NCBI RefSeq assembly: GCF_900176005.1
Contig: NZ_LT838272.1
Coordinates: 2,189,587-2,253,586, forward strand
Origin: Thermanaeromonas toyohensis ToBE
GTDB lineage: Bacteria > Bacillota > DSM-521 > Neomoorellales > Neomoorellaceae
Length of the DNA: 64,000 nucleotides
Direction of reading: 5' to 3'
Shown here: positions 1 to 64,000 of the stretch, piece after piece
Layout of the letters: every line of letters starts with the position of its first letter
How positions within the stretch are numbered: position 1 is the first letter of the stretch
Translations under genes and position numbers: made by a program
The notes under the pieces: model-generated
Databases searched by the model: none
Seen by the model: only the letters and a program-made list of their open reading frames with translations
What the model was told of the DNA's origin: nothing

Positions 1-988
1 CCTGTCTTATAGCTATGTCGGGATCCTTAAGACCATTACCGGTCAATACGCATACGATTACATCTTCAGGCTTAAATAGCCCTTTCTGAACATATTTGAT
101 GACCCCGGCCAGGGAAGCGGCCGAAGCCGGTTCGGCAAATATCCCTTCAGCGGTGGCGAGCAAGCGCTGAGCAGCTAGGATCTCCTCATCGGTAACGCTA
201 TCGATAAATCCCCCAGATTCCCGGGCTGCCTCTACCGCTGGGCGCCAGCTAGCCGGGTTACCTATACGGATGGCGGTGGCCACCGTCTGGGGATTAGGGA
301 TTATCTGGCCTTTCACAATGGGAGCCGCACCTTCCGCCTGAAAGCCTATCATCCGGGGAAGTTTCCTACTTCTCCCTGCCACCTTATATTCTTTAAACCC
401 TTTCCAATAAGCCGTTATGTTCCCGGCATTGCCCACGGGTATAGCCAGATAATCCGGAGCCTCACCTAAAGCATCGCATACTTCAAAGGCCGCTGTCTTC
501 TGCCCTTCTATACGGTGGGGATTAAGGGAGTTCACCAAGGTTATGGGGTGCTCGGAGGTGATTTTGCGCACCAGGGCTAGGGCCGCATCAAAGTTTCCCT
601 GGATGGCTATGACCTGGGCTCCATAAAAAAGGGCCTGGGCGAGTTTCCCCAGGGCGATATGACCTTCAGGTATAAGTACACTACACTTAAGGCCGCAGTG
701 GGCAGCATAGGCGGCCGCAGAGGCTGAAGTATTCCCAGTTGATGCGCACATGATGGCCCGCGATCCAGACTCCAGGGCCTTGGCCACAGCCATGACCATA
801 CCCCGGTCTTTGAAAGAACCAGTGGGATTAAGCCCTTCATATTTAAAATATAACCTTAGGCCTAGCTCGCGGGAAAGCCTACCTGCCGGGATAAGGGGTG
901 TATTGCCTTCCAAAAGGGTGATGAGGGGGGTTTTTTCGGTGACCGGCAGGAATTCCTTATAAGCTGTAAGGACTCCGGGCCACCTCAT
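1..988 (-). CDS. thrC: Threonine synthase (3' end cut by window edge)
   Basis: Converts O-phosphohomoserine to threonine with PLP in the cytoplasm. Reading the minus strand from the ATG at 988 gives at least 329 residues. The PLP lysine lies in [10 protein letters not shown] (K60), followed by the conserved [14 protein letters not shown] stretch and the PVGNAGN phosphate-binding loop. The C-terminus runs off the window after [10 protein letters not shown], so only the last few tens of residues are missing. The start codon overlaps the hom stop (ATGA), indicating translational coupling in a hom-thrC operon. The family assignment is firm. Confidence 0.93.
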
Positions 989-2283
989 TGTTCCGGCCCC
1001 CCTTCTACCCGGATAACGCTAGCTACTTGGTTTACCACCGGAAGACCGGAGATGATTTCCACCGCTTCCCGTAAGTTTTGCTCCCGTACCTTATGGGTTA
1101 TAAATACCAGCTCGGCCTGTTCTCCTACCATCCCTACCTGGATTACGGAAGCCAGGCTCACCTGCCGGTCGCCGAAAACTTTAGCGATGGCGGCCAAAAC
1201 CCCCGGCCGGTCCTTGACGATCATACGGAGGTAATACCGCGTTTCAATATCCCATATGGGTTTTACCGGTTTATGGGCTAGGCAAGTGCAGGACAAGCGT
1301 CCTGTCGTACCGTGGATAAGATTCCGGGCGGCCTCCATAATATCCCCTACTACGGCGCTGGCCGTGGGCATCTCCCCGGCTCCTTGGCCGTAAAACATAG
1401 CTTGCCCTACAGCGTCGCCCTCAACAAAAATAGCATTGAAGGCCCCTTGGACTATAGCCAAAGGGTGCTCGAGGGGTACCAGGGCCGGGTGAACCCGGAC
1501 CTCCACCATCCCCTCTTCTTCCCGGGCTATACCTAAAAGTTTTATGGCGTACCCCAACCGGGCAGCATACTTTATATCCTGGGGATGAAGCTGGGAGATG
1601 CCTTCGTGGTATACCTGGGGATAAGTAATACGGGTGCCAAAAGCAATGGAGGCGAGGATGGCCATTTTACGGGCCGCATCATCCCCTTCGATATCTGAGG
1701 TTGGATCGGGTTCAGCATAACCTAAACGCTGGGCTTCCGCTAAAACCTCAGCGAAGGGCCGGCCTTCCTGGCTCATTTTAGTGAGGATGTAATTAGTAGT
1801 GCCGTTCACGATCCCCATAACCTGGCTGATGCGGTTTCCCGCCAGGCACTCTTTGAGAGAATGGATAATGGGGATGCCTCCACCTACACTCGCTTCAAAG
1901 AGGAGATCCCGGCCTGTAGCCTCGGCAGCGGCGAAAAGCTCCTTACCATGGAGGGCCAGGAGGTCCTTGTTAGCGGTAACTACGCTTTTACCTTGCCGGA
2001 GGGCCTCCAGTACATATTCCCGGGCCGGCTCAAGCCCCCCCATTACTTCCACTACAATATCTATTTCCGGATCTTTTAGGATGGCCAAGGGATCAGTAGT
2101 AAGGAGTTCAGGGTTTACGTTAACAGAACGGGGCCGTGTTACGTCCCGTACCAGGATTCTTTTTATCTCTAAAGGCCTCCCCAGTTTAAGGGCTATCTCC
2201 TGGCCGTTGCTCTGGAGGAGTTTAAAGACCCCCCCTCCCACCGTACCCAAGCCTAGGAGGCCGATCTGGATGGGTTCTTCCAC
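985..2283 (-). CDS. hom: Homoserine dehydrogenase with ACT domain
   Basis: Reduces aspartate semialdehyde to homoserine, the branch point for threonine and methionine. The 432-residue protein has an N-terminal Rossmann motif GLGTVG (11-16), the catalytic-domain signature around [10 protein letters not shown], and a C-terminal ACT domain (about 350-425, [14 protein letters not shown]) expected to mediate threonine feedback. Length is normal for the Gram-positive form. It overlaps thrC by four bases, and the homoserine product also feeds the metX/metY genes at 14-17 kb. A promoter-like pair lies upstream at 2315-2344. Confidence 0.95.
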
Positions 2284-2314
2284 TTTCCGGTTCCTCCTCG
2301 CTCCCGTCTGATTA

Positions 2315-2344
2315 ATTGTAGCACTATTTCCCCAGTAGTAGCAA
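2315..2344 (-). promoter_or_regulatory. Candidate SigA promoter for hom-thrC
   Basis: On the minus strand TTGCTA (2339-2344) and TACAAT (2315-2320) are separated by 18 bases, about 30 bases upstream of the hom start. Match to the vegetative consensus is good but not proven. Confidence 0.5.
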
Positions 2345-2449
2345 TACCTTATTAGGCTCTATGCAGGTTTCTCCTTATACCTCTTGCGGCTGGCTCGCCA
2401 CCCATTGCCCAATGGCCAGAAGCCCTAGCATAACCGTACCTTTAAAGAA

Positions 2450-2960
2450 ATGCAGGCCAGTTACGAAGAATTTGGTGAGTACATTCTCGACTTCCGCTAT
2501 CTTCTTTTCGATGTAAACCGTTACAGCGAAGAAGAGCTTCTTAAAGCGGCAAATTTGATAGCCAGTGTATTTCTGCTAGACCAAAGAATTAGCTCCCAAG
2601 AGCTGGTGAAGCGCCTTCGGAAGCTAGCCAGGGTAGCAAAAAGGCTTACCCTGATGAGTTTCGTTACCTAAAGGCGTGGCTATTGAACATTATAAGACCC
2701 AAGCTACCTGTGGATGTGCAGGTTAAACTTGAGAATATCTTAGCAGTAAGTTATCCCTGGGAGATGGAAAAGATGATAAGCAAACTGGAATTGGTGCTAG
2801 AAGAAATGCAGCGGGAGGCTTGGTTAAAAGGATTAAAAGAAGGTAAAGAAAAAGGCAGACTTTAAGGCAAACTTGAGGGTAAACTGGAGGATAAGATCGA
2901 AACTAGACTGGAAGTAGTAAGAAACTTCGTCTCTTCACGCGCCCCGCCCGGCCAAATCTC
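2450..2960 (+). pseudogene. Decayed Rpn-family nuclease/transposase fragment
   Basis: Two reading frames together encode the C-terminal half of an Rpn-type (recombination-promoting nuclease) protein. 2450-2671 gives the helical part ending in KLARVAKRL. The homologous continuation DEFRYLKAWLLNIIRPKL is in another frame from about 2641, so there is a frameshift there. An in-frame TAA at 2863 interrupts the charged tail KGLKEGKEKGRL, after which GKLEGKLEDKIETRLE continues to about 2930. The N-terminal catalytic domain is absent. It lies tail to tail with the intact relative at 3128-4054, so these may be remnants of an ancient duplication. Not expected to be functional. Confidence 0.65.
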
Positions 2961-3069
2961 TTATCATCGCCCGCTTCGCCATCTCATACGCTTCTAGGTC
3001 CCTGGTAAGTTTGAAACCCACTCCCAGTCTCTCTGCTACAACCTTAAGCATCCCTACTACTTCTCAAAG
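2935..3069 (-). pseudogene. Unidentified C-terminal protein fragment
   Basis: The minus strand is open for about 44 codons from a TGA near 3069 to a TGA at 2935, containing [20 protein letters not shown] and then MAKRAMIRDLAGRGA. It looks like a genuine amphipathic C-terminus but has no ribosome-binding site or upstream continuation. It is probably the tail of another degraded gene. I do not recognise the family. Confidence 0.3.
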
Positions 3070-3127
3070 ATTTTTTCAAAAGTAAACCCCTAGAACCGGA
3101 CCGCGTATATGTGGATGTAGAGCTTCT

Positions 3128-4054
3128 TCAATGCTCTATACCCAGGAATTTCCTTAGATCACTTTCACTGGTCACCTCAAATATCTTTTCCGCCAGCTCA
3201 TCAAGCTCCTTCAAGGAAAGAGCATTTATCTTCTCCTCTACCTCAGAAGAAAGACAACCTAAACGCTTCTTTAACTGCTTTAACAGAATTTCCCTTCGGC
3301 CTTCCTCCAGACCTTGCTGTAACCCTTCTTGCCATCCCTTTATATGCCACGAAGTCCTAAGTTCCATTACCTTCTTTACCTCCTCCGCGCTTAATTCCCT
3401 ATGTAGCATCTCCTCTACTTCCCTCTCCTCTTCCGGGCTTAAACCTAAATAGGTCTCAAATATCGCTGTTATAAGCCCTAGCTTAGCCGGATCCAGCTGC
3501 ATCCGCGTTATCATTCTCAAAAATTCTATCTTTAGCTGCCGTCTCTCCTTAGGGCTGTAGTCCATTTTACTGAGAAGCGCTGCCGCAACCGGATTGTCGC
3601 TATTTATGTACTTCCTCCAAGGTAGTTTCTTTAGCTGCACCTTGTAAAAGTTAAACTCTAGCACCTTAAAGAAGGGGAAAGCTACTTCGTGCTTGTCTGG
3701 CTCTTCTACTTTGCTGTCGTAGGAGAATACAGCTATGGGTAATACCTTCTTCTTATGCTTCTCGTAAAGCCGGCTAAAGTATATGAACATGCGCCGGGCA
3801 AAGTCTGCTTCTTTATAAGCCTGAGGTTCTATGTGAATAAGGACATAGCCCTCTTCTCCTTTTATTTTAACACTGGCCAGTATATCTACGTAGTGTTTTT
3901 CTCCGGCGGTGATGTCGGTGATGATCTCTTGGGATAAGAAGGTTAACTCGGAATAATCGATTAAGGCGTGGGCTTCGGGGAAGAAGAGCTCCATGAATTC
4001 TTTGAAGAAGTTAGTGATGAGCTCCTTAAATATGGCGTCGTGGTCTATGGGCAT
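3128..4054 (-). CDS. Rpn-family recombination-promoting nuclease/putative transposase
   Basis: A 308-residue protein of the PD-(D/E)XK nuclease-like Rpn/YhgA family. It starts with HDAIFKELI, typical of the family, followed by the core ITAGEKHYVDILASVKIKG (D and the following I-E-Q equivalents, EPQAYKEADFARRMF), which carries the expected acidic/Q catalytic residues. The C-terminal part is charged and coiled (KGWQEGLQQGLEEGRRE) and ends in a DUF4351-like helix pair. In E. coli such proteins promote RecA-independent recombination and act as DNA endonucleases; the role here is unknown. A promoter-like pair precedes it. A decayed relative lies downstream on the other strand. Confidence 0.8.
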   Translation of the reverse strand: MPIDHDAIFKELITNFFKEFMELFFPEAHALIDYSELTFLSQEIITDITAGEKHYVDILASVKIKGEEGYVLIHIEPQAYKEADFARRMFIYFSRLYEKHKKKVLPIAVFSYDSKVEEPDKHEVAFPFFKVLEFNFYKVQLKKLPWRKYINSDNPVAAALLSKMDYSPKERRQLKIEFLRMITRMQLDPAKLGLITAIFETYLGLSPEEEREVEEMLHRELSAEEVKKVMELRTSWHIKGWQEGLQQGLEEGRREILLKQLKKRLGCLSSEVEEKINALSLKELDELAEKIFEVTSESDLRKFLGIEH

Positions 4055-4089
4055 GTCCGGTTTCTCCTATTTTTTCTTGAGTTTAGTCT

Positions 4090-4118
4090 ATTTTACTTTA
4101 TATGCAGGGCTAGGGCAA
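4090..4118 (-). promoter_or_regulatory. Candidate promoter for the Rpn-family gene
   Basis: TTGCCC (4113-4118) and TAAAAT (4090-4095) on the minus strand with 17 bases between them, about 36 bases before the start codon. The rest of the gap 4119-4245 shows no convincing gene or terminator. Confidence 0.4.
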
Positions 4119-4245
4119 GAGGCAAGACCGCCTAGCCTGAAAGCTTCGGGGTCAAAGCTGCCGCCCACCCAGATGTGAAAAAGGAGATAACTCTCAGCAA
4201 ACGCCATTGAGTTTTCAGTGGTGCGGCGAGCGCTATGAGGCTTGG

Positions 4246-5193
4246 TTACAGTATTATCTTTCCCCGCGACACCACTAGTTTCCCGTCCAGGTACAGATCA
4301 GGGGTTAGGATAACTCCGTCAATGTGCACACCCGCCCGCACTCTACCTCCAAAAGTGGCGTTGTCTCCAAAGGCGAGATGTACCGTCCCGTATACTTTCT
4401 CATCTTCCAGGATGATACCCGAAACCTTTGCCCGGTCGTTGGTACCTATCCCCAGTTCCGCAAGATTTCTGGCTTCCGGAGAATCTCCTAGAAGCTCTAG
4501 CAGTTGCTGGCCTTCAGGACCTTGAGCTTCTACTAGAACTCCTTCTTTGATTACTACTCTTATAGGGCCGCTCAACCGCCCAATACCCGCTATAGAGCCG
4601 TCAATAATCGTTTCACCTTCCGCGCTCCCCTCTACGGGCGCAATGTAAGCCTCACCTGAAGGCAGATTCCCCGCTTCTCCGGGGCGTCGATAAAGGCCGG
4701 TGCTAGCTATTCCCCGCCGCCCTTCAAGGGAAAGCTTCAATTCCAAGCCGTCCTTGACTAGAACAGCTGTCTTGGCTTCGGAAAGAAGTCTGGCTAGTTC
4801 AGTGGTCCTCCGGGCTACCTCTTCGTAGTCGGCCGCCACAGCCCCTTCAAAAAACATCTCTTCGGTGATGCCCGGCATGGTAGCCACCCGCGCGCCGGCT
4901 TCACAGGCCTTAAGTCTTGCCTGGGTGTGCGTTAAAGAATACTTGGTGGGGCAAATGACTACGTCAGACTTTTCCATGGCTGCCGCCACGGGTAGGGGAG
5001 GCTCCGCCCCGTGCCGTCCGGTGGGAGAGATCTTAATTAGCACCGGTAAAGCGCCTAACTCTTCTCCGGCTTGGAAAAGGGCTTCGCCAATGGTAACAGT
5101 CGAGGTATCAGTTACTACCAGTAATCTTTCGCCTTTCTCTAAACCCATACAGCTCAGCAAAAGTCTCTGGGCTACCGCTTTTAAATCCCTCAA
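4246..5193 (-). CDS. M29-type aminopeptidase-like protein
   Basis: A 315-residue protein resembling the leucyl aminopeptidase/aminopeptidase T group (peptidase M29, COG2309). The N-terminal part has a nucleotide-like alpha/beta fold (ERLLVVTDTSTVTIGEALFQAGEELG, split here only for description). The C-terminal half keeps candidate metal ligands in NLAELGIGTND, EDEKVYGTVHLAFGDN and GVHIDGVILTPDL. It is shorter than classical M29 enzymes (about 370-410 residues), so the substrate may differ. It is the last gene of a nine-gene same-strand cluster with an OPT-type transporter, consistent with hydrolysis of an imported amide or peptide. Function inferred only from family and context. Confidence 0.7.
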   Translation of the reverse strand: MRDLKAVAQRLLLSCMGLEKGERLLVVTDTSTVTIGEALFQAGEELGALPVLIKISPTGRHGAEPPLPVAAAMEKSDVVICPTKYSLTHTQARLKACEAGARVATMPGITEEMFFEGAVAADYEEVARRTTELARLLSEAKTAVLVKDGLELKLSLEGRRGIASTGLYRRPGEAGNLPSGEAYIAPVEGSAEGETIIDGSIAGIGRLSGPIRVVIKEGVLVEAQGPEGQQLLELLGDSPEARNLAELGIGTNDRAKVSGIILEDEKVYGTVHLAFGDNATFGGRVRAGVHIDGVILTPDLYLDGKLVVSRGKIIL

Positions 5194-5208
5194 GCTATTT
5201 ACCCTCCT

Positions 5209-5880
5209 TTAGGATAGCAATTCCTGGAGAGTACGAGCCAGAACTGTCCGCGGCAATATCACCGGTACACCAGTATGCTGATTCACTTCCCTCTTCATTT
5301 GCAAGTTAAATCCGATACAGTCAAGCACTATTACCTCTGCCTGCCATTCCTTAAGGGAAGAGGCTGCGCGCCATATTTCTTCCCTTGGCCCATAGGGCGA
5401 GGCAGCTTCCACCCTAAGTACCTCTCCTACTCCAGCCCAGCGCGCCCTTGCTTGCTCTACCTGATCTTTATCCGGAACTATAACCCCTAGTCGCCTTCCT
5501 GTAGCTATACCTGAAGTGAAGTGATGTAAGATAACCTGGGGCTTTAAGATTAACTTAGAAGAAGAAAAGTTAGGAAACTCACCGGTGCACAGCAATACTA
5601 TTATTTCTGCTCCTTCAGCAACGAGCTTATCGATTTGGGTTTGCATTCTCGGTACAATATACCGCTCGGCAATCCTTACTGAACTTCCGTCCCTCAACCT
5701 GGTAACTAACACATAGTCTTCAGGGCCTGGCGCTAGCGCCGCGATTTCTTCCTGGGTCAACCCATCCAAGGCTCCGCCTTCGATTATCTCTATATTTTCT
5801 CCAAGAATTTCCTTCATTTCTGGCACCACATCCACGCGCGGTGACTGACCGATGGTAATAGCGCCTACCTTACGTACCAC
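5209..5880 (-). CDS. AroM family protein
   Basis: A 223-residue protein of the AroM family, related to Asp/Glu/hydantoin racemases. It has KVGAITIGQSPR at the N-terminus, IIVLLCTGEFP in the middle and VIVLDCIGFNLQMK near the end, the two Cys in equivalent places to the paired racemase cysteines. E. coli AroM is of unknown function. I chose the GTG at 5880 because AAAGGGG lies seven bases upstream; longer reading would overlap the previous gene by 90 bases. The gene overlaps the end of the upstream gene by 16 bases, so it is translationally coupled. Confidence 0.75.
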   Translation of the reverse strand: MVRKVGAITIGQSPRVDVVPEMKEILGENIEIIEGGALDGLTQEEIAALAPGPEDYVLVTRLRDGSSVRIAERYIVPRMQTQIDKLVAEGAEIIVLLCTGEFPNFSSSKLILKPQVILHHFTSGIATGRRLGVIVPDKDQVEQARARWAGVGEVLRVEAASPYGPREEIWRAASSLKEWQAEVIVLDCIGFNLQMKREVNQHTGVPVILPRTVLARTLQELLS

Positions 5881-6710
5881 TCGAGCACCCCTTTCTTTCC
5901 ATGTTTCCAAGCACAGGCCTGGTGTACCCGGCAACCTTCGCTTCCGGCCTCGCACTCTAAAAGGCTTGCCGGGCTACCACTGGTCCCTGTACCCTTAACA
6001 GCCAAAACAGCCAGCACGGCCTTTTCTACCTCTTCTGGCTCTCCCTCAACGACCATAGTCGTCGATCCTTCCGCTCCATCTATACCGCCTTTGCCTATAA
6101 CAACGCATTTTACCCTGGCTATAATCTCCAGGGCTTCTTTTTCTGTTACTATCTTCCCTACCAGCGGTACGAGCCCTACGGCCATGCCCATGGACCAATC
6201 TGTACCCCTGATCCCGGAGCACCGGACAGCCTCATCTACGCTACCAGGAATTAGTTTCTCTAGGCCGCAGGCTATAATAACTTTACAGCCCTGGGCCATG
6301 AGGCCAGCCAGCCCCTTGCCAGGTTCGCCTCCTAAAGTCCGCCCCAGCATTATGGCCGCCCGGCCGCTAGCGTCAATGGCGTTAGCGCCGATGATAGCCA
6401 CATCCGAGGGTCCCAAGGTACTGACCGCTTCCGCAAAACAATCATCGATATTGCGAGGCACGCCCTTTTCCAGGAGGATACTGTGGGCTGCCCCATCGCC
6501 CCGGCCCGTCTTCGTTCCCCTCGGGCTAACACGTCCTGAGATACGCAAAGTGATTCCCGCTAGCTCCTCGGCCACAGCGGAAACCGTAGTCCCTCCCTTT
6601 AGGAGGATACGACCATTTTGTAAGGCTTGCTTAACCTCCGGTAGGGCGGCAATGGCCCTGGCGATAATACGCTTGGCTTCAGCTACGGTCACTGTTACCT
6701 GCGCCCGCAT
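5865..6710 (-). CDS. Conserved protein of unknown function in the racemase/OPT cluster
   Basis: A 281-residue protein that I cannot place in a named family. It is glycine-rich with an alpha/beta appearance: GRILLKGGTTVSAVAEELAG near residue 35-55, a conserved-looking DVAIIGANAIDASGRAAIML block, and a CVVIGKGGIDGAEGSTTMVV block near the end that is followed by a possible small regulatory domain (EPEEVEKAVLAVLAVKG). The last 35 residues are Cys/His/Trp-rich (ECEAGSEGC, HQACAWKHGKKG). It overlaps the 3' end of the DUF1177 gene by 32 bases, with GGGGAG 11 bases before its ATG. Cytoplasmic; likely participates in the same pathway as its neighbours. Confidence 0.65.
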   Translation of the reverse strand: MRAQVTVTVAEAKRIIARAIAALPEVKQALQNGRILLKGGTTVSAVAEELAGITLRISGRVSPRGTKTGRGDGAAHSILLEKGVPRNIDDCFAEAVSTLGPSDVAIIGANAIDASGRAAIMLGRTLGGEPGKGLAGLMAQGCKVIIACGLEKLIPGSVDEAVRCSGIRGTDWSMGMAVGLVPLVGKIVTEKEALEIIARVKCVVIGKGGIDGAEGSTTMVVEGEPEEVEKAVLAVLAVKGTGTSGSPASLLECEAGSEGCRVHQACAWKHGKKGVLEWYVR

Positions 6711-7650
6711 ATTCTTTTTTTCTCCCCAAAGTCTGCAAGTGATTCATAGGCCCATAAAGCTCTTTCAACCGCTCAAACTCTTCCTCATCGTAGAAGCGAC
6801 ACTTGCCTTGCCCGAAGGCTTTGGCCACCTCCAGGCAGAAGCGAACTGCAGCTTCAATGTCTATAAGGTGGCTTGCTCCGGTAGCACATCCCGGTACCGG
6901 TACTTCGGCCGTAATGGCCACACCCACCACCGGGGCCGCTGTAGCTGTGGAGGGCTGTAAGATGCTATTCAAGTGGTAAATGCCGTTGCCATAAGGTGTA
7001 ATATCCTGGGTAGTAATGGGAAAAACAACAGGCAACTTGCCGGTAACAATTTGCATTAAATCGAGCAGATCTTCGCTCACACGTAAGATATACCCTTCTT
7101 TAACGGTAGGGGAGATAGCAAAACCGCGGTGGTTGATCACCCTGTTCCCTTTAGTAGTATCGACAGAAAGAATAGCATCCATAGCCGGGTCTACTTCGTT
7201 CCGGTTCATCTCAGCAATATCCACTGGCGAATCCATGAAGGGTACCGGGTCATGGGGCTGAGTAGGTGCATCGGGACATATGTGAGTAGCAATAATTACG
7301 TCACCCTCCAGTACGTCCCCTTTGTGCTGCATGTTAGCCAATTTCAACGCGGCTGCAACTGCCGCCAAGGCACCATCTCCGTCGGACACAAAACCTATCC
7401 TCTCCGGTCTTGCCCCTAACCCCCCCAGTCGCCCTATTATCCCTAAAGTAGGTGCACTGCCGCCTTGGGACTTGCCGTTCCTTCCCTTTACCACCGCCTT
7501 AATAAAATCGGTGGTGCCTTTAGACCCCTTAATGCGTGTCACGGTTACCTCTTCTAGGCCGGCCCTTTTGAGCAGATCTGCCACTTCATAGCCATTGACG
7601 TAAGCGCTGTCCAGGAGTTCGTAAACTTCTAGAACCTGCTTAAGAGCCAT
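6679..7650 (-). CDS. DUF1177 domain protein
   Basis: A 323-residue member of the DUF1177 family, for which no biochemical role is established. The start at 7650 (MALKQVLEVYELLDSAYVNG) is preferred over an ATG 45 bases upstream because GGAGAGG sits nine bases before it and the family begins there. Recognisable blocks are LGIIGRLGGLGARPERIGFV, SDGDGALAAVAAALKL, GDVIIATHICPDAP and PVVGVAITAEVPVPGCATGA. The gene overlaps the DUF917 stop by 11 bases. DUF1177, AroM and OPT genes occur together in other bacteria, which supports a conserved pathway. Confidence 0.8.
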   Translation of the reverse strand: MALKQVLEVYELLDSAYVNGYEVADLLKRAGLEEVTVTRIKGSKGTTDFIKAVVKGRNGKSQGGSAPTLGIIGRLGGLGARPERIGFVSDGDGALAAVAAALKLANMQHKGDVLEGDVIIATHICPDAPTQPHDPVPFMDSPVDIAEMNRNEVDPAMDAILSVDTTKGNRVINHRGFAISPTVKEGYILRVSEDLLDLMQIVTGKLPVVFPITTQDITPYGNGIYHLNSILQPSTATAAPVVGVAITAEVPVPGCATGASHLIDIEAAVRFCLEVAKAFGQGKCRFYDEEEFERLKELYGPMNHLQTLGRKKEYAGAGNSDRS

Positions 7651-8773
7651 AGCCCTGCACCTCTCCCTCCGAAAGTATATGGTCTGGAAAGACATATTTG
7701 ATTACTTCTTTACCTGTAGCTTTTTCCAAGGCCAAGAAAAGCTCAGGATACTTCATTCCGCTTCCCAGAATAAGCTCATTACGGGAAACATGCAAAATAG
7801 CTACCTCCTGCCCCTCCCTTACCTCTGCCGAAGATACAGGTAGGCCAGTGTTAACATCTAGTGTAGCCAACAGGTCTGGAAAAGTTCCTATTCTCTGGTC
7901 ATCAACTTCCAAGGTAATATACTCGTTCCAGAAGGTGAGCTCCGCCAGCTTATTATTCCTCTGGACTATTACCTTTCCTACGTCGAATCCCCCAGCAGTT
8001 TCGAGGCTGACAGAAGCTACCCTACCCATAAACACTACTTTCCCCCGCAAGACTTCGGCAGCAGCTTCAATTACCTGCCCAGCGCCTTTCCCCTGGGCTG
8101 CCAGCATAGCCCTGCCCACGGTGATACACTGGCTTAGGGCACCTTTAGCAGCGTTTTCCCTAGCGTACCTCACAGTGACCGGGTTTCTAGCTACAGCTAC
8201 CAGCCCGCCGGCCTGAACTGAAGCCTGCCTCACTATACTGGCGGATACATCCAGTGAACCGCTCACAAATACTTCAACATAGCTTTCTGTTTGGGGATTT
8301 CCGCCGACAGCCACCTGCTTGGAAATGTATCCGGCCACCCGATGAAGACCCATGGAACCCATAAGTCCGGTAGGATGGGCTCTACCATTGCAGGGGGCAT
8401 CCACTAGAGGAATACCTAGAGCTGCCGCTTGTATCCACCCGTTGATACTTGCCAGACCACCGCATTCGTTGCTGATTAAGCCCCTGATCTGCTCCCCCGT
8501 AAATTTCATAAATAGCTCAACGGCACGAATATAGTGTACTGGCCGGACGTAAGCCGTCTGGGCAGCAGGCGCTCCTACAGCTGAAACTGTAAGAAGAGTA
8601 GCTTCCTCGGGAAGATCTTCCAGTTCTATTAGTTCGGGGGTGCCAAGTTCCAAGGCTAGACGGCCAAGCTTACGCCCCCATTCCATGGATCCTCCCCCGC
8701 CGCCGCCCAGGACAGCTCCGCCCAATACAGCTGCTTCCAAAGCCTCGTGATCAAGCACCATCCTTGAAGCCAT
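7640..8773 (-). CDS. DUF917 family protein (S-methyl-thiohydantoin desulfurase-like)
   Basis: A 377-residue protein of the DUF917 family. The N-terminal glycine-rich segment AVLGGGGGGS (about 19-28) and the PLVDAPCNGRAHPTGLMGSM block are hallmarks. Family members are annotated as S-Me-THD domain proteins and occur next to hydantoinase/racemase genes. The partner racemase, PucR regulator and transporter in this cluster fit a hydantoin- or thiohydantoin-like substrate, but that is inference. A good ribosome-binding site (GGAGAAAGAGGT) precedes the ATG. Confidence 0.8.
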   Translation of the reverse strand: MASRMVLDHEALEAAVLGGAVLGGGGGGSMEWGRKLGRLALELGTPELIELEDLPEEATLLTVSAVGAPAAQTAYVRPVHYIRAVELFMKFTGEQIRGLISNECGGLASINGWIQAAALGIPLVDAPCNGRAHPTGLMGSMGLHRVAGYISKQVAVGGNPQTESYVEVFVSGSLDVSASIVRQASVQAGGLVAVARNPVTVRYARENAAKGALSQCITVGRAMLAAQGKGAGQVIEAAAEVLRGKVVFMGRVASVSLETAGGFDVGKVIVQRNNKLAELTFWNEYITLEVDDQRIGTFPDLLATLDVNTGLPVSSAEVREGQEVAILHVSRNELILGSGMKYPELFLALEKATGKEVIKYVFPDHILSEGEVQGYGS

Positions 8774-8791
8774 ACCTCTTTCTCCTTTACC

Positions 8792-10393
8792 CTACTTCCA
8801 TTTGGCCTTGAGTACGGAGTTAAAGAAGCCATAAAGAGCGTCCCCAGCAATAAAACCGGCAGCTAGAATGGTCATAGGAGTTTCCGCATCCTTGCCTACT
8901 AGCTTAAGGACCAAAATGCGAATGATGATGCCAGCCAGGACAGCGTAACCTGCTAGGGGATTAAGAATTAGAAGACCTGTGGCTAGCATTATACCCAACT
9001 GCCTTTCGGAACCCCCCAAGGCTTGTATCAAAGCTCCGGGGATGGCCCATAATACTAGGTTTTTTACGATAGTAGCATCAACCCCTGCCTTAATGGTGGC
9101 CACATAAACCCGGTCCACAGGCGGGAACAGATCCTGGCGGAAATAAACATCGTGGAAGAAAGTAACCATTATCCAGGCTACGGCTAGCCCCACGAGACCG
9201 GCCAGAATTTGTTGCCAGCGCCCTTCCAGCTCAAATTGACGGTTGCGTCCCCCGCCCCTTAAGATCCAGCCTGCCTTTAGGTCGTAACCTGCGTCAGCAA
9301 AAGCCGGGCCACCAGAGGCGACAAATCCTACCAGAAGGGCCAGGGCAGGCGCCGGGAACCCGAAAGCAATGCCTAAGACAAGGAAGATAAGGGCTGTGGC
9401 AAAAGCAGGAAACCACCCAGCATGCATAGCCGAAAGTCCAACAATAAATTCGGCCAAGATACAGGAAACTGCACCAAAAACTGCCCAAAACAGAAGTTGC
9501 CAGGCCGGCATTTCCGCATATAGGCCACCCACCATGGCTAAAATAAGGGCCGCAGCTATATAAAGGCCAAAACCGCGAAGTAAGCCCCTAGTAACTTCCT
9601 TTTCGTCTCTTGTGTAATCGCTAGAGGAAAGAGCGTCAGCAGATTCCGAGGCACCCTTTCTCCCTTTAAGGAGTATAGCGATTATCTGAATACCAGCCAC
9701 CAAGCCGGCACCGATCATCATTCCATGCGGAATGTAAAGCTTATTAATATCCAGACCAAAAAGAACCTTAGAATAACCCCTAAGTAGTAGGCCTACTCCA
9801 AACATGGCCAGGGCCCAAACATTGCCGATAAAAGCTACGCCAAGGGCAGACATGGAAACCTTAAAATATGACCCAATAATACCGATGATAGTACCCAATA
9901 CCAGAAATTTGGCCCTTTTACCACCTTCATCGCCAGCATAGATGGCTTCGGCTGCAGCCACCCCCGGTGGCCAGGCTGCTTTTCCTGGAAAAACGCGGGA
10001 ATCGAAGAACCAGTAAAGCATAGCCAGGTCAATAAGCATACCCATAGTCGCGCCGATAAGCATAGGAATAACTAAGTCCGGCCGACCTAAAAGGTAGGGA
10101 ATACCGATAGGGAGAAGCAAAGAATTTGCCGCCCCAAAGGTAGCGCTAGAAATATTCGACTGGACGAGGTTCTGGCGGTGAATGGAACGATATTTAGCAA
10201 ACCACTGCCCGGGAATGCGAGAAAGAGCAATAGCCACCAGTACACCGATAATGGAGGTGTTGGGAGTTACCCCAAGGGTTGTAAGTATCTGCAGCCCAAT
10301 GATAGCTCCAATGATAGAAAGAATAATATTAACAATAAGGACCGCAGGTTCGAAGGCTTTGGGATGTGCTTCTTCTAGAAAATTTTTATCCAT
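8792..10393 (-). CDS. OPT-like oligopeptide transporter family membrane protein
   Basis: A 533-residue polytopic membrane protein of the OPT/YSL-like superfamily. About 13-14 hydrophobic segments are visible, including AVLIVNIILSIIGAIIGL near the N-terminus and conserved-looking intramembrane turns such as IPGQWFAKY and GMMIGAGLVAG. I chose the ATG at 10393 because AGGAGGA lies eight bases upstream; the longer ORF has no such site. OPT proteins import peptides or metal chelates. As the only transporter in the cluster it probably brings in the substrate that the neighbouring enzymes break down. Confidence 0.78.
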   Translation of the reverse strand: MDKNFLEEAHPKAFEPAVLIVNIILSIIGAIIGLQILTTLGVTPNTSIIGVLVAIALSRIPGQWFAKYRSIHRQNLVQSNISSATFGAANSLLLPIGIPYLLGRPDLVIPMLIGATMGMLIDLAMLYWFFDSRVFPGKAAWPPGVAAAEAIYAGDEGGKRAKFLVLGTIIGIIGSYFKVSMSALGVAFIGNVWALAMFGVGLLLRGYSKVLFGLDINKLYIPHGMMIGAGLVAGIQIIAILLKGRKGASESADALSSSDYTRDEKEVTRGLLRGFGLYIAAALILAMVGGLYAEMPAWQLLFWAVFGAVSCILAEFIVGLSAMHAGWFPAFATALIFLVLGIAFGFPAPALALLVGFVASGGPAFADAGYDLKAGWILRGGGRNRQFELEGRWQQILAGLVGLAVAWIMVTFFHDVYFRQDLFPPVDRVYVATIKAGVDATIVKNLVLWAIPGALIQALGGSERQLGIMLATGLLILNPLAGYAVLAGIIIRILVLKLVGKDAETPMTILAAGFIAGDALYGFFNSVLKAKWK

Positions 10394-10415
10394 AGAATCA
10401 TTCCTCCTTTTACCA

Positions 10416-11051
10416 TTATTTTTGCAAAGCATACCACGCCATAAGTCCCCCAGCCTCAACAGCATCGACAACTTTTACAGCCAAATGTCTTCTTATTTCC
10501 CTAGCCAGCCCAATGGTAGAATACCCCGTGCAGGCCAGGACAATGACATCTGCTCCTCCTTGTACTAGCCTTTCGGCTGCCTTCATAGCTTTCTCTTTAC
10601 CGGCAGGGTTCATAAGATCGGTAGTATTTTCTATGCCCTCAGGTTTAGCTTCAGCAACTAAACGCTGGCCAAGAATCGAGGTTAAAGCGAGGGGAGTAGT
10701 CTCGGTAAGGTTCAGTACACCGATGTTGTTCCCGAGGGCCAAGGCCACGGCGGCTGCCGCCGAACCCGCACCAATAACAGGAACTCTACACTCCGCCCTC
10801 ACCTCCTTCAAAGCAGGATCGGCAGCGCAACTTATAAATATTGCCTTAGCCCCTTCGCTCTCTGCTTGGCGGGCTAGGCGCACTATCTTGGGTACCGCTA
10901 TTTTCTCGGTTTCCTCGTTATAAATACCCTTGGGCTGGTCGGGAATGCAGTAACTCCTCGTGGGAAGCCCGAATTTCTCGGTGATTATACGCCCGTGGGC
11001 ATGAAGAATATTTTCATCGTTTATAGTGAGCACACGAATGACCGCCAGCAC
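10416..11051 (-). CDS. Aspartate/glutamate/hydantoin racemase family protein
   Basis: A 211-residue cofactor-independent racemase-type protein. The two catalytic cysteines are visible in IFISCAADPAL and VIVLACTGYSTIG, and the second motif is typical of the hydantoin racemase branch. The start is taken as the GTG at 11051 because GGGAGG lies eight bases upstream; a longer ORF would run 46 bases into the pucR-like gene. Its position between a PucR-type regulator and a transporter suggests racemisation of an imported chiral compound such as a 5-substituted hydantoin. Confidence 0.75.
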   Translation of the reverse strand: MLAVIRVLTINDENILHAHGRIITEKFGLPTRSYCIPDQPKGIYNEETEKIAVPKIVRLARQAESEGAKAIFISCAADPALKEVRAECRVPVIGAGSAAAAVALALGNNIGVLNLTETTPLALTSILGQRLVAEAKPEGIENTTDLMNPAGKEKAMKAAERLVQGGADVIVLACTGYSTIGLAREIRRHLAVKVVDAVEAGGLMAWYALQK

Positions 11052-11167
11052 ACTTAAAGCCTCCCTAACGAAAACTCCTTGGTCCAAATAATAAAAAGAA
11101 AACCGCCAACCTTCTACGGCCAAGCGGCATAAAAAAACGGGTTGTAATTTGTACAACCTGTACAAAA

Positions 11168-12838
11168 TCATTGACCAGCTCTTACCAAAACCCGGGCCTT
11201 TAAAGCCAGCCAAAGAGAAAGTCTTTCATCCGGCGACTTGAGATCGCGCCCGAGAATTTCCTCAATACGTTTTAAACGATAACGTAAGGTGTTGCGATGA
11301 ATATAAAGCTTCTCTGCTGTAGCCAGCACATTCCCCTGGCACTCGAGGTAGACCCGTAGAGTTTCTAGAAGCATCTCGCGATTTTTAACCTCTGGGCGGT
11401 CCAGCGGCCCAAGGACCGACTGGCAAAACCTTTCCAGGGCTTCACCTGACTGCCCTAAAACGGAATAAATTTCTACATCCTCCCAAAAAGCAATCGTACC
11501 TTTACCCTTGAGGCGCCGTGCAAGGCGAATAGCATTTCTTGCCTCCTGATACCTGACCCCGATTTCCATGGGCTCCGCAGCTATGGAACTTATACCAATA
11601 GAGACAGTTACACCTTTTAGTTCCTGGGCAATCTTTCCTTGGATACTTAAAGCCACCTCTTGTAGCTCTCTACGGAACTTTACCCAATTATCTCTTTTAT
11701 AGGGTTCCTTTCCAGTAACCGGCAAAATGGCTACAACGCTATCGCTACGCTGTACCGTCAAGGCTCGCCGGTCGAAGGCCATAAGACAAGAATTCACTAT
11801 CCGATGAAAATTTCGTTTTAGCCTTTCAGCGCTTATTTCATATTCAACTGGGGATCTAGATTTAAATAGATAGTCAGCAAAATTATCAATATCTATGGCC
11901 ATGATAACTTTAGGTTCTTCCAGGCAAATGCCTAGAGCCTCAGCCCGGCTTATGGCCAATTCGCGATGACGGAATGCCCCCGCTATTAGGTCTTCCAAAA
12001 AGTCCCGGCGGAGACTCCTCTGCGCTTCCGCAACAGCCTCTTCCTTTACCATTTGGAGAGCAGTTACTGTTACTGCGTGCTCCAGAGCAATATAGTTTAA
12101 TTCGCTTAAGGGAGTCTGCATATCTACCAGTATATATCCATAGCGCCGCCCCCTGACCTCCACGGGAGTAGCAAAGTACCGTTGCCGGGTTCCCTTGTGC
12201 CAAACAGCAACTTCTATACCTTTAGGAGACAAGCTAACCTGCCTGGCTGCTTCAGGTGACAACTGGAATGGCTCTGAGGAGGGTCCTTTACCAGCCTCAG
12301 CCAGAGGCTTCAATTCCTCATTACAGATAACTACTTCTCGTTCTATTAGTGCTGCTAGAGCCTGAGCTACGGCCTGAAGGTTGCTTGCTTCCAAAGCCAC
12401 CTGCGTAAGTTTACGGTGAACCTTTTCGGAGTACTCAAGGTGCTTCGATTGCTCAAAGATTATGGCCGCCATTACCGGATGAGTAATGTCAATAAATGGT
12501 ACGTCATTAGGCACGCTTATAAGGGGAAGCTGTAGCCGGTCGGCCAGCCGGCACATTTCCTCTGGAATAGTGCCTATAAACCGCCCAAACTTGATAGCTA
12601 AGGCCGCCCCCTCTACCCGCGCCAGTTCTTGCAGGAGATTTAACTGGGCTTGTAGATCATTTTGGATCGCATAACACGTGGTAACAAGGAGCTCGTTGGG
12701 CCTGAGCCACCCCCGGGGGTCAGGCACCTCAAGGATATCCACGTATTTGATTACACGGTCTAGGCCTGCCTTACCAGCTACCAAAGTAGCCCTTTGCAAT
12801 CCTCCCAATTTTAAAGCTTCTCTAACTGTTATTCCCAT
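11168..12838 (-). CDS. PucR-family transcriptional regulator
   Basis: A 556-residue regulator. It has an N-terminal PucR domain (ITVREALKLGG through VDILEVPDPRGWLRPNELL, about 1-125), a central GGDEF-like/GAF-like sensing region and a C-terminal PucR helix-turn-helix (AEKLYIHRNTLRYRLKRIEE, about 505-525). PucR proteins activate purine, allantoin or amino acid utilisation genes in response to pathway compounds. Encoded inside the cluster it probably controls. The ATG at 12838 with GTGGAG nine bases upstream is preferred over a GTG 15 bases earlier. Confidence 0.85.
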   Translation of the reverse strand: MGITVREALKLGGLQRATLVAGKAGLDRVIKYVDILEVPDPRGWLRPNELLVTTCYAIQNDLQAQLNLLQELARVEGAALAIKFGRFIGTIPEEMCRLADRLQLPLISVPNDVPFIDITHPVMAAIIFEQSKHLEYSEKVHRKLTQVALEASNLQAVAQALAALIEREVVICNEELKPLAEAGKGPSSEPFQLSPEAARQVSLSPKGIEVAVWHKGTRQRYFATPVEVRGRRYGYILVDMQTPLSELNYIALEHAVTVTALQMVKEEAVAEAQRSLRRDFLEDLIAGAFRHRELAISRAEALGICLEEPKVIMAIDIDNFADYLFKSRSPVEYEISAERLKRNFHRIVNSCLMAFDRRALTVQRSDSVVAILPVTGKEPYKRDNWVKFRRELQEVALSIQGKIAQELKGVTVSIGISSIAAEPMEIGVRYQEARNAIRLARRLKGKGTIAFWEDVEIYSVLGQSGEALERFCQSVLGPLDRPEVKNREMLLETLRVYLECQGNVLATAEKLYIHRNTLRYRLKRIEEILGRDLKSPDERLSLWLALKARVLVRAGQ

Positions 12839-12903
12839 TTGCTTCCACTCCACATTTTGGGAGTAATCCGGACCTCTAACGGCTGCTCAACGTCAAGTTT
12901 GCC

Positions 12904-14256
12904 TCAGTTGGTCAAGCCTTGGACAGGAGGCGGGATCCGACCTTTTCGCCGGACAAACTTGTCAGAGGAAAACGGGTGTACCGGGAGTATAGGACAACCA
13001 CCTAAAAGTCCTCCGAAATTTACATAATCTCCCACTTGTTTCCCCGGTACAGGTATAATCCTCACAGCGGTAGTCTTATTGTTGATGACACCGATGGCTA
13101 CCTCATCTGCTATAATAGCAGCCAGGGTCTCCGCACTGGTGTCGCCTGGAACTGCGATCATATCTAAGCCTACCGAGCAGACGCTGGTCATAGCTTCTAG
13201 CTTATCCAGGGAAACAGCACCCTCACTTGCCGCCCTAGCCATACCAGCGTCTTCACTGACAGAAATAAACGTTCCGGACAACCCACCTGCATACGTAGAA
13301 GCCATAAGTCCTCCCTTTTTAATTGCATCGTTTAACAAGGCCAAGGCGGCTGTAGTCCCGTGAGTGCCACACCGTTCCAAGCCCATGGCTTCCAAGATCT
13401 CCGCAACACTGTCTCCTGGTGAAGGACTGGATGCTAGGGATAAGTCAACGATTCCAAAAGGCACCCCTAAACGTTCAGCCACCACTCGACCTACTACTTC
13501 CGCCAGCCGCGTGATTTGAAAGGCTGTTTTCTTAAGTATTTCTACTAATTCCCCGAAATCCGCTTCGCCTGCCTGGGACACTGCCCTCCTAATTACTCCT
13601 GCTCCCGCTACTCCTACATTAATCGTACATTCCGGTTCCCCTACCCCATGGAGCGCCCCAGCCATGAAGGGATTATCCTCGGGCACATTGCTGAAAACTA
13701 CTAACTTAGTGCAGCCTAAACCCTCCTGTTCCGCCGTAAGGGTAGCGGTTTCTTTAATTATTTTACCCATTAAGTATACAGCATCCATGTTAATCCCGGT
13801 TTTAGTGGAAGCTACATTTACTGAGGCGCAAACCTTTTCTGTGGTAGCCAAAGCCTCAGGGATAGAATGGAGCAGGATCTCGTCTCCATGGGTAAAGCCT
13901 TTGTGTACTAAAGCGGAAAACCCCCCTATAAAATCAACTCCTACCGCTGTCGCCGCTCTATCCAGGGTGTGCGCATATTTTACATAATTTTCCTCACGGG
14001 AAGATTGGGCAACAAAGGCAATAGGAGTAACCGAAATGCGTTTTTGGGCAATGGGAAGGCCATATTCTTGTCCAACTCTCTCCACCTCATCCACTAACCT
14101 ACTGGCATAGCGCGTAATCTTATCATAAATCTTCTTTCGGGCCAGCTGGGGGTCGGAGTCGATGCAGTCCCATAGGCTTATTCCCATAGTGATAGTACGA
14201 ATAGTAGGATTGACTTCCTGGGGTATTTTGAAAGCCTCCCGAACGTCGCTGAGCAT
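12904..14256 (-). CDS. PFL-like DUF711 family protein (UPF0210)
   Basis: A 450-residue protein of the DUF711/UPF0210 family, distantly related to pyruvate formate-lyase-type barrels, function unknown. Typical blocks are [15 protein letters not shown] near the N-terminus, ISVTPIAFV, and [19 protein letters not shown]. The ATG at 14256 is favoured (GGGGGTG about six bases upstream) although an ATG 15 bases earlier is possible. It is the first gene of the putative catabolic cluster but begins only 53 bases after metX, without an obvious terminator, so it may be partly read through from the met genes. Confidence 0.8.
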
Positions 14257-14309
14257 AGACTTCACCCCCATTTTCGCAGTGATATCTTAAACCTTCTCCC
14301 CTGAAACCT

Positions 14310-15434
14310 TTAGGGCCCCATCTCCTTTAAAAACTCAGCTACCATCATCCCTAACTTAGTGAATTCGATAAGAAAGGCGTCGTGACCATAGGGGGATACA
14401 AGCTCCTTATATATGGCCCGTCCCCCGGTTTTGTTTATTATTTCCGCAATCTCCTTTACTTGGTAAGGAGGGTATAATATATCGCTGGAGATACCTATCA
14501 CCAGGCAGGGACATATGATCCGGCTCAAAGCTTCTTCATAGGAGCTAAAGCCCCTGCCCACATCATGCAGATCCATGGCTTTGGTAAGGTAAAGGTAGCA
14601 GTTAGCATCAAAGCGCTCTACCAGCTTACGTCCTTGATAGTAAAGATAGTTTTCCACTTCAAAACGGCTCTCCAGCCGGAAAAAGTCTTCCGGCTGCCCG
14701 TTCATAACCCGCCCGAATTTAAAGGACCACGACTCATCGCTTTTGTAAGTAATGGTACCGATCATGCGGGCTAAGGCTAAGCCCCGTTCCGGCCCCGGGG
14801 TACCGTAATAATCCCCGCCGCGCCAGGCCGGATCCATATAGATGGCTTCCCGCTGTACTGTATTAAAGGCTATATTCATGGCCGAGGTACGGCCCGGTGC
14901 CGCAATGACTATAAGGGAAGAAAGAAGCTCCGGGTACAGCACTCCCCATTCCAGGGCCTGCATCCCACCTAAAGACCCGCCGATGGCGGTGACCAGCCGT
15001 TTAACTCCGAGTTCCTCAAGTAGCACCCTTTGTACTCTAACCATGTCCCGGACGGTGATTACAGGAAAGTCCAAGCCGTAGGGTTTTCCAGTGGATGGGT
15101 TGGGGGAAGAAGGGCCTGTGGTCCCATAGCAACTCCCCAACACGTTAGAACATATAACGAAATAGCGATCGGTGTCTAGGGGACGGCCAGGCCCCACCAT
15201 AGGGTCCCACCAACCGGGCTTCCTTTCATCTGCCCTATGCCATCCAGCAGCATGGGCGCTGCCTGTAAGGGCATGGAGGATAAGGATAGCGTTATCCCCC
15301 GAAGAATTTAGTCGTCCGTAAGTTTCATAGGCCACAGTGATGGGACCCAGTTTCTCCCCGCATTCTAGGACAAACTCATGGGGCGGGCTAGCGAAGGTAT
15401 GATACTGTGTCTTAACTATCCCTACATCTCCCAC
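14310..15434 (-). CDS. metX: Homoserine O-acetyltransferase
   Basis: Acetylates homoserine for methionine synthesis. The 374-residue alpha/beta-hydrolase has the nucleophile elbow AIGGSLGGMQALEWG (Ser in GGSLGG), the NVLGSCYGTTGPSSPNP block that is diagnostic of MetX, and the C-terminal catalytic Asp/His (SDILYPPYQ, SPYGHDAFL). The start is set at the GTG 15434 with AGGGA seven bases upstream; a TTG 21 bases earlier has no clear ribosome-binding site. It follows metY by 51 bases and is covered by the same SAM riboswitch. Confidence 0.93.
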   Translation of the reverse strand: MGDVGIVKTQYHTFASPPHEFVLECGEKLGPITVAYETYGRLNSSGDNAILILHALTGSAHAAGWHRADERKPGWWDPMVGPGRPLDTDRYFVICSNVLGSCYGTTGPSSPNPSTGKPYGLDFPVITVRDMVRVQRVLLEELGVKRLVTAIGGSLGGMQALEWGVLYPELLSSLIVIAAPGRTSAMNIAFNTVQREAIYMDPAWRGGDYYGTPGPERGLALARMIGTITYKSDESWSFKFGRVMNGQPEDFFRLESRFEVENYLYYQGRKLVERFDANCYLYLTKAMDLHDVGRGFSSYEEALSRIICPCLVIGISSDILYPPYQVKEIAEIINKTGGRAIYKELVSPYGHDAFLIEFTKLGMMVAEFLKEMGP

Positions 15435-15485
15435 TGCTTCTTCCCTCTTTGACAACTATTTCTTTATCACTCTGAGCTTTCAAGG

Positions 15486-16985
<1,500 letters not shown>

Positions 16986-17089
16986 CAGCGCCGGTATTCC
17001 GTTGTGTAAGTCTGGTACCTACTATACCCTTTTATTTAACATTTGTCAAGGACGAAAAGGGCGCGGTCCAGGAACTTGTGCCGGACGAC

Positions 17090-17119
17090 TTGATTTATAA
17101 CGCAAATAAGTGATACACT
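17090..17119 (+). promoter_or_regulatory. Candidate promoter for the VapBC-like pair
   Basis: TTGATT (17090-17095), 18 bases, then TACACT (17114-17119), ending 22 bases before the proposed GTG start. Confidence 0.4.
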
Positions 17120-17141
17120 TAGTTACGTGGAGGTGGAGCAT

Positions 17142-17381
17142 GTGGACTACCAGAATGTTACCCTTTCCCTACCTAAGGAAGTGCTGCGCCGGGCAAAACA
17201 TATCGCTATTGAGCGGGGGACCTCGCTCTCCGGTCTTCTCACCCAGTTACTCGAGGACCTCACGCGCAGGGAAGACGAGTACCGCAAGGCAAAGGAGTGC
17301 CACCTGGCCATGCTGGACGAGTTTGACCTGGCGACGAAGGGAAACATCACGTGGACCAGGAGCGATCTCTATGAGCGGTAA
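17142..17381 (+). CDS. VapB-like antitoxin (ribbon-helix-helix type)
   Basis: A 79-residue protein starting at GTG 17142 (then DYQNVTLSLPKEVLRRAKHI), with GGAGG eight bases upstream. The beta strand NVTLSLP followed by two helices (KEVLRRAKHIAIERG, SLSGLLTQLLEDL) is the DNA-binding fold of a CopG/MetJ-like antitoxin. The charged tail probably wraps the toxin. It overlaps the PIN toxin by 11 bases in the usual antitoxin-toxin order and likely autorepresses the pair. Confidence 0.75.
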   Translation: MDYQNVTLSLPKEVLRRAKHIAIERGTSLSGLLTQLLEDLTRREDEYRKAKECHLAMLDEFDLATKGNITWTRSDLYER

Positions 17382-17805
17382 AAATAGCGAGCGGCAATTT
17401 GTGGATACCAACGTGCTGGTTTATGCCCACGATACCTCAGCCGGGGAAAAGCACGCCCGGGCTAAAGCGCTGGTCACCGAACTCTGGCAATCGGGCAACG
17501 GCTGCCTCAGCGTGCAGGTATTGCAGGAGTTCTACGTGACGGTAACCCAAAAAGTCCGGAAGCCGCTTTCGCCGGAAACGGCATCACGGATCATTGAATA
17601 TCTATCGAACTGGCGCGTGCACACGCCGGATGCCGATGACGTGCTGGAGGCCATCAGGATTCACCAGCGGTACGCTATATCATTTTGGGACGCGATGATT
17701 ATTCGTAGCGCTGAGGCACTGGATTGCAGAGTGGTCTGGTCTGAAGACCTGAACCCCGGGCAGTATTATGGCGAAGTGAAGGTCGTAAATCCCTTTTCTT
17801 GTTAA
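17371..17805 (+). CDS. PIN-domain ribonuclease toxin (VapC-like)
   Basis: A 144-residue PIN-domain protein. The acidic metal-binding residues are visible: FVDTNVLVYAHD (first Asp), LQEFY (Glu) and FWDAMIIRSAEALDC then WSEDLN (last Asp pair). Such toxins cleave tRNA or other RNA when free of antitoxin. The ATG lies inside the antitoxin gene. The pair seems intact, unlike the neighbouring HEPN/MNT pair. Confidence 0.85.
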   Translation: MSGKNSERQFVDTNVLVYAHDTSAGEKHARAKALVTELWQSGNGCLSVQVLQEFYVTVTQKVRKPLSPETASRIIEYLSNWRVHTPDADDVLEAIRIHQRYAISFWDAMIIRSAEALDCRVVWSEDLNPGQYYGEVKVVNPFSC

Positions 17806-17809
17806 GAAA

Positions 17810-17930
17810 TCATCTTCTATCCTGCCGCCTGCGCACTCCGCCCTCCAGGAGCGGCAGCGCCCGGATAACTGCGGCAGCGAGTTCCTCCCAGGTAACCGAG
17901 TCGTCCGGTCGGAACGTTCCTGTTCCGTCA
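17810..17930 (-). pseudogene. S-layer homology (SLH) domain fragment
   Basis: On the minus strand, the frame beginning near 17929 reads DGTGTFRPDDSVTWEELAAA followed by VIRALPLLEGG and stops at TGA 17810-17812. This matches an SLH repeat (usual form DGTFRPD-x-x-VTRAELAALLVRAL). There is no start codon; the segment continues directly from the truncated DUF86 gene, in a different frame. It is therefore a remnant of a cell-surface protein gene joined to toxin DNA. Confidence 0.6.
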
Positions 17931-18075
17931 TTACCTCAAGCCGCCTAATAACCGCTTCCTGGAGCATTATGTCTTCAAAGAAACGCTCTTTCGTTACGCC
18001 TCTGATCCAGTCCGAAATTAGCCTGGCACTCTCCAGGATATGGCTTAGTCGGACCCTGTCTCCTTCCACCTTCAT
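17931..18075 (-). pseudogene. Truncated HEPN (DUF86/HepT-like) toxin gene
   Basis: Starts with VRLSHILESARLISDWIRGV and IMLQEAVIRRLEVMTEQ, the first two helices of a DUF86/HepT ribonuclease. The reading frame then diverges from the family after about residue 50 and lacks the RX4-6H catalytic motif (R-x-x-x-x-H-x-Y). The ATG overlaps the stop of the MNT gene upstream (ATGA), the normal arrangement. The 3' part has been replaced by SLH-domain DNA, so the toxin is probably dead. Confidence 0.7.
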
Positions 18076-18359
18076 AGAATCGCTCTTCTCTCACGCAACA
18101 CTTTTTCCCGGAAGTACGGAGATAAAGATGCTTCTGTCACCACGTCCACATCCTTCTGCAGAGCCTCCCTAAGCTCGTTTATCAGCTTTGCATGGGTAAG
18201 AAGGGATTTTCTCGCGCCCGGAGCATATTCAATCAGGATATCTATGTCGCTGTCCTCACCCTGCTTTCCTTTCGCGTAAGAACCAAAAACAAACGCTTTC
18301 GCTACGCCGTGCCGCTGCAGAATCGGGACCGCTATTTCTCTTATTTTCTCCATATCCAT
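18072..18359 (-). CDS. MNT-type nucleotidyltransferase antitoxin
   Basis: A 95-residue minimal nucleotidyltransferase (MntA-like). The motif GSYAKGKQGEDSDIDIL supplies the GSX10DXD signature, and DVDVVTEASL provides the third Asp. In HepT-MntA pairs this protein AMPylates and silences the HEPN toxin. The ATG at 18359 has GGGGGG a few bases upstream; the ATG 42 bases earlier lacks a site. The partner toxin downstream is truncated, leaving this antitoxin as an orphan. Confidence 0.8.
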   Translation of the reverse strand: MDMEKIREIAVPILQRHGVAKAFVFGSYAKGKQGEDSDIDILIEYAPGARKSLLTHAKLINELREALQKDVDVVTEASLSPYFREKVLRERRAIL

Positions 18360-18518
18360 TGTAGTCCCCCCGAAAAACATTATATCCTGGAAAACAAACA
18401 ATTTCCAGTCCCCGCGATCACTCAGTTAAAATATTACCGAAGAGGTAGTGGCTCACTCACGGCGAAATCTTGACCTGTGGGATGTGCTATTTAGCCCGGC
18501 ACCTTTTTAGGCACCTCT

Positions 18519-18752
18519 CTAATGCAGGTGAAGGGATCTAATTTCTTGGAGTAATTTTTCTCCATCTCTAATGTGTTCTTGCAAATGCCTGATACGACTC
18601 GGATCAGCATTTATTTGTTGCAGCTCTTCCAGTTCCAAACGATGTGCGGCCAGAGAGCCTTCTACTTCCCGGTACATTTCCATGGCCCGCTCGAACGTTA
18701 GGCCCTCTTTTATCTCTTCTTCAAAGCGACGTTTAATACTGGAACAACTCAT
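18519..18752 (-). CDS. Small coiled-coil protein of unknown function
   Basis: A 77-residue, strongly helical protein with heptad-like patterning (FERAMEMYREVEGSLAAHRL and LEELQQINADPSRIRHLQEH). Cys at position 3. A strong ribosome-binding region GGGGGGAAG lies just before the ATG, which favours a real gene. No membrane segment or known domain recognised. It sits downstream of spoIVA and may be sporulation-related, but nothing in the sequence shows this. Confidence 0.5.
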   Translation of the reverse strand: MSCSSIKRRFEEEIKEGLTFERAMEMYREVEGSLAAHRLELEELQQINADPSRIRHLQEHIRDGEKLLQEIRSLHLH

Positions 18753-18764
18753 TTACTTCCCCCC

Positions 18765-19016
18765 TTAGGGTTTGTTATCCATTTTCATGTTGCTCCATTC
18801 CGTAGAAAATAATACACCTCGTTCTGGCTTTTTAGGCCGCAAGGCACATTGCTTTGAGGGGTTGCCTTCAATGCGAAGCGGCCCGGAAAACCAGGCCGCT
18901 CCAAGAAGCTCGCTTAGTTTTTTGATTTTTTTCTTCCAGCTCCAGGTACCCCGAAGCGCCGTACTTTCCCTTTTTTCCTTTAGAGATCTAATGAGGCCGG
19001 ACCATCTCCACTTCAT
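18765..19016 (-). CDS. Doubtful small ORF
   Basis: An 83-residue reading frame rich in Lys, Trp and Arg (for example KWRWSGLIRSLKEKRE). It ends 12 bases before the 77-residue gene. The middle encodes a GC-rich hairpin (GCGGCC...GGCCGC near 18888-18902), so the ORF may be incidental to a structured region. No family recognised. Confidence 0.2.
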   Translation of the reverse strand: MKWRWSGLIRSLKEKRESTALRGTWSWKKKIKKLSELLGAAWFSGPLRIEGNPSKQCALRPKKPERGVLFSTEWSNMKMDNKP

Positions 19017-19052
19017 CTCCGCTTCTTCTCCGCTTTTTGAACATATGTGTTA

Positions 19053-20528
19053 TTATATTATTATACAAATCAAGCCGCTTCCCTCATTTACTATTTTCTC
19101 GACTGTCTCCTGCAGCTTTATCTGGGCGTTTTCGGGCATGCGATATAGTTTGCCCTGGATACCTTCTTTAACGAGTTCACTTAAGGATTTACCAAAAATA
19201 TTAGTCTGCCAGATCTTCTGGGGATTCTCTTCAAATTCTTCCATAAGGTATTTCACCAGATCTTCGCATTGCTTCTCCGTACCTATAAGGGGAGTAACCT
19301 CGATGGTAATATTTGCCCGGATGAAATGATAGGAAGGGGCGGTAGCTTTAAGTTTTACTCCGAAGCGCCCACCTTGCCTAATTAGTTCCGGTTCCGCAAG
19401 CTCCATTTCATCCTCAGTAGGGGTAACCACGCCATAGCCGGTACTGCGTACCTCTTGGATACCATAGGCAATTTTATCCCATTCCCGTTTAATGGCGGCT
19501 AATTCCCGCATCCAGCGGAGCACTTCTTTATCGTTGCTGATATCTAAACCCGTAACTTCTTTTAGTATCTGGTGGAAGAGGCCTTCCCGTACGGACATAT
19601 CGATATGGGCAGTCCCACTTCCCAGATCCATATCCCTTAAAACTACCCGTGAGGCGTAAACGAAGGACTGAAGCTTCTGCAAGGCAGTGTCGATATCTCG
19701 CAGGCGTTTTACTTGCTCTACCGCTTCCCGGATGGCTTCCTCTAGCTGCTGGCGTAGCCAGTGGGAGGTCTCCAGTTCCTCTACCCAAGGTGGTAGATTC
19801 ACGCTAACCTCGGTAACGGGAAATTCGTAAAGGGCTTCTTCTAAAATACTTAAAAGGTCCTCTTCTTCTAGATGCAGGCAGTCTACGGGTAAGACCGGAA
19901 CGCCGTAATCTCCTTCTAGCTGGCTAGCCAACTTTAAGGTTTCTTCGTCAGTAGGATGGATAGAATTAAGGAGGACTACAAAGGGCTTGCCTAACTCTTT
20001 AAGTTCCCAGATTACACGCTCTTCCGCATCTACGTAATTTTCCCGGGGGATCTCAGTAATGCTTCCGTCTGTGGTCACTACTATGCCTAAGATAGCGTGG
20101 TCAGTTATAACTTTACGGGTACCAAGCTCTGCGGCCTGCTGAAAGGGTATCTCGTTTTCAAACCAAGGTGTACGTACCATGCGGGGGCCTTCGGGCCCTT
20201 CGTACCCTTGGGCGCCCTGGACGGTATACCCTACACAATCTACCAGCCGTACCCGGAGCTTTAATCCTTCCCGGACAGTGATTTCCACTGCTTCCTGGGG
20301 GATAAATTTAGGCTCTGTAGTCATGATCATCCGGCCCGCACCGCTCTGGGGTAGTTCATCTTTGGCCCGGTCGCGCTCGTTAGGGTTTTTGATATGAGGC
20401 AAGACCAGTTTATCCATAAACCTGGTAATAAAGGTAGATTTCCCCGTCCGCACCGGCCCCACCACACCGATGTATATGTCGCCACCGGTACGCTCAGCTA
20501 TATCCCGGAAAATATCCCTGTTCTCCAC
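19053..20528 (-). CDS. spoIVA: Stage IV sporulation protein A
   Basis: The ATPase that polymerises on the forespore surface as the base of the spore coat. The 491-residue product starts at GTG 20528 (ENRDIFRDIAERTGGDIYIG), seven bases after GGAGG; the B. subtilis protein has 492 residues. Walker A is GPVRTGKST, followed by the LVDCVGYTVQGA block. The C-terminus ends in GSGLICIII, as expected for the membrane-associated tail that binds SpoVM. Expression is presumably by mother-cell sigma factors. Confidence 0.96.
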   Translation of the reverse strand: MENRDIFRDIAERTGGDIYIGVVGPVRTGKSTFITRFMDKLVLPHIKNPNERDRAKDELPQSGAGRMIMTTEPKFIPQEAVEITVREGLKLRVRLVDCVGYTVQGAQGYEGPEGPRMVRTPWFENEIPFQQAAELGTRKVITDHAILGIVVTTDGSITEIPRENYVDAEERVIWELKELGKPFVVLLNSIHPTDEETLKLASQLEGDYGVPVLPVDCLHLEEEDLLSILEEALYEFPVTEVSVNLPPWVEELETSHWLRQQLEEAIREAVEQVKRLRDIDTALQKLQSFVYASRVVLRDMDLGSGTAHIDMSVREGLFHQILKEVTGLDISNDKEVLRWMRELAAIKREWDKIAYGIQEVRSTGYGVVTPTEDEMELAEPELIRQGGRFGVKLKATAPSYHFIRANITIEVTPLIGTEKQCEDLVKYLMEEFEENPQKIWQTNIFGKSLSELVKEGIQGKLYRMPENAQIKLQETVEKIVNEGSGLICIII

Positions 20529-20609
20529 CCTTCTCCCTCCCCAAGCCTTGAGAGTCTCCGGCCCGCTTGGCATGTTTTAACATTACATATATATGCCGCG
20601 GCTTGGGGA

Positions 20610-21626
20610 TTATGACCAAGTCACCCCTAAAAACCCAGTCTCCACTGTACGTTTACGTTCCATGAGGGCGGATACGCATTCCCTAACAGGCTTACCTTTA
20701 TAAAGGACTTGGTAAACTTCTTCAGTTATGGGCATGGGAATACCTAGTTCTTGGGCTAATTTCCGGGCGGCGGCGGTGGTGGGTACTCCTTCCACTACCA
20801 TACCCATCCCAGCTAATACTTCTTCTAAGGGTCGGCCACGGCCCAGTTCTATCCCCGCCCTCCGGTTACGGCTGTACATACTGCAACAGGTTACAATGAG
20901 GTCACCCAGTCCTGCCAGACCAGCGAAGGTTAGAGGATTGGCACCTAGGGCCATGCCCAGCCTGGTTATTTCTGCCAGGCCTCGCGTCATAAGGGCTGCC
21001 CGGGCGTTATCCCCCAAGCTTAAGCCGTCGGACATCCCTGTAGCCAGGGCTATAATATTCTTAAGGGCTCCTCCTAGTTCCACTCCGATAAGATCAGGAT
21101 TAGTGTATACACGGAAGGAAGGGCCCATGAACACCTCCTGCACGTATTCAGCTACCACTTTTTTCTTGGCCGTTACCACTACAGAAGTGGGCAAGCCCCG
21201 GCCTACTTCTTCAGCATGGCTGGGGCCAGAGAGGACAGCAGGGGTAGAGATCCCTTCTTGCTCTAACACCTGGGAGAGGCGAAGACCGCTATCCAGTTCT
21301 AGCCCTTTGGCGGTGTTAACTACGGTTGTTTCTTCCTCAAGGAGGGGCTTAAGGAGTCTAGCTGTATGCCGTACAGCATGGGAGGGAACGCTTAAAACGA
21401 CTAGGTTTGCTCCCTGGACCACCTGGGACATATTGTTTTTTACCTCTATATTTTCTGGAAGAAAAACTCCGGGAAGGTAAGTCGAATTTTCTCTATTTTT
21501 TTGCAACATTTCCGCAAACTCTGGTCGGCGGGCCCATAAGCTCACTTTAAATCCCTTACGGGCCAACAACACCGCCAGAGCAGTACCCCAGCTTCCCGCT
21601 CCCACTACAGCAATTTTCTCCGGCAC
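20610..21626 (-). CDS. gpsA: Glycerol-3-phosphate dehydrogenase [NAD(P)+]
   Basis: Reduces dihydroxyacetone phosphate to sn-glycerol-3-phosphate for phospholipids. The 338-residue protein has the dinucleotide motif VVGAGSWGTALA (about 7-18), the AKGLE block and the conserved GGALKNIIALATGMSDG substrate region with its catalytic Lys. It follows plsY with one base between them; the two enzymes act consecutively in glycerolipid synthesis. Confidence 0.95.
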   Translation of the reverse strand: MPEKIAVVGAGSWGTALAVLLARKGFKVSLWARRPEFAEMLQKNRENSTYLPGVFLPENIEVKNNMSQVVQGANLVVLSVPSHAVRHTARLLKPLLEEETTVVNTAKGLELDSGLRLSQVLEQEGISTPAVLSGPSHAEEVGRGLPTSVVVTAKKKVVAEYVQEVFMGPSFRVYTNPDLIGVELGGALKNIIALATGMSDGLSLGDNARAALMTRGLAEITRLGMALGANPLTFAGLAGLGDLIVTCCSMYSRNRRAGIELGRGRPLEEVLAGMGMVVEGVPTTAAARKLAQELGIPMPITEEVYQVLYKGKPVRECVSALMERKRTVETGFLGVTWS

Positions 21627-21627
21627 T

Positions 21628-22212
21628 CTAGCCCCTCTCCCCTATTTTAGGCTCTGTCCCTGCTAAAAGGCGCTTAATGTTGGGCCTATGGCGGTAAATT
21701 ATAAGGGCAGCTGCTACCAGAGCAAAGACAAAATGGCTCCAGGGTAGACGAAGTAGCAGTACGAGGAAGGGAGCTGAACCGGCAGCCACGATGGAGCTTA
21801 AAGAAACATACCTGGTGGTGAAGAGCACAATAAGCCATATAAGAAAAGCCCAAAATAGAGCCCCTGGTGCCAGGGCCAACAATACTCCTGCCGCCGTGGC
21901 CACTCCCCGACCGCCCTGGAAGGATAAAAATACCGACCAGCTATGGCCAGCCATGGCCACAAGCCCTGCGAAGCCTGCGAGCCAATTTCCGCCTACAGCC
22001 CGGCCCACAAGGACGGGTATTACACCTTTAAGGACATCCACGGCTAATACCAGAAGGCCTGGACCTGTCCCCATAGTCCGGAAGGCGTTAGTAGTTCCAA
22101 TATTTCCACTACCTCGGCGGCGGATATCGAAACCCTTATAGCGCGCCACCACATAGGCAGTAGGTAGGGAACCTAAAAGATAGGCAAAGAAGAGAACCAG
22201 CAAAGATTTCAT
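21628..22212 (-). CDS. plsY: Acyl-phosphate:glycerol-3-phosphate acyltransferase
   Basis: A 194-residue integral membrane enzyme with five to six hydrophobic segments that makes lysophosphatidic acid from acyl-phosphate. The family motifs are visible: GSLPTAYVVAR, RRRGSGNIGTTNAFR and FQGGRGVATAAGVLL. Its ATG overlaps the der stop by four bases. Confidence 0.94.
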   Translation of the reverse strand: MKSLLVLFFAYLLGSLPTAYVVARYKGFDIRRRGSGNIGTTNAFRTMGTGPGLLVLAVDVLKGVIPVLVGRAVGGNWLAGFAGLVAMAGHSWSVFLSFQGGRGVATAAGVLLALAPGALFWAFLIWLIVLFTTRYVSLSSIVAAGSAPFLVLLLRLPWSHFVFALVAAALIIYRHRPNIKRLLAGTEPKIGERG

Positions 22213-23513
22213 GTAGCCCTTCCTCCTTTGCTTTCACGGAAGATAAGCCTTAGGGGCGTCCCTTTAAACCCGAAGGCCCGGCGCAGTTGGTTTTCTAAAT
22301 AGCGCCTGTAGGATAGAGGTATAGCCTCCGGGTCGCTGGTAAAGAACACCACGGTTGGCGGCTGTATCCCCACCTGGGTAGCATAATATATCTTGGCTGG
22401 AGGAGGCGTAAGGAAAACGGATTCTTGAACTACTGTATTTAAGGTGGAGGTGGGCACCCGCCGTTTAGCTTCCATAGCTACTTCATCTACCAAGGGCAAA
22501 ACCTGGTGAATACGTTGGCCTGTTAAGGCAGAAACAAAAAGTACAGGTGCATAATCCATAAAGGCCAATTCATAAAGGACCGCCTTCCGGTAGCGTTCTA
22601 AGGTTTTATCGTCTTTAGGAATTAGATCCCATTTGTTTACTATTATTATGGAAGCTTTACCCTTTTCGTGACTGTACCCAGCGATTCTTTTGTCTTGGTT
22701 GGTAACCCCCTCGGTAGCGTCCAGGACCACTAAAACCACGTCCGCCCGGTCCACGGCCCGGAAAGCGCGCTGGACGCTATAACGTTCTGTGGAGGTAGTA
22801 ATGCGTGCCTTACGCCGTATGCCAGCCGTATCTATAAGGATATATTCCTTATCATTCTTTTTAAAGTGAGTATCCACCGCGTCCCTGGTGGTGCCAGGTA
22901 TTTCGCTCACGATAACGCGTTCTTCGCCTAACAGCCGATTTACCAGGGAAGATTTACCTACATTAGGCCGGCCCACAATAGCTACCCGGATACCCCCCCT
23001 TCCTTCCCCTTCTACCCGACGCGGTAAAAGTTCTACCACCCTATCCAGCAAGTCCCCCACGTTCATCCCGTGGGCGGCTGAGATAGGTAAGGGATCTCCT
23101 AAGCCTAATTGGTAAAAATCGGCCAAGGAGGAGAGGTCAGTGAAATTTTCTACTTTGTTGGCTACTAAAATTACCGGCCGGCCAGAGCGCCGCAAAATCT
23201 CAGCCACAGCTAGATCATTAGCTGTAAGGCCTTCCCGGGCATCTACCAAGAACAGCACTACATCAGCCTCATTTACAGCTTGCTCAGCTTGACGGCGTAC
23301 AGCTGCCTCCAAGCCTCCTGGCCCTTCGGTTATTCCCCCTGTATCTACTAAAGTAAATTCATATCCCCGCCACTCGGAATCGCGGTATAAGCGGTCCCTG
23401 GTGACGCCCGGGATATCCTCTACGATGGCCACTTGTCCTCCTACCAGGCGATTGAATAGGGTGGATTTACCCACGTTGGGCCGGCCTACTATGGCCACCA
23501 AGGGTTTAGCCAC
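22209..23513 (-). CDS. der: Ribosome-assembly GTPase Der (EngA)
   Basis: Double-GTPase needed for 50S subunit maturation. In 434 residues, GRPNVGKST (10-18) and GRPNVGKSS (about 181-189) are the two P-loops, each with its DTGG/DTAG switch II and NKVE/NKWD specificity motifs. A C-terminal KH-like domain ends in the usual GTPLRLIFRES. It overlaps the DUF512 gene by eight bases. Confidence 0.97.
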   Translation of the reverse strand: MAKPLVAIVGRPNVGKSTLFNRLVGGQVAIVEDIPGVTRDRLYRDSEWRGYEFTLVDTGGITEGPGGLEAAVRRQAEQAVNEADVVLFLVDAREGLTANDLAVAEILRRSGRPVILVANKVENFTDLSSLADFYQLGLGDPLPISAAHGMNVGDLLDRVVELLPRRVEGEGRGGIRVAIVGRPNVGKSSLVNRLLGEERVIVSEIPGTTRDAVDTHFKKNDKEYILIDTAGIRRKARITTSTERYSVQRAFRAVDRADVVLVVLDATEGVTNQDKRIAGYSHEKGKASIIIVNKWDLIPKDDKTLERYRKAVLYELAFMDYAPVLFVSALTGQRIHQVLPLVDEVAMEAKRRVPTSTLNTVVQESVFLTPPPAKIYYATQVGIQPPTVVFFTSDPEAIPLSYRRYLENQLRRAFGFKGTPLRLIFRESKGGRAT

Positions 23514-24861
23514 TGGGGCACCTCCCCAGAAGGGCCCTGACCAACTCCCGGCCGGAAGTAGGTATTACTTCTATTTCTATACCTAGACGCTCCCTAAGAT
23601 CAGCTATGCTCCAGCCATCTAGAAACACATCTTCTCCTTTTTTTAGCATAATGCTAGGGATAAAAACGATCTCACCTTCCTTTACCTTACTTTCTTTAAG
23701 ACCGCGGAATATGTCTTGCCCGCTCAAAAGCCCAGCTACAGTTACTTCTGCGCCTAAAAAATGATTAGTGATGGCCATCACTCGTATTTCTAAATCCTGT
23801 ATTTTCCTTGAAAGTTCGCCCACCAATTCCTTTAGCAGTGGAGCAGCTAGTTCTCCCGTTACTATCAGTATCCGGCGAGGTAGAGAACCGGGTATCCTTC
23901 CTTTAGCAAAGAGATTGCGCATTTCCTGCCGGAAAGAGTCAAGGAAGCGGCGGGTAAGGCCCACGCCATTTTCTTCCTGGGGAAAGCCTTCATAACACCT
24001 GGCGGGGGGAAGTTCTAAACCCGCCAGGAGGTAAAACTCATCGGCAGCGTATACCAGCCGGGAACCTACTAGGCGTTTAAAATAGCGCTGCCACCTTTCT
24101 ATTTGCTCCACCACCTGTAAGGCCCCTTCCCGGGTATAGCGCTGTAAAGGGAACAGGCCTTCCCGGTGGCTGGTCAACCCTACCGGAACTACGGCTATGG
24201 AACGGAGGGCGGGGAAGAAAAAAGAAAGATCTTCTAGGGTTTTATCCAGTTCAGGCCCATCGTTAAGGCCAGGACAGAGGACGATCTGGGTATGAAACTC
24301 TATCCCCGCTTCTTTGAGCCGCTTAAGTTGGTCTAAAATATAGGCCCCTCGTTTGTTTCCTAAGATATAGGCGCGCAAGTCAGGGTTAGTAGTATGCACA
24401 GATATATACAAGGGGCTTAAGCGAAAGCGGCATATATGCTCCCAATCCCGGGGCTTTAGATTAGTAAGGGTGATAAAGTTCCCGGTCAAAAAGGAATATC
24501 GGTAATCATCATCCTTTACATAGAGGCTAGGCCGCAAACCCGGGGGGAGCTGATCCACGAAGCAAAAAAGGCACCTGTTCCGGCACTGCCGCAGGCCATC
24601 GGAGGTGGCTTCAGCAAACTCCAGGCCTAGGTCTTCATGGTAATCCTTTTCTATCTCTAGGATTAAGCGCTGGCCATCTGGCTTAGCTATTTCTACCTCG
24701 ATCTCCTCTGCGGCTGTTAAATACCGGTAAGCGATGATATCTGGTACAGGCTCACCATTTATGCTTATTAGCTCATCGCCAGGCTCCACCCCTAAACTTG
24801 CGGCGATGCTTTCCGGGCGCACACTACTTATTTTTAAGTATTTCACTTCTTGAGTCGACAA
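23506..24861 (-). CDS. DUF512 radical SAM protein with PDZ domain
   Basis: A 451-residue protein. It has an N-terminal PDZ-like domain (SVRPESIAASLGVEPGDELI, about 10-50), an Fe-S radical SAM-like centre with CRNRCLFCFVDQLPPG, and the C-terminal DUF512 domain. The gene next to der is conserved in Clostridia, but the reaction is unknown. The start is placed at TTG 24861 directly after AAAGGAG and at the beginning of the PDZ homology. An ATG 30 bases upstream is possible but poorly spaced. Confidence 0.82.
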   Translation of the reverse strand: MSTQEVKYLKISSVRPESIAASLGVEPGDELISINGEPVPDIIAYRYLTAAEEIEVEIAKPDGQRLILEIEKDYHEDLGLEFAEATSDGLRQCRNRCLFCFVDQLPPGLRPSLYVKDDDYRYSFLTGNFITLTNLKPRDWEHICRFRLSPLYISVHTTNPDLRAYILGNKRGAYILDQLKRLKEAGIEFHTQIVLCPGLNDGPELDKTLEDLSFFFPALRSIAVVPVGLTSHREGLFPLQRYTREGALQVVEQIERWQRYFKRLVGSRLVYAADEFYLLAGLELPPARCYEGFPQEENGVGLTRRFLDSFRQEMRNLFAKGRIPGSLPRRILIVTGELAAPLLKELVGELSRKIQDLEIRVMAITNHFLGAEVTVAGLLSGQDIFRGLKESKVKEGEIVFIPSIMLKKGEDVFLDGWSIADLRERLGIEIEVIPTSGRELVRALLGRCPSG

Positions 24862-24874
24862 GATTCTCCTTTCT

Positions 24875-25822
24875 TTATTTTTCGCTCCCATTATCTGATA
24901 TTTTGCTCCCAGCGTCAAGTTTAACCTCAGATATAAGCTTACTAAAATGGGAATAACTTCTCCTTAAACCCCAGTGGAAAACCCAGGGCAGGTGTAGCAG
25001 GGAACCTAAATGGGTTAAAGGGGAAGCGTATCTATCTACTTTTATAAGCCGGACAGAATCCTTATCTAGGCCCCAAAGGGAAAGAAATCCTTCTACAATT
25101 TGGTGAAGCAAATTGAAATAGGGTCCTATGGCTGTTGCATAAACTTTAAGACCATAGGGGTCTTCGCCTACAAATAAGAGCTGGCCCGGTTTCTTCTTCC
25201 AAAAAGTATTTTCCCTAGGATATTCATCAAGATATTCTAGAGGGGAACCTGCACTGACGCGTAGGTATAAAGTAGCCGCAGCCAGGGCCAATGCGAGGGT
25301 GCGGGAAGAAGTGAAAATAAGGAGGCGGGAAGGTTTTTCCCTAGGTGAAAGTTCAACTGGAAAAGAGGAGACCCGGAGAGGACTTAAAGTTTCTACTAGG
25401 CTTACTAGGCTAGGGTAAGCCCGCTTTACCCCCCAGGTTACCAAGGGCCTTCCCAAGAAAGTAAGGCCCAAGCGACGGGAAAGGAAGCCTCCTAGGGCCA
25501 TCCAACAATTCACCAAGGGCGTAGTATCTAAAAGGAGGAGCTCTCCCCGGGGTAACTTAAGGGCCTCGGCTAAGTCATAAAGAAAATTTTCCAAAAGTGT
25601 ACCCATGCCCCGTTTACCTACGGCGTAGATTTCATGGCCGTAAGAGTCGCGACCCAGGAATTTAATTTCCCCTTCCTCGCCCCGGCGCCTTTGGTCGAAG
25701 TAAGGTATAGCTTGTATTTCGGCCGCACTGGGAAGGTGTTCTCGCGGAAGCCAACCCAAGTGGAGGGCGGCAGCAACTATAGAAGAGTGGGTTCCGCCGA
25801 AGCAGTGATAGATGATCTTCAT
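24875..25822 (-). CDS. Tandem DUF3189 protein
   Basis: A 315-residue protein beginning MKIIYHCFGGTHSSIVAAAL, the DUF3189 signature, at the ATG at 25822 (AAGGG upstream). The first unit (1-150) includes FLGRDSYGHEIYAVGKRGMG. A second, more diverged unit follows from about 165 (RLLIFTSSRTLALALAAATL, then FVGEDPYGLKVYATAIGPYF), so the gene looks like an internal duplication or fusion of two DUF3189 genes. Function unknown; the family is confined mostly to spore-formers. Confidence 0.75.
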   Translation of the reverse strand: MKIIYHCFGGTHSSIVAAALHLGWLPREHLPSAAEIQAIPYFDQRRRGEEGEIKFLGRDSYGHEIYAVGKRGMGTLLENFLYDLAEALKLPRGELLLLDTTPLVNCWMALGGFLSRRLGLTFLGRPLVTWGVKRAYPSLVSLVETLSPLRVSSFPVELSPREKPSRLLIFTSSRTLALALAAATLYLRVSAGSPLEYLDEYPRENTFWKKKPGQLLFVGEDPYGLKVYATAIGPYFNLLHQIVEGFLSLWGLDKDSVRLIKVDRYASPLTHLGSLLHLPWVFHWGLRRSYSHFSKLISEVKLDAGSKISDNGSEK

Positions 25823-25841
25823 GATTTCCCTTATAATTAGT

Positions 25842-26042
25842 CTAATGTCGAACAATAATCAAAAGGCCGTTTTCTAAATCGTGGGCTACAGCATCTAAGG
25901 TACGGCTTAAAATAAGCCCTAGTTTCTGCTGTTCTTCTTCGTCCTCAGCTAGAAAAATAGGAGAACCACCACCGCCTACCTTGTCGCTTGCCTGGCGGGT
26001 AGCCACCACGGCCAAGATCTGTCCTTTAAGTTCTATAGCTAT
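25842..26042 (-). CDS. Capping complex subunit for YIEGIA (apparent AUA start)
   Basis: A 66-residue protein whose sequence (AIELKGQILAVVATRQASDK, GGGGSPIFLAEDEEE, AVAHDLENGLLIIVRH) matches the small partner proteins encoded next to YIEGIA genes in spore-forming Clostridia. The frame has no ATG, GTG or CTG at the expected N-terminus. Homologous sequence begins at ATA (26040-26042), eight bases after a strong AGGAGG. Either AUA is used or ATG has mutated. An in-frame TTG exists nine codons in but lacks a site. The YIEGIA gene is 1.7 kb upstream, separated by an IS110 element. Confidence 0.7.
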   Translation of the reverse strand: MAIELKGQILAVVATRQASDKVGGGGSPIFLAEDEEEQQKLGLILSRTLDAVAHDLENGLLIIVRH

Positions 26043-26188
26043 TATTTATCCCTCCTATCTCAATTTTTTGCTTAAATCTCCCTCTATCTCTCGCTCTCTT
26101 AGATTTTCAAGTTTTTCATCCTCCATCTAAGAAACGAGAGAGAAGGGTTAAAAATTACCATGGGTATTTTTGAGTATTTTTTATCCTA

Positions 26189-26364
26189 AGGTTTTGGGTG
26201 GACCCTCACCTTAAAATTCGCCCCCAGGCTACCCTATCATTTCTCGCAGGGTCTTGCCCTTTCATTCCTTCGTCCTGCCTTAAGGGGGCGGGTGGGGCCT
26301 GCCTTTACTTAATTACAGGGTCTATGCCCTTATGGAGGGATTTGGCTTCCCCCACCCAAAACCT
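26189..26364 (-). ncRNA. Candidate IS110-type bridge RNA / structured element end
   Basis: The 3' non-coding end of the IS110 element is enclosed by a perfect 13-base inverted repeat: AGGTTTTGGGTGG (transcript strand, 26352-26364) and CCACCCAAAACCT (26189-26201). Inside are two near-identical hairpin motifs, AGGGCATAGACCCTG (26316-26330) and AGGGCAAGACCCTG (26247-26260), plus CGCCCCC/GGGGGCG arms that can pair. A closed RNA with two similar loops is the layout expected for the target- and donor-binding loops of IS110/IS1111 bridge RNAs. Its position downstream of the transposase is like the IS1111 group. The other part of the gap, 26050-26181, holds a weaker stem-loop (26091-26141). Confidence 0.5.
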
Positions 26365-26374
26365 CCCTAGCTCT

Positions 26375-27655
26375 TTAAGCTACTTTCTTTAGTTGTTCTT
26401 CCCGGTATTTCCCTAATACTTTGCTGGCATCATATTCCTTCTTCTGGGTAATAAGGGTAAACATCACCCGCACTAGCTTTAAAGCCACAGCTACTAGAGC
26501 CTGCTTCCTCGTTAAAGGATTTTCCGGCCTCTTTAGGAAATAGTGATATAGCGCTTTAAATTCTTTGTTCTTAGCCACTAGAATAAGGCTCACCTGGTAA
26601 AGTAGATTCCTTAGCCCCGGCCGACCCCTCTTGGATATGGTGGTCTTGGCCTTCTGTTTCTTCCCCGATTTCTGGGCCGTTAGGTTATAACCAGCTAGTT
26701 TCCGTATCTGTCTCCAGTGCTGGTATTTCGCTGGGTCACCTATCTCCCCTAAAAAGCCTGCCGCTGTTACTACCCCTACCCCAGGAATGCTTAAAAGATA
26801 ATTCGCTAAACCTGTCTCCTCTAGGTATCGCCCCATGGCTTCCTCTGTCTTCCTTATTTGACCTTGGTAAAACTCGATTTCTTCCAAGCAGGCTTGAAGT
26901 TTGACTTTAGCCCCTTCTAGCCCTTCTTTAACACCTATGCTCTTTTCTGCTGCTTGCCTTAGAGCAAGAGCCCTCTTTATCCCTACTCTACTGTTCGAGG
27001 CCTGTTTTAGCCCTTCTTCTAGTTCTTCTAACTTTAGGCTTAATATGTCCTTAGGAAAGGGACAGTTCCTTAAGACCCACTGGGCTGCCTTGCCTAAAAG
27101 ACTCTTAAATACTTCCATTAGCTCGGGAAAATATTCATCTACTATGGCTTTAAGCTGGCAGAGGGCAGCGTTAAGTTTTTTGTGTTCCTGCTGCCGGGTA
27201 ATATAAAGGGTCCTCAGTTCTGCATATATCCCTTCCGGTAAGATGCAGTGCAAGAATTTGCCCTCTTTTACCAGTTGGGCTATAAGGCCTGCATCCTTGC
27301 GGTCGTTCTTGTCTTGGCTATTGTCTTCCATCTCTTTGCTGTTTTTAACGTGATAAGGATTTACAATTACTACAGTGTAACCTGCCTCTTTTAGGAAATA
27401 GGCTAGAGGTTTCCAGTAGTGTCCTGTGGGTTCCATGCCTATAATGATACGTTCCGCCTTCTCTTTCTCCTTGGCTTCGCTTATTTTCCCTAGTAGACGG
27501 CAGAAACCTTCTCTGCTATTATGAAAGTAGAACGGTTTTACTACGTCGATACCCATGCTGTTATATATCCGGGCGTAATGGTTTTTCTTAGCTACATCCA
27601 CTCCCACGATCAGCACGTTGCCATAAACTAAGGCTTTCTTTTCGGCCTTTTGCAT
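26375..27655 (-). CDS. IS110 family transposase (DEDD recombinase)
   Basis: A 426-residue transposase. It has a RuvC-like N-terminal DEDD domain (GVDVAKKNHYARIY, IGMEPTGHYWKPLA, NDRKDAGLIAQL) and a C-terminal Tnp_20 domain with SIPGVGVVTAAGFLGEIGD and the TISKRGRPGLRNLLYQ block. It is full length with no frameshift, so probably active. AGGAGG precedes the ATG by about 11 bases, inside one arm of a hairpin (27665-27714). Confidence 0.95.
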   Translation of the reverse strand: MQKAEKKALVYGNVLIVGVDVAKKNHYARIYNSMGIDVVKPFYFHNSREGFCRLLGKISEAKEKEKAERIIIGMEPTGHYWKPLAYFLKEAGYTVVIVNPYHVKNSKEMEDNSQDKNDRKDAGLIAQLVKEGKFLHCILPEGIYAELRTLYITRQQEHKKLNAALCQLKAIVDEYFPELMEVFKSLLGKAAQWVLRNCPFPKDILSLKLEELEEGLKQASNSRVGIKRALALRQAAEKSIGVKEGLEGAKVKLQACLEEIEFYQGQIRKTEEAMGRYLEETGLANYLLSIPGVGVVTAAGFLGEIGDPAKYQHWRQIRKLAGYNLTAQKSGKKQKAKTTISKRGRPGLRNLLYQVSLILVAKNKEFKALYHYFLKRPENPLTRKQALVAVALKLVRVMFTLITQKKEYDASKVLGKYREEQLKKVA

Positions 27656-27664
27656 CGCTTGCTC

Positions 27665-27714
27665 GCCTCCTGGTATCTGAGGTTTTGTCGTTCAATTCCT
27701 TTCTACCAGGAGGC
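27665..27714 (-). promoter_or_regulatory. Hairpin sequestering the transposase ribosome-binding site
   Basis: GCCTCCTGGTA (27704-27714 on the transcript strand) and TACCAGGAGGC (27665-27675) form a perfect 11-base stem with a 28-base loop. The 3' arm contains the AGGAGG of the transposase. Many insertion sequences hide this site in transcripts that read in from outside, which limits transposition. Confidence 0.6.
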
Positions 27715-27777
27715 TTTCTTATTGGCAACGGCTATCCTAAATCATTACAGGAATGCTTAACTTGTTTGGGTTTATCT

Positions 27778-28668
27778 TTAATCTGCGGCCGCCCGGCCAA
27801 TACGGCTTTTTAAAGGACGGGTGACGGCGCTCTCTAGTACTGGTGTCATACGGACCGCCTGAAGGAGGCATTCCATATCGGGTTCATTGGGAAGGATATA
27901 GAGGACTACTTCGCCTGTATCAATGTTTTTGCAGGCCAAGGGTTTCCAATCTCGTTCGCTGATATCTACTTTGGTCCCCAAGAGGCTCGCCACTGTATGG
28001 AGTATGGCTTGCCTCTGCCCCGCATCGTGTAAGATGGCCCTGGCATCGTCGTTTTTGGGCTTTATAATTACTGCCCGGCCCTCCCGCAAGATCTTTTCCC
28101 GGGCTTTTTTTAGACCTATATTGGTAAGGACCACTCCCTGAATGGTTAAAAAAGGTCCTTTGAAGGTTATGCTGGCCGGTTCTACGGTGGCTATTTCCCC
28201 TAAGTATTTCCCCCGCCTTAAATGGCCACTAATATAGATTAACACTAAACCTAAGGCTACCCCTACGCCCCAGTGAAAGTAAAAGGTGGCTAGGCTACTT
28301 CCCAGGGAAGTAAGCATGACCAGGTAGTTGCGGGACTCAAAAACCCGGGCGATGCCTTCGATGTAGTCCCGTCCCCGGGGAACAAGTTCTAATTCTTCCA
28401 GCTCAGCTAAAGATTTACGTTCTAAGTTACGGATCTCCCTGAACTGTTGGGCTGCCAGCGCCAGGAAAGTCACCGCTGTGTATTCCCGGGCCGCCAAAGC
28501 TGGAACAGCCACAGCTCCAATTAAGGAAGCTATGGCTGCCAAGGAGAGATGGGTTATTACACTATGAGGATAACCGGGATAACGGCGATAATCGGTACGG
28601 AGAAGGTATATCCTACAGGCCAGGCCGGAAGCCATTCCCACTACTAAGGTTAAAGCCAGGGAATCCAT
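27778..28668 (-). CDS. YIEGIA family membrane protein
   Basis: A 296-residue protein with several hydrophobic segments in the first 160 residues and the name-giving motif in GRDYIEGIARVFESRNYLVM (about 98-117). The soluble C-terminal half contains LHTVASLLGTKVDISERDWK. The family is found in spore-forming Clostridia beside a small capping-complex subunit; the molecular role is not known to me. It is two bases downstream of spoIIP, supporting a sporulation context. The IS110 element lies directly downstream. Confidence 0.88.
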   Translation of the reverse strand: MDSLALTLVVGMASGLACRIYLLRTDYRRYPGYPHSVITHLSLAAIASLIGAVAVPALAAREYTAVTFLALAAQQFREIRNLERKSLAELEELELVPRGRDYIEGIARVFESRNYLVMLTSLGSSLATFYFHWGVGVALGLVLIYISGHLRRGKYLGEIATVEPASITFKGPFLTIQGVVLTNIGLKKAREKILREGRAVIIKPKNDDARAILHDAGQRQAILHTVASLLGTKVDISERDWKPLACKNIDTGEVVLYILPNEPDMECLLQAVRMTPVLESAVTRPLKSRIGRAAAD

Positions 28669-28670
28669 GG

Positions 28671-29936
28671 CTAATCCTTCTGCCAGTCTTTCCTTTCATC
28701 ATTGGGAGCTAGTTTTTCCGCTGGTACTTTTTTGTATTGGAGTACTTGACCTGCGTCTCTCCTTTGGGTGTTTAAGGGACGGCGCAAGCGCTGGCCTAGA
28801 AGGTTAGCCCATTCGATGGAGGTATATTGTTTAAGCCTGGCCAGAGCTTTATCCCAACCACCCGAGCTTAAAATAAGGAAAGCTCCGCCGCCTAAGACAA
28901 AAGCCAACACTACGAAGAGCACCCCTTTCCAGTCACCAGCTGTGCTGGGGGCTGCCGGGCCAGGTTGAGGAGTTATTCCAAGTACAGTGGGGATCACTTC
29001 GGCGATAAGCCCCGCCCCGCGTTGGGCTTCTTCCCTAGTATTGGTATGGGTGCCGATCTCTAAAAGAATGGCCCGGGGGGAAAGATCTTGGTTATAGCTC
29101 CCTGCTCCAATAAATATCCCGCGGATAAGGCCAGGATATTTGGCATCCGCCGCTGCCTTGATCCTTTTGGCAAAGTCTAGATTGGCATTCATGTTTTGGT
29201 TCTCCCGGCCTATCACCAGGCGAACTTTCGTAACTTGTTTATCAGCCACCACTTGCCGGTAAAAATCAGGATCAGGGACACCATCCCGATGGATATCGAA
29301 AATAGCGGCCGGCCCTTTACTTACCAGTTGAGCAGCTGTACGGCGTGAGCGTTTATAGGAATTATTGTCATGGGGTTCGTGGGCCGAAAGATCATGGTCT
29401 ACATTTACGCCCATGCTCCGTAATTTAGCCGCGAAGACTTCGCCTACTTTGAATATACCCCCGTGTCCAGGGATACTTTCTGTACCATCAGTGGGTACAT
29501 AGGATTCGTCGCTATGGGTATGGTACACAGCTACCAGGTTTTTAGCCCCACCAGCCTGGACAGGCTGGGTACTTAAGCCAGAGCTGGAAGTTAAAGGAGG
29601 CCTTTCTAGAGAGATATTCTCTTTACCTATAGGAGTACATATGGCCTTATTACTTTCAATGCGAGTCACCCGGTACCGCCTATTATCTTGTGCTATAAAT
29701 TCATCACCTTTATAAACTATACGGGCCATTTTATCTAACACCTGGTCCTGCTCGTCCACCAGGATAGTGTAATCGCCTACAGTATGCTCTTTCAGTTCCC
29801 AGGGTCTAAAACTAAACGCCGGGACTAAGGTAGGCCTCTGGGGCCACCAGAGCTTATAGGTAACGGCTAGGCTTAAAAGAGCAGCCAGAAGAAGGCTTAA
29901 GGTTAAGTAGGACGATCTTTTAAGCACGGCCTTCAC
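28671..29936 (-). CDS. spoIIP: Stage II sporulation protein P
   Basis: Cell-wall amidase/endopeptidase of the SpoIID-SpoIIM-SpoIIP engulfment complex. In 421 residues there is an N-terminal membrane anchor (about 8-27), then the SpoIIP amidase domain with VAVYHTHSDESY, FDIHRDGVPDP and AILLEIGTHTNTREEAQR. Unusually, a second hydrophobic segment (VLFVVLAFVLGGGAFLIL, about 338-356) and a basic 60-residue tail follow the enzyme domain, beyond the normal family end. Confidence 0.94.
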   Translation of the reverse strand: MKAVLKRSSYLTLSLLLAALLSLAVTYKLWWPQRPTLVPAFSFRPWELKEHTVGDYTILVDEQDQVLDKMARIVYKGDEFIAQDNRRYRVTRIESNKAICTPIGKENISLERPPLTSSSGLSTQPVQAGGAKNLVAVYHTHSDESYVPTDGTESIPGHGGIFKVGEVFAAKLRSMGVNVDHDLSAHEPHDNNSYKRSRRTAAQLVSKGPAAIFDIHRDGVPDPDFYRQVVADKQVTKVRLVIGRENQNMNANLDFAKRIKAAADAKYPGLIRGIFIGAGSYNQDLSPRAILLEIGTHTNTREEAQRGAGLIAEVIPTVLGITPQPGPAAPSTAGDWKGVLFVVLAFVLGGGAFLILSSGGWDKALARLKQYTSIEWANLLGQRLRRPLNTQRRDAGQVLQYKKVPAEKLAPNDERKDWQKD

Positions 29937-30654
29937 CGTCCTTCTTGTCTAATGTAAGGGCCTTCTTAGCTGGAGAAAGCCGCAGCCTTTCTAAGAGGGA
30001 TTTAGGTCGGCCTTCTACCTCCGGGCCTCCCTGGAGCCGCTCCCGGCCTTCACCTATTAGTTCCGCCAGGAGTACAGCTACCACACCGGAAAGAAGGCTT
30101 ACGTCCATGGCCCCAGCCCCACCTATGGCTACGGTGCCCCGGGTGCCGGAAAAAGCCAGGACCAAGTAATCGATGATGTCTAGAATAAGAATCCCTAGAA
30201 TAGCGGCTACGAAGGCTGCGCGGCGTGAGCGGCCCACTAAATACGCCATGCCGCCTGCTACCAAGGGGTAGTAATAGAGGGGATCGAGTACGTTCCAGGC
30301 AAAATCCCAGGGCTCGCGGCCCCGCATGAGCCAGCTGTTGAGTCCGAAGATAGCTCCTGCGGTGACAACTGCTGCAAGTAAAGCGCGGGCCACCTCTTTC
30401 CGGGTGCCTGCCCGGTATAAGACGTAAAGGGCTAAGCCTAAGGGAATAAGTCCGCCCCCTACATTAAAGGAAACCGCTATAGGTCCCCGGGATAAAGGGA
30501 TGTTAATAAAGCTTCCTAAGGCTGAGGCAGCCACCAAGGCCAAGGCAGCCTTGTCGCTTAAATATAACCGATCTAGAACCCTTTGGGCCAACCCAAAATA
30601 AATTAAGAGAAATACAATTACAAGGGCGAGAACCCCTAAAGGATATCCAGCCAT
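29920..30654 (-). CDS. DUF1614 membrane protein
   Basis: A 244-residue membrane protein with about seven hydrophobic segments and a cytoplasmic, basic tail. The central IPLSRGPIAVSFNVGGGLIP block and GTRGTVAIGGAGAMDVSLLS match the DUF1614 family, whose function is unknown. It overlaps spoIIP by 17 bases, so the two are coupled. Its GGGGAG ribosome-binding site lies inside the 3' arm of the terminator that follows ispH-rpsA. Confidence 0.82.
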   Translation of the reverse strand: MAGYPLGVLALVIVFLLIYFGLAQRVLDRLYLSDKAALALVAASALGSFINIPLSRGPIAVSFNVGGGLIPLGLALYVLYRAGTRKEVARALLAAVVTAGAIFGLNSWLMRGREPWDFAWNVLDPLYYYPLVAGGMAYLVGRSRRAAFVAAILGILILDIIDYLVLAFSGTRGTVAIGGAGAMDVSLLSGVVAVLLAELIGEGRERLQGGPEVEGRPKSLLERLRLSPAKKALTLDKKDGEGRA

Positions 30655-30703
30655 AAAAAAATCTCCCCTTTCCGGCTATAGGGTGTCCTGGAAAGGGGAG
30701 AAA
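30655..30703 (-). terminator. Terminator after ispH-rpsA, overlapping the DUF1614 ribosome-binding site
   Basis: Minus-strand TCTCCCCTTTCC (30692-30703) pairs perfectly with GGAAAGGGGAGA (30662-30673), followed by seven U directly before the DUF1614 ATG. It is a strong intrinsic terminator whose 3' arm contains the only plausible ribosome-binding site of the next gene. Confidence 0.85.
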
Positions 30704-30726
30704 TATACAGGCTCTTTAATTTAAAC

Positions 30727-32886
30727 CTAATCTTGGTTATTAGCCCCGAAGAGGTCCCCGAAAAGTTCGCCCAATTTTACCCCGCTTCCGTCTTCTTTAG
30801 ACGGCTTTTCACTAGAATCGGGATTGCCCTTGGGTTTATCCTGTAGGGCCTGGCGCAGGCTTAAGCTCATGCGCTGGGCTTCCTGGTCCACTTTTAATAC
30901 TTTGACAGGGATCACCTGGCCGACAGCCACCACTTCCTCTGGTTTTTCCACCCGGTGATCAGCCAGTTGCGAAATGTGCACCAACCCTTCGATCCCCGGC
31001 TCTACTTCTACAAAGGCCCCAAAGGGAGCAAGTCGTAAAACTTTACCCTGGACAACAGTACCCACAGGGTAACGTTCGCGGGCAGTATTCCAGGGATTAG
31101 GCAGGAGCTGCTTACGGCCTAGGGAGACTCTGCCTTCTTCCCGGTCCACCCCTAGCACCTTAACCTCGATCTCTTGGCCTTCCTGTAGCACATCCTGGGG
31201 ATGTTCTACGCGGCCCCAAGAGATCTCGGAGACGTGGAGCAATCCATCCACGCCACCCAAGTCAATAAAGGCACCGAAATTAGTTAAACGTCGTACAATA
31301 CCTTTACGCACCTGGCCAGGTTCTAAGCTCTCCCAGGTGGCCTGGCGCTGCTTCTCAAACTCTTCATCTAAAATAGCCCTTTGGGAAAGGACAAGTTTAT
31401 TCTTGGCCCGATCTAGTTCTATAACCTTTAAGCGTAAAGTTTTACCTAAATAAGCATGGAGATCTTCTACAAAACCTCGCTCGATAAGGGAAGCCGGGAC
31501 AAACCCGCGTACACCGACATCCACTAAAAGTCCACCTTTAACTACTCCCACCACTTCACCGCGTAGCTCCTCACCATTGGTAAAGGCGGCTTCTAGCCTG
31601 TCCCAGGCTATCCGGCGGTCTGCCCTTTTCTTGGAGAGCAAGGGATGGCCATCTTCATTTTCTGGCCGCAAGACCATGACATGTATCTCCTGGCCGACAG
31701 CTACCACTTCTGAGGGGTGATTAAAGGGACGATAGGAGAGTTCAGTTAAGGGTATAACCCCTTCTGACTTGCCTCCCACATCCACCAGGACTTCATTATC
31801 CCTCACTTGAACTACGGTGCCGACTATAACGCTACCCCGGCGGAGCCTGAATATACGCTCTGCCTCCTCAGGATGACTCGACATCTCTATTCCAGGCTGT
31901 TCTCCGGCAGTCGGAACCTCATCTTGTCTAAATTCTCCATCATACTGGGAAATCTCGTGGGCCACAGCCGGCGTTGTATCTCTTGCCTCTCCGTTAGGTT
32001 TGGATAGCAGAGCTTCCGCCCTTTCTACGCCGACTTCCGGGGTTTTGGGTTCCTTAATACTTTCTGAAAGATGTTGTAGCATTTTCACTACCTCCTCAAT
32101 GATCCACGCCGGGGTGGAAGCGCCACCGGTAACGCCTACTTTTTGGGCCCCCGCAAACCACTCGGAGCGCAACTCCCCAGCCTTTTCCACATGGTAGGTG
32201 GGCGTACCCGTATTCCGGCAAAGTTCAGCCAGATGCCGGGTGTTGGCGCTGTTCCGGCCCCCCACTACCACCATGATATCCACCTGGCGGGCTAACCTTA
32301 CCGCTGCCTCTTGCCGGCGACGGGTGGCCTCGCAGATGGTATTGTATACCCATAATTCAGCCGTTTTGGGCAGGAGGGCCGCAACTACCGCTTGCAAAGT
32401 TTCTTGCGGCTGGGTGGTTTGGACGATAACCGCCCTCCGCGAGCTTTGAGGTAGGTTTTCAACCTCAGCCGCACTGGATATTACTTTTGCCTTACCTTGG
32501 GCCCACTCTACCAGCCCTCTGACCTCGGCATGTTCCGGGTCGCCGACTATAATAATTTCTAATCCTTGGGAAGCGAGCTCCTGGGCCAGCTCTTGCGCCC
32601 GCCGTACAAAAGGACAAGTGGCATCTATTATTTCCAGCCCTTTGGCCCGGGCTTGTTCCAACACTTGGGGAGGAACACCGTGGGAGCGTATCAGTATTCT
32701 CCCCTCTTCCACTTCTTCTAAGCTGGCCACTGGCCGGACACCCTGGGCAGCCAATTTTTCCACAACTTGGGGATTATGGATTAAGGGGCCCAGGGAAGCC
32801 ACCGGCTTAGGAGCTATTTCGGCTTTTTTTACGGCCCGCGCGACACCGGAACAAAACCCCGCATAGTCGGCGACGAACACATCCAC
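30727..32886 (-). CDS. ispH: IspH-ribosomal protein S1 fusion
   Basis: A 719-residue two-part protein. Residues 1-280 are 4-hydroxy-3-methylbut-2-enyl diphosphate reductase, the last step of the MEP isoprenoid pathway, with the three Fe-S cysteines in GFCSGV (C12), DATCPFV and NTICEAT. Residues about 345-695 are four S1 RNA-binding repeats (GSVIVGTVVQ, GEELRGEVVG, GQVRKGIVRR, GTVVQGKVLR). The fusion is known from Clostridia and is not an artefact. The linker (280-345) is acidic and low in complexity. Confidence 0.95.
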   Translation of the reverse strand: MDVFVADYAGFCSGVARAVKKAEIAPKPVASLGPLIHNPQVVEKLAAQGVRPVASLEEVEEGRILIRSHGVPPQVLEQARAKGLEIIDATCPFVRRAQELAQELASQGLEIIIVGDPEHAEVRGLVEWAQGKAKVISSAAEVENLPQSSRRAVIVQTTQPQETLQAVVAALLPKTAELWVYNTICEATRRRQEAAVRLARQVDIMVVVGGRNSANTRHLAELCRNTGTPTYHVEKAGELRSEWFAGAQKVGVTGGASTPAWIIEEVVKMLQHLSESIKEPKTPEVGVERAEALLSKPNGEARDTTPAVAHEISQYDGEFRQDEVPTAGEQPGIEMSSHPEEAERIFRLRRGSVIVGTVVQVRDNEVLVDVGGKSEGVIPLTELSYRPFNHPSEVVAVGQEIHVMVLRPENEDGHPLLSKKRADRRIAWDRLEAAFTNGEELRGEVVGVVKGGLLVDVGVRGFVPASLIERGFVEDLHAYLGKTLRLKVIELDRAKNKLVLSQRAILDEEFEKQRQATWESLEPGQVRKGIVRRLTNFGAFIDLGGVDGLLHVSEISWGRVEHPQDVLQEGQEIEVKVLGVDREEGRVSLGRKQLLPNPWNTARERYPVGTVVQGKVLRLAPFGAFVEVEPGIEGLVHISQLADHRVEKPEEVVAVGQVIPVKVLKVDQEAQRMSLSLRQALQDKPKGNPDSSEKPSKEDGSGVKLGELFGDLFGANNQD

Positions 32887-32965
32887 CGGGTCATCTTCTC
32901 CTTAAGAACTTTAATAAGAGTTCGCGAAAAATCGTCTAATTCCTGCCTGTAAGGCAAAAAAGGCC

Positions 32966-33577
32966 TTAGGCTTCCTTTAGCAATTTAGATATAGCCTCCC
33001 GGGCTTTTTGGGAGAGCTCCTCCACCTCCAAAGGGGTGTAACTCTCCTTTGATCCGGGATAAATGGGATTCCCAATTAAAACTTGGAAGGTATGGAACCA
33101 TCCCCGACGAAAAATCTGTTCTGTTCCCTTGACTGCCACCGGGACCAGTGGAGCTCCTGTTTTAAGGCTAAGTAGAGCTGCTCCACCGTGAAAGGCACCC
33201 AGTTCCCCTGTTCTAACCCGGGTCCCTTCTGGGAACATGCCCAGCACCTGGCCAGAACGGAGGATCTCTAGGCTCTCTTTTAGAGCCTGGCGATCAGATC
33301 TGCCTCGCCGAACTGGAAAAGCCCCTAAGGCCCGAAGAAGCTGGGCAAGAAAAGGGATCCGGAAGAGCTCCTCCTTAGCCATAAAACGGACAGGCCGGGG
33401 GATAGCTACCCCGACGGCCACCGGATCCCATAGGGATACGTGATTGGATACCACCACTGCTGGGCCCTCAAGGGGGAAATTCTCCTGCCCTTTAACTTCC
33501 CAGCGGCATATATACTGAAAAAAAATGTAGCATATAAATTTAGCTAGACGATAAAACAAGGCGGGGCTATCCCCCAT
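32966..33577 (-). CDS. plsC: 1-acyl-sn-glycerol-3-phosphate acyltransferase
   Basis: Acylates lysophosphatidic acid to phosphatidic acid at the membrane. The 203-residue protein has the NHVSLWDP (H-x4-D) catalytic motif, GAFPVRRGRSDRQAL and the FPEGTR motif. The ATG at 33577 overlaps the cmk stop by one base (TAATG) and has AGGA ten bases upstream. Confidence 0.92.
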   Translation of the reverse strand: MGDSPALFYRLAKFICYIFFQYICRWEVKGQENFPLEGPAVVVSNHVSLWDPVAVGVAIPRPVRFMAKEELFRIPFLAQLLRALGAFPVRRGRSDRQALKESLEILRSGQVLGMFPEGTRVRTGELGAFHGGAALLSLKTGAPLVPVAVKGTEQIFRRGWFHTFQVLIGNPIYPGSKESYTPLEVEELSQKAREAISKLLKEA

Positions 33578-34245
33578 TAACAATTCTTCCTAATTGTTTT
33601 CAGAATATGCTCCGTTACCTCTTCCGGCGTAAGGTTACTTGTGTCTATAATAACGGCATCTGGGGCTGGCCGTAAAGGAGCCACAATCCTCTGGCTGTCT
33701 CGCCGGTCCCGCTCTTCGATCTCCCGTTTTATTTCTTCTAAAGAAAACTTATTCCCCTGGGCTATCAATTCCTGCCAACGCCTTCTAGCCCGCTCCTCCA
33801 GGGAAGCGGTGAGGAAAAACTTATGGTTTGCTTCCGGAAGAACATGAGTACCGATATCCCGGCCATCCATAACTACTTTTCTTCTTGCCGCCAGATCCCG
33901 CTGTAACTTTACCATTTCCTCCCGCACCCTGGGCCAGGCTGCTACTGTAGAGACATGTCGGGATACCTCGGGAGACCTAATAAGACGGGTTACATCCTCC
34001 CCATCACAGTAAACAGATACTTCTCCTGGAGCAACTTCTTTAAATTCCAAGGAAGTGTTTCGAGCAAGATCTACTAGGGCAGCCTCGTCAGTAACCTTTG
34101 TTCCCTCCTTTAGAGCTTTCCAGGTAAGGGCGCGATACATAGCCCCTGTGTCAATATACAAATAGCCCAGCCGCTTAGCTAGTTGCCGGGCTACTGTGCT
34201 CTTTCCAGCCCCCGCCGGTCCATCTATAGCTATGTTATCCCTCAC
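33577..34245 (-). CDS. cmk: Cytidylate kinase
   Basis: Phosphorylates CMP/dCMP. The product of 222 residues starts at GTG 34245 (RDNIAIDGPAGAGKSTVARQ), overlapping the aroA stop as GTGA, with GGAGG ten bases upstream; a longer frame adds unrelated residues. P-loop GPAGAGKST, YIDTGAMYRALT and the VMDGRDIGTHVLPEA block are present. The aroA-cmk-plsC-ispH/rpsA order is common in Clostridia. Confidence 0.95.
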   Translation of the reverse strand: MRDNIAIDGPAGAGKSTVARQLAKRLGYLYIDTGAMYRALTWKALKEGTKVTDEAALVDLARNTSLEFKEVAPGEVSVYCDGEDVTRLIRSPEVSRHVSTVAAWPRVREEMVKLQRDLAARRKVVMDGRDIGTHVLPEANHKFFLTASLEERARRRWQELIAQGNKFSLEEIKREIEERDRRDSQRIVAPLRPAPDAVIIDTSNLTPEEVTEHILKTIRKNC

Positions 34246-35525
34246 TTGGTTAATGCCTCCAGGTCGGCCAGGAAACCGGGATAAGAGATACTCATGCACT
34301 CGGCTCCGCGGATAACCGTTTCCCCTTCGGCAATCAAACCGGCTACCGCCAGAGCCATGGCCAGGCGGTGATCACCGTGGCTATCTACCACTGCCCCCTT
34401 TAAGCTCCCGCCCTCCAACACCATGCCATCGGGCAAGGTTTCGATTTTAGCTCCCATCTTACGAAGTTCCACAGCTAAGGTGGTTATCCGGTCGCTCTCT
34501 TTAACTTTAAGTTCTGCTGCATCTCTAATTACAGTAGAACCCTGGGCTACAGCTGCTGCCACGGCCAGCACCGGTATTTCATCGATAAGGCGAGGGATTA
34601 ATGCGCCACCGATCTTAGTACCTTTAAGGGAACTACTGCGCGCCCTTACCACCCCGTAGGGCTCTCCAGCGCTAACCCCCTCCTGGATAACCTCTAGTTC
34701 AGCCCCCATCTCTTGCAGGACGGTGAGTAAACCGGTTCGGGTGGGATTAAGCCCCACATTGCGAACCACTACTTCGGCTCGCGGATGAATACAAGCAGCA
34801 ACTAAAAAGAAAGCGGCGGCGGAAAAATCACCGGGAATGCAAATCTTAAAGGGCTGTATCCTTTGGCGGCCGTAAATGGTTATCTCCAGATCTTCCTTTT
34901 TTATTTTTACTCCGCAATATTCCAACATTCGCTCTGTATGATCCCGCGCTGGAACAGGTTCCCGTACCACTGTTTCTCCCTCGGTGTGAAGGCCAGCTAA
35001 GAGGAGGGCCGATTTTACTTGAGCGCTGGCTACAGGAAGATTATACTCTATAGGACGGAGATTACCTCCTTTAATACTTAAGGGGGCTAGGTTCCCTCCT
35101 TCGCGGCCCCAAATATGGGCCCCCATCTGCCTTAAAGGTTCGGCTACCCGGGCCATAGGGCGGCGACGTAAAGAATGATCACCTGTTATTACCGAATAGA
35201 AGGGTTGGGCCGCAAGCACCCCCAAAAGAAACCGCATAGTAGTTCCTGAATTCCCGGCATCCAGGACATCCTCAGGCTCTTTTAAACCTTCCGGCCCCTG
35301 AGCGCGGATTTTAAGCTTGCCTTCCCGGGGACCTTCTATTTCTACCCCTAAAGCCTGTAAACAACGCAGGGTACTGAGGCAATCACCTGCTTCCAAAAAA
35401 TTGCTGATTTCTGATGTGCCATCGGCCAAGGCAGCAAAAATAGCAGCCCGGTGCGAAATGGATTTATCCCCCGGGGGGGAAAATTCTCCTCGTAAAAACG
35501 GCGTCCGCTTGATAGTCAGATCCAA
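34242..35525 (-). CDS. aroA: 3-phosphoshikimate 1-carboxyvinyltransferase (EPSP synthase)
   Basis: Sixth step of the shikimate pathway. The 427-residue protein has PPGDKSISHRAAIFAALA near the N-terminus, DAGNSGTTMRFLLG (phosphoenolpyruvate-binding loop) and KVKESDRITTLAVELRKMGA. Normal length. It belongs functionally with aroF-pheA-tyrA upstream, from which an ISL3 insertion now separates it. Confidence 0.96.
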   Translation of the reverse strand: MDLTIKRTPFLRGEFSPPGDKSISHRAAIFAALADGTSEISNFLEAGDCLSTLRCLQALGVEIEGPREGKLKIRAQGPEGLKEPEDVLDAGNSGTTMRFLLGVLAAQPFYSVITGDHSLRRRPMARVAEPLRQMGAHIWGREGGNLAPLSIKGGNLRPIEYNLPVASAQVKSALLLAGLHTEGETVVREPVPARDHTERMLEYCGVKIKKEDLEITIYGRQRIQPFKICIPGDFSAAAFFLVAACIHPRAEVVVRNVGLNPTRTGLLTVLQEMGAELEVIQEGVSAGEPYGVVRARSSSLKGTKIGGALIPRLIDEIPVLAVAAAVAQGSTVIRDAAELKVKESDRITTLAVELRKMGAKIETLPDGMVLEGGSLKGAVVDSHGDHRLAMALAVAGLIAEGETVIRGAECMSISYPGFLADLEALTK

Positions 35526-35575
35526 CCTGTTTTCCTCCCGCCACCAAAGTTACCAAGAAAGCTACTGCCTGTCAA

Positions 35576-35584
35576 GGTGGAGAC
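35576..35584. repeat. Target-site duplication, left copy
   Basis: GGTGGAGAC lies immediately outside the left end of the ISL3 element; the same nine bases follow its right end at 36978-36986. Confidence 0.85.
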
Positions 35585-36977
35585 GGCTCTATGTCAATAG
35601 TTGTGGGATCAGATTTTGGGGGCAACATCCTAGGAAGATTTTTTTGATGAAATGAATGCGATTTCTGAAGCCGAAACTTAAGCGTTTAAGCATTTTGCTT
35701 AAGGTATTTTTACCTTCTATATAGCCATTAGTGTACCGGCGACCTTGCTGGGTATATCTTACCAGGTTTAATATTTCTGACCTCCAAGACTTGATAGTAC
35801 GGGCCCATATCCGTCCCTCTGCATTTTCAGCGCATTCTGCATTTATAAACCAACGGCTCAAAGCAGCTTTTGCCTCTTCTACCCGGTCCATCCTTAGAAT
35901 TTGCCTTAAGTCTTCCTTTAGCTGGTATAATTCATAGAGGGACGGGTATTTATCTTTAATTTTTTCTAATGCCTCTTGCTGTCTGGGAGTAAGTCTCTCT
36001 TTAGCTTTAATCAAAGGAAACCGGGGTATCTTCTCTTTGCTCGCTTCTTGCTCTATCCTTCTTGCCTCATCTAAACGACGGTTAGCATCCTGGATCACAT
36101 GAAAAGGGTCTACTATTATCTTGGCTGAAGGAAATATTGCTTTGATTAACTTACGCCAAGAGTCTTTCATGTCAATTACTACCGCCTCTACTTTGACCCC
36201 AGCTTTCTTGAGCTCTTCTAGGTAAGCCTTTATAGTTGCCGTCCTCACATCCTCTAAAATAGTCAAAGGCCTCTTGTCCGGTTCCAACCTCCCTACCATG
36301 CATACAAAATCGTTCCCAGTAAAGGATAGCTCATCTAAGGTTAACACTATAGGTTCTTGAGTATCATCAAAAGGAAGATTAGGCTGGACATACTTGTCCA
36401 CTAATCTTATAACCCTAGTGGGGGTAAGGTTTAACATTTGAGCCGCATAAGTAAAGCTCATCCTCTGGGCATAATAAACTACTGTCTGCACCCCTAATTT
36501 TGTAAATCTGGCCCAGGGGTTGGTACCCGGAGGACGAAGGGTATAAGTCTTACCACAACGGTAACACTTATACCGTACGGGAACCCAGGACAGAATAACC
36601 CATCTCCCATATAAGAAAGCATGATGAATTCTTCTTTCTTTTGGCTTCTGGTTTTCCTTTAAGAAGCCATGCCTGTGTAATTTGCCTTCGTTGCATACAG
36701 GACATACCTCTGGAGGGTCTACGGTTACCTTTAACACAATATCTCCTGGGTCTTGGGGTTCTTCTAAAATGGGCTGTAGTATTTTCTCAAAATTCTCTTG
36801 CTCTTCGAGGGTGAACGTGTTAATCTTGTGCATGGGGGCACTCCTTTCTTGAAGGGGTTTGTGTTTGCTAACATTCAATTTGGATGTGCCCCCGTCCTTT
36901 TCCTCCTACAACCAAAATCTACCTTCCCACTCGCTTAATCCCATCTACCCCTATCCCACACTTTTTATTATAGAGCC
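35585..36977 (-). mobile_element. ISL3-family insertion sequence
   Basis: A 1,393-base element bounded by imperfect inverted repeats. The left end begins GGCTCTATGTCAATAG and the right end, read inward, begins GGCTCTATAATAAAAAG; both then share TGTGGGAT and further on AGATTTTGG. It is flanked by direct repeats GGTGGAGAC. It contains one full transposase on the minus strand. The perfect flanking repeats suggest recent insertion. Confidence 0.93.
35589..36833 (-). CDS. ISL3 family transposase
   Basis: A 414-residue transposase starting at ATG 36833 with AAAGGAG upstream. It has an N-terminal zinc ribbon (CPVCNEGKLHRHGF, then YKCYRCGKTYTLRPPG), helix-turn-helix-like residues and the DDE domain (LTLDELSFTGNDFVCMVG, VEAVVIDMKDSWRKLI, KIIVDPFHVIQDANRRLDEA, ending FGFRNRIHFIKKIFLG). 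No frameshift. The stop lies inside the left terminal repeat region. Confidence 0.95.
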   Translation of the reverse strand: MHKINTFTLEEQENFEKILQPILEEPQDPGDIVLKVTVDPPEVCPVCNEGKLHRHGFLKENQKPKERRIHHAFLYGRWVILSWVPVRYKCYRCGKTYTLRPPGTNPWARFTKLGVQTVVYYAQRMSFTYAAQMLNLTPTRVIRLVDKYVQPNLPFDDTQEPIVLTLDELSFTGNDFVCMVGRLEPDKRPLTILEDVRTATIKAYLEELKKAGVKVEAVVIDMKDSWRKLIKAIFPSAKIIVDPFHVIQDANRRLDEARRIEQEASKEKIPRFPLIKAKERLTPRQQEALEKIKDKYPSLYELYQLKEDLRQILRMDRVEEAKAALSRWFINAECAENAEGRIWARTIKSWRSEILNLVRYTQQGRRYTNGYIEGKNTLSKMLKRLSFGFRNRIHFIKKIFLGCCPQNLIPQLLT

Positions 36978-36986
36978 GGTGGAGAC
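36978..36986. repeat. Target-site duplication, right copy
   Basis: GGTGGAGAC directly after the right inverted repeat, identical to 35576-35584. Removing the element and one copy restores a gap of about 70 bases between tyrA and aroA. Confidence 0.85.
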
Positions 36987-36999
36987 GGCAACCTCTTAG

Positions 37000-38100
37000 C
37001 TATTCTCGCCAGCGGGCAGTAATGCCATGACGGCGCAAAACCTGGAGAGCCTGTTCGGCTGCGGAAGAACTCGTGAAGCCCAGGCGTATACTTCCACCCT
37101 CCCCTTCCCGGACGCGTAAAATTTCGATATCGCTTATATTAATCCCTTCCTGACCTAAAATTTGGCCCACGAAGCCGATAACTCCCGGCCGGTCAGGTAC
37201 GGTAATAACTATTTCGTGGAGAGTAGGGAGCAAGCCTTTCTGGCGGGCCGGGATTTGGTTTCGCCAGCTCCGGGCATATTCTAAGGCCTCCAGCAACCCT
37301 TGGCCATCGTGCTCTCTAATTAGGGTTGCTAACCGCCTAATTTCCTGCTCCCAAGCCTCTAGGATATTTAAAAGAACCTGGGCGTTGCTTAAATATATAT
37401 CCCGCCACATTATAGGGTGGCCGGAAGCGATGCGGGTGGTATCGCGAAAACCACCGGCTGCTAGCATCAAAAGCTCCCGGTGTTCTAAAGAATACCTGGC
37501 TACCATATGCATAAGGGATACGGCTAGGAAATGGGGGAGGTGGCTTACCACCCCTACCACCCAATCATGCTTTTCAGGAGGGAGGCATATTACCCGGGCC
37601 CCCAAGGCCGTAAGTATGGTTTTAAGGCGGCTTAGGGCCTCTTCCGAAGTTCTTGTAGTGGGGGTGAGGATATAAACGGCATTTTCTAGAAGATAACGAT
37701 CAGCAGCGCTGATACCCGCCCGCTCCGAACCTGTCATGGGATGGCCGCCAATATAAGTAATAGAAGAGGGGAAAATCGTTTCTAACTCATGTACTACTTT
37801 AGCCTTAGTACTACCCGTGTCAGTAACAATAGCCTGGGGGGAAAGATAAGGAGCTATCTCCCGGGCCACAGAAGGAAGCACCCCTACTGGTACAGCCAAA
37901 ATAACCAGTTCCGCCCCCTGTACAGCTTCTTGTGAGCTGGTGGCCAAGTGGTTGATGGCGCCCATCTCTAATGCCTTTTCCAGAGCTTTTCTTTCGCGGT
38001 CGTAACCCGCCACTTCCTGGGCTATTTTGCCTTGTAGGAGGGCCATACCCAAGGAACCACCTATTAAGCCCAGGCCTATGATAGCTGCCCTCTTAATCAT
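37000..38100 (-). CDS. tyrA: Prephenate dehydrogenase with ACT domain
   Basis: Oxidises prephenate to 4-hydroxyphenylpyruvate for tyrosine. The product is 366 residues, starting at ATG 38100 (IKRAAIIGLGLIGGSLGMAL) right after GGGGGGAAGG. The NAD-binding GLGLIGGSLG, VTDTGSTKAKVV and YIGGHPMTGSERAG blocks are diagnostic. The C-terminal ACT domain (VPDRPGVIGFVGQILG, about 295-360) suggests tyrosine feedback. It overlaps pheA by eight bases. Confidence 0.94.
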   Translation of the reverse strand: MIKRAAIIGLGLIGGSLGMALLQGKIAQEVAGYDRERKALEKALEMGAINHLATSSQEAVQGAELVILAVPVGVLPSVAREIAPYLSPQAIVTDTGSTKAKVVHELETIFPSSITYIGGHPMTGSERAGISAADRYLLENAVYILTPTTRTSEEALSRLKTILTALGARVICLPPEKHDWVVGVVSHLPHFLAVSLMHMVARYSLEHRELLMLAAGGFRDTTRIASGHPIMWRDIYLSNAQVLLNILEAWEQEIRRLATLIREHDGQGLLEALEYARSWRNQIPARQKGLLPTLHEIVITVPDRPGVIGFVGQILGQEGINISDIEILRVREGEGGSIRLGFTSSSAAEQALQVLRRHGITARWRE

Positions 38101-38956
38101 CTTCCTTCCCCCCTTCCCTGTAGCAAGGATAAGAACCAAGTACCCTTAAAAAACTGGTGCGGGGACGCAAGGCGGCCAGCACCCCAGCTAATGGCTCACG
38201 CTCTGCATGGCCTTCGCAATCTAAGAAAAAAAGATACTCGCCCAGTTCCTTTTTGGTAGGGCGAGATTCAATACGGGTAAGATTTATCCCTGCCTCAGCG
38301 AAGTCCCGCAGGATGTTGTAGAGGCCGCCGGGCCGATTCTCTGGCAGGGCCAAGACCAGGGAGGTTTTATAAGGTCCTCGGCCAGGTACCCTTTCCCGGC
38401 TTACAATTACAAAACGCGTTTTGTTGCCCGGATAATCTTCAATCCCTTGGTATAGCACCGGAAGTCCATAAAGCCGAGCTGCAAAGGAGGAACCTATAGC
38501 TGCACTTCCCTTTCGGGAGGTCGCCAAAACGAAGGCCCCCGCTGTGCTGGTGGCGGGACAGAGGCGTGCCTTAGGTAAACGGCTGGCTAAGAACCTGCGG
38601 CACTGGGCCAGGGCGTGGGGATGGGACCACACTTCGGTAATGTTTTGAGGATCCGTTTCTTTAGAGGCCAGGCAGTGGCGAACTTCCAATACTACCTCAC
38701 CAACAATTTGTAAAGCAGGTTCTTCCAGAAGTAAATCCTGTGTTAGGTTGACGCTACCTTCGATAGAATTCTCTAAAGGTAGGATAGCGGCCTGGCACCG
38801 GCCTTCCAGCACTGCTTGAACCACTTCTAGAAGGTTTTCAACAGGAAAGAAAGAGGCCACCCCTATCGCAGAACCCCATATTACAGCAGCTTCATGGGAA
38901 AAGGTCCCTTCTGGGCCTAAGTAAGCTACCTGATCTATCTTACAACTAGAGTTCAC
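38093..38956 (-). CDS. pheA: Prephenate dehydratase
   Basis: Makes phenylpyruvate for phenylalanine. The 287-residue protein has the periplasmic-binding-like catalytic fold (AYLGPEGTFSHEAA, LPLENSIEGSVN, NKTRFVIVSRE with the Thr-Arg-Phe motif) and a C-terminal ACT domain with the ESRPTKKELGEYLFFLD effector-binding region. It starts at a GTG overlapping the aroF stop (GTGA). Confidence 0.95.
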   Translation of the reverse strand: MNSSCKIDQVAYLGPEGTFSHEAAVIWGSAIGVASFFPVENLLEVVQAVLEGRCQAAILPLENSIEGSVNLTQDLLLEEPALQIVGEVVLEVRHCLASKETDPQNITEVWSHPHALAQCRRFLASRLPKARLCPATSTAGAFVLATSRKGSAAIGSSFAARLYGLPVLYQGIEDYPGNKTRFVIVSRERVPGRGPYKTSLVLALPENRPGGLYNILRDFAEAGINLTRIESRPTKKELGEYLFFLDCEGHAEREPLAGVLAALRPRTSFLRVLGSYPCYREGGKEDD

Positions 38957-39981
38957 GCTGGGATCCGCCCTAGGCTCCGTCCCAGGACTTTAGCTATCCC
39001 TACCACTTCCTTAACTAAAGAAAAGAACTCTTCCGGCCGCAGGCTCTGGGGCCCATCCGAGAGGGCATTTTCCGGTTTAGGATGTACTTCAATCAAAAGG
39101 CCATCTGCGCCGGCAGCTATGGCAGCCCGGGCCAGGGGAATTACTAACTCCTTTTTGCCGGTACCATGGCTGGGATCGGCAAGGACCGGGAGATGGGAAA
39201 GCTGTTTTACAGCAACCAGGGCGCTAAGATCGAGGGTGTTACGGGTATATGTCTCAAAAGTGCGGATACCCCGTTCGCAAAGGATAACCTTGAAATTCCC
39301 TTCGGCCAGGATATATTCCGCTGCCAGTAGCCATTCTTCAATGGTAGCTGAGAGCCCCCTTTTTAAAAGCACAGGCTTCCCCAGACAGGCTATAGTCTTA
39401 AGCAGGGCAAAGTTTTGCATATTACGGGAACCGATCTGGAGAACATCCGCCACTTGGGCTACAGCCTCGGCTTTAGTCTGGTCGGTAACTTCTGTAACAA
39501 TAGCTAGCCCTGTCTCTTCTCGTGCCTCAGCCAAAAGCTTAAGCCCGCGCTCAGCTAAACCTTGGAAAGAATAAGGCGAAGTACGCGGCTTAAAAGCACC
39601 GCCACGTAACATGGTAGCACCAGCCTCGCGCACGGCATGGGCTGTCTCCAGAAGTTGCTCCCGACTTTCTACAGCGCAGGGCCCGGCGATAATGTGTATC
39701 TCTGGCCCACCTACTTTAAACTTGCCTACTTCTACTATAGTATTTTCTGGCTTAAATTCTCGCGCAGCCAGCTTGTAGGGCTTAAGTATGGGGATCACTT
39801 TTTCTACCCCCGGCATGGCTTCCAAGGCTTGATGCTCTAAGCGTGTCTTATCTCCTATGGCTCCAATTACCGTGCGGAGGGTTCCCCGCGATAGGTGAAC
39901 CTTAAACCCCTCCTTCTCTAGCCTGGCCACTACCCCTTGAATCTCCTTTTCTTCAGCACCAGCTTGCATAACCACAATCAT
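38953..39981 (-). CDS. aroF: 3-deoxy-7-phosphoheptulonate synthase (type I beta)
   Basis: First enzyme of the shikimate pathway. In 342 residues there is an N-terminal ferredoxin-like regulatory domain (MIVVMQAGAEEKEIQGVVAR to about 70) and a TIM-barrel with IIAGPCAVESREQLLETA, GGAFKPRTSPYSFQG and ADPSHGTGKKELVIPLARAA. The ATG at 39981 has GGGGGG eight bases upstream. The leader in front contains a terminator and triplet repeats that suggest attenuation. Confidence 0.95.
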   Translation of the reverse strand: MIVVMQAGAEEKEIQGVVARLEKEGFKVHLSRGTLRTVIGAIGDKTRLEHQALEAMPGVEKVIPILKPYKLAAREFKPENTIVEVGKFKVGGPEIHIIAGPCAVESREQLLETAHAVREAGATMLRGGAFKPRTSPYSFQGLAERGLKLLAEAREETGLAIVTEVTDQTKAEAVAQVADVLQIGSRNMQNFALLKTIACLGKPVLLKRGLSATIEEWLLAAEYILAEGNFKVILCERGIRTFETYTRNTLDLSALVAVKQLSHLPVLADPSHGTGKKELVIPLARAAIAAGADGLLIEVHPKPENALSDGPQSLRPEEFFSLVKEVVGIAKVLGRSLGRIPA

Positions 39982-40005
39982 ATATAGCCCCCCTAAATGC
40001 AAAAG

Positions 40006-40030
40006 AAAAAACCACCCCGCCAGGAGTGGT
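40006..40030 (-). terminator. Intrinsic terminator in the aroF leader
   Basis: Transcript-strand ACCACTCC (40023-40030) pairs with GGGGTGGT (40011-40018) around a TGGC loop, followed by a U run. It ends about 25 bases before aroF and 220 bases after trpA. CAGGAG at 40055-40060 could pair with CTCCTG in its 5' half, giving an alternative antiterminator. Confidence 0.8.
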
Positions 40031-40196
40031 GCCTTCTTTTTTGGCTTTTCCTACCTCCTGCCGTCCTACCATCCTACCTTAAGCTAATTAAGAATATAGA
40101 GCTAAACATTAACTACTGCTAATACACGTAATACACGCTTAAAATTAATCCTACCTGCTCCTACCATGCTACTATTTTTTATTAAGCTCACTCTAA
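40031..40196 (-). promoter_or_regulatory. aroF leader with NAG-triplet arrays (candidate attenuator)
   Basis: Between the promoter and the terminator the transcript has two clusters of NAG triplets. The proximal one reads UAG-N5-UAG-N5-CAG-N4-UAG (TAG at 40074-40076 and 40066-40068, CAG 40058-40060, TAG 40051-40053). The distal one includes TAGs at 40072-40074 plus 100 (that is 40172-40174), 40169-40171, 40161-40163 and 40151-40153. The proximal cluster overlaps the possible antiterminator strand, so a protein bound there would favour termination. Confidence 0.5.
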
Positions 40197-40226
40197 ACTA
40201 TAGCATAAGGTATTTCTTCCTGGCAA
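40197..40226 (-). promoter_or_regulatory. Candidate promoter for aroF-pheA-tyrA-aroA
   Basis: TTGCCA (40221-40226), 18 bases, TATAGT (40197-40202) on the minus strand, in the gap after trpA. It makes the aroF operon separately transcribed and gives a leader of about 205 bases. Confidence 0.65.
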
Positions 40227-40249
40227 GGGTTTTTAGCGGTTCTTAAGTT

Positions 40250-41056
40250 TTAATCAGCGTTATCAAGGGCTTTACGCATGGCCTGTACCAGGCTAGTGGC
40301 CTCTTTTATACCCCCCTTGGCTAAGGTCTCTACTATAACGCTACCTACCACAATACCATCCCCTAAAGGGGCCAGCAATTGGGCCTGCTTAGGAGTGCTT
40401 ATCCCGAAGCCGATGGCTAAAGGTAAGGAAGTAGCCTTCCTAACCCGGGCTAAGTATTCCGGTAGATCGGGTGGTAACTCCTCCCGGGGCCCCGTAACAC
40501 CAGTAAGGGATACACAATAGATGAAACCTGACGCGTGGCGGGCAATCTCACGCAAACGCTCATCTGGAGTGGTAGGAGCTACCAAAGGTATAAGGGCTAA
40601 TCCCTTTTCTTTAAGGGAAGTTTTCAAAGGACCGGATTCCTCGTAAGGGAGATCGGGAACGATCACCCCGTCCCCTCCAGCTCCTGCTAGGTCCTGGGCG
40701 AACCTGGCCAGGCCATAACGCAGGAGGGGATTGTAATAGCTCATCAATATTAGAGGCACCTGTACTTTCCGCCGCAAGTTATAAGTCAGCTCCAGGACAC
40801 GGGCCAGGGTGGTCCCGCGGGCAAGGGCCCGTTGGCTGGCCGCCTGGATTACGGGTCCGTCAGCCAAAGGATCCGAAAAGGGCACCCCTAGCTCTACGAT
40901 ATCTGCTCCTGCTCGGGCTATGGCACAAACCGCCTCCAAGGTGGCTTCCAGGGAAGGATCCCCGGCACAGACATAGACAATTAAAGCTTTCTTACCCTGG
41001 CGGAAAGAACCGTACAATCTGTCCCCTCCCATATCTTTTCCCCCATTTTCTGTCAT
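40250..41056 (-). CDS. trpA: Tryptophan synthase alpha chain
   Basis: Cleaves indole-3-glycerol phosphate to indole. The 268-residue barrel has [19 protein letters not shown] (catalytic Glu/Asp) and the C-terminal [12 protein letters not shown] phosphate site. The ATG at 41056 overlaps the trpB stop (ATGA). A second ATG at 41032 with GGGGGA upstream is an equally plausible start. Confidence 0.95.
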
Positions 41057-42246
41057 GCCACCAAACCACCTAAAAGGTTGGCAACCTGCTGCACGTCTTT
41101 GTCCCCGCGGCCCGAAAGGTTTATCACCATAATTTCATTAGGGTTTAATCTAGGTGCCAGCTTGCCCGCCAGGGCGATGGCGTGGGCGCTCTCTAGAGCT
41201 GGTAAAATCCCCTCAGTACGGCATAAAAGCTTAAAGGCTTCCAGGGCTTCTTGGTCTGTTATAGCCTGGTAAGTAGCCCGGCCGGTTTCCTTAAGGTAAC
41301 TGTGCTCAGGTCCTACGCCGGGATGGTCCAGGCCGGCAGCTATCGAATAAGCAGGAAGCACTTGACCTGCCTCATCCTGTAATAGATAGCTATAGGATCC
41401 CTGGAGGACTCCAGGCACCCCCGCTGTCAAGGTGGCAGCGTGCTGTCCTGTTTCTAAGCCTTTGCCGCCTGCTTCAGCACCCCAAAGTTTAACTTTTTCT
41501 TCCTCTAAAAAGGGGTAGAAAAGTCCCATGGCATTGCTACCGCCACCTACACAAGCCACCAGGTGATCGGGGAGTCTCCCGCATTCAAGGATAATCTGTT
41601 CCCGTACTTCCCGGCCGATGACGGCCTGGAAGTCGCGGACCATCATGGGGTATGGGTGAGGCCCCACTACCGAGCCCAGTAAGTAATATGTGTTCCGCAC
41701 ATTGGTGACCCAATCACGTAGAGCCTCATTAATGGCGTCCTTTAAGGTGGCCGTGCCGCTGTGTACCGGATGTACCTTGGCACCTAGAAGCTCCATCCGG
41801 AAAACATTTAAAGCCTGGCGCTGGCAGTCTTCTGCCCCCATATATATCTCGCATTCTAGCCCCAGGAGGGCCGCCACAGTAGCAGTGGCTACTCCATGTT
41901 GCCCAGCTCCTGTCTCGGCGATTATACGCTTTTTTCCCATTCTGAGGGCCAACAAGGCCTGGCCCAAGGCGTTATTGAGCTTGTGGGAACCGGTGTGGTT
42001 TAAATCTTCGCGTTTAAGATAGATTTGAGCCCCGCCCCAATAGCGGGTAAGATTACGGGCAAAATACAAGGGAGTAGGGCGACCAGCGTATTGTTTTAGG
42101 TAATGGCTTAACTGTTCCTGAAAGGCTTTATCCTCCCGGGCTTTAAGATAAGCTTCTTCTAATTCTTTAAGGGCCGGCACTAGGGTTTCCGGGACAAACC
42201 GGCCACCAAAGGGGCCAAAACGTCCCCTAGCATCAGGCCAATTCAC
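41053..42246 (-). CDS. trpB: Tryptophan synthase beta chain
   Basis: Condenses indole with serine (PLP). The product is 397 residues from GTG 42246 ([20 protein letters not shown]), six bases after GGAGGAGGT; the ORF extension upstream simply translates that site. The PLP lysine is in [14 protein letters not shown] and the phosphate loop in [10 protein letters not shown]. This is the classical TrpB1 type. Confidence 0.96.
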
Positions 42247-42278
42247 CGTTTTACCTCCTCCGTAAACCTCCAACCAAC

Positions 42279-42923
42279 CTAAAATTTCCTTTGCGGGCAG
42301 AATTTTTGCCCTTGGCTCGCCTTGACCACAGCTTCTATAAAACGAGCAATTTTCATAGGGTCCTTTCGCCCATCCGTTTCTACACCACTACTTACATCTA
42401 CAGCATAGGGCCGGACCTTCTGTATAGCTTCTCCCACATTCTCTGGGGTCAATCCTCCGGCTAAGATAAGGGGGCGCCCCATGCCCACCGCTTCTTGAGC
42501 GATCTCCCAGTTGAATGTTTGCCCGGTACCCCCGGGACAGCCAGGTACATAAGTATCCAGCAAGATAGCTTCTACAGGGTACCTGGGGATAAGTTCTAGA
42601 ACCCGGATATCCCTCACTCTTATAGCCTTAATTAGAGGATAAGCCAAACTACGGCAGTAGTCTGGTGACTCCTCTCCATGGAGCTGCAAAACATGAAGAC
42701 GGCAAAAGCTAGCTATTTCCAAAAGCCTCGAGCGGGGTTCGTTTACAAATACACCTACGGCAGTGATAAAAGGGGGTAGCTTCTTTATAATTTCCCGGGC
42801 CGTTTCAGGCTCGATGCGCCGCTTACTGGGGGCGAAAACAAAACCCAGGGCATGGGCACCGGCATCTAAAGCGGCCCATGCTTCCTCTAGGCTGCGAATG
42901 CCGCAGATCTTAACCCTTACCAA
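42279..42923 (-). CDS. trpF: Phosphoribosylanthranilate isomerase
   Basis: A 214-residue TIM barrel with [14 protein letters not shown] (catalytic Cys), [20 protein letters not shown] and [14 protein letters not shown] place the start at TTG 42923, nine bases after GGGGGAG; the ATG at 42932 abuts that site with no spacing. It overlaps the trpC end by 14 bases. Confidence 0.92.
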
Positions 42924-43710
42924 AGTACGCATCTCCCCCTATACCGAAAAGCTCCTTGACCTTCCCTTCTATGTCTTCAGCTACCATAAAAGCTTCGCCT
43001 ACTAAAAGAGCATCCACGCCGGCTCGCCTTAAGGTTAAGACGTCTTCCCGGGTTCTTATGCCGCTTTCGCTTACTACTAGGATGCCCCGAGGTATCAAGG
43101 GGCGAAGTTCTAAAGTAGTCCGCAGCTCGACTCTCAAAGTCCTTAAATTCCGGTTGTTTATCCCTATAATTTTAGCCCCAGCCATAAGGGCCCGTTCAAT
43201 TTCTTCCCCAGTATGGGTTTCTACTAGGGCAGAAAGACCCAACCGGGAGGCTAACTTTAAGTATTCTTTCAGCTGTTCTTGTTCCAAGGCACCTACAATT
43301 AAAAGAATAGCATCAGCTCCGAGGACACGGGAAACCCATACCTGATATGCATCAATAATAAAATCCTTTCTTAAAACTGGAAGAGGGCTGGCCTGGCGGA
43401 CTAGCCGAATATATTGGGGATGGCCCTGGAAAAATCTTTCATCGGTTAATACTGAAAGGGCAGCGGCACCAGCACGAGTATAAATTTGGGCTAATTCCTG
43501 AGGATGGAAATTAGCTCTAAGGATACCGCGAGAAGGGGAGGCTTTTTTAAGCTCAGCGATGAGGGCAGGAGGCTTAAAAACCCGCAAGGCACCAGCGAAA
43601 TCCCTGGTGGCGGGTAAGCTCTGGCACAACTTTTCTACTTCGGCCAGGGGCCAGGCTTCCCGGGCGGCTTCTACTTCTCGGCGTTTATGTTCCAAAATTT
43701 TGTCCAGCAT
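42910..43710 (-). CDS. trpC: Indole-3-glycerol phosphate synthase
   Basis: A 266-residue barrel with IAELKKASPSRGIL, SVLTDERFFQGHPQYI, LRKDFIIDAYQVW and ESGIRTREDVLTL, all typical. The start codon is joined to the trpD stop as TGATG. Confidence 0.95.
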   Translation of the reverse strand: MLDKILEHKRREVEAAREAWPLAEVEKLCQSLPATRDFAGALRVFKPPALIAELKKASPSRGILRANFHPQELAQIYTRAGAAALSVLTDERFFQGHPQYIRLVRQASPLPVLRKDFIIDAYQVWVSRVLGADAILLIVGALEQEQLKEYLKLASRLGLSALVETHTGEEIERALMAGAKIIGINNRNLRTLRVELRTTLELRPLIPRGILVVSESGIRTREDVLTLRRAGVDALLVGEAFMVAEDIEGKVKELFGIGGDAYFGKG

Positions 43711-44726
43711 CAGGCTGCCCAGCTTTGGGTGAAATTAGCTAGTGCCTCAAGTTTCCTGGCCGCCGCCCCGGAATCTACGCTTTCCGCCGCCCGCTTTAAT
43801 CCCTCTTGTACCGAATTTGCCCTCCCGGCAGCCATCAGGGCAAAGGCTGCATTAAGAAGTACTATATCCCGTGCCGGGCCGGATTGGCCCTTTAACACCT
43901 TCCGGATAATCTGCGCGTTATCTTCCGCAGTACCTCCTATCAATTCAGTCAGGGGTACAGGGTGAATACCCACTTCTTGGGGAGAAAACTCGAAGGTTTC
44001 CAGGGTCCCATTTTCTACCCGGGTAATCCTGGTAGGCCCAGTAATGGTTACTTCATCTAAGCCATCGCTGCCATGGACTACGAAGGCTCGGCGGCAGCCC
44101 AAACGGCTGAGCACGGCAGCTAACGTTTCGGTAAGATGGGGTGCATATACTCCAACCAGCTGATAATGGGCACCGGCCGGGTTGGTAAGGGGGCCTAGCA
44201 AGTTGAAGACTGTGCGGATGCCAATTTCTCGCCGGGGCCCGGCAGCATGTTTCATAGCCTGGTGGAAGGTGGGAGCAAAAAGAAAACCTATGCCTACCTC
44301 TTTAAGGCAGGCCTCCACCCCAGCTGGAGGCAAATCTATGCGGACCCCCAAGGCTTCTAACACATCGGCACTGCCAGCCCGGCTGGATACAGACCGGTTT
44401 CCATGCTTGGCCACCGGGACTCCGGCACCGGCTACCACAAAAGCCGCCGCAGTTGATATGTTAAAAGTATGCCGGCCATCTCCACCTGTACCGCAGGTAT
44501 CCACCGCCTCCTCCCTCCCCTTAAGGGGTACGGCGAATCGGCGCATGGTGCGTGCAAAACCCGTGATCTCTTCTACTGTCTCGCCCTTTAAACGCAAGGC
44601 TGTTAAAAAAGATCCTATTTGAGCTGGAGTAGCCTGGCCGCTCATAATTATTTCCATGGCCTGGGCGGCTTCAGATTCTGATAAAGAAAAACCATTTACC
44701 ACTTTTTGAATATATTCCTTTAACAT
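43710..44726 (-). CDS. trpD: Anthranilate phosphoribosyltransferase
   Basis: Transfers phosphoribose to anthranilate. The 338-residue protein carries DTCGTGGDGRHTFNISTAAA and KHGNRSVSSRAGSADVLEAL, with the usual N-terminal helical domain (IQKVVNGFSLSESEAAQAME). Stand-alone, not fused to TrpG. Confidence 0.96.
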   Translation of the reverse strand: MLKEYIQKVVNGFSLSESEAAQAMEIIMSGQATPAQIGSFLTALRLKGETVEEITGFARTMRRFAVPLKGREEAVDTCGTGGDGRHTFNISTAAAFVVAGAGVPVAKHGNRSVSSRAGSADVLEALGVRIDLPPAGVEACLKEVGIGFLFAPTFHQAMKHAAGPRREIGIRTVFNLLGPLTNPAGAHYQLVGVYAPHLTETLAAVLSRLGCRRAFVVHGSDGLDEVTITGPTRITRVENGTLETFEFSPQEVGIHPVPLTELIGGTAEDNAQIIRKVLKGQSGPARDIVLLNAAFALMAAGRANSVQEGLKRAAESVDSGAAARKLEALANFTQSWAA

Positions 44727-44777
44727 GCTGGGTACCTTTTCTCCCCTTTCTAGATCTTTTCACCCGCCTCTGGCTTT

Positions 44778-45344
44778 TTAAGCCAAAGCCAGGAAGTTGG
44801 CTAACAGCCTTTTCCCTTCCTCGGTAAGTATAGATTCCGGGTGAAACTGTACACCTTCTACTGGTAATTCCCGGTGCCTGATGGCCATTACTTCACCCTG
44901 ATCGCTTCGGGCACTAATTTCCAAGCAATCAGGAAGGGATTCTTCCTCTACAATCAGTGAATGGTAGCGAGTGGCGATAAAGGGATTTTTTAGCCCTCGA
45001 AAAATGGTATGGCCGTCGTGGAAAATAGGGGAAGTCTTCCCATGCATAAGACGTTTCGCCCTCACCACCCTTCCTCCAAAGGCCTGGCCGATGCACTGGT
45101 GTCCTAAGCAGACACCTAAAATAGGTATCCGGCCAGCAAAGCGCTGAATGGCCGCTAAAGAAATTCCTGCTTCATTAGGTGTACAAGGCCCTGGGGAAAT
45201 AACAAGGTATCTTGGTTTAAGCTCCTCGATCTCTTCCAAAGTAACGGCATCGTTACGTTTTACAATAACCTCTTGACCCAGCTCGCCAAAGTACTGGACC
45301 AGGTTATAAGTGAAGGAATCGTAGTTATCGATCATAAGCAGCAT
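44778..45344 (-). CDS. trpG: Anthranilate synthase glutamine amidotransferase subunit
   Basis: A 188-residue class I amidotransferase with [19 protein letters not shown], the Cys nucleophile in [18 protein letters not shown] and the His-Glu pair in [10 protein letters not shown]. The ATG at 45344 follows GGAGAG by seven bases and lies within the last codons of trpE. It may also serve as PabA, since no second copy is seen here. Confidence 0.95.
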
Positions 45345-46857
45345 CTTTATTCTCTCCTTTAAGCCTGGCAGTTTCCTTGTTCTCAAGGGCTTTGAGCAGG
45401 GCCCGGGCCTTGTTTAAGGTTTCCTGGTATTCGGCTTCAGGTACCGAATCAGCTACGATCCCTGCTCCGGTTTGAACAAAGGCTTTGCCCCCTGTAAAGA
45501 TGATGGTACGGATGGCGATACAAGTATCCAGGTTCCCGTTCAACCCCAAGTAGCCTACGGCACCGGCATAAGGTCCCCTTAAGGTGGGTTCTAGCTCTGC
45601 AATTATCTCCATAGCCCTTACCTTGGGAGCCCCTGATACAGTCCCCGCCGGGAAACAGGCTAGGAAAGCATCTAAAGCTGTCTTCCCAGGAGCAAGCCGC
45701 CCGGTAACGCTAGATACCAGATGCATCACGTGGGAATAATACTCTACTGTCATAAATTGGGGAACTTGTACGCTTCCCGGAACTGCTACCCTACCAATAT
45801 CGTTGCGCCCTAGATCAAGGAGCATCAGATGCTCGGCGCGTTCCTTTTCATTAGCTTGGAGTTCCTGAGCTAATTTTTGATCTTCTAAAAGATCCCTTCC
45901 CCGCCGCCGGGTCCCAGCTATAGGACGAGTTTCTACTAATCCATCTTCCACTCTGACCAGCATTTCAGGAGAAGAACCCACGAGCTTAACCTCCGGAAAA
46001 TGGAGGTAAAACATGTACGGGGAGGGATTGATGGATCGTAAACGACGGTACACCCCAAAAGGGTTACCCTGGAAAGGAAGCTCTAATCGTTGAGAAAGCA
46101 CTACCTGGATGCAGTCACCAGCGGCAATATAGTCTTTAATTTTCCCTACCTTGGTCATAAACTCCTGGGGAGTCATATTAGAAATAAGGTTACTTTGCCT
46201 ACTCCAGCGATAGGTAACTTCTTCCTCAAGATGAAGTTTGGGAGGAGCGTTTAAGAAGCGCAAAATTTTATTTAAGCGCTCTTGAGCTATGCTTCTATCC
46301 TTGGGATCGTCATGCCGAGCCAAGCAAACCACCTTTACGGTGCGCTGGACATGGTCATAAATAAGAAGAACGCGGTTTAACACCAAATATGCTTCGGGGA
46401 GTTGAAGATCATTTTTACCTGTTATTGGAATTCTCTCCAGATAGCGAACAAAGTCATAACTGAAATAACCTACCAGTCCTCCGAAAAAGCGCGGTAAATC
46501 AGACGGATAATGGGAGATTTGTAGCTCCTGCAACAATTCCTTTAAAGTTCCTAAGGGATCAGTAAAGGTCTCCTCCTTGCCCTCTTGCCAGATTGTACAG
46601 GTAAACCCGCGGCATCGGAAAACTAAAAGGGGATCCAAACCTATGAAGGAGTAGCGGCCTAACTTTTCTCCTCCTTCTACACTTTCCAGGAGATAGCTGT
46701 AAGGGGCGACACCCAGCTTAAGGTATAAAGAAACAGGGGTTTCGGTATCCGCTAGGACTTCCTCCCAGAGCGGGATAATATACCGCCACCCCCGAAGACC
46801 AAAAAAGCCAGCGCTCGAATGAGCACCGGCTTGCTGCCCGTACCTAGCCTGGCTCAT
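45325..46857 (-). CDS. trpE: Anthranilate synthase component I
   Basis: Makes anthranilate from chorismate. The 510-residue protein has an N-terminal domain with the tryptophan-feedback region ([19 protein letters not shown], that is an LLES-type motif) and the chorismate-binding C-terminal domain ([66 protein letters not shown]). First gene of trpEGDCFBA. Its ribosome-binding site and start codon sit inside a dense (G/U)AG array. Confidence 0.96.
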
Positions 46858-46897
46858 CTCCAGCTCCCCTCTCCTCTACTTAAGCTCGTCTCAGCTA
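46853..46897 (-). promoter_or_regulatory. (G/U)AG triplet array over the trpE ribosome-binding site
   Basis: Reading the transcript, TAG or GAG triplets occur at 46895-97, 46890-92, 46885-87, 46876-78, 46871-73, 46864-66, 46858-60 and 46853-55, with an AAG at 46879-81. Most spacings are two to four bases. The last GAG overlaps the AUG start. This resembles TRAP-binding sites that block translation of trpG and trpP in B. subtilis. Confidence 0.6.
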
Positions 46898-46957
46898 AGC
46901 TTAATATGGTTTTCCCTTAATAGCTTGCCCCTCTAAAGGAAGCCATTTCTTGCCTTT

Positions 46958-46987
46958 ACCTTAACATATAAGCTTAGTTAGTGTCAA
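46958..46987 (-). promoter_or_regulatory. Candidate trpE promoter
   Basis: Perfect TTGACA (46982-46987) and TAAGGT (46958-46963) with 18 bases between, in the gap after aroH. The downstream leader is about 95 bases. Confidence 0.6.
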
Positions 46988-47007
46988 TAATTTTTTGCTA
47001 ACCAGTT

Positions 47008-47367
47008 TTACTCTAGATCGGGCCTTAAGAGGGCCGCCCGGCCCAAATACACATGTTGAGGTGGAGTTTTACAATAGGCATGGATTAACACTCTGACTAT
47101 ACCTGGGAGACTTCCCGGTACCGGTATCTCTGTAGCACATAGTAAAGCTACTTCCTTCCAACCTAGCCGCCGGGCGGCTTCTGCAGGAAAGGCAGCGTTT
47201 AAATCAGGAGTCACGGTGAAAAAGGCACTTATTATATCGCTTTCTTCTAACTGATTAATCTTCATTATTTCCTGCAAAAGCTGCCCCGTACTACGAAGTA
47301 TTTCCCCAGCCTCATTTTTTTCTACTGAAATAGCACCCCTAATACCTCTAACCCTTAGTTCCTCCAT
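47008..47367 (-). CDS. aroH: Chorismate mutase, AroH type
   Basis: Converts chorismate to prephenate. The 119-residue monofunctional AroH-class protein (trimeric in B. subtilis) has VRGIRGAISVEKNEAGEI, FFTVTPDLNAAFPAEAARRL and LCATEIPVPGSLPGIVRVLI. It lies between the HutP-like gene and trpE, completing the route to Phe and Tyr with pheA and tyrA downstream. Its 5' leader carries UAG-N5-UAG-N6-GAG (47373-47392). Confidence 0.95.
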   Translation of the reverse strand: MEELRVRGIRGAISVEKNEAGEILRSTGQLLQEIMKINQLEESDIISAFFTVTPDLNAAFPAEAARRLGWKEVALLCATEIPVPGSLPGIVRVLIHAYCKTPPQHVYLGRAALLRPDLE

Positions 47368-47372
47368 AGTAA

Positions 47373-47392
47373 CTCACCTTCCTACCGTACTA
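47373..47392 (-). promoter_or_regulatory. NAG-triplet motif in the aroH leader
   Basis: GGTAGTACGGTAGGAAGGTGAG on the transcript has TAG at 47390-47392 and 47382-47384 and GAG at 47373-47375, just before the aroH ATG. It shares the form GGTAGNAYGGTAGGA with two places in the aroF leader. Confidence 0.45.
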
Positions 47393-47447
47393 CCTTTTTA
47401 CCAAAAGATTTCATTTACTTCCCCCAGGCGCAATAATTGCTGATGCT

Positions 47448-47861
47448 TCAGGAAACCGCACGGTGCCCTAAGCCAATGCCTACTTCATCCAAGTGTAAAA
47501 GCCCAATACCGAGGAAGACAGCTACGCTAATATGGTCTTGGTAACGGGCAATACCTATTTTCCCTCCCACGTTAAGGCCTAAAGCCTTAGGCATGAGCTG
47601 GGACAAGGCTTCCCGGGTAGCACCGGCTACCGCCCCTTCCTCCGCATGTACCTCGCGGATAACGCCTTCCCTCTTGGCCGCCACCACAGCCCGCTCCACT
47701 ATCTTTTGAACAGAGCTGATAAATTCACCACCGCAATCTACTGCCGCCGCACGTATACCCTTGGCGGCAAACTCTGTTTTTAGCCTGTGCTCTTCTTCCC
47801 TGCTTTCCGAGAGGGCCATGCGTATGGCTACAGCCGCTACCTGCCTGCTTCCATACCCCAT
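47448..47861 (-). CDS. HutP family RNA-binding regulator (divergent)
   Basis: A 137-residue HutP-like protein. The core EEGAVAGATREAL aligns with ESHALYHATMEAL of B. subtilis HutP, and the end GIGLGHRAV aligns with GVGINHI. HutP binds NAG repeats in hut mRNA when loaded with histidine and Mg2+, using His73, His77 and His138. Here positions 73 and 77 are Gly while the C-terminal His is kept, so histidine sensing is unlikely. Genes downstream are aroH and trpEGDCFBA, suggesting control of aromatic synthesis. The family call is good; the role is inference. Confidence 0.8.
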   Translation of the reverse strand: MGYGSRQVAAVAIRMALSESREEEHRLKTEFAAKGIRAAAVDCGGEFISSVQKIVERAVVAAKREGVIREVHAEEGAVAGATREALSQLMPKALGLNVGGKIGIARYQDHISVAVFLGIGLLHLDEVGIGLGHRAVS

Positions 47862-47956
47862 AAGCTACACCGCCTTTTGAGTCCTGTAGCTTTAAGTAAG
47901 AATATATCATAGGTTACGCTTGGGATCTAGCGTTTTATAATGCCACCCCTAAAGTA

Positions 47957-47985
47957 TTGGCGAGCTTTAGAAAATATGCTATTGT
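47957..47985 (+). promoter_or_regulatory. Candidate promoter for the coiled-coil repeat gene
   Basis: TTGGCG (47957-47962), 17 bases, TATTGT (47980-47985). It overlaps the first possible ATG, which supports the downstream TTG start. Confidence 0.45.
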
Positions 47986-48036
47986 ATGGATAGGTTGGAT
48001 TTGAACAGAGCACCCTGCACGTGGGGAGGGGAAGCC

Positions 48037-48522
48037 TTGGAAGAGATTCTTAAACAAATTTTAAACGAGCTGCAGATGCTTAATGGGCGAGTCGAAAGCC
48101 TAGAACAGGGGCAGAAAAGTATAGCCTCCCGGCTCACGGTCTTAGAACAGGGACAGGAAACTATCACCTCCCAGCTCACAGCTGTACAACAAGATCAAGA
48201 GGCTATGACCTCCAGGCTTGTAGCCTTAGAACAGGGACAAGAAACTATGACCTCCAGGCTCACAGCTTTAGAACAGGGACAAGAAACTATGACCTCTAGG
48301 CTTGTAGCCTTAGAACAGGGACAAGAAACTATTGCCTCCAGGCTCACGAGTTTAGAACAAGGTATCCATAAATTAGAAAAAGTAGTAGCTAATGTTAAAA
48401 AAGATACTAAAAAAATCAGGACCGAACTGCATTTTGTCTGGGAAGACATTAAAAAGCTTGATGATCGCTTAACCACCCAAGAAGGAGAAATCGTCCTATT
48501 AAAACGGTTAAATAGGGCTTGA
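48037..48522 (+). CDS. Coiled-coil protein with 14-residue tandem repeats
   Basis: A 161-residue protein from TTG 48037 (EEILKQILNELQMLNGRVES), seven bases after GGAGG. Six copies of a 14-residue unit like LEQGQETMTSRLTA form a continuous two-heptad coiled coil, followed by LEKVVANVKKDTKKIRTELH and another short coil. No signal peptide or membrane segment. Probably a cytoplasmic, oligomeric rod; function unknown. It is one of the few plus-strand genes and is divergent from the HutP-like gene. Confidence 0.8.
   Translation: MEEILKQILNELQMLNGRVESLEQGQKSIASRLTVLEQGQETITSQLTAVQQDQEAMTSRLVALEQGQETMTSRLTALEQGQETMTSRLVALEQGQETIASRLTSLEQGIHKLEKVVANVKKDTKKIRTELHFVWEDIKKLDDRLTTQEGEIVLLKRLNRA
48100..48351 (+). 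repeat. Six 42-base tandem repeats within the coiled-coil gene
   Basis: The 14-residue units are also similar at DNA level (recurring TTAGAACAGGGACAAGAAAC, each followed by a variable CTCC-GGCT part). Copies three to six are the closest, pointing to recent expansion by unequal exchange or slippage. Confidence 0.85.
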
Positions 48523-48578
48523 GGGCTGCTTTGCAACTTCTGTAAGGCAGAGATAATTTATAAAGCGGAAATAAAATT

Positions 48579-48595
48579 GGGGGCTTAATGCCCCC
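48579..48595. terminator. Bidirectional terminator between coiled-coil gene and ilvC
   Basis: GGGGGC-TTAAT-GCCCCC hairpin with T-rich sequence on both sides, positioned between convergent genes. Confidence 0.75.
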
Positions 48596-48623
48596 TTCTA
48601 TTTGGATATCTTAATACCCCTTC

Positions 48624-49658
<1,035 letters not shown>

Positions 49659-49745
49659 TCACCTCCTGCTACCAAGAATTTACGGGTTTAAACTTAGTTA
49701 TTCGCACTGGAAAGCTAAACTCCTTCTAAATGTGGAAAAAAGCCT

Positions 49746-50285
49746 TTAAAATTCTATACCTTGCCTAGCAGGTATCCCTTTTTCATAGGGATGCTTTATG
49801 GGGCGCATCTCGGTAACGAGATCAGCTGCTTCTATAATAGAAGGAGGCGCATGGCGTCCCGTAAGCACAACTTCTACTTGGGGCGGGCGTTCCTTTAGAA
49901 AATTTAGGACCTCCTGTTCCTCTAAGAGGCCGAAATAAAGGGCATTGTTAATTTCATCTAAAATAAGCACATCAGCTTCTCCTTTAAGCATAATCTCCCG
50001 AGCGAAAGAGAGGGCTTGATGAGCTTGTTCAAAATCCTCCGGCTGTACTCCGCCCCGGTGGATAAAGCCCGGACGACCAAAGGCTTTCACCAGCACATAT
50101 GGTGCTAGATATTGTAAAGCCTTATGTTCTCCATAACGGGCTGTCTTCATGAACTGGACAATAACTACCTTTAGACCGTGACCTGCAGCCCGCAAAGCCA
50201 AGCCAAAGGCAGCTGTAGTCTTTCCTTTTCCCTCTCCAGTATAGACTTGTACTAGCCCCTGTTTGAGCCCCGGCAACACTACCAC
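49746..50285 (-). CDS. cobO: Cob(I)yrinic acid a,c-diamide adenosyltransferase
   Basis: Adds the adenosyl group to corrinoids. The 179-residue CobA/BtuR-type protein has VYTGEGKGKTTAAFGLALRA (modified P-loop), VKAFGRPGFIHRGG and DVLILDEINNALYFGLL plus VLTGRHAP. The start is a GTG with GGGGAAG upstream. No cobalamin riboswitch seen in the 108-base gap in front. Confidence 0.9.
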   Translation of the reverse strand: MVVLPGLKQGLVQVYTGEGKGKTTAAFGLALRAAGHGLKVVIVQFMKTARYGEHKALQYLAPYVLVKAFGRPGFIHRGGVQPEDFEQAHQALSFAREIMLKGEADVLILDEINNALYFGLLEEQEVLNFLKERPPQVEVVLTGRHAPPSIIEAADLVTEMRPIKHPYEKGIPARQGIEF

Positions 50286-50393
50286 CTGCTTCCCCTAAGA
50301 TTCTCTCTTCTTTCCTGTAGAAGCTTCTCTTTTCCTGTAGGTTCTTCACTGGCAAAGCCAATCGCTAACTATCTTGCAAACTCACAGGCCAGA

Positions 50394-51122
50394 CTAGCTT
50401 TCCTTCAAACCCGTTAACCTGTAAAGATGCTCCACCTCCTCTTTTGTCAGCTCCCGGTATTCCCCGGGTTTCAATCCTTCCAGAGTTAAAAAAGCTATTT
50501 TGGTCCTTTTAAGTTTTATAACCGGATGCCCCACTGCTGCACACATACGGCGCACCTCGCGTTTGCGTCCTTCCCGTAAAGTTAGCTCCAGTAACGCTTT
50601 ACCCCTGCGGGCCCACAAAAGCTTAACTTCAGCCGGCGAAGTCCACCCGTCTTCCAATTTAACACCTTTAGTGAGGCGGCATAAGTCTTGGACATCTGGT
50701 ATTCCCTCTACCAGAGCCTCATAGGTTTTGGGAACTCCATAACGGGGGTGAGTTAACCTTAGGGTAAGATCTCCATCGTTGGTTAACAGAAGCAATCCTT
50801 CGGTGGCGTAATCCAGGCGACCTACCGGGTATACCCTTTCTTTTACACCGTGCAGCAGGTCAATAACCTTAGGGCGTCCTTGGGGATCACGGGCAGTACT
50901 AACATAACCAGCCGGCTTGTAAAGGAGATAGTAAACCTTTTGGGGCCTCAGCTCAACCTTTTTCCCATCTACTTCCACCACGTCCCGGCCTGGCTCTACT
51001 TTGAACCCCATAGCAATGACCGTCTCTCCGTTTACTTTCACCCGGCCAGCCCGTATAAGCTCTTCAGCCCGGCGTCTGGAGGCTACTCCCGCCTGGGCCA
51101 GATATTTCTGCAATCTCACCAA
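50394..51122 (-). CDS. rluB: 23S rRNA pseudouridine synthase (RluB-type)
   Basis: A 242-residue pseudouridine synthase with an N-terminal S4 RNA-binding domain (RLQKYLAQAGVASRRRAEEL) and the catalytic Asp in PVGRLDYATEGLLLLTNDGD, followed by KRTKIAFLTLEGLKPGEYRE. Belongs to the RluB/RluE/RsuA family; the large-subunit assignment is the commonest for Firmicutes. Confidence 0.9.
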   Translation of the reverse strand: MVRLQKYLAQAGVASRRRAEELIRAGRVKVNGETVIAMGFKVEPGRDVVEVDGKKVELRPQKVYYLLYKPAGYVSTARDPQGRPKVIDLLHGVKERVYPVGRLDYATEGLLLLTNDGDLTLRLTHPRYGVPKTYEALVEGIPDVQDLCRLTKGVKLEDGWTSPAEVKLLWARRGKALLELTLREGRKREVRRMCAAVGHPVIKLKRTKIAFLTLEGLKPGEYRELTKEEVEHLYRLTGLKES

Positions 51123-51357
51123 TTTACCGCCCCTAGGAACTACTTGGGTTAAGTTCCTGCATTAGTGCTTACATTATACCGACCCCAATCAATGCCCGTC
51201 AACGCTTCTTCTTCCTCTTTCTCTTTATTTTTCCCTTCCTCTTCGCTTGAAACTAGGAATCATTCATCTCTATTCCACTCTGACTACAAAACTAGTTCTT
51301 CACCAGAAGAGGTAGTATACTAAAAGCGGGTACTCCATAAGAGAGGATGAGCAGCCT

Positions 51358-51888
51358 ATGTCTTCCAGCGCTGGCCCTGTACTCTACTGGGAAAGGGGTG
51401 CTTCTCCCCTAGGCCCTCTTACAGCGGTAATAAGCCCGGCAGGCTTATGCCGCCTCGCCTTCCCTAATGAACCTATAGAAGAGATTATCGGCTCCCTTAA
51501 AACTACTTTTCCTGGGGCTACTATAAAAGAAAAGCCTGGTGTGGCACGGGAAGTATTCCAGCAGCTACAGGAATACTTCTCCCGCCGGCGCCAGGCCTTC
51601 GACTTGCCCTTGGACTTGCAGGGAACACCCTTCCAGCTCGCAGTATGGCAAGCCCTATGCCAAATTCCTTACGGTACCACTAAAAGCTACGGAGAATTAG
51701 CTAAAGCCCTAGGCCGGCCCCGGGCCGCCCGGGCGGTAGGTAGGGCAGTAGGAAGCAATCCGGTGGGTATAATCGTTCCCTGCCACCGCGTAATTGGCTC
51801 CCGGGGTGATTTGCGGGGCTTCGGTGGGGGGCTGGATATAAAAGAAAAACTTCTTACCCTGGAAGGAGCCCTTGTCCTCCAACCCTAG
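51358..51888 (+). CDS. ogt: Methylated-DNA-protein cysteine methyltransferase
   Basis: Repairs O6-methylguanine by suicide transfer to cysteine. The 176-residue protein has the active-site IIVPCHRVIGSRGDLRGFGG and the winged-helix part QLAVWQALCQIPYGTTKSYG. GAGAGGA lies ten bases before the ATG. A TATACT box at 51316-51321 is a possible -10. Transcribed divergently from rluB. Confidence 0.92.
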   Translation: MSSSAGPVLYWERGASPLGPLTAVISPAGLCRLAFPNEPIEEIIGSLKTTFPGATIKEKPGVAREVFQQLQEYFSRRRQAFDLPLDLQGTPFQLAVWQALCQIPYGTTKSYGELAKALGRPRAARAVGRAVGSNPVGIIVPCHRVIGSRGDLRGFGGGLDIKEKLLTLEGALVLQP

Positions 51889-51903
51889 GACAATCCTCCA
51901 CTT

Positions 51904-52149
51904 TCAACCCCCGGCTATAGGAGGGAAAATACCTATTTCATCATTGTCCTTTAATATATACTCAGGTTCCACCCTTCTGCCGTTTACAAAGGCCTGCTTT
52001 ATTTCCTCCGGAGGTATTCCCAGTATTTCGTATACCTTAAATAGGCTGGTGCCGGGTTCAATTTTTAAAGCAAATTCTTGAGTATTAGGTCCGGTAGGAT
52101 TGTACTTATTGAGGGTGGCATAAAGGCGTACTTTAATATTGATGCTCAC
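51904..52149 (-). CDS. MoaD/ThiS-like sulfur-carrier protein
   Basis: An 81-residue ubiquitin-like protein (INIKVRLYATLNKYNP, NGRRVEPEYILKDNDEIGIF, ending PPIAGG). The terminal Gly-Gly is adenylated and thiocarboxylated for dithiolene synthesis in Mo/W pterin cofactor. The GTG start has GGAGG nine bases upstream. It lies 70 bases after aor, with a long hairpin in between. MoaD-like genes beside aor are typical of tungsten enzymes. Confidence 0.88.
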   Translation of the reverse strand: MSINIKVRLYATLNKYNPTGPNTQEFALKIEPGTSLFKVYEILGIPPEEIKQAFVNGRRVEPEYILKDNDEIGIFPPIAGG

Positions 52150-52167
52150 CTTTAGAGGCCTCCTTAA

Positions 52168-52202
52168 GAATAGCAGGGCTGCCCTTAGCAGCCCTGCTAT
52201 TC
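52168..52202 (-). terminator. 15-bp hairpin between aor and moaD-like gene
   Basis: GAATAGCAGGGCTGC and GCAGCCCTGCTATTC form a perfect 15-base stem with a 5-base loop. The following U run is short on the minus strand, so it may act as partial terminator or mRNA 3'-end stabiliser for aor rather than a complete stop. Confidence 0.6.
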
Positions 52203-52219
52203 TTTTATGTTGTCCTATC

Positions 52220-53941
52220 TTAGAGTTCAGCAAATACTTTGTCCAGCTCTTCATCGGGTACATCGTAAACATGATTGTGGGGCGGCAAGGGCTCATACCG
52301 CATAAACTCGGGCGGCCGGTCATGGGCTTTTGTGAAACCTGCAGCTTCGTTGAAGGCCCGCTCTATCTTTAGGATCTCTTTGCCTATGGAAGCTACATCA
52401 TCTGCTGTCCATTTACTACCCAAAACCCCGTTGCAGGTCTCTATCATGCCTTCGAATCCTGTGGGAATGTCCAGGATGGCAAAGGAGATAAAGAGGCAGT
52501 AACCCGTGCTGTCTAGGAAGGCTGTGGTAGCTTGGAAGTTCCTGGATAGCTCTGCTTTACCCCCCGATGTTAACGGGTCAACCTTCCCGCCTACAGAGAG
52601 AATTTCTGGAGCTACGGTGTAACCCGCAGTATGGTCAGCGCCCATAGTAGAGGTCATGTAAGTAATACCTACGCCTTTAACGGCCCGCGGTTCATAAGCC
52701 GGCATCCCTTGCCCTTTTACTGTAGGAACCCGGGTTACGCCAAAGGCTTTGCCGGTAAAGGCAGCACCGTTGCCGATTATGTGTCCTAGTGGTGTGCCCT
52801 TGGCGCATTCTTTCAACAGGTTTATGGCGCCCTGGGCATCTCCAAATTTTATTAGTCCTGCCTCCATAGCTACTCCTAGGGTTACGCCGGCTTCAATGGT
52901 GTCTAAGCCGCTATCGTTACATATCCATACCAGCTCAGCTACGGCATCTATATCATCTATGCCGCAGTTAGCTCCTAAAGCCCAGACGGATTCATATTCC
53001 AAGCAGGATACGTGTTCTGATCCATCGGGCCTGGCCCAAACATTACCGCACTGGATGATGCAGCCGGGATGGCAGGGATGTCCCGTGGTGCCACTACCAT
53101 TTCTTTGTTTGATAATCTCCGCAATTGTTTCGCCTGCAATCTTGTTTGCTCCTTCAAAACGACCTGCGCTAAAATTGCGGGTGGGTAGCCCCCCGGCTTC
53201 GTTTAAAACGTTGATGAGGGCTGCCGTGCCATAGCTGTTGAGGGTACCGCCAGGTTTGGTTACTCCGTGTTCCTTTAAGGCTTCCACTAGTTTCCGCTGC
53301 CCAGTCTTGAAAAGATCCGGGTCGGCAATATTTACTCCTGGGGCACCAGTGTCATCAATTATAATCGCTTTAAGTCCTTTCGCTCCCATCACCGCCCCCA
53401 GGCCCCCGCGACCAGCATAACGGCAGGGACGGCCGTCTTTATCGTTAAAGCATACGCCGGACATGGCCATGCGCTTCTCCCCGGTGGGGCCTGTGGCAAC
53501 GAAGTCTACCTTGCCAAACCTTTCCTTTATGCGTCTGGCGAATTCATAAAGCCCTATGCCCACCAGATCCCCGGCCGGCTCAAGGCTCCCACCGTCCTTG
53601 GTAAGGCGCAAGATAAAGAAGCTATCTTTCTCCTTGGGCTGCCCCTCCACTATTATGGCTTTGATGCCCATCTTGGCTAAACTTTGGGCCGCAGGTGTCC
53701 CCGCATTGGCTTCTTTAATACCGCTGGTCAAGGGAGATTTGCCACCAACAGATATGCGCCCGGAACAGGGTGCAGCAGTACCTGTTACTATGCCCGGAGC
53801 AAAGATCAATTTGTTATTGGGGCCTAGAGGGTGACAGGTGGCCGGTACTTCGTCTGAGATGAGGCTAGAGGTCAACCAGCGTCCGCCCATGTTTTTATAC
53901 TTTTCCGGCACTTCTTCAAACTTTACTGTTCCCTCGGTCAT
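52220..53941 (-). CDS. aor: Aldehyde:ferredoxin oxidoreductase (tungsten/molybdenum)
   Basis: Oxidises aldehydes to acids with ferredoxin, or reduces acids in reverse, in the cytoplasm. The 573 residues include the pterin-binding PCSGRISVGGKSPLTSGIKE region, RYAGRGGLGAVMGAKGLKAI and the Fe-S cysteines CHPGCIIQC plus the distal one in DSTGYCLF. The usual N-terminus (K-x-L-R-V-x-M-T) is missing. An upstream ATG at 53964 with GGGAGG reads KFFVRVK then TGA, and would join to MTEGTVKFEEV with one extra base, so the frame is broken or translation restarts at the overlapping ATGA. Confidence 0.92.
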   Translation of the reverse strand: MTEGTVKFEEVPEKYKNMGGRWLTSSLISDEVPATCHPLGPNNKLIFAPGIVTGTAAPCSGRISVGGKSPLTSGIKEANAGTPAAQSLAKMGIKAIIVEGQPKEKDSFFILRLTKDGGSLEPAGDLVGIGLYEFARRIKERFGKVDFVATGPTGEKRMAMSGVCFNDKDGRPCRYAGRGGLGAVMGAKGLKAIIIDDTGAPGVNIADPDLFKTGQRKLVEALKEHGVTKPGGTLNSYGTAALINVLNEAGGLPTRNFSAGRFEGANKIAGETIAEIIKQRNGSGTTGHPCHPGCIIQCGNVWARPDGSEHVSCLEYESVWALGANCGIDDIDAVAELVWICNDSGLDTIEAGVTLGVAMEAGLIKFGDAQGAINLLKECAKGTPLGHIIGNGAAFTGKAFGVTRVPTVKGQGMPAYEPRAVKGVGITYMTSTMGADHTAGYTVAPEILSVGGKVDPLTSGGKAELSRNFQATTAFLDSTGYCLFISFAILDIPTGFEGMIETCNGVLGSKWTADDVASIGKEILKIERAFNEAAGFTKAHDRPPEFMRYEPLPPHNHVYDVPDEELDKVFAEL

Positions 53942-53981
53942 TTTACCCGCACAAAAAATTTCATGCCCTGTTTTACCTCCC

Positions 53982-54069
53982 TACCTTCCTTTGCCCAATG
54001 GCAGGCCTAGGGATTGCTCCCCGACCCTATCGTTTGCCCCTCCCCGTGGGAGAAGACAACTCGGAAGTA
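53982..54069 (-). promoter_or_regulatory. Moco/Tuco riboswitch upstream of aor
   Basis: The minus strand shows TACTTCCGAG (outer stem 5' arm), a CTCCC-ACGG-GGAG hairpin, GGCAAACGA, AGGGTCGGGGAGCAATCCCT, then AGGCCTGCC-ATT-GGGC and AAAGGAAGGTA closing the outer stem. This order of elements fits my memory of the molybdenum/tungsten cofactor motif. The aor ribosome-binding site follows immediately, so control is probably translational. Confidence 0.7.
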
Positions 54070-54100
54070 TTATGTGTATTTTAAATTTTTTACGGGTGCT

Positions 54101-54106
54101 ATTATA
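54101..54106 (-). promoter_or_regulatory. -10 element of the aor transcript
   Basis: TATAAT on the minus strand about 30 bases upstream of the riboswitch. No good -35 hexamer 17 bases before it. The remaining gap to 54243 shows no gene. Confidence 0.4.
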
Positions 54107-54224
54107 CTAATTCGACGAGCAAAGGAGAAATCCTCCTGGTAAAAAGATTTTTGTAAGCAAAAGGCCTTCCTGGCTGTACATGGTAGACTGGTATGGGCTT
54201 TTGAGAGAGGTAGATCCAAGAGTA

Positions 54225-54252
54225 ACCATTTAGAGGATTATAGCATAGCCTA
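54225..54252 (+). promoter_or_regulatory. SigK/SigE-like promoter for the 35-residue membrane protein
   Basis: CATAGCCTA (54244-54252) matches the mother-cell -10 form CATANNNTA, with AC 17 bases upstream (54225-54226). It lies 57 bases before the ATG. Weak but fitting for a spore-former. Confidence 0.3.
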
Positions 54253-54309
54253 GAACTAGAAAAGGGCTAATGCCCTGAAAGATTAATATTTAAGGGGGTC
54301 TACTAATTT

Positions 54310-54417
54310 ATGACTCAAAGCCCTGACTTTTTCTGGTGGATCTTCTTCCTCTTAATTATTATCTTCATCCCCTTTATTTTCCTATTCTTCATTTTCCCGC
54401 TCAATGCAGTAAAATAA
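54310..54417 (+). CDS. 35-residue membrane protein
   Basis: Encodes MTQSPDFFWWIFFLLIIIFI followed by PFIFLFFIFPLNAVK: a single very hydrophobic, Phe-rich segment. AAGGGGG stands 11 bases before the ATG and a strong terminator follows within 11 bases of the stop, so it is a well-delimited gene. No family recognised. The Phe/Ile-rich small membrane peptide resembles sporulation or regulatory membrane peptides only in general form. Confidence 0.65.
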   Translation: MTQSPDFFWWIFFLLIIIFIPFIFLFFIFPLNAVK

Positions 54418-54427
54418 GGAAGTCTAA

Positions 54428-54464
54428 AGAGGATAGCCCCGAGCCATTGGGGCTATCCTCTTTT
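54428..54464. terminator. Bidirectional terminator between two tiny convergent genes
   Basis: AGAGGATAGCCCC (54428-54440) pairs with GGGGCTATCCTCT (54449-54461), 13 perfect pairs, followed by TTTT on the plus strand and by a short T run on the minus strand. Confidence 0.9.
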
Positions 54465-54479
54465 AGTGATTAGCCATCC

Positions 54480-54635
54480 TCACTGGAAGCTTTGTTTTTC
54501 TGGGGCCGGCACCGGTACAGGAACGAAGAAGGCTAAAATTGCAGATACTAAAAAAAGCAAGGCTCCTAACAAGTCTAAAATGTTAATTATAAATTGTAAA
54601 GAACGAATATCAGGCACGGTATTTTTAAGGTACAC
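54480..54635 (-). CDS. 51-residue membrane protein
   Basis: From GTG 54635 (YLKNTVPDIRSLQFIINILD) with GGTGAGG four to five bases upstream to TGA 54480. One membrane span (LLGALLFLVSAILAFFVPVP) and a Pro-rich polar C-terminus. Convergent with the 35-residue gene, sharing its terminator. No family recognised. Confidence 0.5.
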   Translation of the reverse strand: MYLKNTVPDIRSLQFIINILDLLGALLFLVSAILAFFVPVPVPAPEKQSFQ

Positions 54636-54728
54636 AAAACCTCACCTACCTCTCCTCCCTTTAGCTAAAAGAAACCTTTTATAGGAAGCTGGCTTCCCTG
54701 CAAAAACCCTTTTAGAGGAACCCTAAAT

Positions 54729-55091
54729 TTAACTGGAGCCTTCCGTTTTAGGTGGTTGCAAAAGCTGGGCTAACAGGCGACCAAAAAACTGTTGAAATTC
54801 AGGTGTGCGGATGAGGTCCCAGAAAAGTTTAAAGGAAGAGGCAGGTAGGGTTAAGGATACTGCTGCATTGCCCCCTGGGGTCAATGGTAAACCTACTGCG
54901 TGGGCTAGATTTTCCCTAGTCACGTTAACAATATTATTTAACGTTTCTACGCCGGCATCAGCATAATTAAGAAAAACACGTATTTTATCGACCCAGAGGT
55001 GTAAATTGTTACACAAGTTATTGGCCGAACCGCTTAAAATAGCTTCTCTAAGGAGGCCTTGGGTGTAAGTTGCAAGGTTAATAGAATCCAT
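54729..55091 (-). CDS. Protein of unknown function
   Basis: A 120-residue protein from ATG 55091 with GGGAG ten bases upstream. It is mostly helical (TYTQGLLREAILSGSANNLC, FKLFWDLIRTPEFQQFFGRL) and Asn/Leu rich with one central Gly-Pro turn (GLPLTPGGNAAVSLTLPASS). No signal peptide, membrane span or metal motif. It follows the Hdr/lipoate operon by 76 bases on the same strand but its composition is AT-richer, so it probably does not belong to it. Confidence 0.6.
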   Translation of the reverse strand: MDSINLATYTQGLLREAILSGSANNLCNNLHLWVDKIRVFLNYADAGVETLNNIVNVTRENLAHAVGLPLTPGGNAAVSLTLPASSFKLFWDLIRTPEFQQFFGRLLAQLLQPPKTEGSS

Positions 55092-55167
55092 TAAACTACA
55101 TCTCCCTTCGCAGTTCAATCGCCTGTTGCATTATATGTATTTATTCCACTCTGGGCTCCTCCTATCT

Positions 55168-56145
55168 TTAGGCCAGACAGCAGCAGATATCGCGATAGAC
55201 AACTTTAAGCCCCCTTCTTTCGGCTAATCGCAAAACTGGTGCTGAAGGGTAGGCCACGGCGTTAACTCCGGCCAAAAGTGCATAAGTCTCCACGCGCTCT
55301 GCATACAATCCACCGGGCCTGGCGCAACCCAGACGCAAATTAGCTTCCGGTGCGGTAATCCTGGCAGCGGCCACTACCTTTATGGCGGAAGCCGGTTCTG
55401 GGGGAGTAACCTCCTCCATGGGAGTTCCAGGAAGGGGTTTGAGCACCACAAAAACTAGATCCTTGAGGCCTCGGTTCAAAACCCCGCATACCGCCTCTAA
55501 CTCTCCCTTTAGCCTTCCAAAGTACAGGCCCAGGATCACGTGGGGAATAACCTTGAGCCCCTGCTCAAGAAGGACATCTAAGGTGTTCCAGTAGGGAGCT
55601 GCTCCCTGGGCGACCCCACAGACACTACGGGCAGTCTCGTCATCACCGATGATATCTACCAGAACCCGATCGATACCAGAAGATTTCAGGGCCGCTGCAG
55701 TTGCTGGGTCGACAAACCCAGTATGGACTACAACCGTTAACCCCATATCTTTTAATTTAGAGAAGGCCTCCAAAAACGCTGTAAGCGGAACCCTTCCTCC
55801 AAGGTCGGACCCGCCGCTCACCAGTAAACCCATACATCCCCGTTCGGTTAACCGCTCCCCCAGTTCGACAAGCTCTCCGGGAGAGGATACATGGTACATA
55901 TCCTCCAGGATCTTCCCCCGGCAGTGGAGACACTGGAGTTCACACTTAGTACCGGTGAGGCTGATCGCTGGAAACATATACCTGTTATTCCGGAAAAAGC
56001 CGTTATCGAAGTATTTGGCCCCAGGAACGGCTACCACTAGTTCTGGGGGGAAATTCGTCTCGCGGACACGCCAAGCAGCGGCAAGGATCTCTTTAAGGGG
56101 CAGGTAAATAAGCTCGGCCAAAAGTTGGCGTAGTTCAGATCCCAC
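55168..56145 (-). CDS. Radical SAM protein, candidate lipoyl synthase subunit (LipS1/LipS2 pair)
   Basis: A 325-residue radical SAM enzyme. The cluster-binding motif is SLTGTKCELQCLHCRG (Cys about 68, 72, 75), followed by GLLVSGGSDLGGRVPL and a barrel ending in LRLGCARPGG and YRDICCCLA; the extra cysteines may hold an auxiliary Fe-S cluster as sulfur donor. Together with the next radical SAM gene and a lipoate ligase it matches the two-protein lipoyl synthase LipS1/LipS2 used by archaea and some anaerobes instead of LipA. Last gene of the operon; I cannot say which of the two subunits it is. Confidence 0.65.
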   Translation of the reverse strand: MGSELRQLLAELIYLPLKEILAAAWRVRETNFPPELVVAVPGAKYFDNGFFRNNRYMFPAISLTGTKCELQCLHCRGKILEDMYHVSSPGELVELGERLTERGCMGLLVSGGSDLGGRVPLTAFLEAFSKLKDMGLTVVVHTGFVDPATAAALKSSGIDRVLVDIIGDDETARSVCGVAQGAAPYWNTLDVLLEQGLKVIPHVILGLYFGRLKGELEAVCGVLNRGLKDLVFVVLKPLPGTPMEEVTPPEPASAIKVVAAARITAPEANLRLGCARPGGLYAERVETYALLAGVNAVAYPSAPVLRLAERRGLKVVYRDICCCLA

Positions 56146-56217
56146 TGTCAGCTCGCTTTTCCCCTTTCCGCGTTTTTCTTACGAAGTTATAAGCTGTAGC
56201 CTTTAGGGCCAAGGCCT

Positions 56218-57252
56218 CTACGCCCACAATTGTCTACGGATGAGGAACAGATCCCGTTCCTCGGGTGGGAAGGGGAAATTGCGTATGAATCCGGACGGCC
56301 GCTCGTTACCGTAAGGACGGTTGCAGGCGACGGTACGTCCATCCTTACCGGGACAACCTGAGGTCATGAAGGGTACGCCTGTACTTATAACCTCCTCCAG
56401 CAGCCCTTCCCCTATCCCGAAGTCCACAAGGCGCCCCGCAGAATTAAAGCGCATGCCTTCGAGCCTCGCCAGGCCCTCGTTGATGAGGTAACGGGCGAGC
56501 TGAATTCGGCGGTACCGCCCCAGAGAAGGCGGCCTGTGTCCTTGCATAAGGCTCCCCGGTTCGGGGAAAAAGCTGAAAAGATGGGTACGGGCGCCCAGGT
56601 CCTGGGCTCGCTGGATGGCGCCTACCAGCTCATATTCTGTTTCCCCCAGCCCTACAATCAGGTGAATCCCTACGCGCCCTGGACCGAAAACAGCAACTGC
56701 CTCTTCCACACCTACCCAGTACCGCTCCCAGCGGTGCGGACCCCTTACTCCCCTTCCCCGGAAAGCCTCAAAAAGCTCCTTTGTGGCACAGTCTATGGCG
56801 ATGCCTACCATATCTACACCGGCGGCCTTGAGATCTTCAAGCTCTTTCCTTCCCACACAAGTAGGAGTTATGAGGGCGCTGACCAAAAGGTTAGTCTCTT
56901 CTCTCATGCGGCCGGCAATATACAGTAGGTCCGGTAAGGCGCGCCGGTGGGTCTGCATGGCCACGCACACCCTTTCCAACCCCCGACCGTCGGCTTTAAC
57001 CCGGGCAATTACCTGCTCCAGGGAAACAACAGGCCAATCGACCCGGATGAATGATGGGTCCGTAACCGACTGCCTATTGCCGGCCAGACCGCAATAGGCG
57101 CAGCGACCGGCGCAACGCTCATTGTAAGTCAAAAGAAGGTTTAGGCCCCGAAGCCTGGCCTCACGGTGAAAAGACCCTTTAGCAAATCCCAAGGTGATGG
57201 CAGCAGCGGTACTGATCCTGACCCAGTAGGGGCTCGTACGGCTCACGTGCAA
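56218..57252 (-). CDS. Radical SAM protein, candidate lipoyl synthase subunit (LipS1/LipS2 pair)
   Basis: A 344-residue radical SAM protein of the biotin-synthase-like kind. The motif NERCAGRCAYCGLAG (Cys about 47, 51, 54) is followed by HLIVGLGETEYELVGAIQRA. The C-terminus has TSGCPGKDGRTVACNRPYGN, with two more conserved-looking Cys suited to an auxiliary cluster. Works presumably with the radical SAM protein encoded 72 bases downstream to insert two sulfurs into octanoyl-lysine. The next gene upstream is the LipT-like flavoprotein. Confidence 0.65.
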   Translation of the reverse strand: MHVSRTSPYWVRISTAAAITLGFAKGSFHREARLRGLNLLLTYNERCAGRCAYCGLAGNRQSVTDPSFIRVDWPVVSLEQVIARVKADGRGLERVCVAMQTHRRALPDLLYIAGRMREETNLLVSALITPTCVGRKELEDLKAAGVDMVGIAIDCATKELFEAFRGRGVRGPHRWERYWVGVEEAVAVFGPGRVGIHLIVGLGETEYELVGAIQRAQDLGARTHLFSFFPEPGSLMQGHRPPSLGRYRRIQLARYLINEGLARLEGMRFNSAGRLVDFGIGEGLLEEVISTGVPFMTSGCPGKDGRTVACNRPYGNERPSGFIRNFPFPPEERDLFLIRRQLWA

Positions 57253-57285
57253 TTTCTCCTTTCGCTTTATTTTCTGGAGCTTCCC

Positions 57286-58323
57286 TTACAACTGCCATAC
57301 CTCCCTCAAGAGAGAGGTAAGCGCCTGCGCATCTTCAGTCCATACGGCCTCCATGCGCCTGCGGTGCCTTACAGCCCGGAGCAACGGGGGCCCCAGGAAT
57401 TTTCGCCACTCCTCATCGTAGATTGACAGCGGGGTTGCCTCGCAGAAATACCGCACCATTGCCCGGCCCGCGAGCTCTCCGCTCTGCACGGCAAAAAGTA
57501 TCCCCGCGCCGGTTACCGGGTGCGTAAACCCACCGGCATCGCCGCACAGGATAACCCTGCCCGAACAGCATCTCCAGTACGGCCCGTTTACGGGTATGAA
57601 ACCTCCCGTGCGCCTGATAATCCTCCTCTTCTCCCACCCTAGAAATACGAGAAACTTACCCAGAAGCCCATGAAGGTCCGGCCGGCGCCCGTCCACTCCG
57701 CCCCCGGTCACCCCTACCCCAACATTAGCCGTAGACCCTTTAGGGAACACCCAGGCGTAGCCACCGAAAAAGGTGGGGTCAAAATACACCCGGGTTACCC
57801 TCAGCGGCTCCGGCACCTCTACCTCAACCTGGTAGGCCACCGCAAGCCTATGGGGTCGGTAACCCACGGCCCTGGCCACAATCGACCGCGGGCCGTCGGC
57901 CCCCACGACTACCCGCGTCTTTACAGTCAAAATCCTGCCTTCCTTTCTTACTATAACTTCATCTTCCGCTAAAGCCAGGGCGCAAGCATCCGTCCACAGC
58001 TCCGCCCCAGCCTCTACGGCCTGCTGGGCCAGGGTAGCATCAAACACTTCACGGCGGAGGAGATATCCCGGGGCGCGCACAGTAAAAGTCGTGCCATCGG
58101 GAAAAAGGGCTTCCATCCCTTCTACCCTCTGGGCCACCGCTTTCTCCGGGATTTCGACCTCTAGATCTATAAGAGCCGGGACGTATTCGGCACATTGGAC
58201 CGGGAGACCCGGCCTTCTTTTTCGTTCGACAATGAGGACCTTAAGACCTACATTGGCTGCTATCCGCGCGGCAGTGCTGCCTGCCGGTCCCGCTCCCACT
58301 ACTATAACATCGTACTCCCGCAT
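57286..58323 (-). CDS. Geranylgeranyl-reductase-like FAD protein (LipT-like)
   Basis: A 345-residue flavoprotein. GXGXXG is in VIVVGAGPAGSTAARIA (about 7-23), the second FAD motif in VVGADGPRSIVARAVG and the third in VILCGDAGGFTHPVTGAGI. The family includes archaeal geranylgeranyl reductases, but its place beside lplA and two radical SAM genes matches LipT, the proposed electron donor of the alternative lipoate assembly pathway in sHdr-containing bacteria. It abuts the ligase gene with no gap. Confidence 0.7.
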   Translation of the reverse strand: MREYDVIVVGAGPAGSTAARIAANVGLKVLIVERKRRPGLPVQCAEYVPALIDLEVEIPEKAVAQRVEGMEALFPDGTTFTVRAPGYLLRREVFDATLAQQAVEAGAELWTDACALALAEDEVIVRKEGRILTVKTRVVVGADGPRSIVARAVGYRPHRLAVAYQVEVEVPEPLRVTRVYFDPTFFGGYAWVFPKGSTANVGVGVTGGGVDGRRPDLHGLLGKFLVFLGWEKRRIIRRTGGFIPVNGPYWRCCSGRVILCGDAGGFTHPVTGAGILFAVQSGELAGRAMVRYFCEATPLSIYDEEWRKFLGPPLLRAVRHRRRMEAVWTEDAQALTSLLREVWQL

Positions 58324-59916
58324 CTAAACTCTCGCCTTCATATTCTTGCCCGGATGCGGCGCAAGCCTCGCCATAAGAAGCTCAAGGAGGTCCAGCTTAA
58401 GTGCCGTCTGGTTCTCAAAGCGCCCGGCATGGGCAGCGCCTTCCTGTTTCAATTCGTAGCAGGTAGAACTATCCAGGTCTACCAGAACGCCGGGTAGCCC
58501 TATGCGCTCGAAGTCGCGCCTGTGCTTAGTGAGGAAGGCCTCGCAGCAGCTCCCGAGGAAGGCGGGAACGCCTTCACTTTTTAGGCGCCGCAGGACCCGG
58601 GAAAGCATCTCGTAGTTCTGGATGGTCACCGGTTTTAGGCCGTATTCAAGGGCCAAGCGGTAGGCCTCGCCCACATCACATTGACCGCAGAGGCTGCACC
58701 CCTGGCGAAAGCGGTAACGGCAGGTGAAAAGCTTGGCGCAGTATGGAAGGAGCACTACCGGCGCGGTGGTGATGCCCGCAAGGGGCCCTACCACGGTGCT
58801 CACGTCATTTACCCGGTCGGCCGGGATCCCCCAGGCAGGATAATCCTTCTTGCTTAATGCATCACAGAGTACGGAGGTAAAGTCGGCAACGGTTATGCCT
58901 GGAAGGCGCGCCCGGCTCCTGTGAAAAAACTCCCGCACTGCACTAGCCGCCGCATCCGCAGAGGCCTCTATCCCTCTGAGACTTGCTTCCAGATCGTAGA
59001 TCGCCCGGCGGGGGTGGGCGAAGAAATCGCCGGTGAAATAGACAGCCTCGACCCGCCCCTTATCAGCAGTCAATACCAGGGAGCAACGTAAGAAACCGCC
59101 ACGGGTCTTGCGTCCTGCTTTAAGTACCAGCTTGTCCCCCGGCGTCCTCACCGCGTTGATCCAATCGTCGGATTTAAAATAGGGCAGGCGATGGGCTAGC
59201 AGCGTTTCCTCGTAGTCAGTCAGCCCCGCGGGGACCAGGTTCATCTTGAGCTCCCTGGCTAATTCCTCCGCGATGGCTTCCTTTATGGTGTTCAAGGGTG
59301 GTACCCGGCCCAGCTCCCATTTGAGGCAGGTAACCCGCTCCTTAAGGGAATTTATCTCCTTGGCCTTGAGCTTCTCGGTAGGGATCTTGAGAACCTTAAG
59401 CATGGTTTCCACATCGAAATCCACCAGGAGTGTTCCCTGGTAAAGAAGAGCGCCGTGCAGTTCGGTCCCACCGGTCCCTGAGATCTTCCGTCCCCTCACC
59501 TCGATGTCGTTTCGTGGACGATAGGCGGCCGGTACCCCCAGTTTCACCAAGGCCCTGGCCACCGCACCGCAAACCTGCGCGTACAGGCGCTCTATCTTAC
59601 GCTCAAGGCGGGGGTTATCGCAGGTGGTAACTATCTCCCATCCGAGCTGAAGCGAATCCCAGTAAAGGGCGCCACCTCCCGTCAGGCGCCGGTTTACCTC
59701 TATGCCATGGCGCTCGCAGAACCCAAGCCTTACTTCCTGCTCTACTACCTGGTGATAACCGACCAGGACACAAGGCGGGTCGAACTGCAAGAAGCGGAGG
59801 GTATCCGGGATGGCACCCTCGGACCTGGCAATGAGCAAAACCTCGTCCAAGGCCATATTCTCGGCCGCCGTCCTCACACCTGTGTCCAGAAGCCTCCATT
59901 CCGAATGCATGATCAC
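58324..59916 (-). CDS. Lipoate-protein ligase (LplA-LplB) fused to DUF116
   Basis: A 530-residue three-part protein. Residues about 1-240 are a lipoate/octanoate ligase with EVNRRLTGGGALYWD (the RRxxGGGA motif) and the catalytic Lys in RGRKISGTGG. About 245-345 is an LplB-like accessory domain (LVLKAGRKTRGGFLRCSLVL). About 365-515 is a DUF116 domain with CAKLFTCRYRFRQGCSLCGQ, followed by CDVGEAYRLALEYGLKPV and FLGSCCEAFL, whose cysteines could bind an Fe-S cluster. The start is a GTG overlapping the hdrA stop, or the ATG six bases later. It is expected to lipoylate or octanoylate a GcvH/LbpA-like protein not present in the window. Confidence 0.85.
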   Translation of the reverse strand: MIMHSEWRLLDTGVRTAAENMALDEVLLIARSEGAIPDTLRFLQFDPPCVLVGYHQVVEQEVRLGFCERHGIEVNRRLTGGGALYWDSLQLGWEIVTTCDNPRLERKIERLYAQVCGAVARALVKLGVPAAYRPRNDIEVRGRKISGTGGTELHGALLYQGTLLVDFDVETMLKVLKIPTEKLKAKEINSLKERVTCLKWELGRVPPLNTIKEAIAEELARELKMNLVPAGLTDYEETLLAHRLPYFKSDDWINAVRTPGDKLVLKAGRKTRGGFLRCSLVLTADKGRVEAVYFTGDFFAHPRRAIYDLEASLRGIEASADAAASAVREFFHRSRARLPGITVADFTSVLCDALSKKDYPAWGIPADRVNDVSTVVGPLAGITTAPVVLLPYCAKLFTCRYRFRQGCSLCGQCDVGEAYRLALEYGLKPVTIQNYEMLSRVLRRLKSEGVPAFLGSCCEAFLTKHRRDFERIGLPGVLVDLDSSTCYELKQEGAAHAGRFENQTALKLDLLELLMARLAPHPGKNMKARV

Positions 59917-62705
59917 CGACCTGCCTTATCCACCGTCTTTAAGCTAGCCAGAAAACCCTGCACCTCTTGGACAAGCTCTCCTGGATTGCAGGGACCGGCG
60001 GTGGCAAACTTTATCTTGTGCGCATCAAGCCCAGCTTCGGCAAGTCTCTGGCGTAACCCTTCCACCCTTTGAGCTGTCCGCTCAGTTCCGTACACATGTT
60101 GGCAGGCGCGGCGGCGGCAGCCCACTACCATAACGCCGGACGCTCCCCGCTCTAGCATAGCCAGCACCGTCTCCATATCCACAGAGCCAGCGCAGGGAAC
60201 CGGCACCCAGGCAACATTTTCGGGTAAACCTAAGGCCCTTTCTTTCGCTTCTTTGAGGGAACGCCAGGCTGAGTGACGGCACAGAAAGGCCACTACACCT
60301 TTCCCGTCAACCCCGATGATCTCCATAAGGCTCGCGGGTGTCATATGGCCAGAGGCCTCCAAACCCCTGGCGGGGCATTCGGCTGCGCAAAGGCCGCAGC
60401 CCCAGCAGGACTTCTGGTATACCCGAACCTTACCCTCCACCGTTACTGCTCCGTGGGGGCAGGTACGTACGCAGGTAAGACAGGCGGCGCAGTAACCAGC
60501 CTCACGCTGGCTTGCGGTGTCCTTAAAATCACTCTGCGCTCCATACACTGTACCCACGGCAACCATGAGTGCAGCCCGCGCAGCCAGCAGAGCCTGCTCC
60601 CGGGCGACCTCCGGGTTCTCGGGAGCAAGGGCAGCTCCCGCCAGGAAGACCCCACGACGGGAAGTAACAACACCTCCTTGGAAGATCCCATCGTCCACGT
60701 TCGCCGAAACGCGCAAAGCCACTGCCTGCCAGATTTGCTGGGCTTCCGGAGGCAAGGATAACTCTTCCCCCACAATAAGCGCTGAAGGAAAAAGCTTAAC
60801 CTCCTCTGGCCGGCCTTCCACAGAGGTGGTGGGGTCGACAAAAATGAGGTTTTTCCCATCCCAGGCGGGATGACCTGCGGGCTTAACGAAAATCACTCCT
60901 GCCTCCCGTAGTCTCCCATACAGGGCTTCCAGGTGAGGGGCGGCCCCTACCTTCACCTGCTGGGCGAGGTAGTAGATTTTCACCTTTGATCCCAGGTTAT
61001 CCCGTACAGCACGGACGTTTTCCAGGGCCAGAGCGTGTACCGCCGGAGGAGAACTGCTATTTACATCCAGCCAAAATACCACCGGCCCGCCCGTCTCCGG
61101 AACGGAAAATGACCCAGTGACAAGGTCCCTGGCGATCTCAGCCTGGGTCGTTGCCGGTACCGGCGCGCAGCTTACAAACCGCGGGGCTAGGATAACGGCC
61201 TTAAGTTTAACCACCCTAACTCCCTGGCCCAGTACCCTAACCCAGGCCTCAAAGTCCCCCGGCTCTCCGTTAAGCTTAATTAACTCCGCGCCCTCCCACA
61301 GTATAAAGCCTCTTCGCCCCCCCACTTCCCGCCAAAGCTCCTTGAGTATAAGGCTTGTAGGGTCGACTGGGTCCCAATTGCCACTGTCGGCGAGCATGAG
61401 GACGGAACAACCCGCGGCGAGCACCTCACGGGCAATGAGCAACCCTGAAGGTCCGCTTCCCCAGATCAGCACGTCAGCAGCATGCTCCTGGGAGTGGGCA
61501 ATTCTACCACTTGCCCCGGACCGAAGGATGCTTTCAGCTGCCTGCTCACCCGCCGCGCGCCCGTCCAGTACCGCTGTCTTGATGTCCATGGGGCAGCGGC
61601 AAGAGCCGGCTAGGAAAACCCCTTCCCGCTCCTGCTGCCAGAAACCGCTAATTTGGCGCGCCTTTAGAATGCCAGGAAGGGGATTGTCTAGGGACGGAGC
61701 CAGGCCCACACTGAGCACTATATGATCAAACTCACTAGTCTCAAGCCTTCCGACCTCGAGGTCCTCAAAGCGGAGGAGAAGGCCGGCCTCCCCTTTTCTC
61801 ACCTCTGCAGGAAGGCCGCGCACAAAGCGGAGGCCATAAGTTCTAAGCTCCTCGCACACCTCCTCATCCCGCCGGTTTCTAAGCTGCAGGTCCATATAAA
61901 AGATCGCGGCCTCATCTACCAGCCCTAGGGTATACAGGCGCAAGAGTAGGCGAAGGCTTACCCCGCAACAGAAGCGCGAACAGTAGTCCCGCTTGAGCTT
62001 TCGCGAGCGCGAACCAGCACACTGGACAAAGGCCCACCGCCTACCCGTGAGAGCTTGCCAATCCTCGGCGGCAAGAAGCCGTTCTAGCTCCAGGGTGGTC
62101 AGGACCTCTGGATAACGACCCCAGCCGTACTCGGGAAGAAGGTCAGGCTCAGGTGAGATAGCGCCGGTCGCCACTACAATGGCCTTCGCTTCCGCGGTTC
62201 CGACTTCATCTGCCCCCACCTTTACGGCACCCTGAGGGCACACTTCAGCACAGACCCGGCAGCCTCCATTGTATGCTCTGCACCTGTGGCGTCGGATAAT
62301 GAGGCCCTGCCGGGTACGGCGTGGGAGCACACTGATAGCCTTCTCCGGGCAGGCTTCAATGCACCTGCCGCAGAAGGTACAGAGACGGGAGTCTATGGAA
62401 GGAGAGGTTCCTATTAGGCGGATCTTAAAGTCGCCCACCGTACCACGTACCTCACCGGCATAAGAACCGGTCAGCACCTGGATAAGGCTTAGAGACTCAA
62501 GCTCATCAATAAGCTCGAATCCCAGACATATATTGCAGGAACTGCACTCCTCGCCTGCCTTGCAGGCATATTCAGCCCAACGGCCGCCGATAAAAGCCTC
62601 TTTTTCCACCAAAAGGACTCTAAGACCATAAGAGGCGGCGCTTACTGCCGCGGCCATACCGGCTGGCCCTCCGCCGAGCACCAGGACATCGCAGGTATAA
62701 CGCAA
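59913..62705 (-). CDS. hdrA: Heterodisulfide reductase subunit A-like protein with MvhD domain
   Basis: A 930-residue flavo-iron-sulfur protein. It has an FAD Rossmann motif LGGGPAGMAAAVSAASYG (10-27), then CSSCNIC, two ferredoxin clusters (CTFCGRCIEACP; CRAYNGGCRVCAEVCP), and the YCSRFCCGVS cysteines. A second Rossmann-like unit follows from about 415 (VLIWGSGPSGLLIAREVL). Two more clusters (CAACLTCVRTCP; CWGCGLCAAECP, about 740-790) precede an MvhD-type domain from about 804 (VVAFLCRHSAWRS, VPCAGSV, VVGCRRRACQHVYG). HdrA carries the bifurcating or central flavin; the fused MvhD would link to a hydrogenase, formate dehydrogenase or other donor. Confidence 0.9.
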   Translation of the reverse strand: MRYTCDVLVLGGGPAGMAAAVSAASYGLRVLLVEKEAFIGGRWAEYACKAGEECSSCNICLGFELIDELESLSLIQVLTGSYAGEVRGTVGDFKIRLIGTSPSIDSRLCTFCGRCIEACPEKAISVLPRRTRQGLIIRRHRCRAYNGGCRVCAEVCPQGAVKVGADEVGTAEAKAIVVATGAISPEPDLLPEYGWGRYPEVLTTLELERLLAAEDWQALTGRRWAFVQCAGSRSRKLKRDYCSRFCCGVSLRLLLRLYTLGLVDEAAIFYMDLQLRNRRDEEVCEELRTYGLRFVRGLPAEVRKGEAGLLLRFEDLEVGRLETSEFDHIVLSVGLAPSLDNPLPGILKARQISGFWQQEREGVFLAGSCRCPMDIKTAVLDGRAAGEQAAESILRSGASGRIAHSQEHAADVLIWGSGPSGLLIAREVLAAGCSVLMLADSGNWDPVDPTSLILKELWREVGGRRGFILWEGAELIKLNGEPGDFEAWVRVLGQGVRVVKLKAVILAPRFVSCAPVPATTQAEIARDLVTGSFSVPETGGPVVFWLDVNSSSPPAVHALALENVRAVRDNLGSKVKIYYLAQQVKVGAAPHLEALYGRLREAGVIFVKPAGHPAWDGKNLIFVDPTTSVEGRPEEVKLFPSALIVGEELSLPPEAQQIWQAVALRVSANVDDGIFQGGVVTSRRGVFLAGAALAPENPEVAREQALLAARAALMVAVGTVYGAQSDFKDTASQREAGYCAACLTCVRTCPHGAVTVEGKVRVYQKSCWGCGLCAAECPARGLEASGHMTPASLMEIIGVDGKGVVAFLCRHSAWRSLKEAKERALGLPENVAWVPVPCAGSVDMETVLAMLERGASGVMVVGCRRRACQHVYGTERTAQRVEGLRQRLAEAGLDAHKIKFATAGPCNPGELVQEVQGFLASLKTVDKAGR

Positions 62706-62710
62706 GGGCT

Positions 62711-63568
62711 TTACACCCCCAATTTTTCAAGCACGCTGTCCACAGGGACCTGGTTTAGCTCCAGGCCCAGCTCATCGGGGCTAAGTCCCAAACTTAAGCC
62801 CATGAGCTGGGGCAAATAGAGCACGGGCAATTCAGCTTCGCCCTGCCCAGCGCAGAGCGCTATCCCGCAGGCCGGACAGGCCACCACTATGCAGTCCGCT
62901 CCTGCACATAAGGCCTGTTCCACCTTGGCCGCTGACATCTTGGCCATTAGGTCTGGCCTTAGAGCCATTAATCCTCCTCCGCAGCAGTCCTCTTTCCCCT
63001 CATAATCAATACTCTCCGCTCCGGTGGCCTCCACCAGCCGGTCCAGGACCCCTTGGCGGCCAGACCACCCGTAGCCCTCCAACCCGTAGGCGCGATATGT
63101 TTCCGAAGGCCGGGCGAAGTGGCAGCCCTCATGTACGGCCACCTTAAGCCCTGCCAAGGGCCGACGCACCAGCTTCCCGAAATCAAGCCCCGCCAGGACC
63201 CGCAACAAATGCAGTACGCGGATCCCCCCTTGGTAGCTAAAACCTGCCATTTCTAACTTCTGCCGTAGCTTACGCCCAAGACTCCCATTACCCGCCAGTA
63301 ACAGGTCCGCCTCCATGAGGTTAGAAGCGCAAGCGTTGCACAGGGTCATGATAGGGATGTCCTTATCTTTAACCTGAACAAGGTTATAGGCCGCAATTAA
63401 GAGGGCCGCGTTCCTGTCTAAGCTTTTAATGGGATAACCACAACAACGAAAACCAGGTACTTCTATGAGCTCTACCCCCAAGAAATCCATGAGTTTCCTG
63501 GCCGCCAGCTCATACCCCAGGGTCCTGACCGGGGCACTGCAGCCGGGAAAAAAGGCGAAGCGCCTCAT
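62711..63568 (-). CDS. hdrB: Heterodisulfide reductase subunit B-like protein
   Basis: A 285-residue CCG-domain protein. The first unit has FRCCGYPIKS then TLCNACASNL; the second has HEGCHFARPSE, EDCCGGGLM and VACPACGIAL. These cysteines form the non-cubane clusters that reduce disulfides in HdrB. Overlaps hdrC (ATGA) and is five bases ahead of hdrA. Subunit B decides substrate choice, so it could act on a lipoyl disulfide. Confidence 0.92.
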   Translation of the reverse strand: MRRFAFFPGCSAPVRTLGYELAARKLMDFLGVELIEVPGFRCCGYPIKSLDRNAALLIAAYNLVQVKDKDIPIMTLCNACASNLMEADLLLAGNGSLGRKLRQKLEMAGFSYQGGIRVLHLLRVLAGLDFGKLVRRPLAGLKVAVHEGCHFARPSETYRAYGLEGYGWSGRQGVLDRLVEATGAESIDYEGKEDCCGGGLMALRPDLMAKMSAAKVEQALCAGADCIVVACPACGIALCAGQGEAELPVLYLPQLMGLSLGLSPDELGLELNQVPVDSVLEKLGV

Positions 63569-63996
63569 CCCTCCTCACTCCCCGCCAGGCCCGCGGCCCT
63601 TATGATGCCGGCAAGTCTTCCCACTTCCTCATCCAGGGGCGGTAGCCCCAGCTCTTGGCGGTACTCGTTATGAAACTCATCCACCGGGTAGATCCGACCC
63701 TCATCAACTAGTACCTGAATAACCTGTTCCAGACCCTCCGGAGCGAACCCTCTTCTAAAGGCCCGGTTTTTAAGCTCCAGGATAACCTCGGCCGTCTTGA
63801 CCTCCTCCGGGCACCTTTCCTGGCAGGTCAAGCACTCCAAGCAGTACCAGAGCTTAGGCTCCTGCGCGGCTTCCTCCTCCCGCCCCAATTGTATCAGCCT
63901 TATATACCGCCGCGGATTGTAATCTGCGTCCAGGGCGGCTACCGGACAGCCGGAGGTACACTTGGCACACTGATAGCAAACCATTTTACTTTTCAT
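63565..63996 (-). CDS. hdrC: Heterodisulfide reductase subunit C-like protein
   Basis: A 143-residue ferredoxin-like protein with two four-cysteine motifs, CYQCAKCTSGCP (8-19) and CLECLTCQERCP, and the FDPR-like YNPRRYIRLIQLGREEEA link between. It passes electrons from HdrA to HdrB. The ATG is four bases from the window edge; its ribosome-binding site and the operon promoter lie outside, and a longer N-terminus cannot be excluded. Confidence 0.88.
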   Translation of the reverse strand: MKSKMVCYQCAKCTSGCPVAALDADYNPRRYIRLIQLGREEEAAQEPKLWYCLECLTCQERCPEEVKTAEVILELKNRAFRRGFAPEGLEQVIQVLVDEGRIYPVDEFHNEYRQELGLPPLDEEVGRLAGIIRAAGLAGSEEG

Positions 63997-64000
63997 CCCC

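What the first reader, a model, noticed from the sequence alone, without database searches (positions are those of the whole stretch)
25842..26045. Capping-subunit gene with AUA in place of a normal start codon
The conserved protein begins exactly at ATA, eight bases after AGGAGG, and the codon before it is also ATA, then a stop. No ATG or GTG exists near the expected N-terminus. AUA starts are very rare; infC AUU is a comparable special case. It may also be an ATG-to-ATA mutation after IS110 insertion removed selection.
Basis: partly seen in the sequence, partly recalled or inferred. Interest (0 to 1): 0.5.

Follow-up and report, generated by a model that had tools for sequence, protein, structure and literature searches.

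The report
AUA-start gene behind Shine-Dalgarno-targeting IS110
A small conserved bacterial gene really has AUA where its relatives have a normal start codon, and the mobile element just upstream sits inside the gene's ribosome-binding site, apparently because its guide RNA matches that kind of site, leaving the site usable.

Summary
The YIEGIA_cap gene (PF21835) has no ATG/GTG/TTG at its expected N-terminus. ATA (26042-26040) lies at the usual family start position, 8 nt after AGGAGG, with an in-frame TAA two codons upstream. The genus mate (Thermanaeromonas sp. bin 19) has ATG there. The ORF is intact and conserved (dN/dS 0.09 against that species). Of 100 usable family members 4 lack a canonical start; a control gene gives 5 of 98, so non-AUG starts are not enriched. 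This genome's infC also has only ATT/ATA. Most likely the gene is still translated, weakly, from AUA; a dead start or a TTG ten codons in remain possible.

The larger result is upstream. The IS110 ends inside the gene's Shine-Dalgarno (SD): its end ..GATAG abuts the target's GAGGG, rebuilding AGGAGG. All 8 genome copies end at an SD-like string; seven are followed by an ORF (one short, one cap itself). Its 3' noncoding end looks like a bridge RNA; its guide AAATCCCTCC complements GGAGGGAT, and guides covary with flanks over 13 lineages (p=5e-5). This looks like an RNA-guided element aimed at SDs, a variant of a known kind. The IS did not remove the SD or create the ATA.

The parts
25842..26042 (-). 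YIEGIA_cap gene read from the second ATA (66 aa)
   Evidence: Pfam PF21835 E 1.7e-23
26040..26042 (-). ATA at the family's usual start position, 8 nt after AGGAGG
26043..26045 (-). preceding ATA codon (alternative AUA start, 5 nt after AGGAGG)
26046..26048 (-). in-frame TAA that excludes any upstream start
26013..26015 (-). first in-frame canonical start, TTG (rival start; codon L10 of the family)
26051..26056 (-). Shine-Dalgarno AGGAGG, AG shared with the IS110 right end, GAGG from the target
26055..27755 (-). IS110 unit, 1701 bp including one copy of the AG core; 8 full-length copies in the genome, one of them with a broken transposase
27756..27757 (-). left AG (putative core dinucleotide on the target side; could be shifted by a base)
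26375..27655 (-). IS110 transposase, DEDD + Transposase_20, 426 aa
27665..27714 (-). left-end hairpin whose arm contains the transposase SD
   Evidence: z -5.96
26232..26357 (-). predicted bridge/seekRNA core in the 3' noncoding end
   Evidence: conserved across relatives with variable guides
26334..26343 (-). target guide 1 AAATCCCTCC, complement of GGAGGGATTT (anti-SD-like)
26308..26315 (-). target guide 2 TAATTAAG, same sense as the left target half
26263..26270 (-). candidate donor guide AAGGAATG, its AGGAATG complementary to IS left end CATTCCT
26232..26240 (-). candidate donor guide ATGATAGGG, resembling IS right end GAGATAG
27778..28668 (-). YIEGIA gene, upstream neighbour now separated from cap by the IS
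   Evidence: Pfam PF14045 E 1.5e-116
24875..25822 (-). DUF3189 gene downstream of cap
   Evidence: Pfam PF11385

Best explanation
The cap gene starts at AUA (26042-26040), an infrequent start codon read by the initiator tRNA with a third-position mismatch (established knowledge), helped by a strong SD at near-ideal spacing, and so probably made at a low level. The SD survives an IS110 insertion because the element is RNA-guided to SD sequences: one strand of its bridge-RNA target loop (CCCUCC) pairs with GGAGGG, recombination occurs at AG in TTA-AG-GAGGG, and the right end (GATAG) joined to the target's GAGGG re-forms AGGAGG ahead of the same start region. Shown: the sequence, the insertion geometry in 8 copies, guide/flank covariation, empty orthologous sites in the genus mate, an intact conserved ORF. 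Inferred: that ribosomes initiate at AUA, that the RNA is made and guides insertion, the exact core, and that the ATG was lost by a point change.
For: Usual family start position with an in-frame stop upstream. SD/anti-SD duplex -12.7 kcal/mol for this ATA against -5.4 for the TTG; of 9 other genes of the window computed alongside only one is stronger (-14.4, 16S tail recalled, not read from this genome). Genus mate has AGGAGGATGAAGC-ATG-GCT. The 6 invariant and 8 near-invariant residues of a 51-sequence alignment (the window among them) are all present. dN/dS 0.093, no stops. Own infC reads AGGAGGTGACGA ATT ATA AGC, with an in-frame TGA one codon before ATT. AUA/AUU starts in S. aureus gave about 10% of AUG, up to 30% for ccpN AUA in rich medium (passages). 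IS: 8 of 8 own copies read ..GATAG|G(A/T)G(G/A)G; 13 lineages, 25 copies: guide 1 match 59.3 against 45.2 permuted, p=5e-5 (positions beyond GGAG alone p=0.0055); guide 2, 11 lineages with a left flank, 29.3 against 16.7, p=3.5e-4; a conserved stem whose internal loop carries both guides; orthologous sites without the IS at cap, hcp and folE in the genus mate.
Against: No expression data. ATG at the aligned site in the only other genome of the genus; the pairwise selection estimate mostly reflects time before the IS insertion. No excess of non-AUG starts in the family: 4 of 100 for cap against 1 of 98 (lenient) or 5 of 98 (comparable rule, p=0.75) for YIEGIA. An AAAGGA-N6-TTG start exists ten codons in. 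No sigma-70-like promoter on the gene's strand in 25700-27900 (no terminator-like site on it either), so transcription is unclear. For the guide: L046 matches 1 of 7, L150 and L052 3 of 7; the covariation term of the RNA fold is small (-0.47); guide positions were delimited after seeing the data.
Confidence: 0.6

Rival explanations
1. The ATG was lost by mutation and the cap gene is now silent or nearly so, an early pseudogene behind an IS insertion that split it from YIEGIA.
For: ATG in the genus mate; the IS separates cap from YIEGIA, which is found on the same strand near cap in 98 distinct loci; no promoter-like site on this strand.
Against: No stop or frameshift, conserved residues kept; SD present and strong after insertion; a family mate (G003) also has only ATA near its N-terminus, with no IS in its intergenic stretch.
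Confidence: 0.22
2. Translation starts at TTG 26015, giving a 57-residue protein that lacks the first nine family residues.
For: AAAGGA-CAGATC-TTG is a passable start; residues 1-8 have no secondary structure in the model and the first ten average pLDDT 70.
Against: Duplex energy only -5.4 against -12.7 kcal/mol; it removes near-invariant I9, the first residue of strand 1; 96 of 100 usable loci have a canonical codon 3-16 codons before I9, a few of them off the usual position.
Confidence: 0.12
3. Sequencing error: the true base is G (ATG).
For: One base separates it from the genus mate's ATG; only one genome of the species is held.
Against: Single-contig assembly listed as 99.99% complete; it would have to be a substitution error; a similar ATA occurs in G003.
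Confidence: 0.06

Closest known systems
infC AUU/AUA start and S. aureus AUA starts (infC, ccpN, citZ; PMC13009471, passages)
   Same: Non-AUG AUN start behind a strong SD, expected to lower output; the window SD also contains the paper's AGGNAT search motif (AGGGAT)
   Different: No sign of autoregulation by IF3; the genus mate uses ATG; no expression evidence
IS110/IS1111 family with bridge RNA or seekRNA (PMC11208160, PMC11187229, passages)
   Same: DEDD + Transposase_20 transposase, RNA region with two-strand target loop and donor-like strings, top-strand complement first and 3' noncoding end as described for IS1111
   Different: 426 aa transposase is of IS110-subgroup size (395-455 aa in the passage read) and no long exact subterminal inverted repeat was found; the target is the Shine-Dalgarno
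IS900 of M. avium subsp. paratuberculosis (PMC8141618, passages)
   Same: IS110 family; published target motif CATGNNNNNNTCTCCTT, whose reverse complement AAGGAGANNNNNNCATG reads as SD plus start codon (my reading; that IS900 lies at start signals is also recalled, from no call)
   Different: Motif includes ATG; the paper itself does not mention Shine-Dalgarno (0 occurrences), and another paper reports AGCTGG, not AGGAGG, as the SD motif of this organism (PMC7823733, passages), which weakens the parallel

Membership tests
YIEGIA_cap (PF21835) | Profile match above the gathering score | tested here: met
   82.4 bits against cut-off 24.1
YIEGIA_cap (PF21835) | Gene next to YIEGIA | tested here: inconclusive
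   Same order and strand, but 1.7 kb of IS110 lies between; YIEGIA lies on the same strand in the fetched stretch in 98 distinct loci, and its end directly precedes cap in the genus mate and others printed
Functional AUA start | No canonical in-frame start at the N-terminus and AUA at SD spacing | tested here: met
Functional AUA start | Initiation at AUA shown by protein or ribosome data | not testable with these tools
   no expression data held
IS110 family transposase | DEDD_Tnp_IS110 and Transposase_20 domains | tested here: met
IS1111 group | Longer noncoding region downstream of tnp, top-strand guide first | tested here: met
   3' end 318 nt, 5' end 100 nt (from the coordinates); guide order
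IS1111 group | 7-17 bp subterminal inverted repeats | tested here: inconclusive
   exact matches only were sought; best 7-9 bp and not subterminal at both ends
Bridge RNA / seekRNA | Guides complementary to the element's own target | tested here: met
   permutation p=5e-5 (13 lineages) and 3.5e-4 (11 lineages)
Bridge RNA / seekRNA | Match to a curated RNA family (not truly defining) | tested here: inconclusive
   no Rfam match to E 1 in 25800-27800; whether Rfam holds any bridge RNA was not checked
Bridge RNA / seekRNA | RNA expressed and bound by transposase | not testable with these tools
   needs RNA-seq or co-purification

The most novel reading that the evidence does not exclude
A clade of RNA-guided IS110-type elements carries a target guide that imitates the 16S rRNA anti-Shine-Dalgarno (one relative's guide, AATCACCTCC in L051, contains ATCACCTCC, the recalled anti-SD string, though its flank fits only 4 of 7). 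It uses translation start signals as near-harmless landing sites, regenerating the SD so that even a gene with an AUA start can remain translated behind the insert.
Probability: 0.55. Interest if true: 0.6.

Novelty: new variant of a known kind. Interest (0 to 1): 0.42.

Why it matters
If true, an RNA-guided recombinase has settled on a short sequence that very many bacterial genes offer and that can be rebuilt at the junction, a simple solution to inserting without killing the gene. The AUA start adds a checkable natural case of initiation without AUG/GUG/UUG sustained by a strong SD.

Tried and rejected
Upstream start or coupling to a small IS-end ORF (MEDEKLENLREREIEGDLSKKLR, ending TAG at the junction): rejected; in the relatives printed that I read by eye the frame is interrupted or lacks an ATG. 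Excess of non-AUG starts in the cap family: not established; 4 of 100 against 1 of 98 (lenient rule) or 5 of 98 (comparable rule; p=0.75) for YIEGIA. Outward promoter in the IS end: no sigma-70-like match on that strand (3 found, all on +; 2.4 expected). Rfam: nothing. Long exact subterminal repeats: not found. The 195-nt end RNA alone is not unusually stable (z -1.51). IS copies left out of the guide test: L049, L153, L154, L157 (right end missing, cut by the contig end or unreadable in the fetched stretch) and the distant L066, L043, L044. Partial transposase matches (L051, L052, L055, L057, L061) were kept, as were the poor fits L046 (right flank TTCCTTC, 1 of 7), L052 and L150 (3 of 7).

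One search (YIEGIA or 'capping complex') listed 10 of 245 papers, none containing YIEGIA; the other 235 were not seen. No listed title (25 of 70 listed), 38 or 63 (20 of 375 listed) concerns SD-targeting bridge RNAs; the library is open-access only, so this is weak evidence of absence. Passages only, no whole papers, were read of PMC13009471, PMC11187229, PMC11208160, PMC8141618 and PMC7823733.

Full report
What is there. On the minus strand the sequence reads ..TTGAGATAGGAGGGATAAATAATAGCTATAGAACTT... The frame of the conserved protein is closed by TAA at 26048-26046, then ATA ATA GCT ATA GAA CTT AAA GGA CAG ATC TTG, so no ATG, GTG or TTG can serve before TTG 26015. The protein from the second ATA is YIEGIA_cap, PF21835. 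Searches (26 of 61 genomes matched, own included; 80 kept of 168) gave 101 distinct homologous loci. One (L070) is cut by its contig; in the other 100 the start assigned by rule is ATG in 60, GTG in 18, TTG in 18, and none in 4: the window (ATA), a family mate G003/L012 (ATA at -6, 8 nt after GGAGG), L028 (CTG at -8) and L132 (CTG at -6). Two more, L105 and L124, have only off-position canonical codons, with CTG and ATT at -8. The window's ATA is at the commonest position, -8. The genus mate, named Thermanaeromonas sp. bin 19 in its record, has ATG there.

Is AUA special to this family? A control on the upstream neighbour YIEGIA in the same loci found no canonical start in 1 of 98 by a lenient rule and in 5 of 98 by a rule comparable with that used for cap (4 of 100 against 5 of 98, p=0.75). 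I therefore claim no enrichment.

Is it likely to be used? For: strong SD (duplex -12.7 kcal/mol against -5.4 for the TTG; only 1 of 9 other window genes computed is stronger), an intact and constrained ORF (dN/dS 0.093 against the genus mate) and conserved residues present. The model (mean pLDDT 90.4) begins strand 1 at residue 9, so the TTG start would lose near-invariant I9. The own-genome infC has AGGAGGTGACGA ATT ATA AGC with an in-frame TGA one codon before, so this organism has at least one other gene without a canonical start at its N-terminus. In S. aureus non-canonical AUA/AUU starts gave roughly 10% of AUG, up to 30% for one (PMC13009471, passages). Against: no expression data, ATG in the genus mate, and the gene is split from YIEGIA by the IS.

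The IS110. A search of the own genome with the gene and its leader showed the leader repeated at seven other places, the match ending at the gene (an eighth match is only 33 nt). The full-length element occurs 8 times, one copy with a broken transposase. Aligning the copies, the left end starts CATTCCTG after AG and the right end finishes TTGAGAT-AG, followed by GAGGG (six copies), GAGAG or GTGGG. The pre-insertion site is thus read as TTA-AG-GAGGG, an SD. Of the 8 copies, 5 are followed by a canonical-start ORF of at least 60 codons at SD spacing (hcp-like, LysM-like, a 71-codon ORF, symporter-like and folE-like; names are my reading of the sequences), one by a 40-codon ORF, one by cap (ATA), and one by none. 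Among AGGAGG strings in the window 16 of 81 have such an ORF by the same rule: 5 of 8 gives p=0.016, and 12 of 25 with the relatives gives p=0.009 (copies are not independent, the background is this window only, and loss of harmful insertions could contribute). In the genus mate the cap, hcp and folE orthologues have sites without the IS: SDs AGGAGGATG and GGGAGGGAAA for cap and hcp, and a weaker GGCAGG for folE, whose upstream sequence also matches the IS's left flank.

The guide. The element has a 318-nt 3' noncoding end. Relatives (about 55-69% transposase identity over the matched parts) keep its RNA core but differ in two short stretches. These lie on the two sides of an internal loop between a GGGTGGGG/CCCCACCC stem and an AGGG/CCCT hairpin (10 sequences, 18 pairs, 4 with two-sided changes, covariation term only -0.47), the layout described for a bridge-RNA target loop. 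In the window copy they read AAATCCCTCC and TAATTAAG. Guide 1 fits the actual right flank here in 7 of 7 positions. Other full fits are L039, L047, L061 and L148 (7/7), and guide 2 in L150, L151 and L155 (4/4). Over 13 lineages and 25 copies, own guides fit own flanks better than swapped ones: guide 1 p=5e-5 (none of 20,000 permutations reached it), its outer positions alone p=0.0055, guide 2 over 11 lineages p=3.5e-4. L046 (1/7), L150 and L052 (3/7) fit poorly, and the guide limits were set after seeing the data. Strings like the IS ends (AGGAATG, ATGATAG) follow as a candidate donor loop and are conserved, as expected if the ends are conserved.

Meaning. Guide 1 resembles the 16S anti-SD (recalled sequence), so an element of this clade would land in SDs and hand the downstream gene an SD again. 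The ATA lies 12 nt beyond the junction and was neither made nor removed by the insertion. IS900's published motif (PMC8141618, passages), read in reverse, looks like SD plus ATG, so targeting of this signal may have a precedent; a paper that gives AGCTGG as the SD motif of that organism (PMC7823733, passages) speaks against a simple parallel. The RNA-guide explanation in this clade is the new part.

Noticed in passing
L147 (G000:C1:2623156-2623365 -): infC of the same genome has only ATT or ATA at its N-terminus (AGGAGGTGACGA ATT ATA), with an in-frame TGA one codon upstream of ATT.
   Followed up: partly
L012/L069 around 1501: A family mate's cap gene also lacks canonical starts at its N-terminus and has ATA 8 nt after GGAGG, at a different codon (-6).
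   Followed up: partly
window 27665-27714: Left-end hairpin (z -5.96) would hide the transposase's own SD, perhaps from outside transcripts.
   Followed up: partly
L064/L065 (G000:C1:2089118-2090244): One IS110 copy (that of L039) appears broken in its transposase: two partial matches with stops.
   Followed up: no
L059/L061 (G014:C2:9471-12826): A related IS110 transposase gene is split by about 2 kb of other sequence, its guide 1 and right flank still fitting 7/7.
   Followed up: no
G000:C1:931111-931143 and 836464-836554: Short isolated matches to parts of the IS110 (33 nt at its end-side, 91%; 90 nt of another part, 83%), possible remnants.
   Followed up: no
G007-G017 (genus g7): None of 11 genomes of this related genus gave a cap match at E 0.001, although some other family mates did; absence not proven.
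   Followed up: no

Follow-up and report, generated by a model that had tools for sequence, protein, structure and literature searches.

A putative transcription attenuator ahead of aroF in Thermanaeromonas, probably read by a HutP-family protein, and its counterparts in related anaerobes

Results

The window analysed here is a stretch of 64,000 nucleotides of Thermanaeromonas toyohensis ToBE (contig NZ_LT838272.1, positions 2,189,587 to 2,253,586). On its minus strand lie, in order, a hutP-like gene (47448..47861), aroH (47008..47367; chorismate mutase type I, PF07736), trpEGDCFBA, a 247-nt gap, aroF, pheA, tyrA, an ISL3-family transposase gene, aroA and cmk. The HutP-like protein is 93% identical to a Thermanaeromonas HutP (family Moorellaceae). 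aroF (38953..39981), the first gene to be regulated, encodes a type I DAHP synthase with a ferredoxin-like domain (PF00793, PF18152); its start was corrected to the ATG at 39981 from the sequence and from 342-aa orthologs, the TTG at 40002 given in the ORF list falling in the terminator region described below. pheA (38093..38956; prephenate dehydratase with an ACT domain) and tyrA (37000..38139; prephenate dehydrogenase) were identified by Pfam search, and aroA (34242..35525) from its ORF and translation, the name resting on recognition and conserved gene order. The ISL3 gene (35589-36878, minus strand; Pfam) sits between tyrA and aroA and possibly separates aroA and cmk from the aroF promoter. 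Among relatives, aroH directly follows hutP in 32 of 43, often with trp or aroF-tyrA-aroA also downstream; at five loci, from Peptococcaceae of the gut and one relative, cmk takes the place of aroH behind hutP. Elsewhere in the window a 178-aa coiled-coil ORF with imperfect repeats (LTALEQGQETMTSR) runs on the plus strand opposite the hutP operon (47986-48522), between hutP and ilvC, and a SAM riboswitch (RF00162, 92 bits) lies at 16852-16982 on the minus strand.

The original prediction placed a promoter, NAG clusters, an antiterminator formed by CAGGAG and CTCCTG and an intrinsic terminator in the leader of aroF, and all of these were recovered on the minus strand. The promoter (40197..40226) consists of TTGCCA (40226-40221), an 18-nt spacer and TATAGT (40202-40197) preceded by TG, and is conserved as CTTGCCA ... 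TGYTATAKT in an alignment of 11 Moorellaceae leaders. There are two NAG clusters: site I (TAGTAGCATGGTAGGAGCAGGTAGG, 40150..40174), close to the transcript start, and the main cluster, site II (40051..40076), which reads TAG-GATGG-TAG-GACGG-CAG-GAGG-TAG and matches the pattern YAGNAYGGYAGNAYGGYAGGRG. The 5' strand of the antiterminator, CGGCAGGAG (40055..40063), covers the third triplet of site II, in keeping with the claim that the last cluster overlaps this strand; it can pair with CTCCTGGCG (40018..40026), which is common to the 5' arm and the loop of the terminator. The terminator itself (ACCACTCCTGGCGGGGTGGT-TTTTTTCTTTT with a U-tract, 40001..40030) is supported by sequence and fold, although the 25 bases said to separate it from aroF become about 30 nt because the gene starts at ATG 39981 and not at TTG 40002. 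Both alternative structures, for which fold prediction had been suggested as a check, were predicted: the antiterminator at -17.6 kcal/mol in an RNA truncated before the 3' arm of the terminator, and the terminator folded alone at -12.0. The blocks conserved among the 11 Moorellaceae leaders are the promoter, site I just past the transcript start, then site II, CAGGAG and also the terminator CACTCCTGGC; the stretches that separate these blocks vary.

No match to a T-box (RF00230) or riboswitch was found in the aroF leader, and no Rfam family scored above cut-off against the aroF motif, which is a linear purine-rich repeat rather than a conserved aptamer fold. Five T-boxes occur elsewhere in the genome, none of them at the aroF locus. 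Inspection of the leader for an aromatic-rich leader peptide yielded only a 21-codon ORF with a single Phe and no evident ribosome-binding site; its ATG coincides with a position of the motif at which the sites have T or C. The absence of a T-box and of an aromatic-rich leader peptide had been noted at the outset and stands.

Reading the aroF leaders of relatives gave the pattern YAGNAYGGYAGNAYGGYAGGRG, a tandem motif YAG-NAYGG-YAG-NAYGG-YAG-GRG with an 8-nt period and 5-nt spacers, in which the first base of each triplet is U or C and hardly ever G. Within the genome the exact motif is confined to site II (reversed control 0), and with up to one mismatch the 22-nt pattern still occurs there once; it is present in 17 of 18 genomes of the family, in single copy except for one genome with two, while the reversed pattern has no match at this threshold in any of the 18. 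Of 398 genomes sampled from the phylum, 45 contain the exact motif, at a single site each (reversed control 0); allowing up to one mismatch raises this to 95, compared with 6 for the reversed control. The tandem motif thus occurs in the family far beyond chance. The counts in the source genomes are partly circular, since the pattern was first recognized by eye in some of them; its uniqueness, the controls and the new target genes are not affected by this. An upstream two-triplet site accompanies 31 of 95 motif sites, against 0.2 expected, with a median gap of 27 nt between the clusters. A shorter pattern, YAGNAYGGYAGGRG, had four exact matches in the genome outside the leader, all of them coding or without a suitable leader, and for this reason no further members of the regulon are claimed there. 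Eight one-mismatch matches that were coding or unlinked, and chance-like, were left out of later site statistics.

An intrinsic terminator lies within about 150 nt of the motif at 82 sites, a median of 16 nt downstream. The 3' end of the motif pairs more strongly with its own terminator, at the 5' arm and loop, than with permuted partners (-9.7 versus -8.2, sd 0.2; none of 5000 permutations reached the own pairing), and the own pairing beats shuffled sequence at 73 of the 82. The effect persists in 15 dissimilar sites (P = 0.011); with relatives removed, we regard these statistics as moderate support. At three sites ending in TAGTGG the terminator has CCCA, a compensatory change.

Allowing one mismatch, 105 distinct sites were collected, about eight of which are chance matches. 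The first downstream gene is aroF at 44 and a PF04392 ABC binding protein gene at 26, followed by aroH (six, with two more judged by eye), sodium symporters (five), DctP binding proteins (four), AMP-ligases (three), tyrA and hutP itself (two each), and pheA, aroE and an aminotransferase gene (one each). trpE is never the first target among the 105, from which we infer a preference for Tyr or Phe as ligand. A search with one of the PF04392 proteins (L096) matched just three structures, 6hni, 3lkv and 3lft, for which bound Tyr, Phe and Trp are reported (PMC6816091); a related protein, TrpX, serves in Trp uptake and is controlled by a T-box (PMC9382623). One locus (L190, genome G348) carries two copies of the motif about 3 kb apart, each ahead of a DctP-type binding protein gene; these genes could possibly encode TRAP-transporters of aromatic compounds.

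In the window, a second regulatory site, TAG-TACGG-TAG-GAAGGTGAG (47373..47392, minus strand), lies over the ribosome-binding region of aroH, and the motif is similarly placed directly before aroH at four other loci. Sites at aroH and at some ligase genes have no terminator, and their location at the ribosome-binding region suggests that these genes are repressed in translation. The motif also occurs before a hutP-like gene, as for autoregulation, at two loci (L197:821-842, at 91 nt, and L221:1012-1033, at 34 nt). In two Heliobacterium loci (L072 and L074, around 9975-10001) a GAG repeat version, TAGgacggGAGgacgGAGcatggGAG, overlaps the start of hutP; autoregulation with a shifted code is possible in this genus.

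The product of the hutP-like gene, the proposed RNA-binding regulator, matches Pfam HutP (PF09021) over its full length (positions 1-128 of 128; E = 1.7e-50, 171 bits against a cut-off of 25), and its gene is the only PF09021 gene in the genome. Direct similarity to Bacillus subtilis HutP, the sequence of which was verified letter for letter against 1vea, is weak (BLASTP 26% identity, E 9e-4; hhalign probability 1.5). A PDB profile search with the clade alignment retrieved no HutP chain, NCBIfam and PHROGs hold no model for the protein, and an AF2 model built from the clade alignment (mean pLDDT 55) was unusable, so that no fold search was run on it. Because pairwise similarity is weak and the structure model failed, family membership rests on the Pfam profile. 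In all 24 aligned orthologs Gly replaces H73 and H77, the HxxxH residues of the histidine/metal site of B. subtilis HutP, where they are metal ligands; this clade has its own invariant His and Glu, while distant PF09021 paralogs, including ones from the Moorella family, keep HxxxH. hutH (PF00221) was detected in a B. subtilis control and in none of the 18 family genomes. The loss of HxxxH and the absence of hutH make histidine an unlikely ligand, as far as sequence can tell. Three PF09021-like domains without HxxxH are fused behind CBS domains and adjoin ispD/ispF-like genes, two of the three also a glutamyl-tRNA synthetase-like gene; these fusions make up a third branch of the HutP family, as yet unexplained.

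An ortholog of the HutP-like protein is present in 233 of the 398 genomes, those with only distant paralogs excluded. It occurs in 44 of the 45 genomes with an exact motif and in 189 of the 353 others (Fisher P = 2e-10, uncorrected for relatedness); the single exception is 92% complete and in 160 contigs. Conversely, 145 genomes with an ortholog have no motif at up to one mismatch, which implies either drift of the code or further targets of the protein.

Discussion

We consider it probable that the aroF leader acts as a transcription attenuator and that its reader is the HutP-family protein encoded at 47448-47861, a proposal in which binding, ligand and polarity are inferred. The elements, their conservation and uniqueness, the regulon, the co-occurrence with the protein and the alternative pairings were computed; there are no binding, expression or ligand data. 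The comparison thus supports the original prediction that protein-dependent attenuation fits best, with the dependence on a protein itself inferred. It adds to that prediction the 8-nt YAG-NAYGG code, the extent of the regulon, the TRAP system at trpE, the site at aroH and the loss of the histidine/metal site. In the model, transcription would begin immediately downstream of the -10 element (40202-40197). Under scarcity of aromatic amino acids, most likely tyrosine and/or phenylalanine, CGGCAGGAG would pair with the terminator's 5' arm and loop, so that no terminator forms and aroF-pheA-tyrA is expressed. When the amino acid is plentiful, a ligand-bound oligomer of the HutP-like protein, helped by site I, would hold the three YAG triplets and mask the antiterminator strand; the terminator could then form and transcription would stop. 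At aroH this protein probably acts on translation, blocking it through the site that covers the ribosome-binding region of the gene.

The terminator might be no more than the plain end of the trp operon, without any regulation, and it does stand between trpA and aroF here. The original prediction would have fallen had this been so. However, motif and terminator both lie downstream of a conserved promoter, and the arrangement is kept at seven loci where aroF has no upstream trpA, as well as ahead of unrelated transport genes, which leaves this explanation scarcely credible. It is also very unlikely that the same protein and RNA act with the opposite polarity, binding preventing termination and the effector acting as an anti-activator. 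B. subtilis HutP does antiterminate (PMC7430163), but at the aroF leader the bound third triplet is itself the antiterminator strand, so that protein on the triplets should cause termination, and biosynthetic targets call for repression by the end-product.

A more general doubt concerns the identity of the reader. TRAP (MtrB) reads (G/U)AG repeats and drives such an attenuator (PMC7430163), and its gene is present here (C1:2733837-2734037), as it is in 17 of 18 genomes of the family, among them every near-complete one; it might therefore be TRAP that binds the aroF triplets at high tryptophan, as in the B. subtilis trp leader. Yet of 33 motif genomes outside the family 17 have no TRAP, while the HutP-like protein accompanies 44 of 45 exact-motif genomes overall, and the core of three triplets with 5-nt spacers and a Y first base is not an array of about 11 (G/U)AG with 2-3-nt spacers; the longest run of triplets at that spacing in the aroF leader is three. 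A separate TRAP-type array of nine (G/U)AG, TAG..GAG..GAG..TAG..GAG..GAG..GAG..GAG..TAG (46844-46898, minus strand; spacers of 2-6 allowed), covers the trpE start together with its ribosome-binding region. We thus give little credence to TRAP as the reader at aroF; its absence from many motif genomes and the distinct array at trpE make it seem that TRAP and HutP-like systems work side by side. In relatives, clear GAG arrays with 2-3-nt spacers stand before trpE and are followed by a terminator-like hairpin. Another possibility is that the motif is read by some other RNA-binding protein, so far unidentified, or by an RNA fold that binds a ligand, and that the hutP-like gene is a mere operon neighbour. 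With no binding data and with many HutP genomes lacking the strict motif this cannot be dismissed, but it appears improbable given the co-occurrence and adjacency of HutP, the presence of hutP itself among the targets, the known association of its family with NAG triplets, and a motif that is a linear purine-rich repeat outside any Rfam family above cut-off.

Reading by the HutP-like protein, which we prefer, has parallels in known systems. B. subtilis HutP, a hexamer whose RNA binding depends on its ligand, has 4-nt spacers between its triplets, whereas those at aroF are of 5 nt with a conserved NAYGG. The two proteins share the Pfam family PF09021, three NAG triplets in each main cluster and often a second cluster; they differ in that the window clade lacks HxxxH and its family genomes lack hutH, that its targets are biosynthetic and that its geometry predicts termination rather than antitermination. 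For B. subtilis HutP, clusters of three NAG repeats are bound, two of them about 20 nt apart in hut RNA (PMC7430163). As in the Bacillus trp attenuator, a protein would mask an AG-triplet antiterminator in favour of a terminator, and a site over a ribosome-binding region exists as well, although the protein is unrelated to TRAP, which here coexists and is assigned to trpE. The Firmicutes Trp T-box regulon (trpXYZ; PMC9382623) likewise combines aromatic biosynthesis and TrpX-type transporter targets with transcription attenuation, but the aroF locus has no T-box element. The open-access literature contained no link between HutP and chorismate mutase and no 'HutP-like' protein, and one survey of attenuation does not mention such a system; subscription journals were outside the scope, and an earlier description is not excluded. 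This would apparently be an undescribed mode of control of aromatic amino acid synthesis and uptake in many anaerobes.

We propose, with somewhat less assurance than for the aroF leader itself, that this branch of the HutP family likely senses an aromatic amino acid and is a master regulator, by attenuation and translation, of aromatic biosynthesis and transport in much of the phylum, using its own YAG-NAYGG code beside the different AG code of TRAP in the same gene cluster. HutP has been known for antitermination, in response to histidine, of a single catabolic operon. This widespread branch seems to govern a pathway of the opposite type, and to do so with a reversed outcome and another RNA code. 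Such regulation would account for the control of aroF in bacteria such as Moorella and Desulfotomaculum relatives and would assign a role to many genes annotated 'HutP' where hut genes are lacking. TRAP and HutP would also provide a natural pair of AG-triplet codes, within one gene cluster, for studies of specificity.
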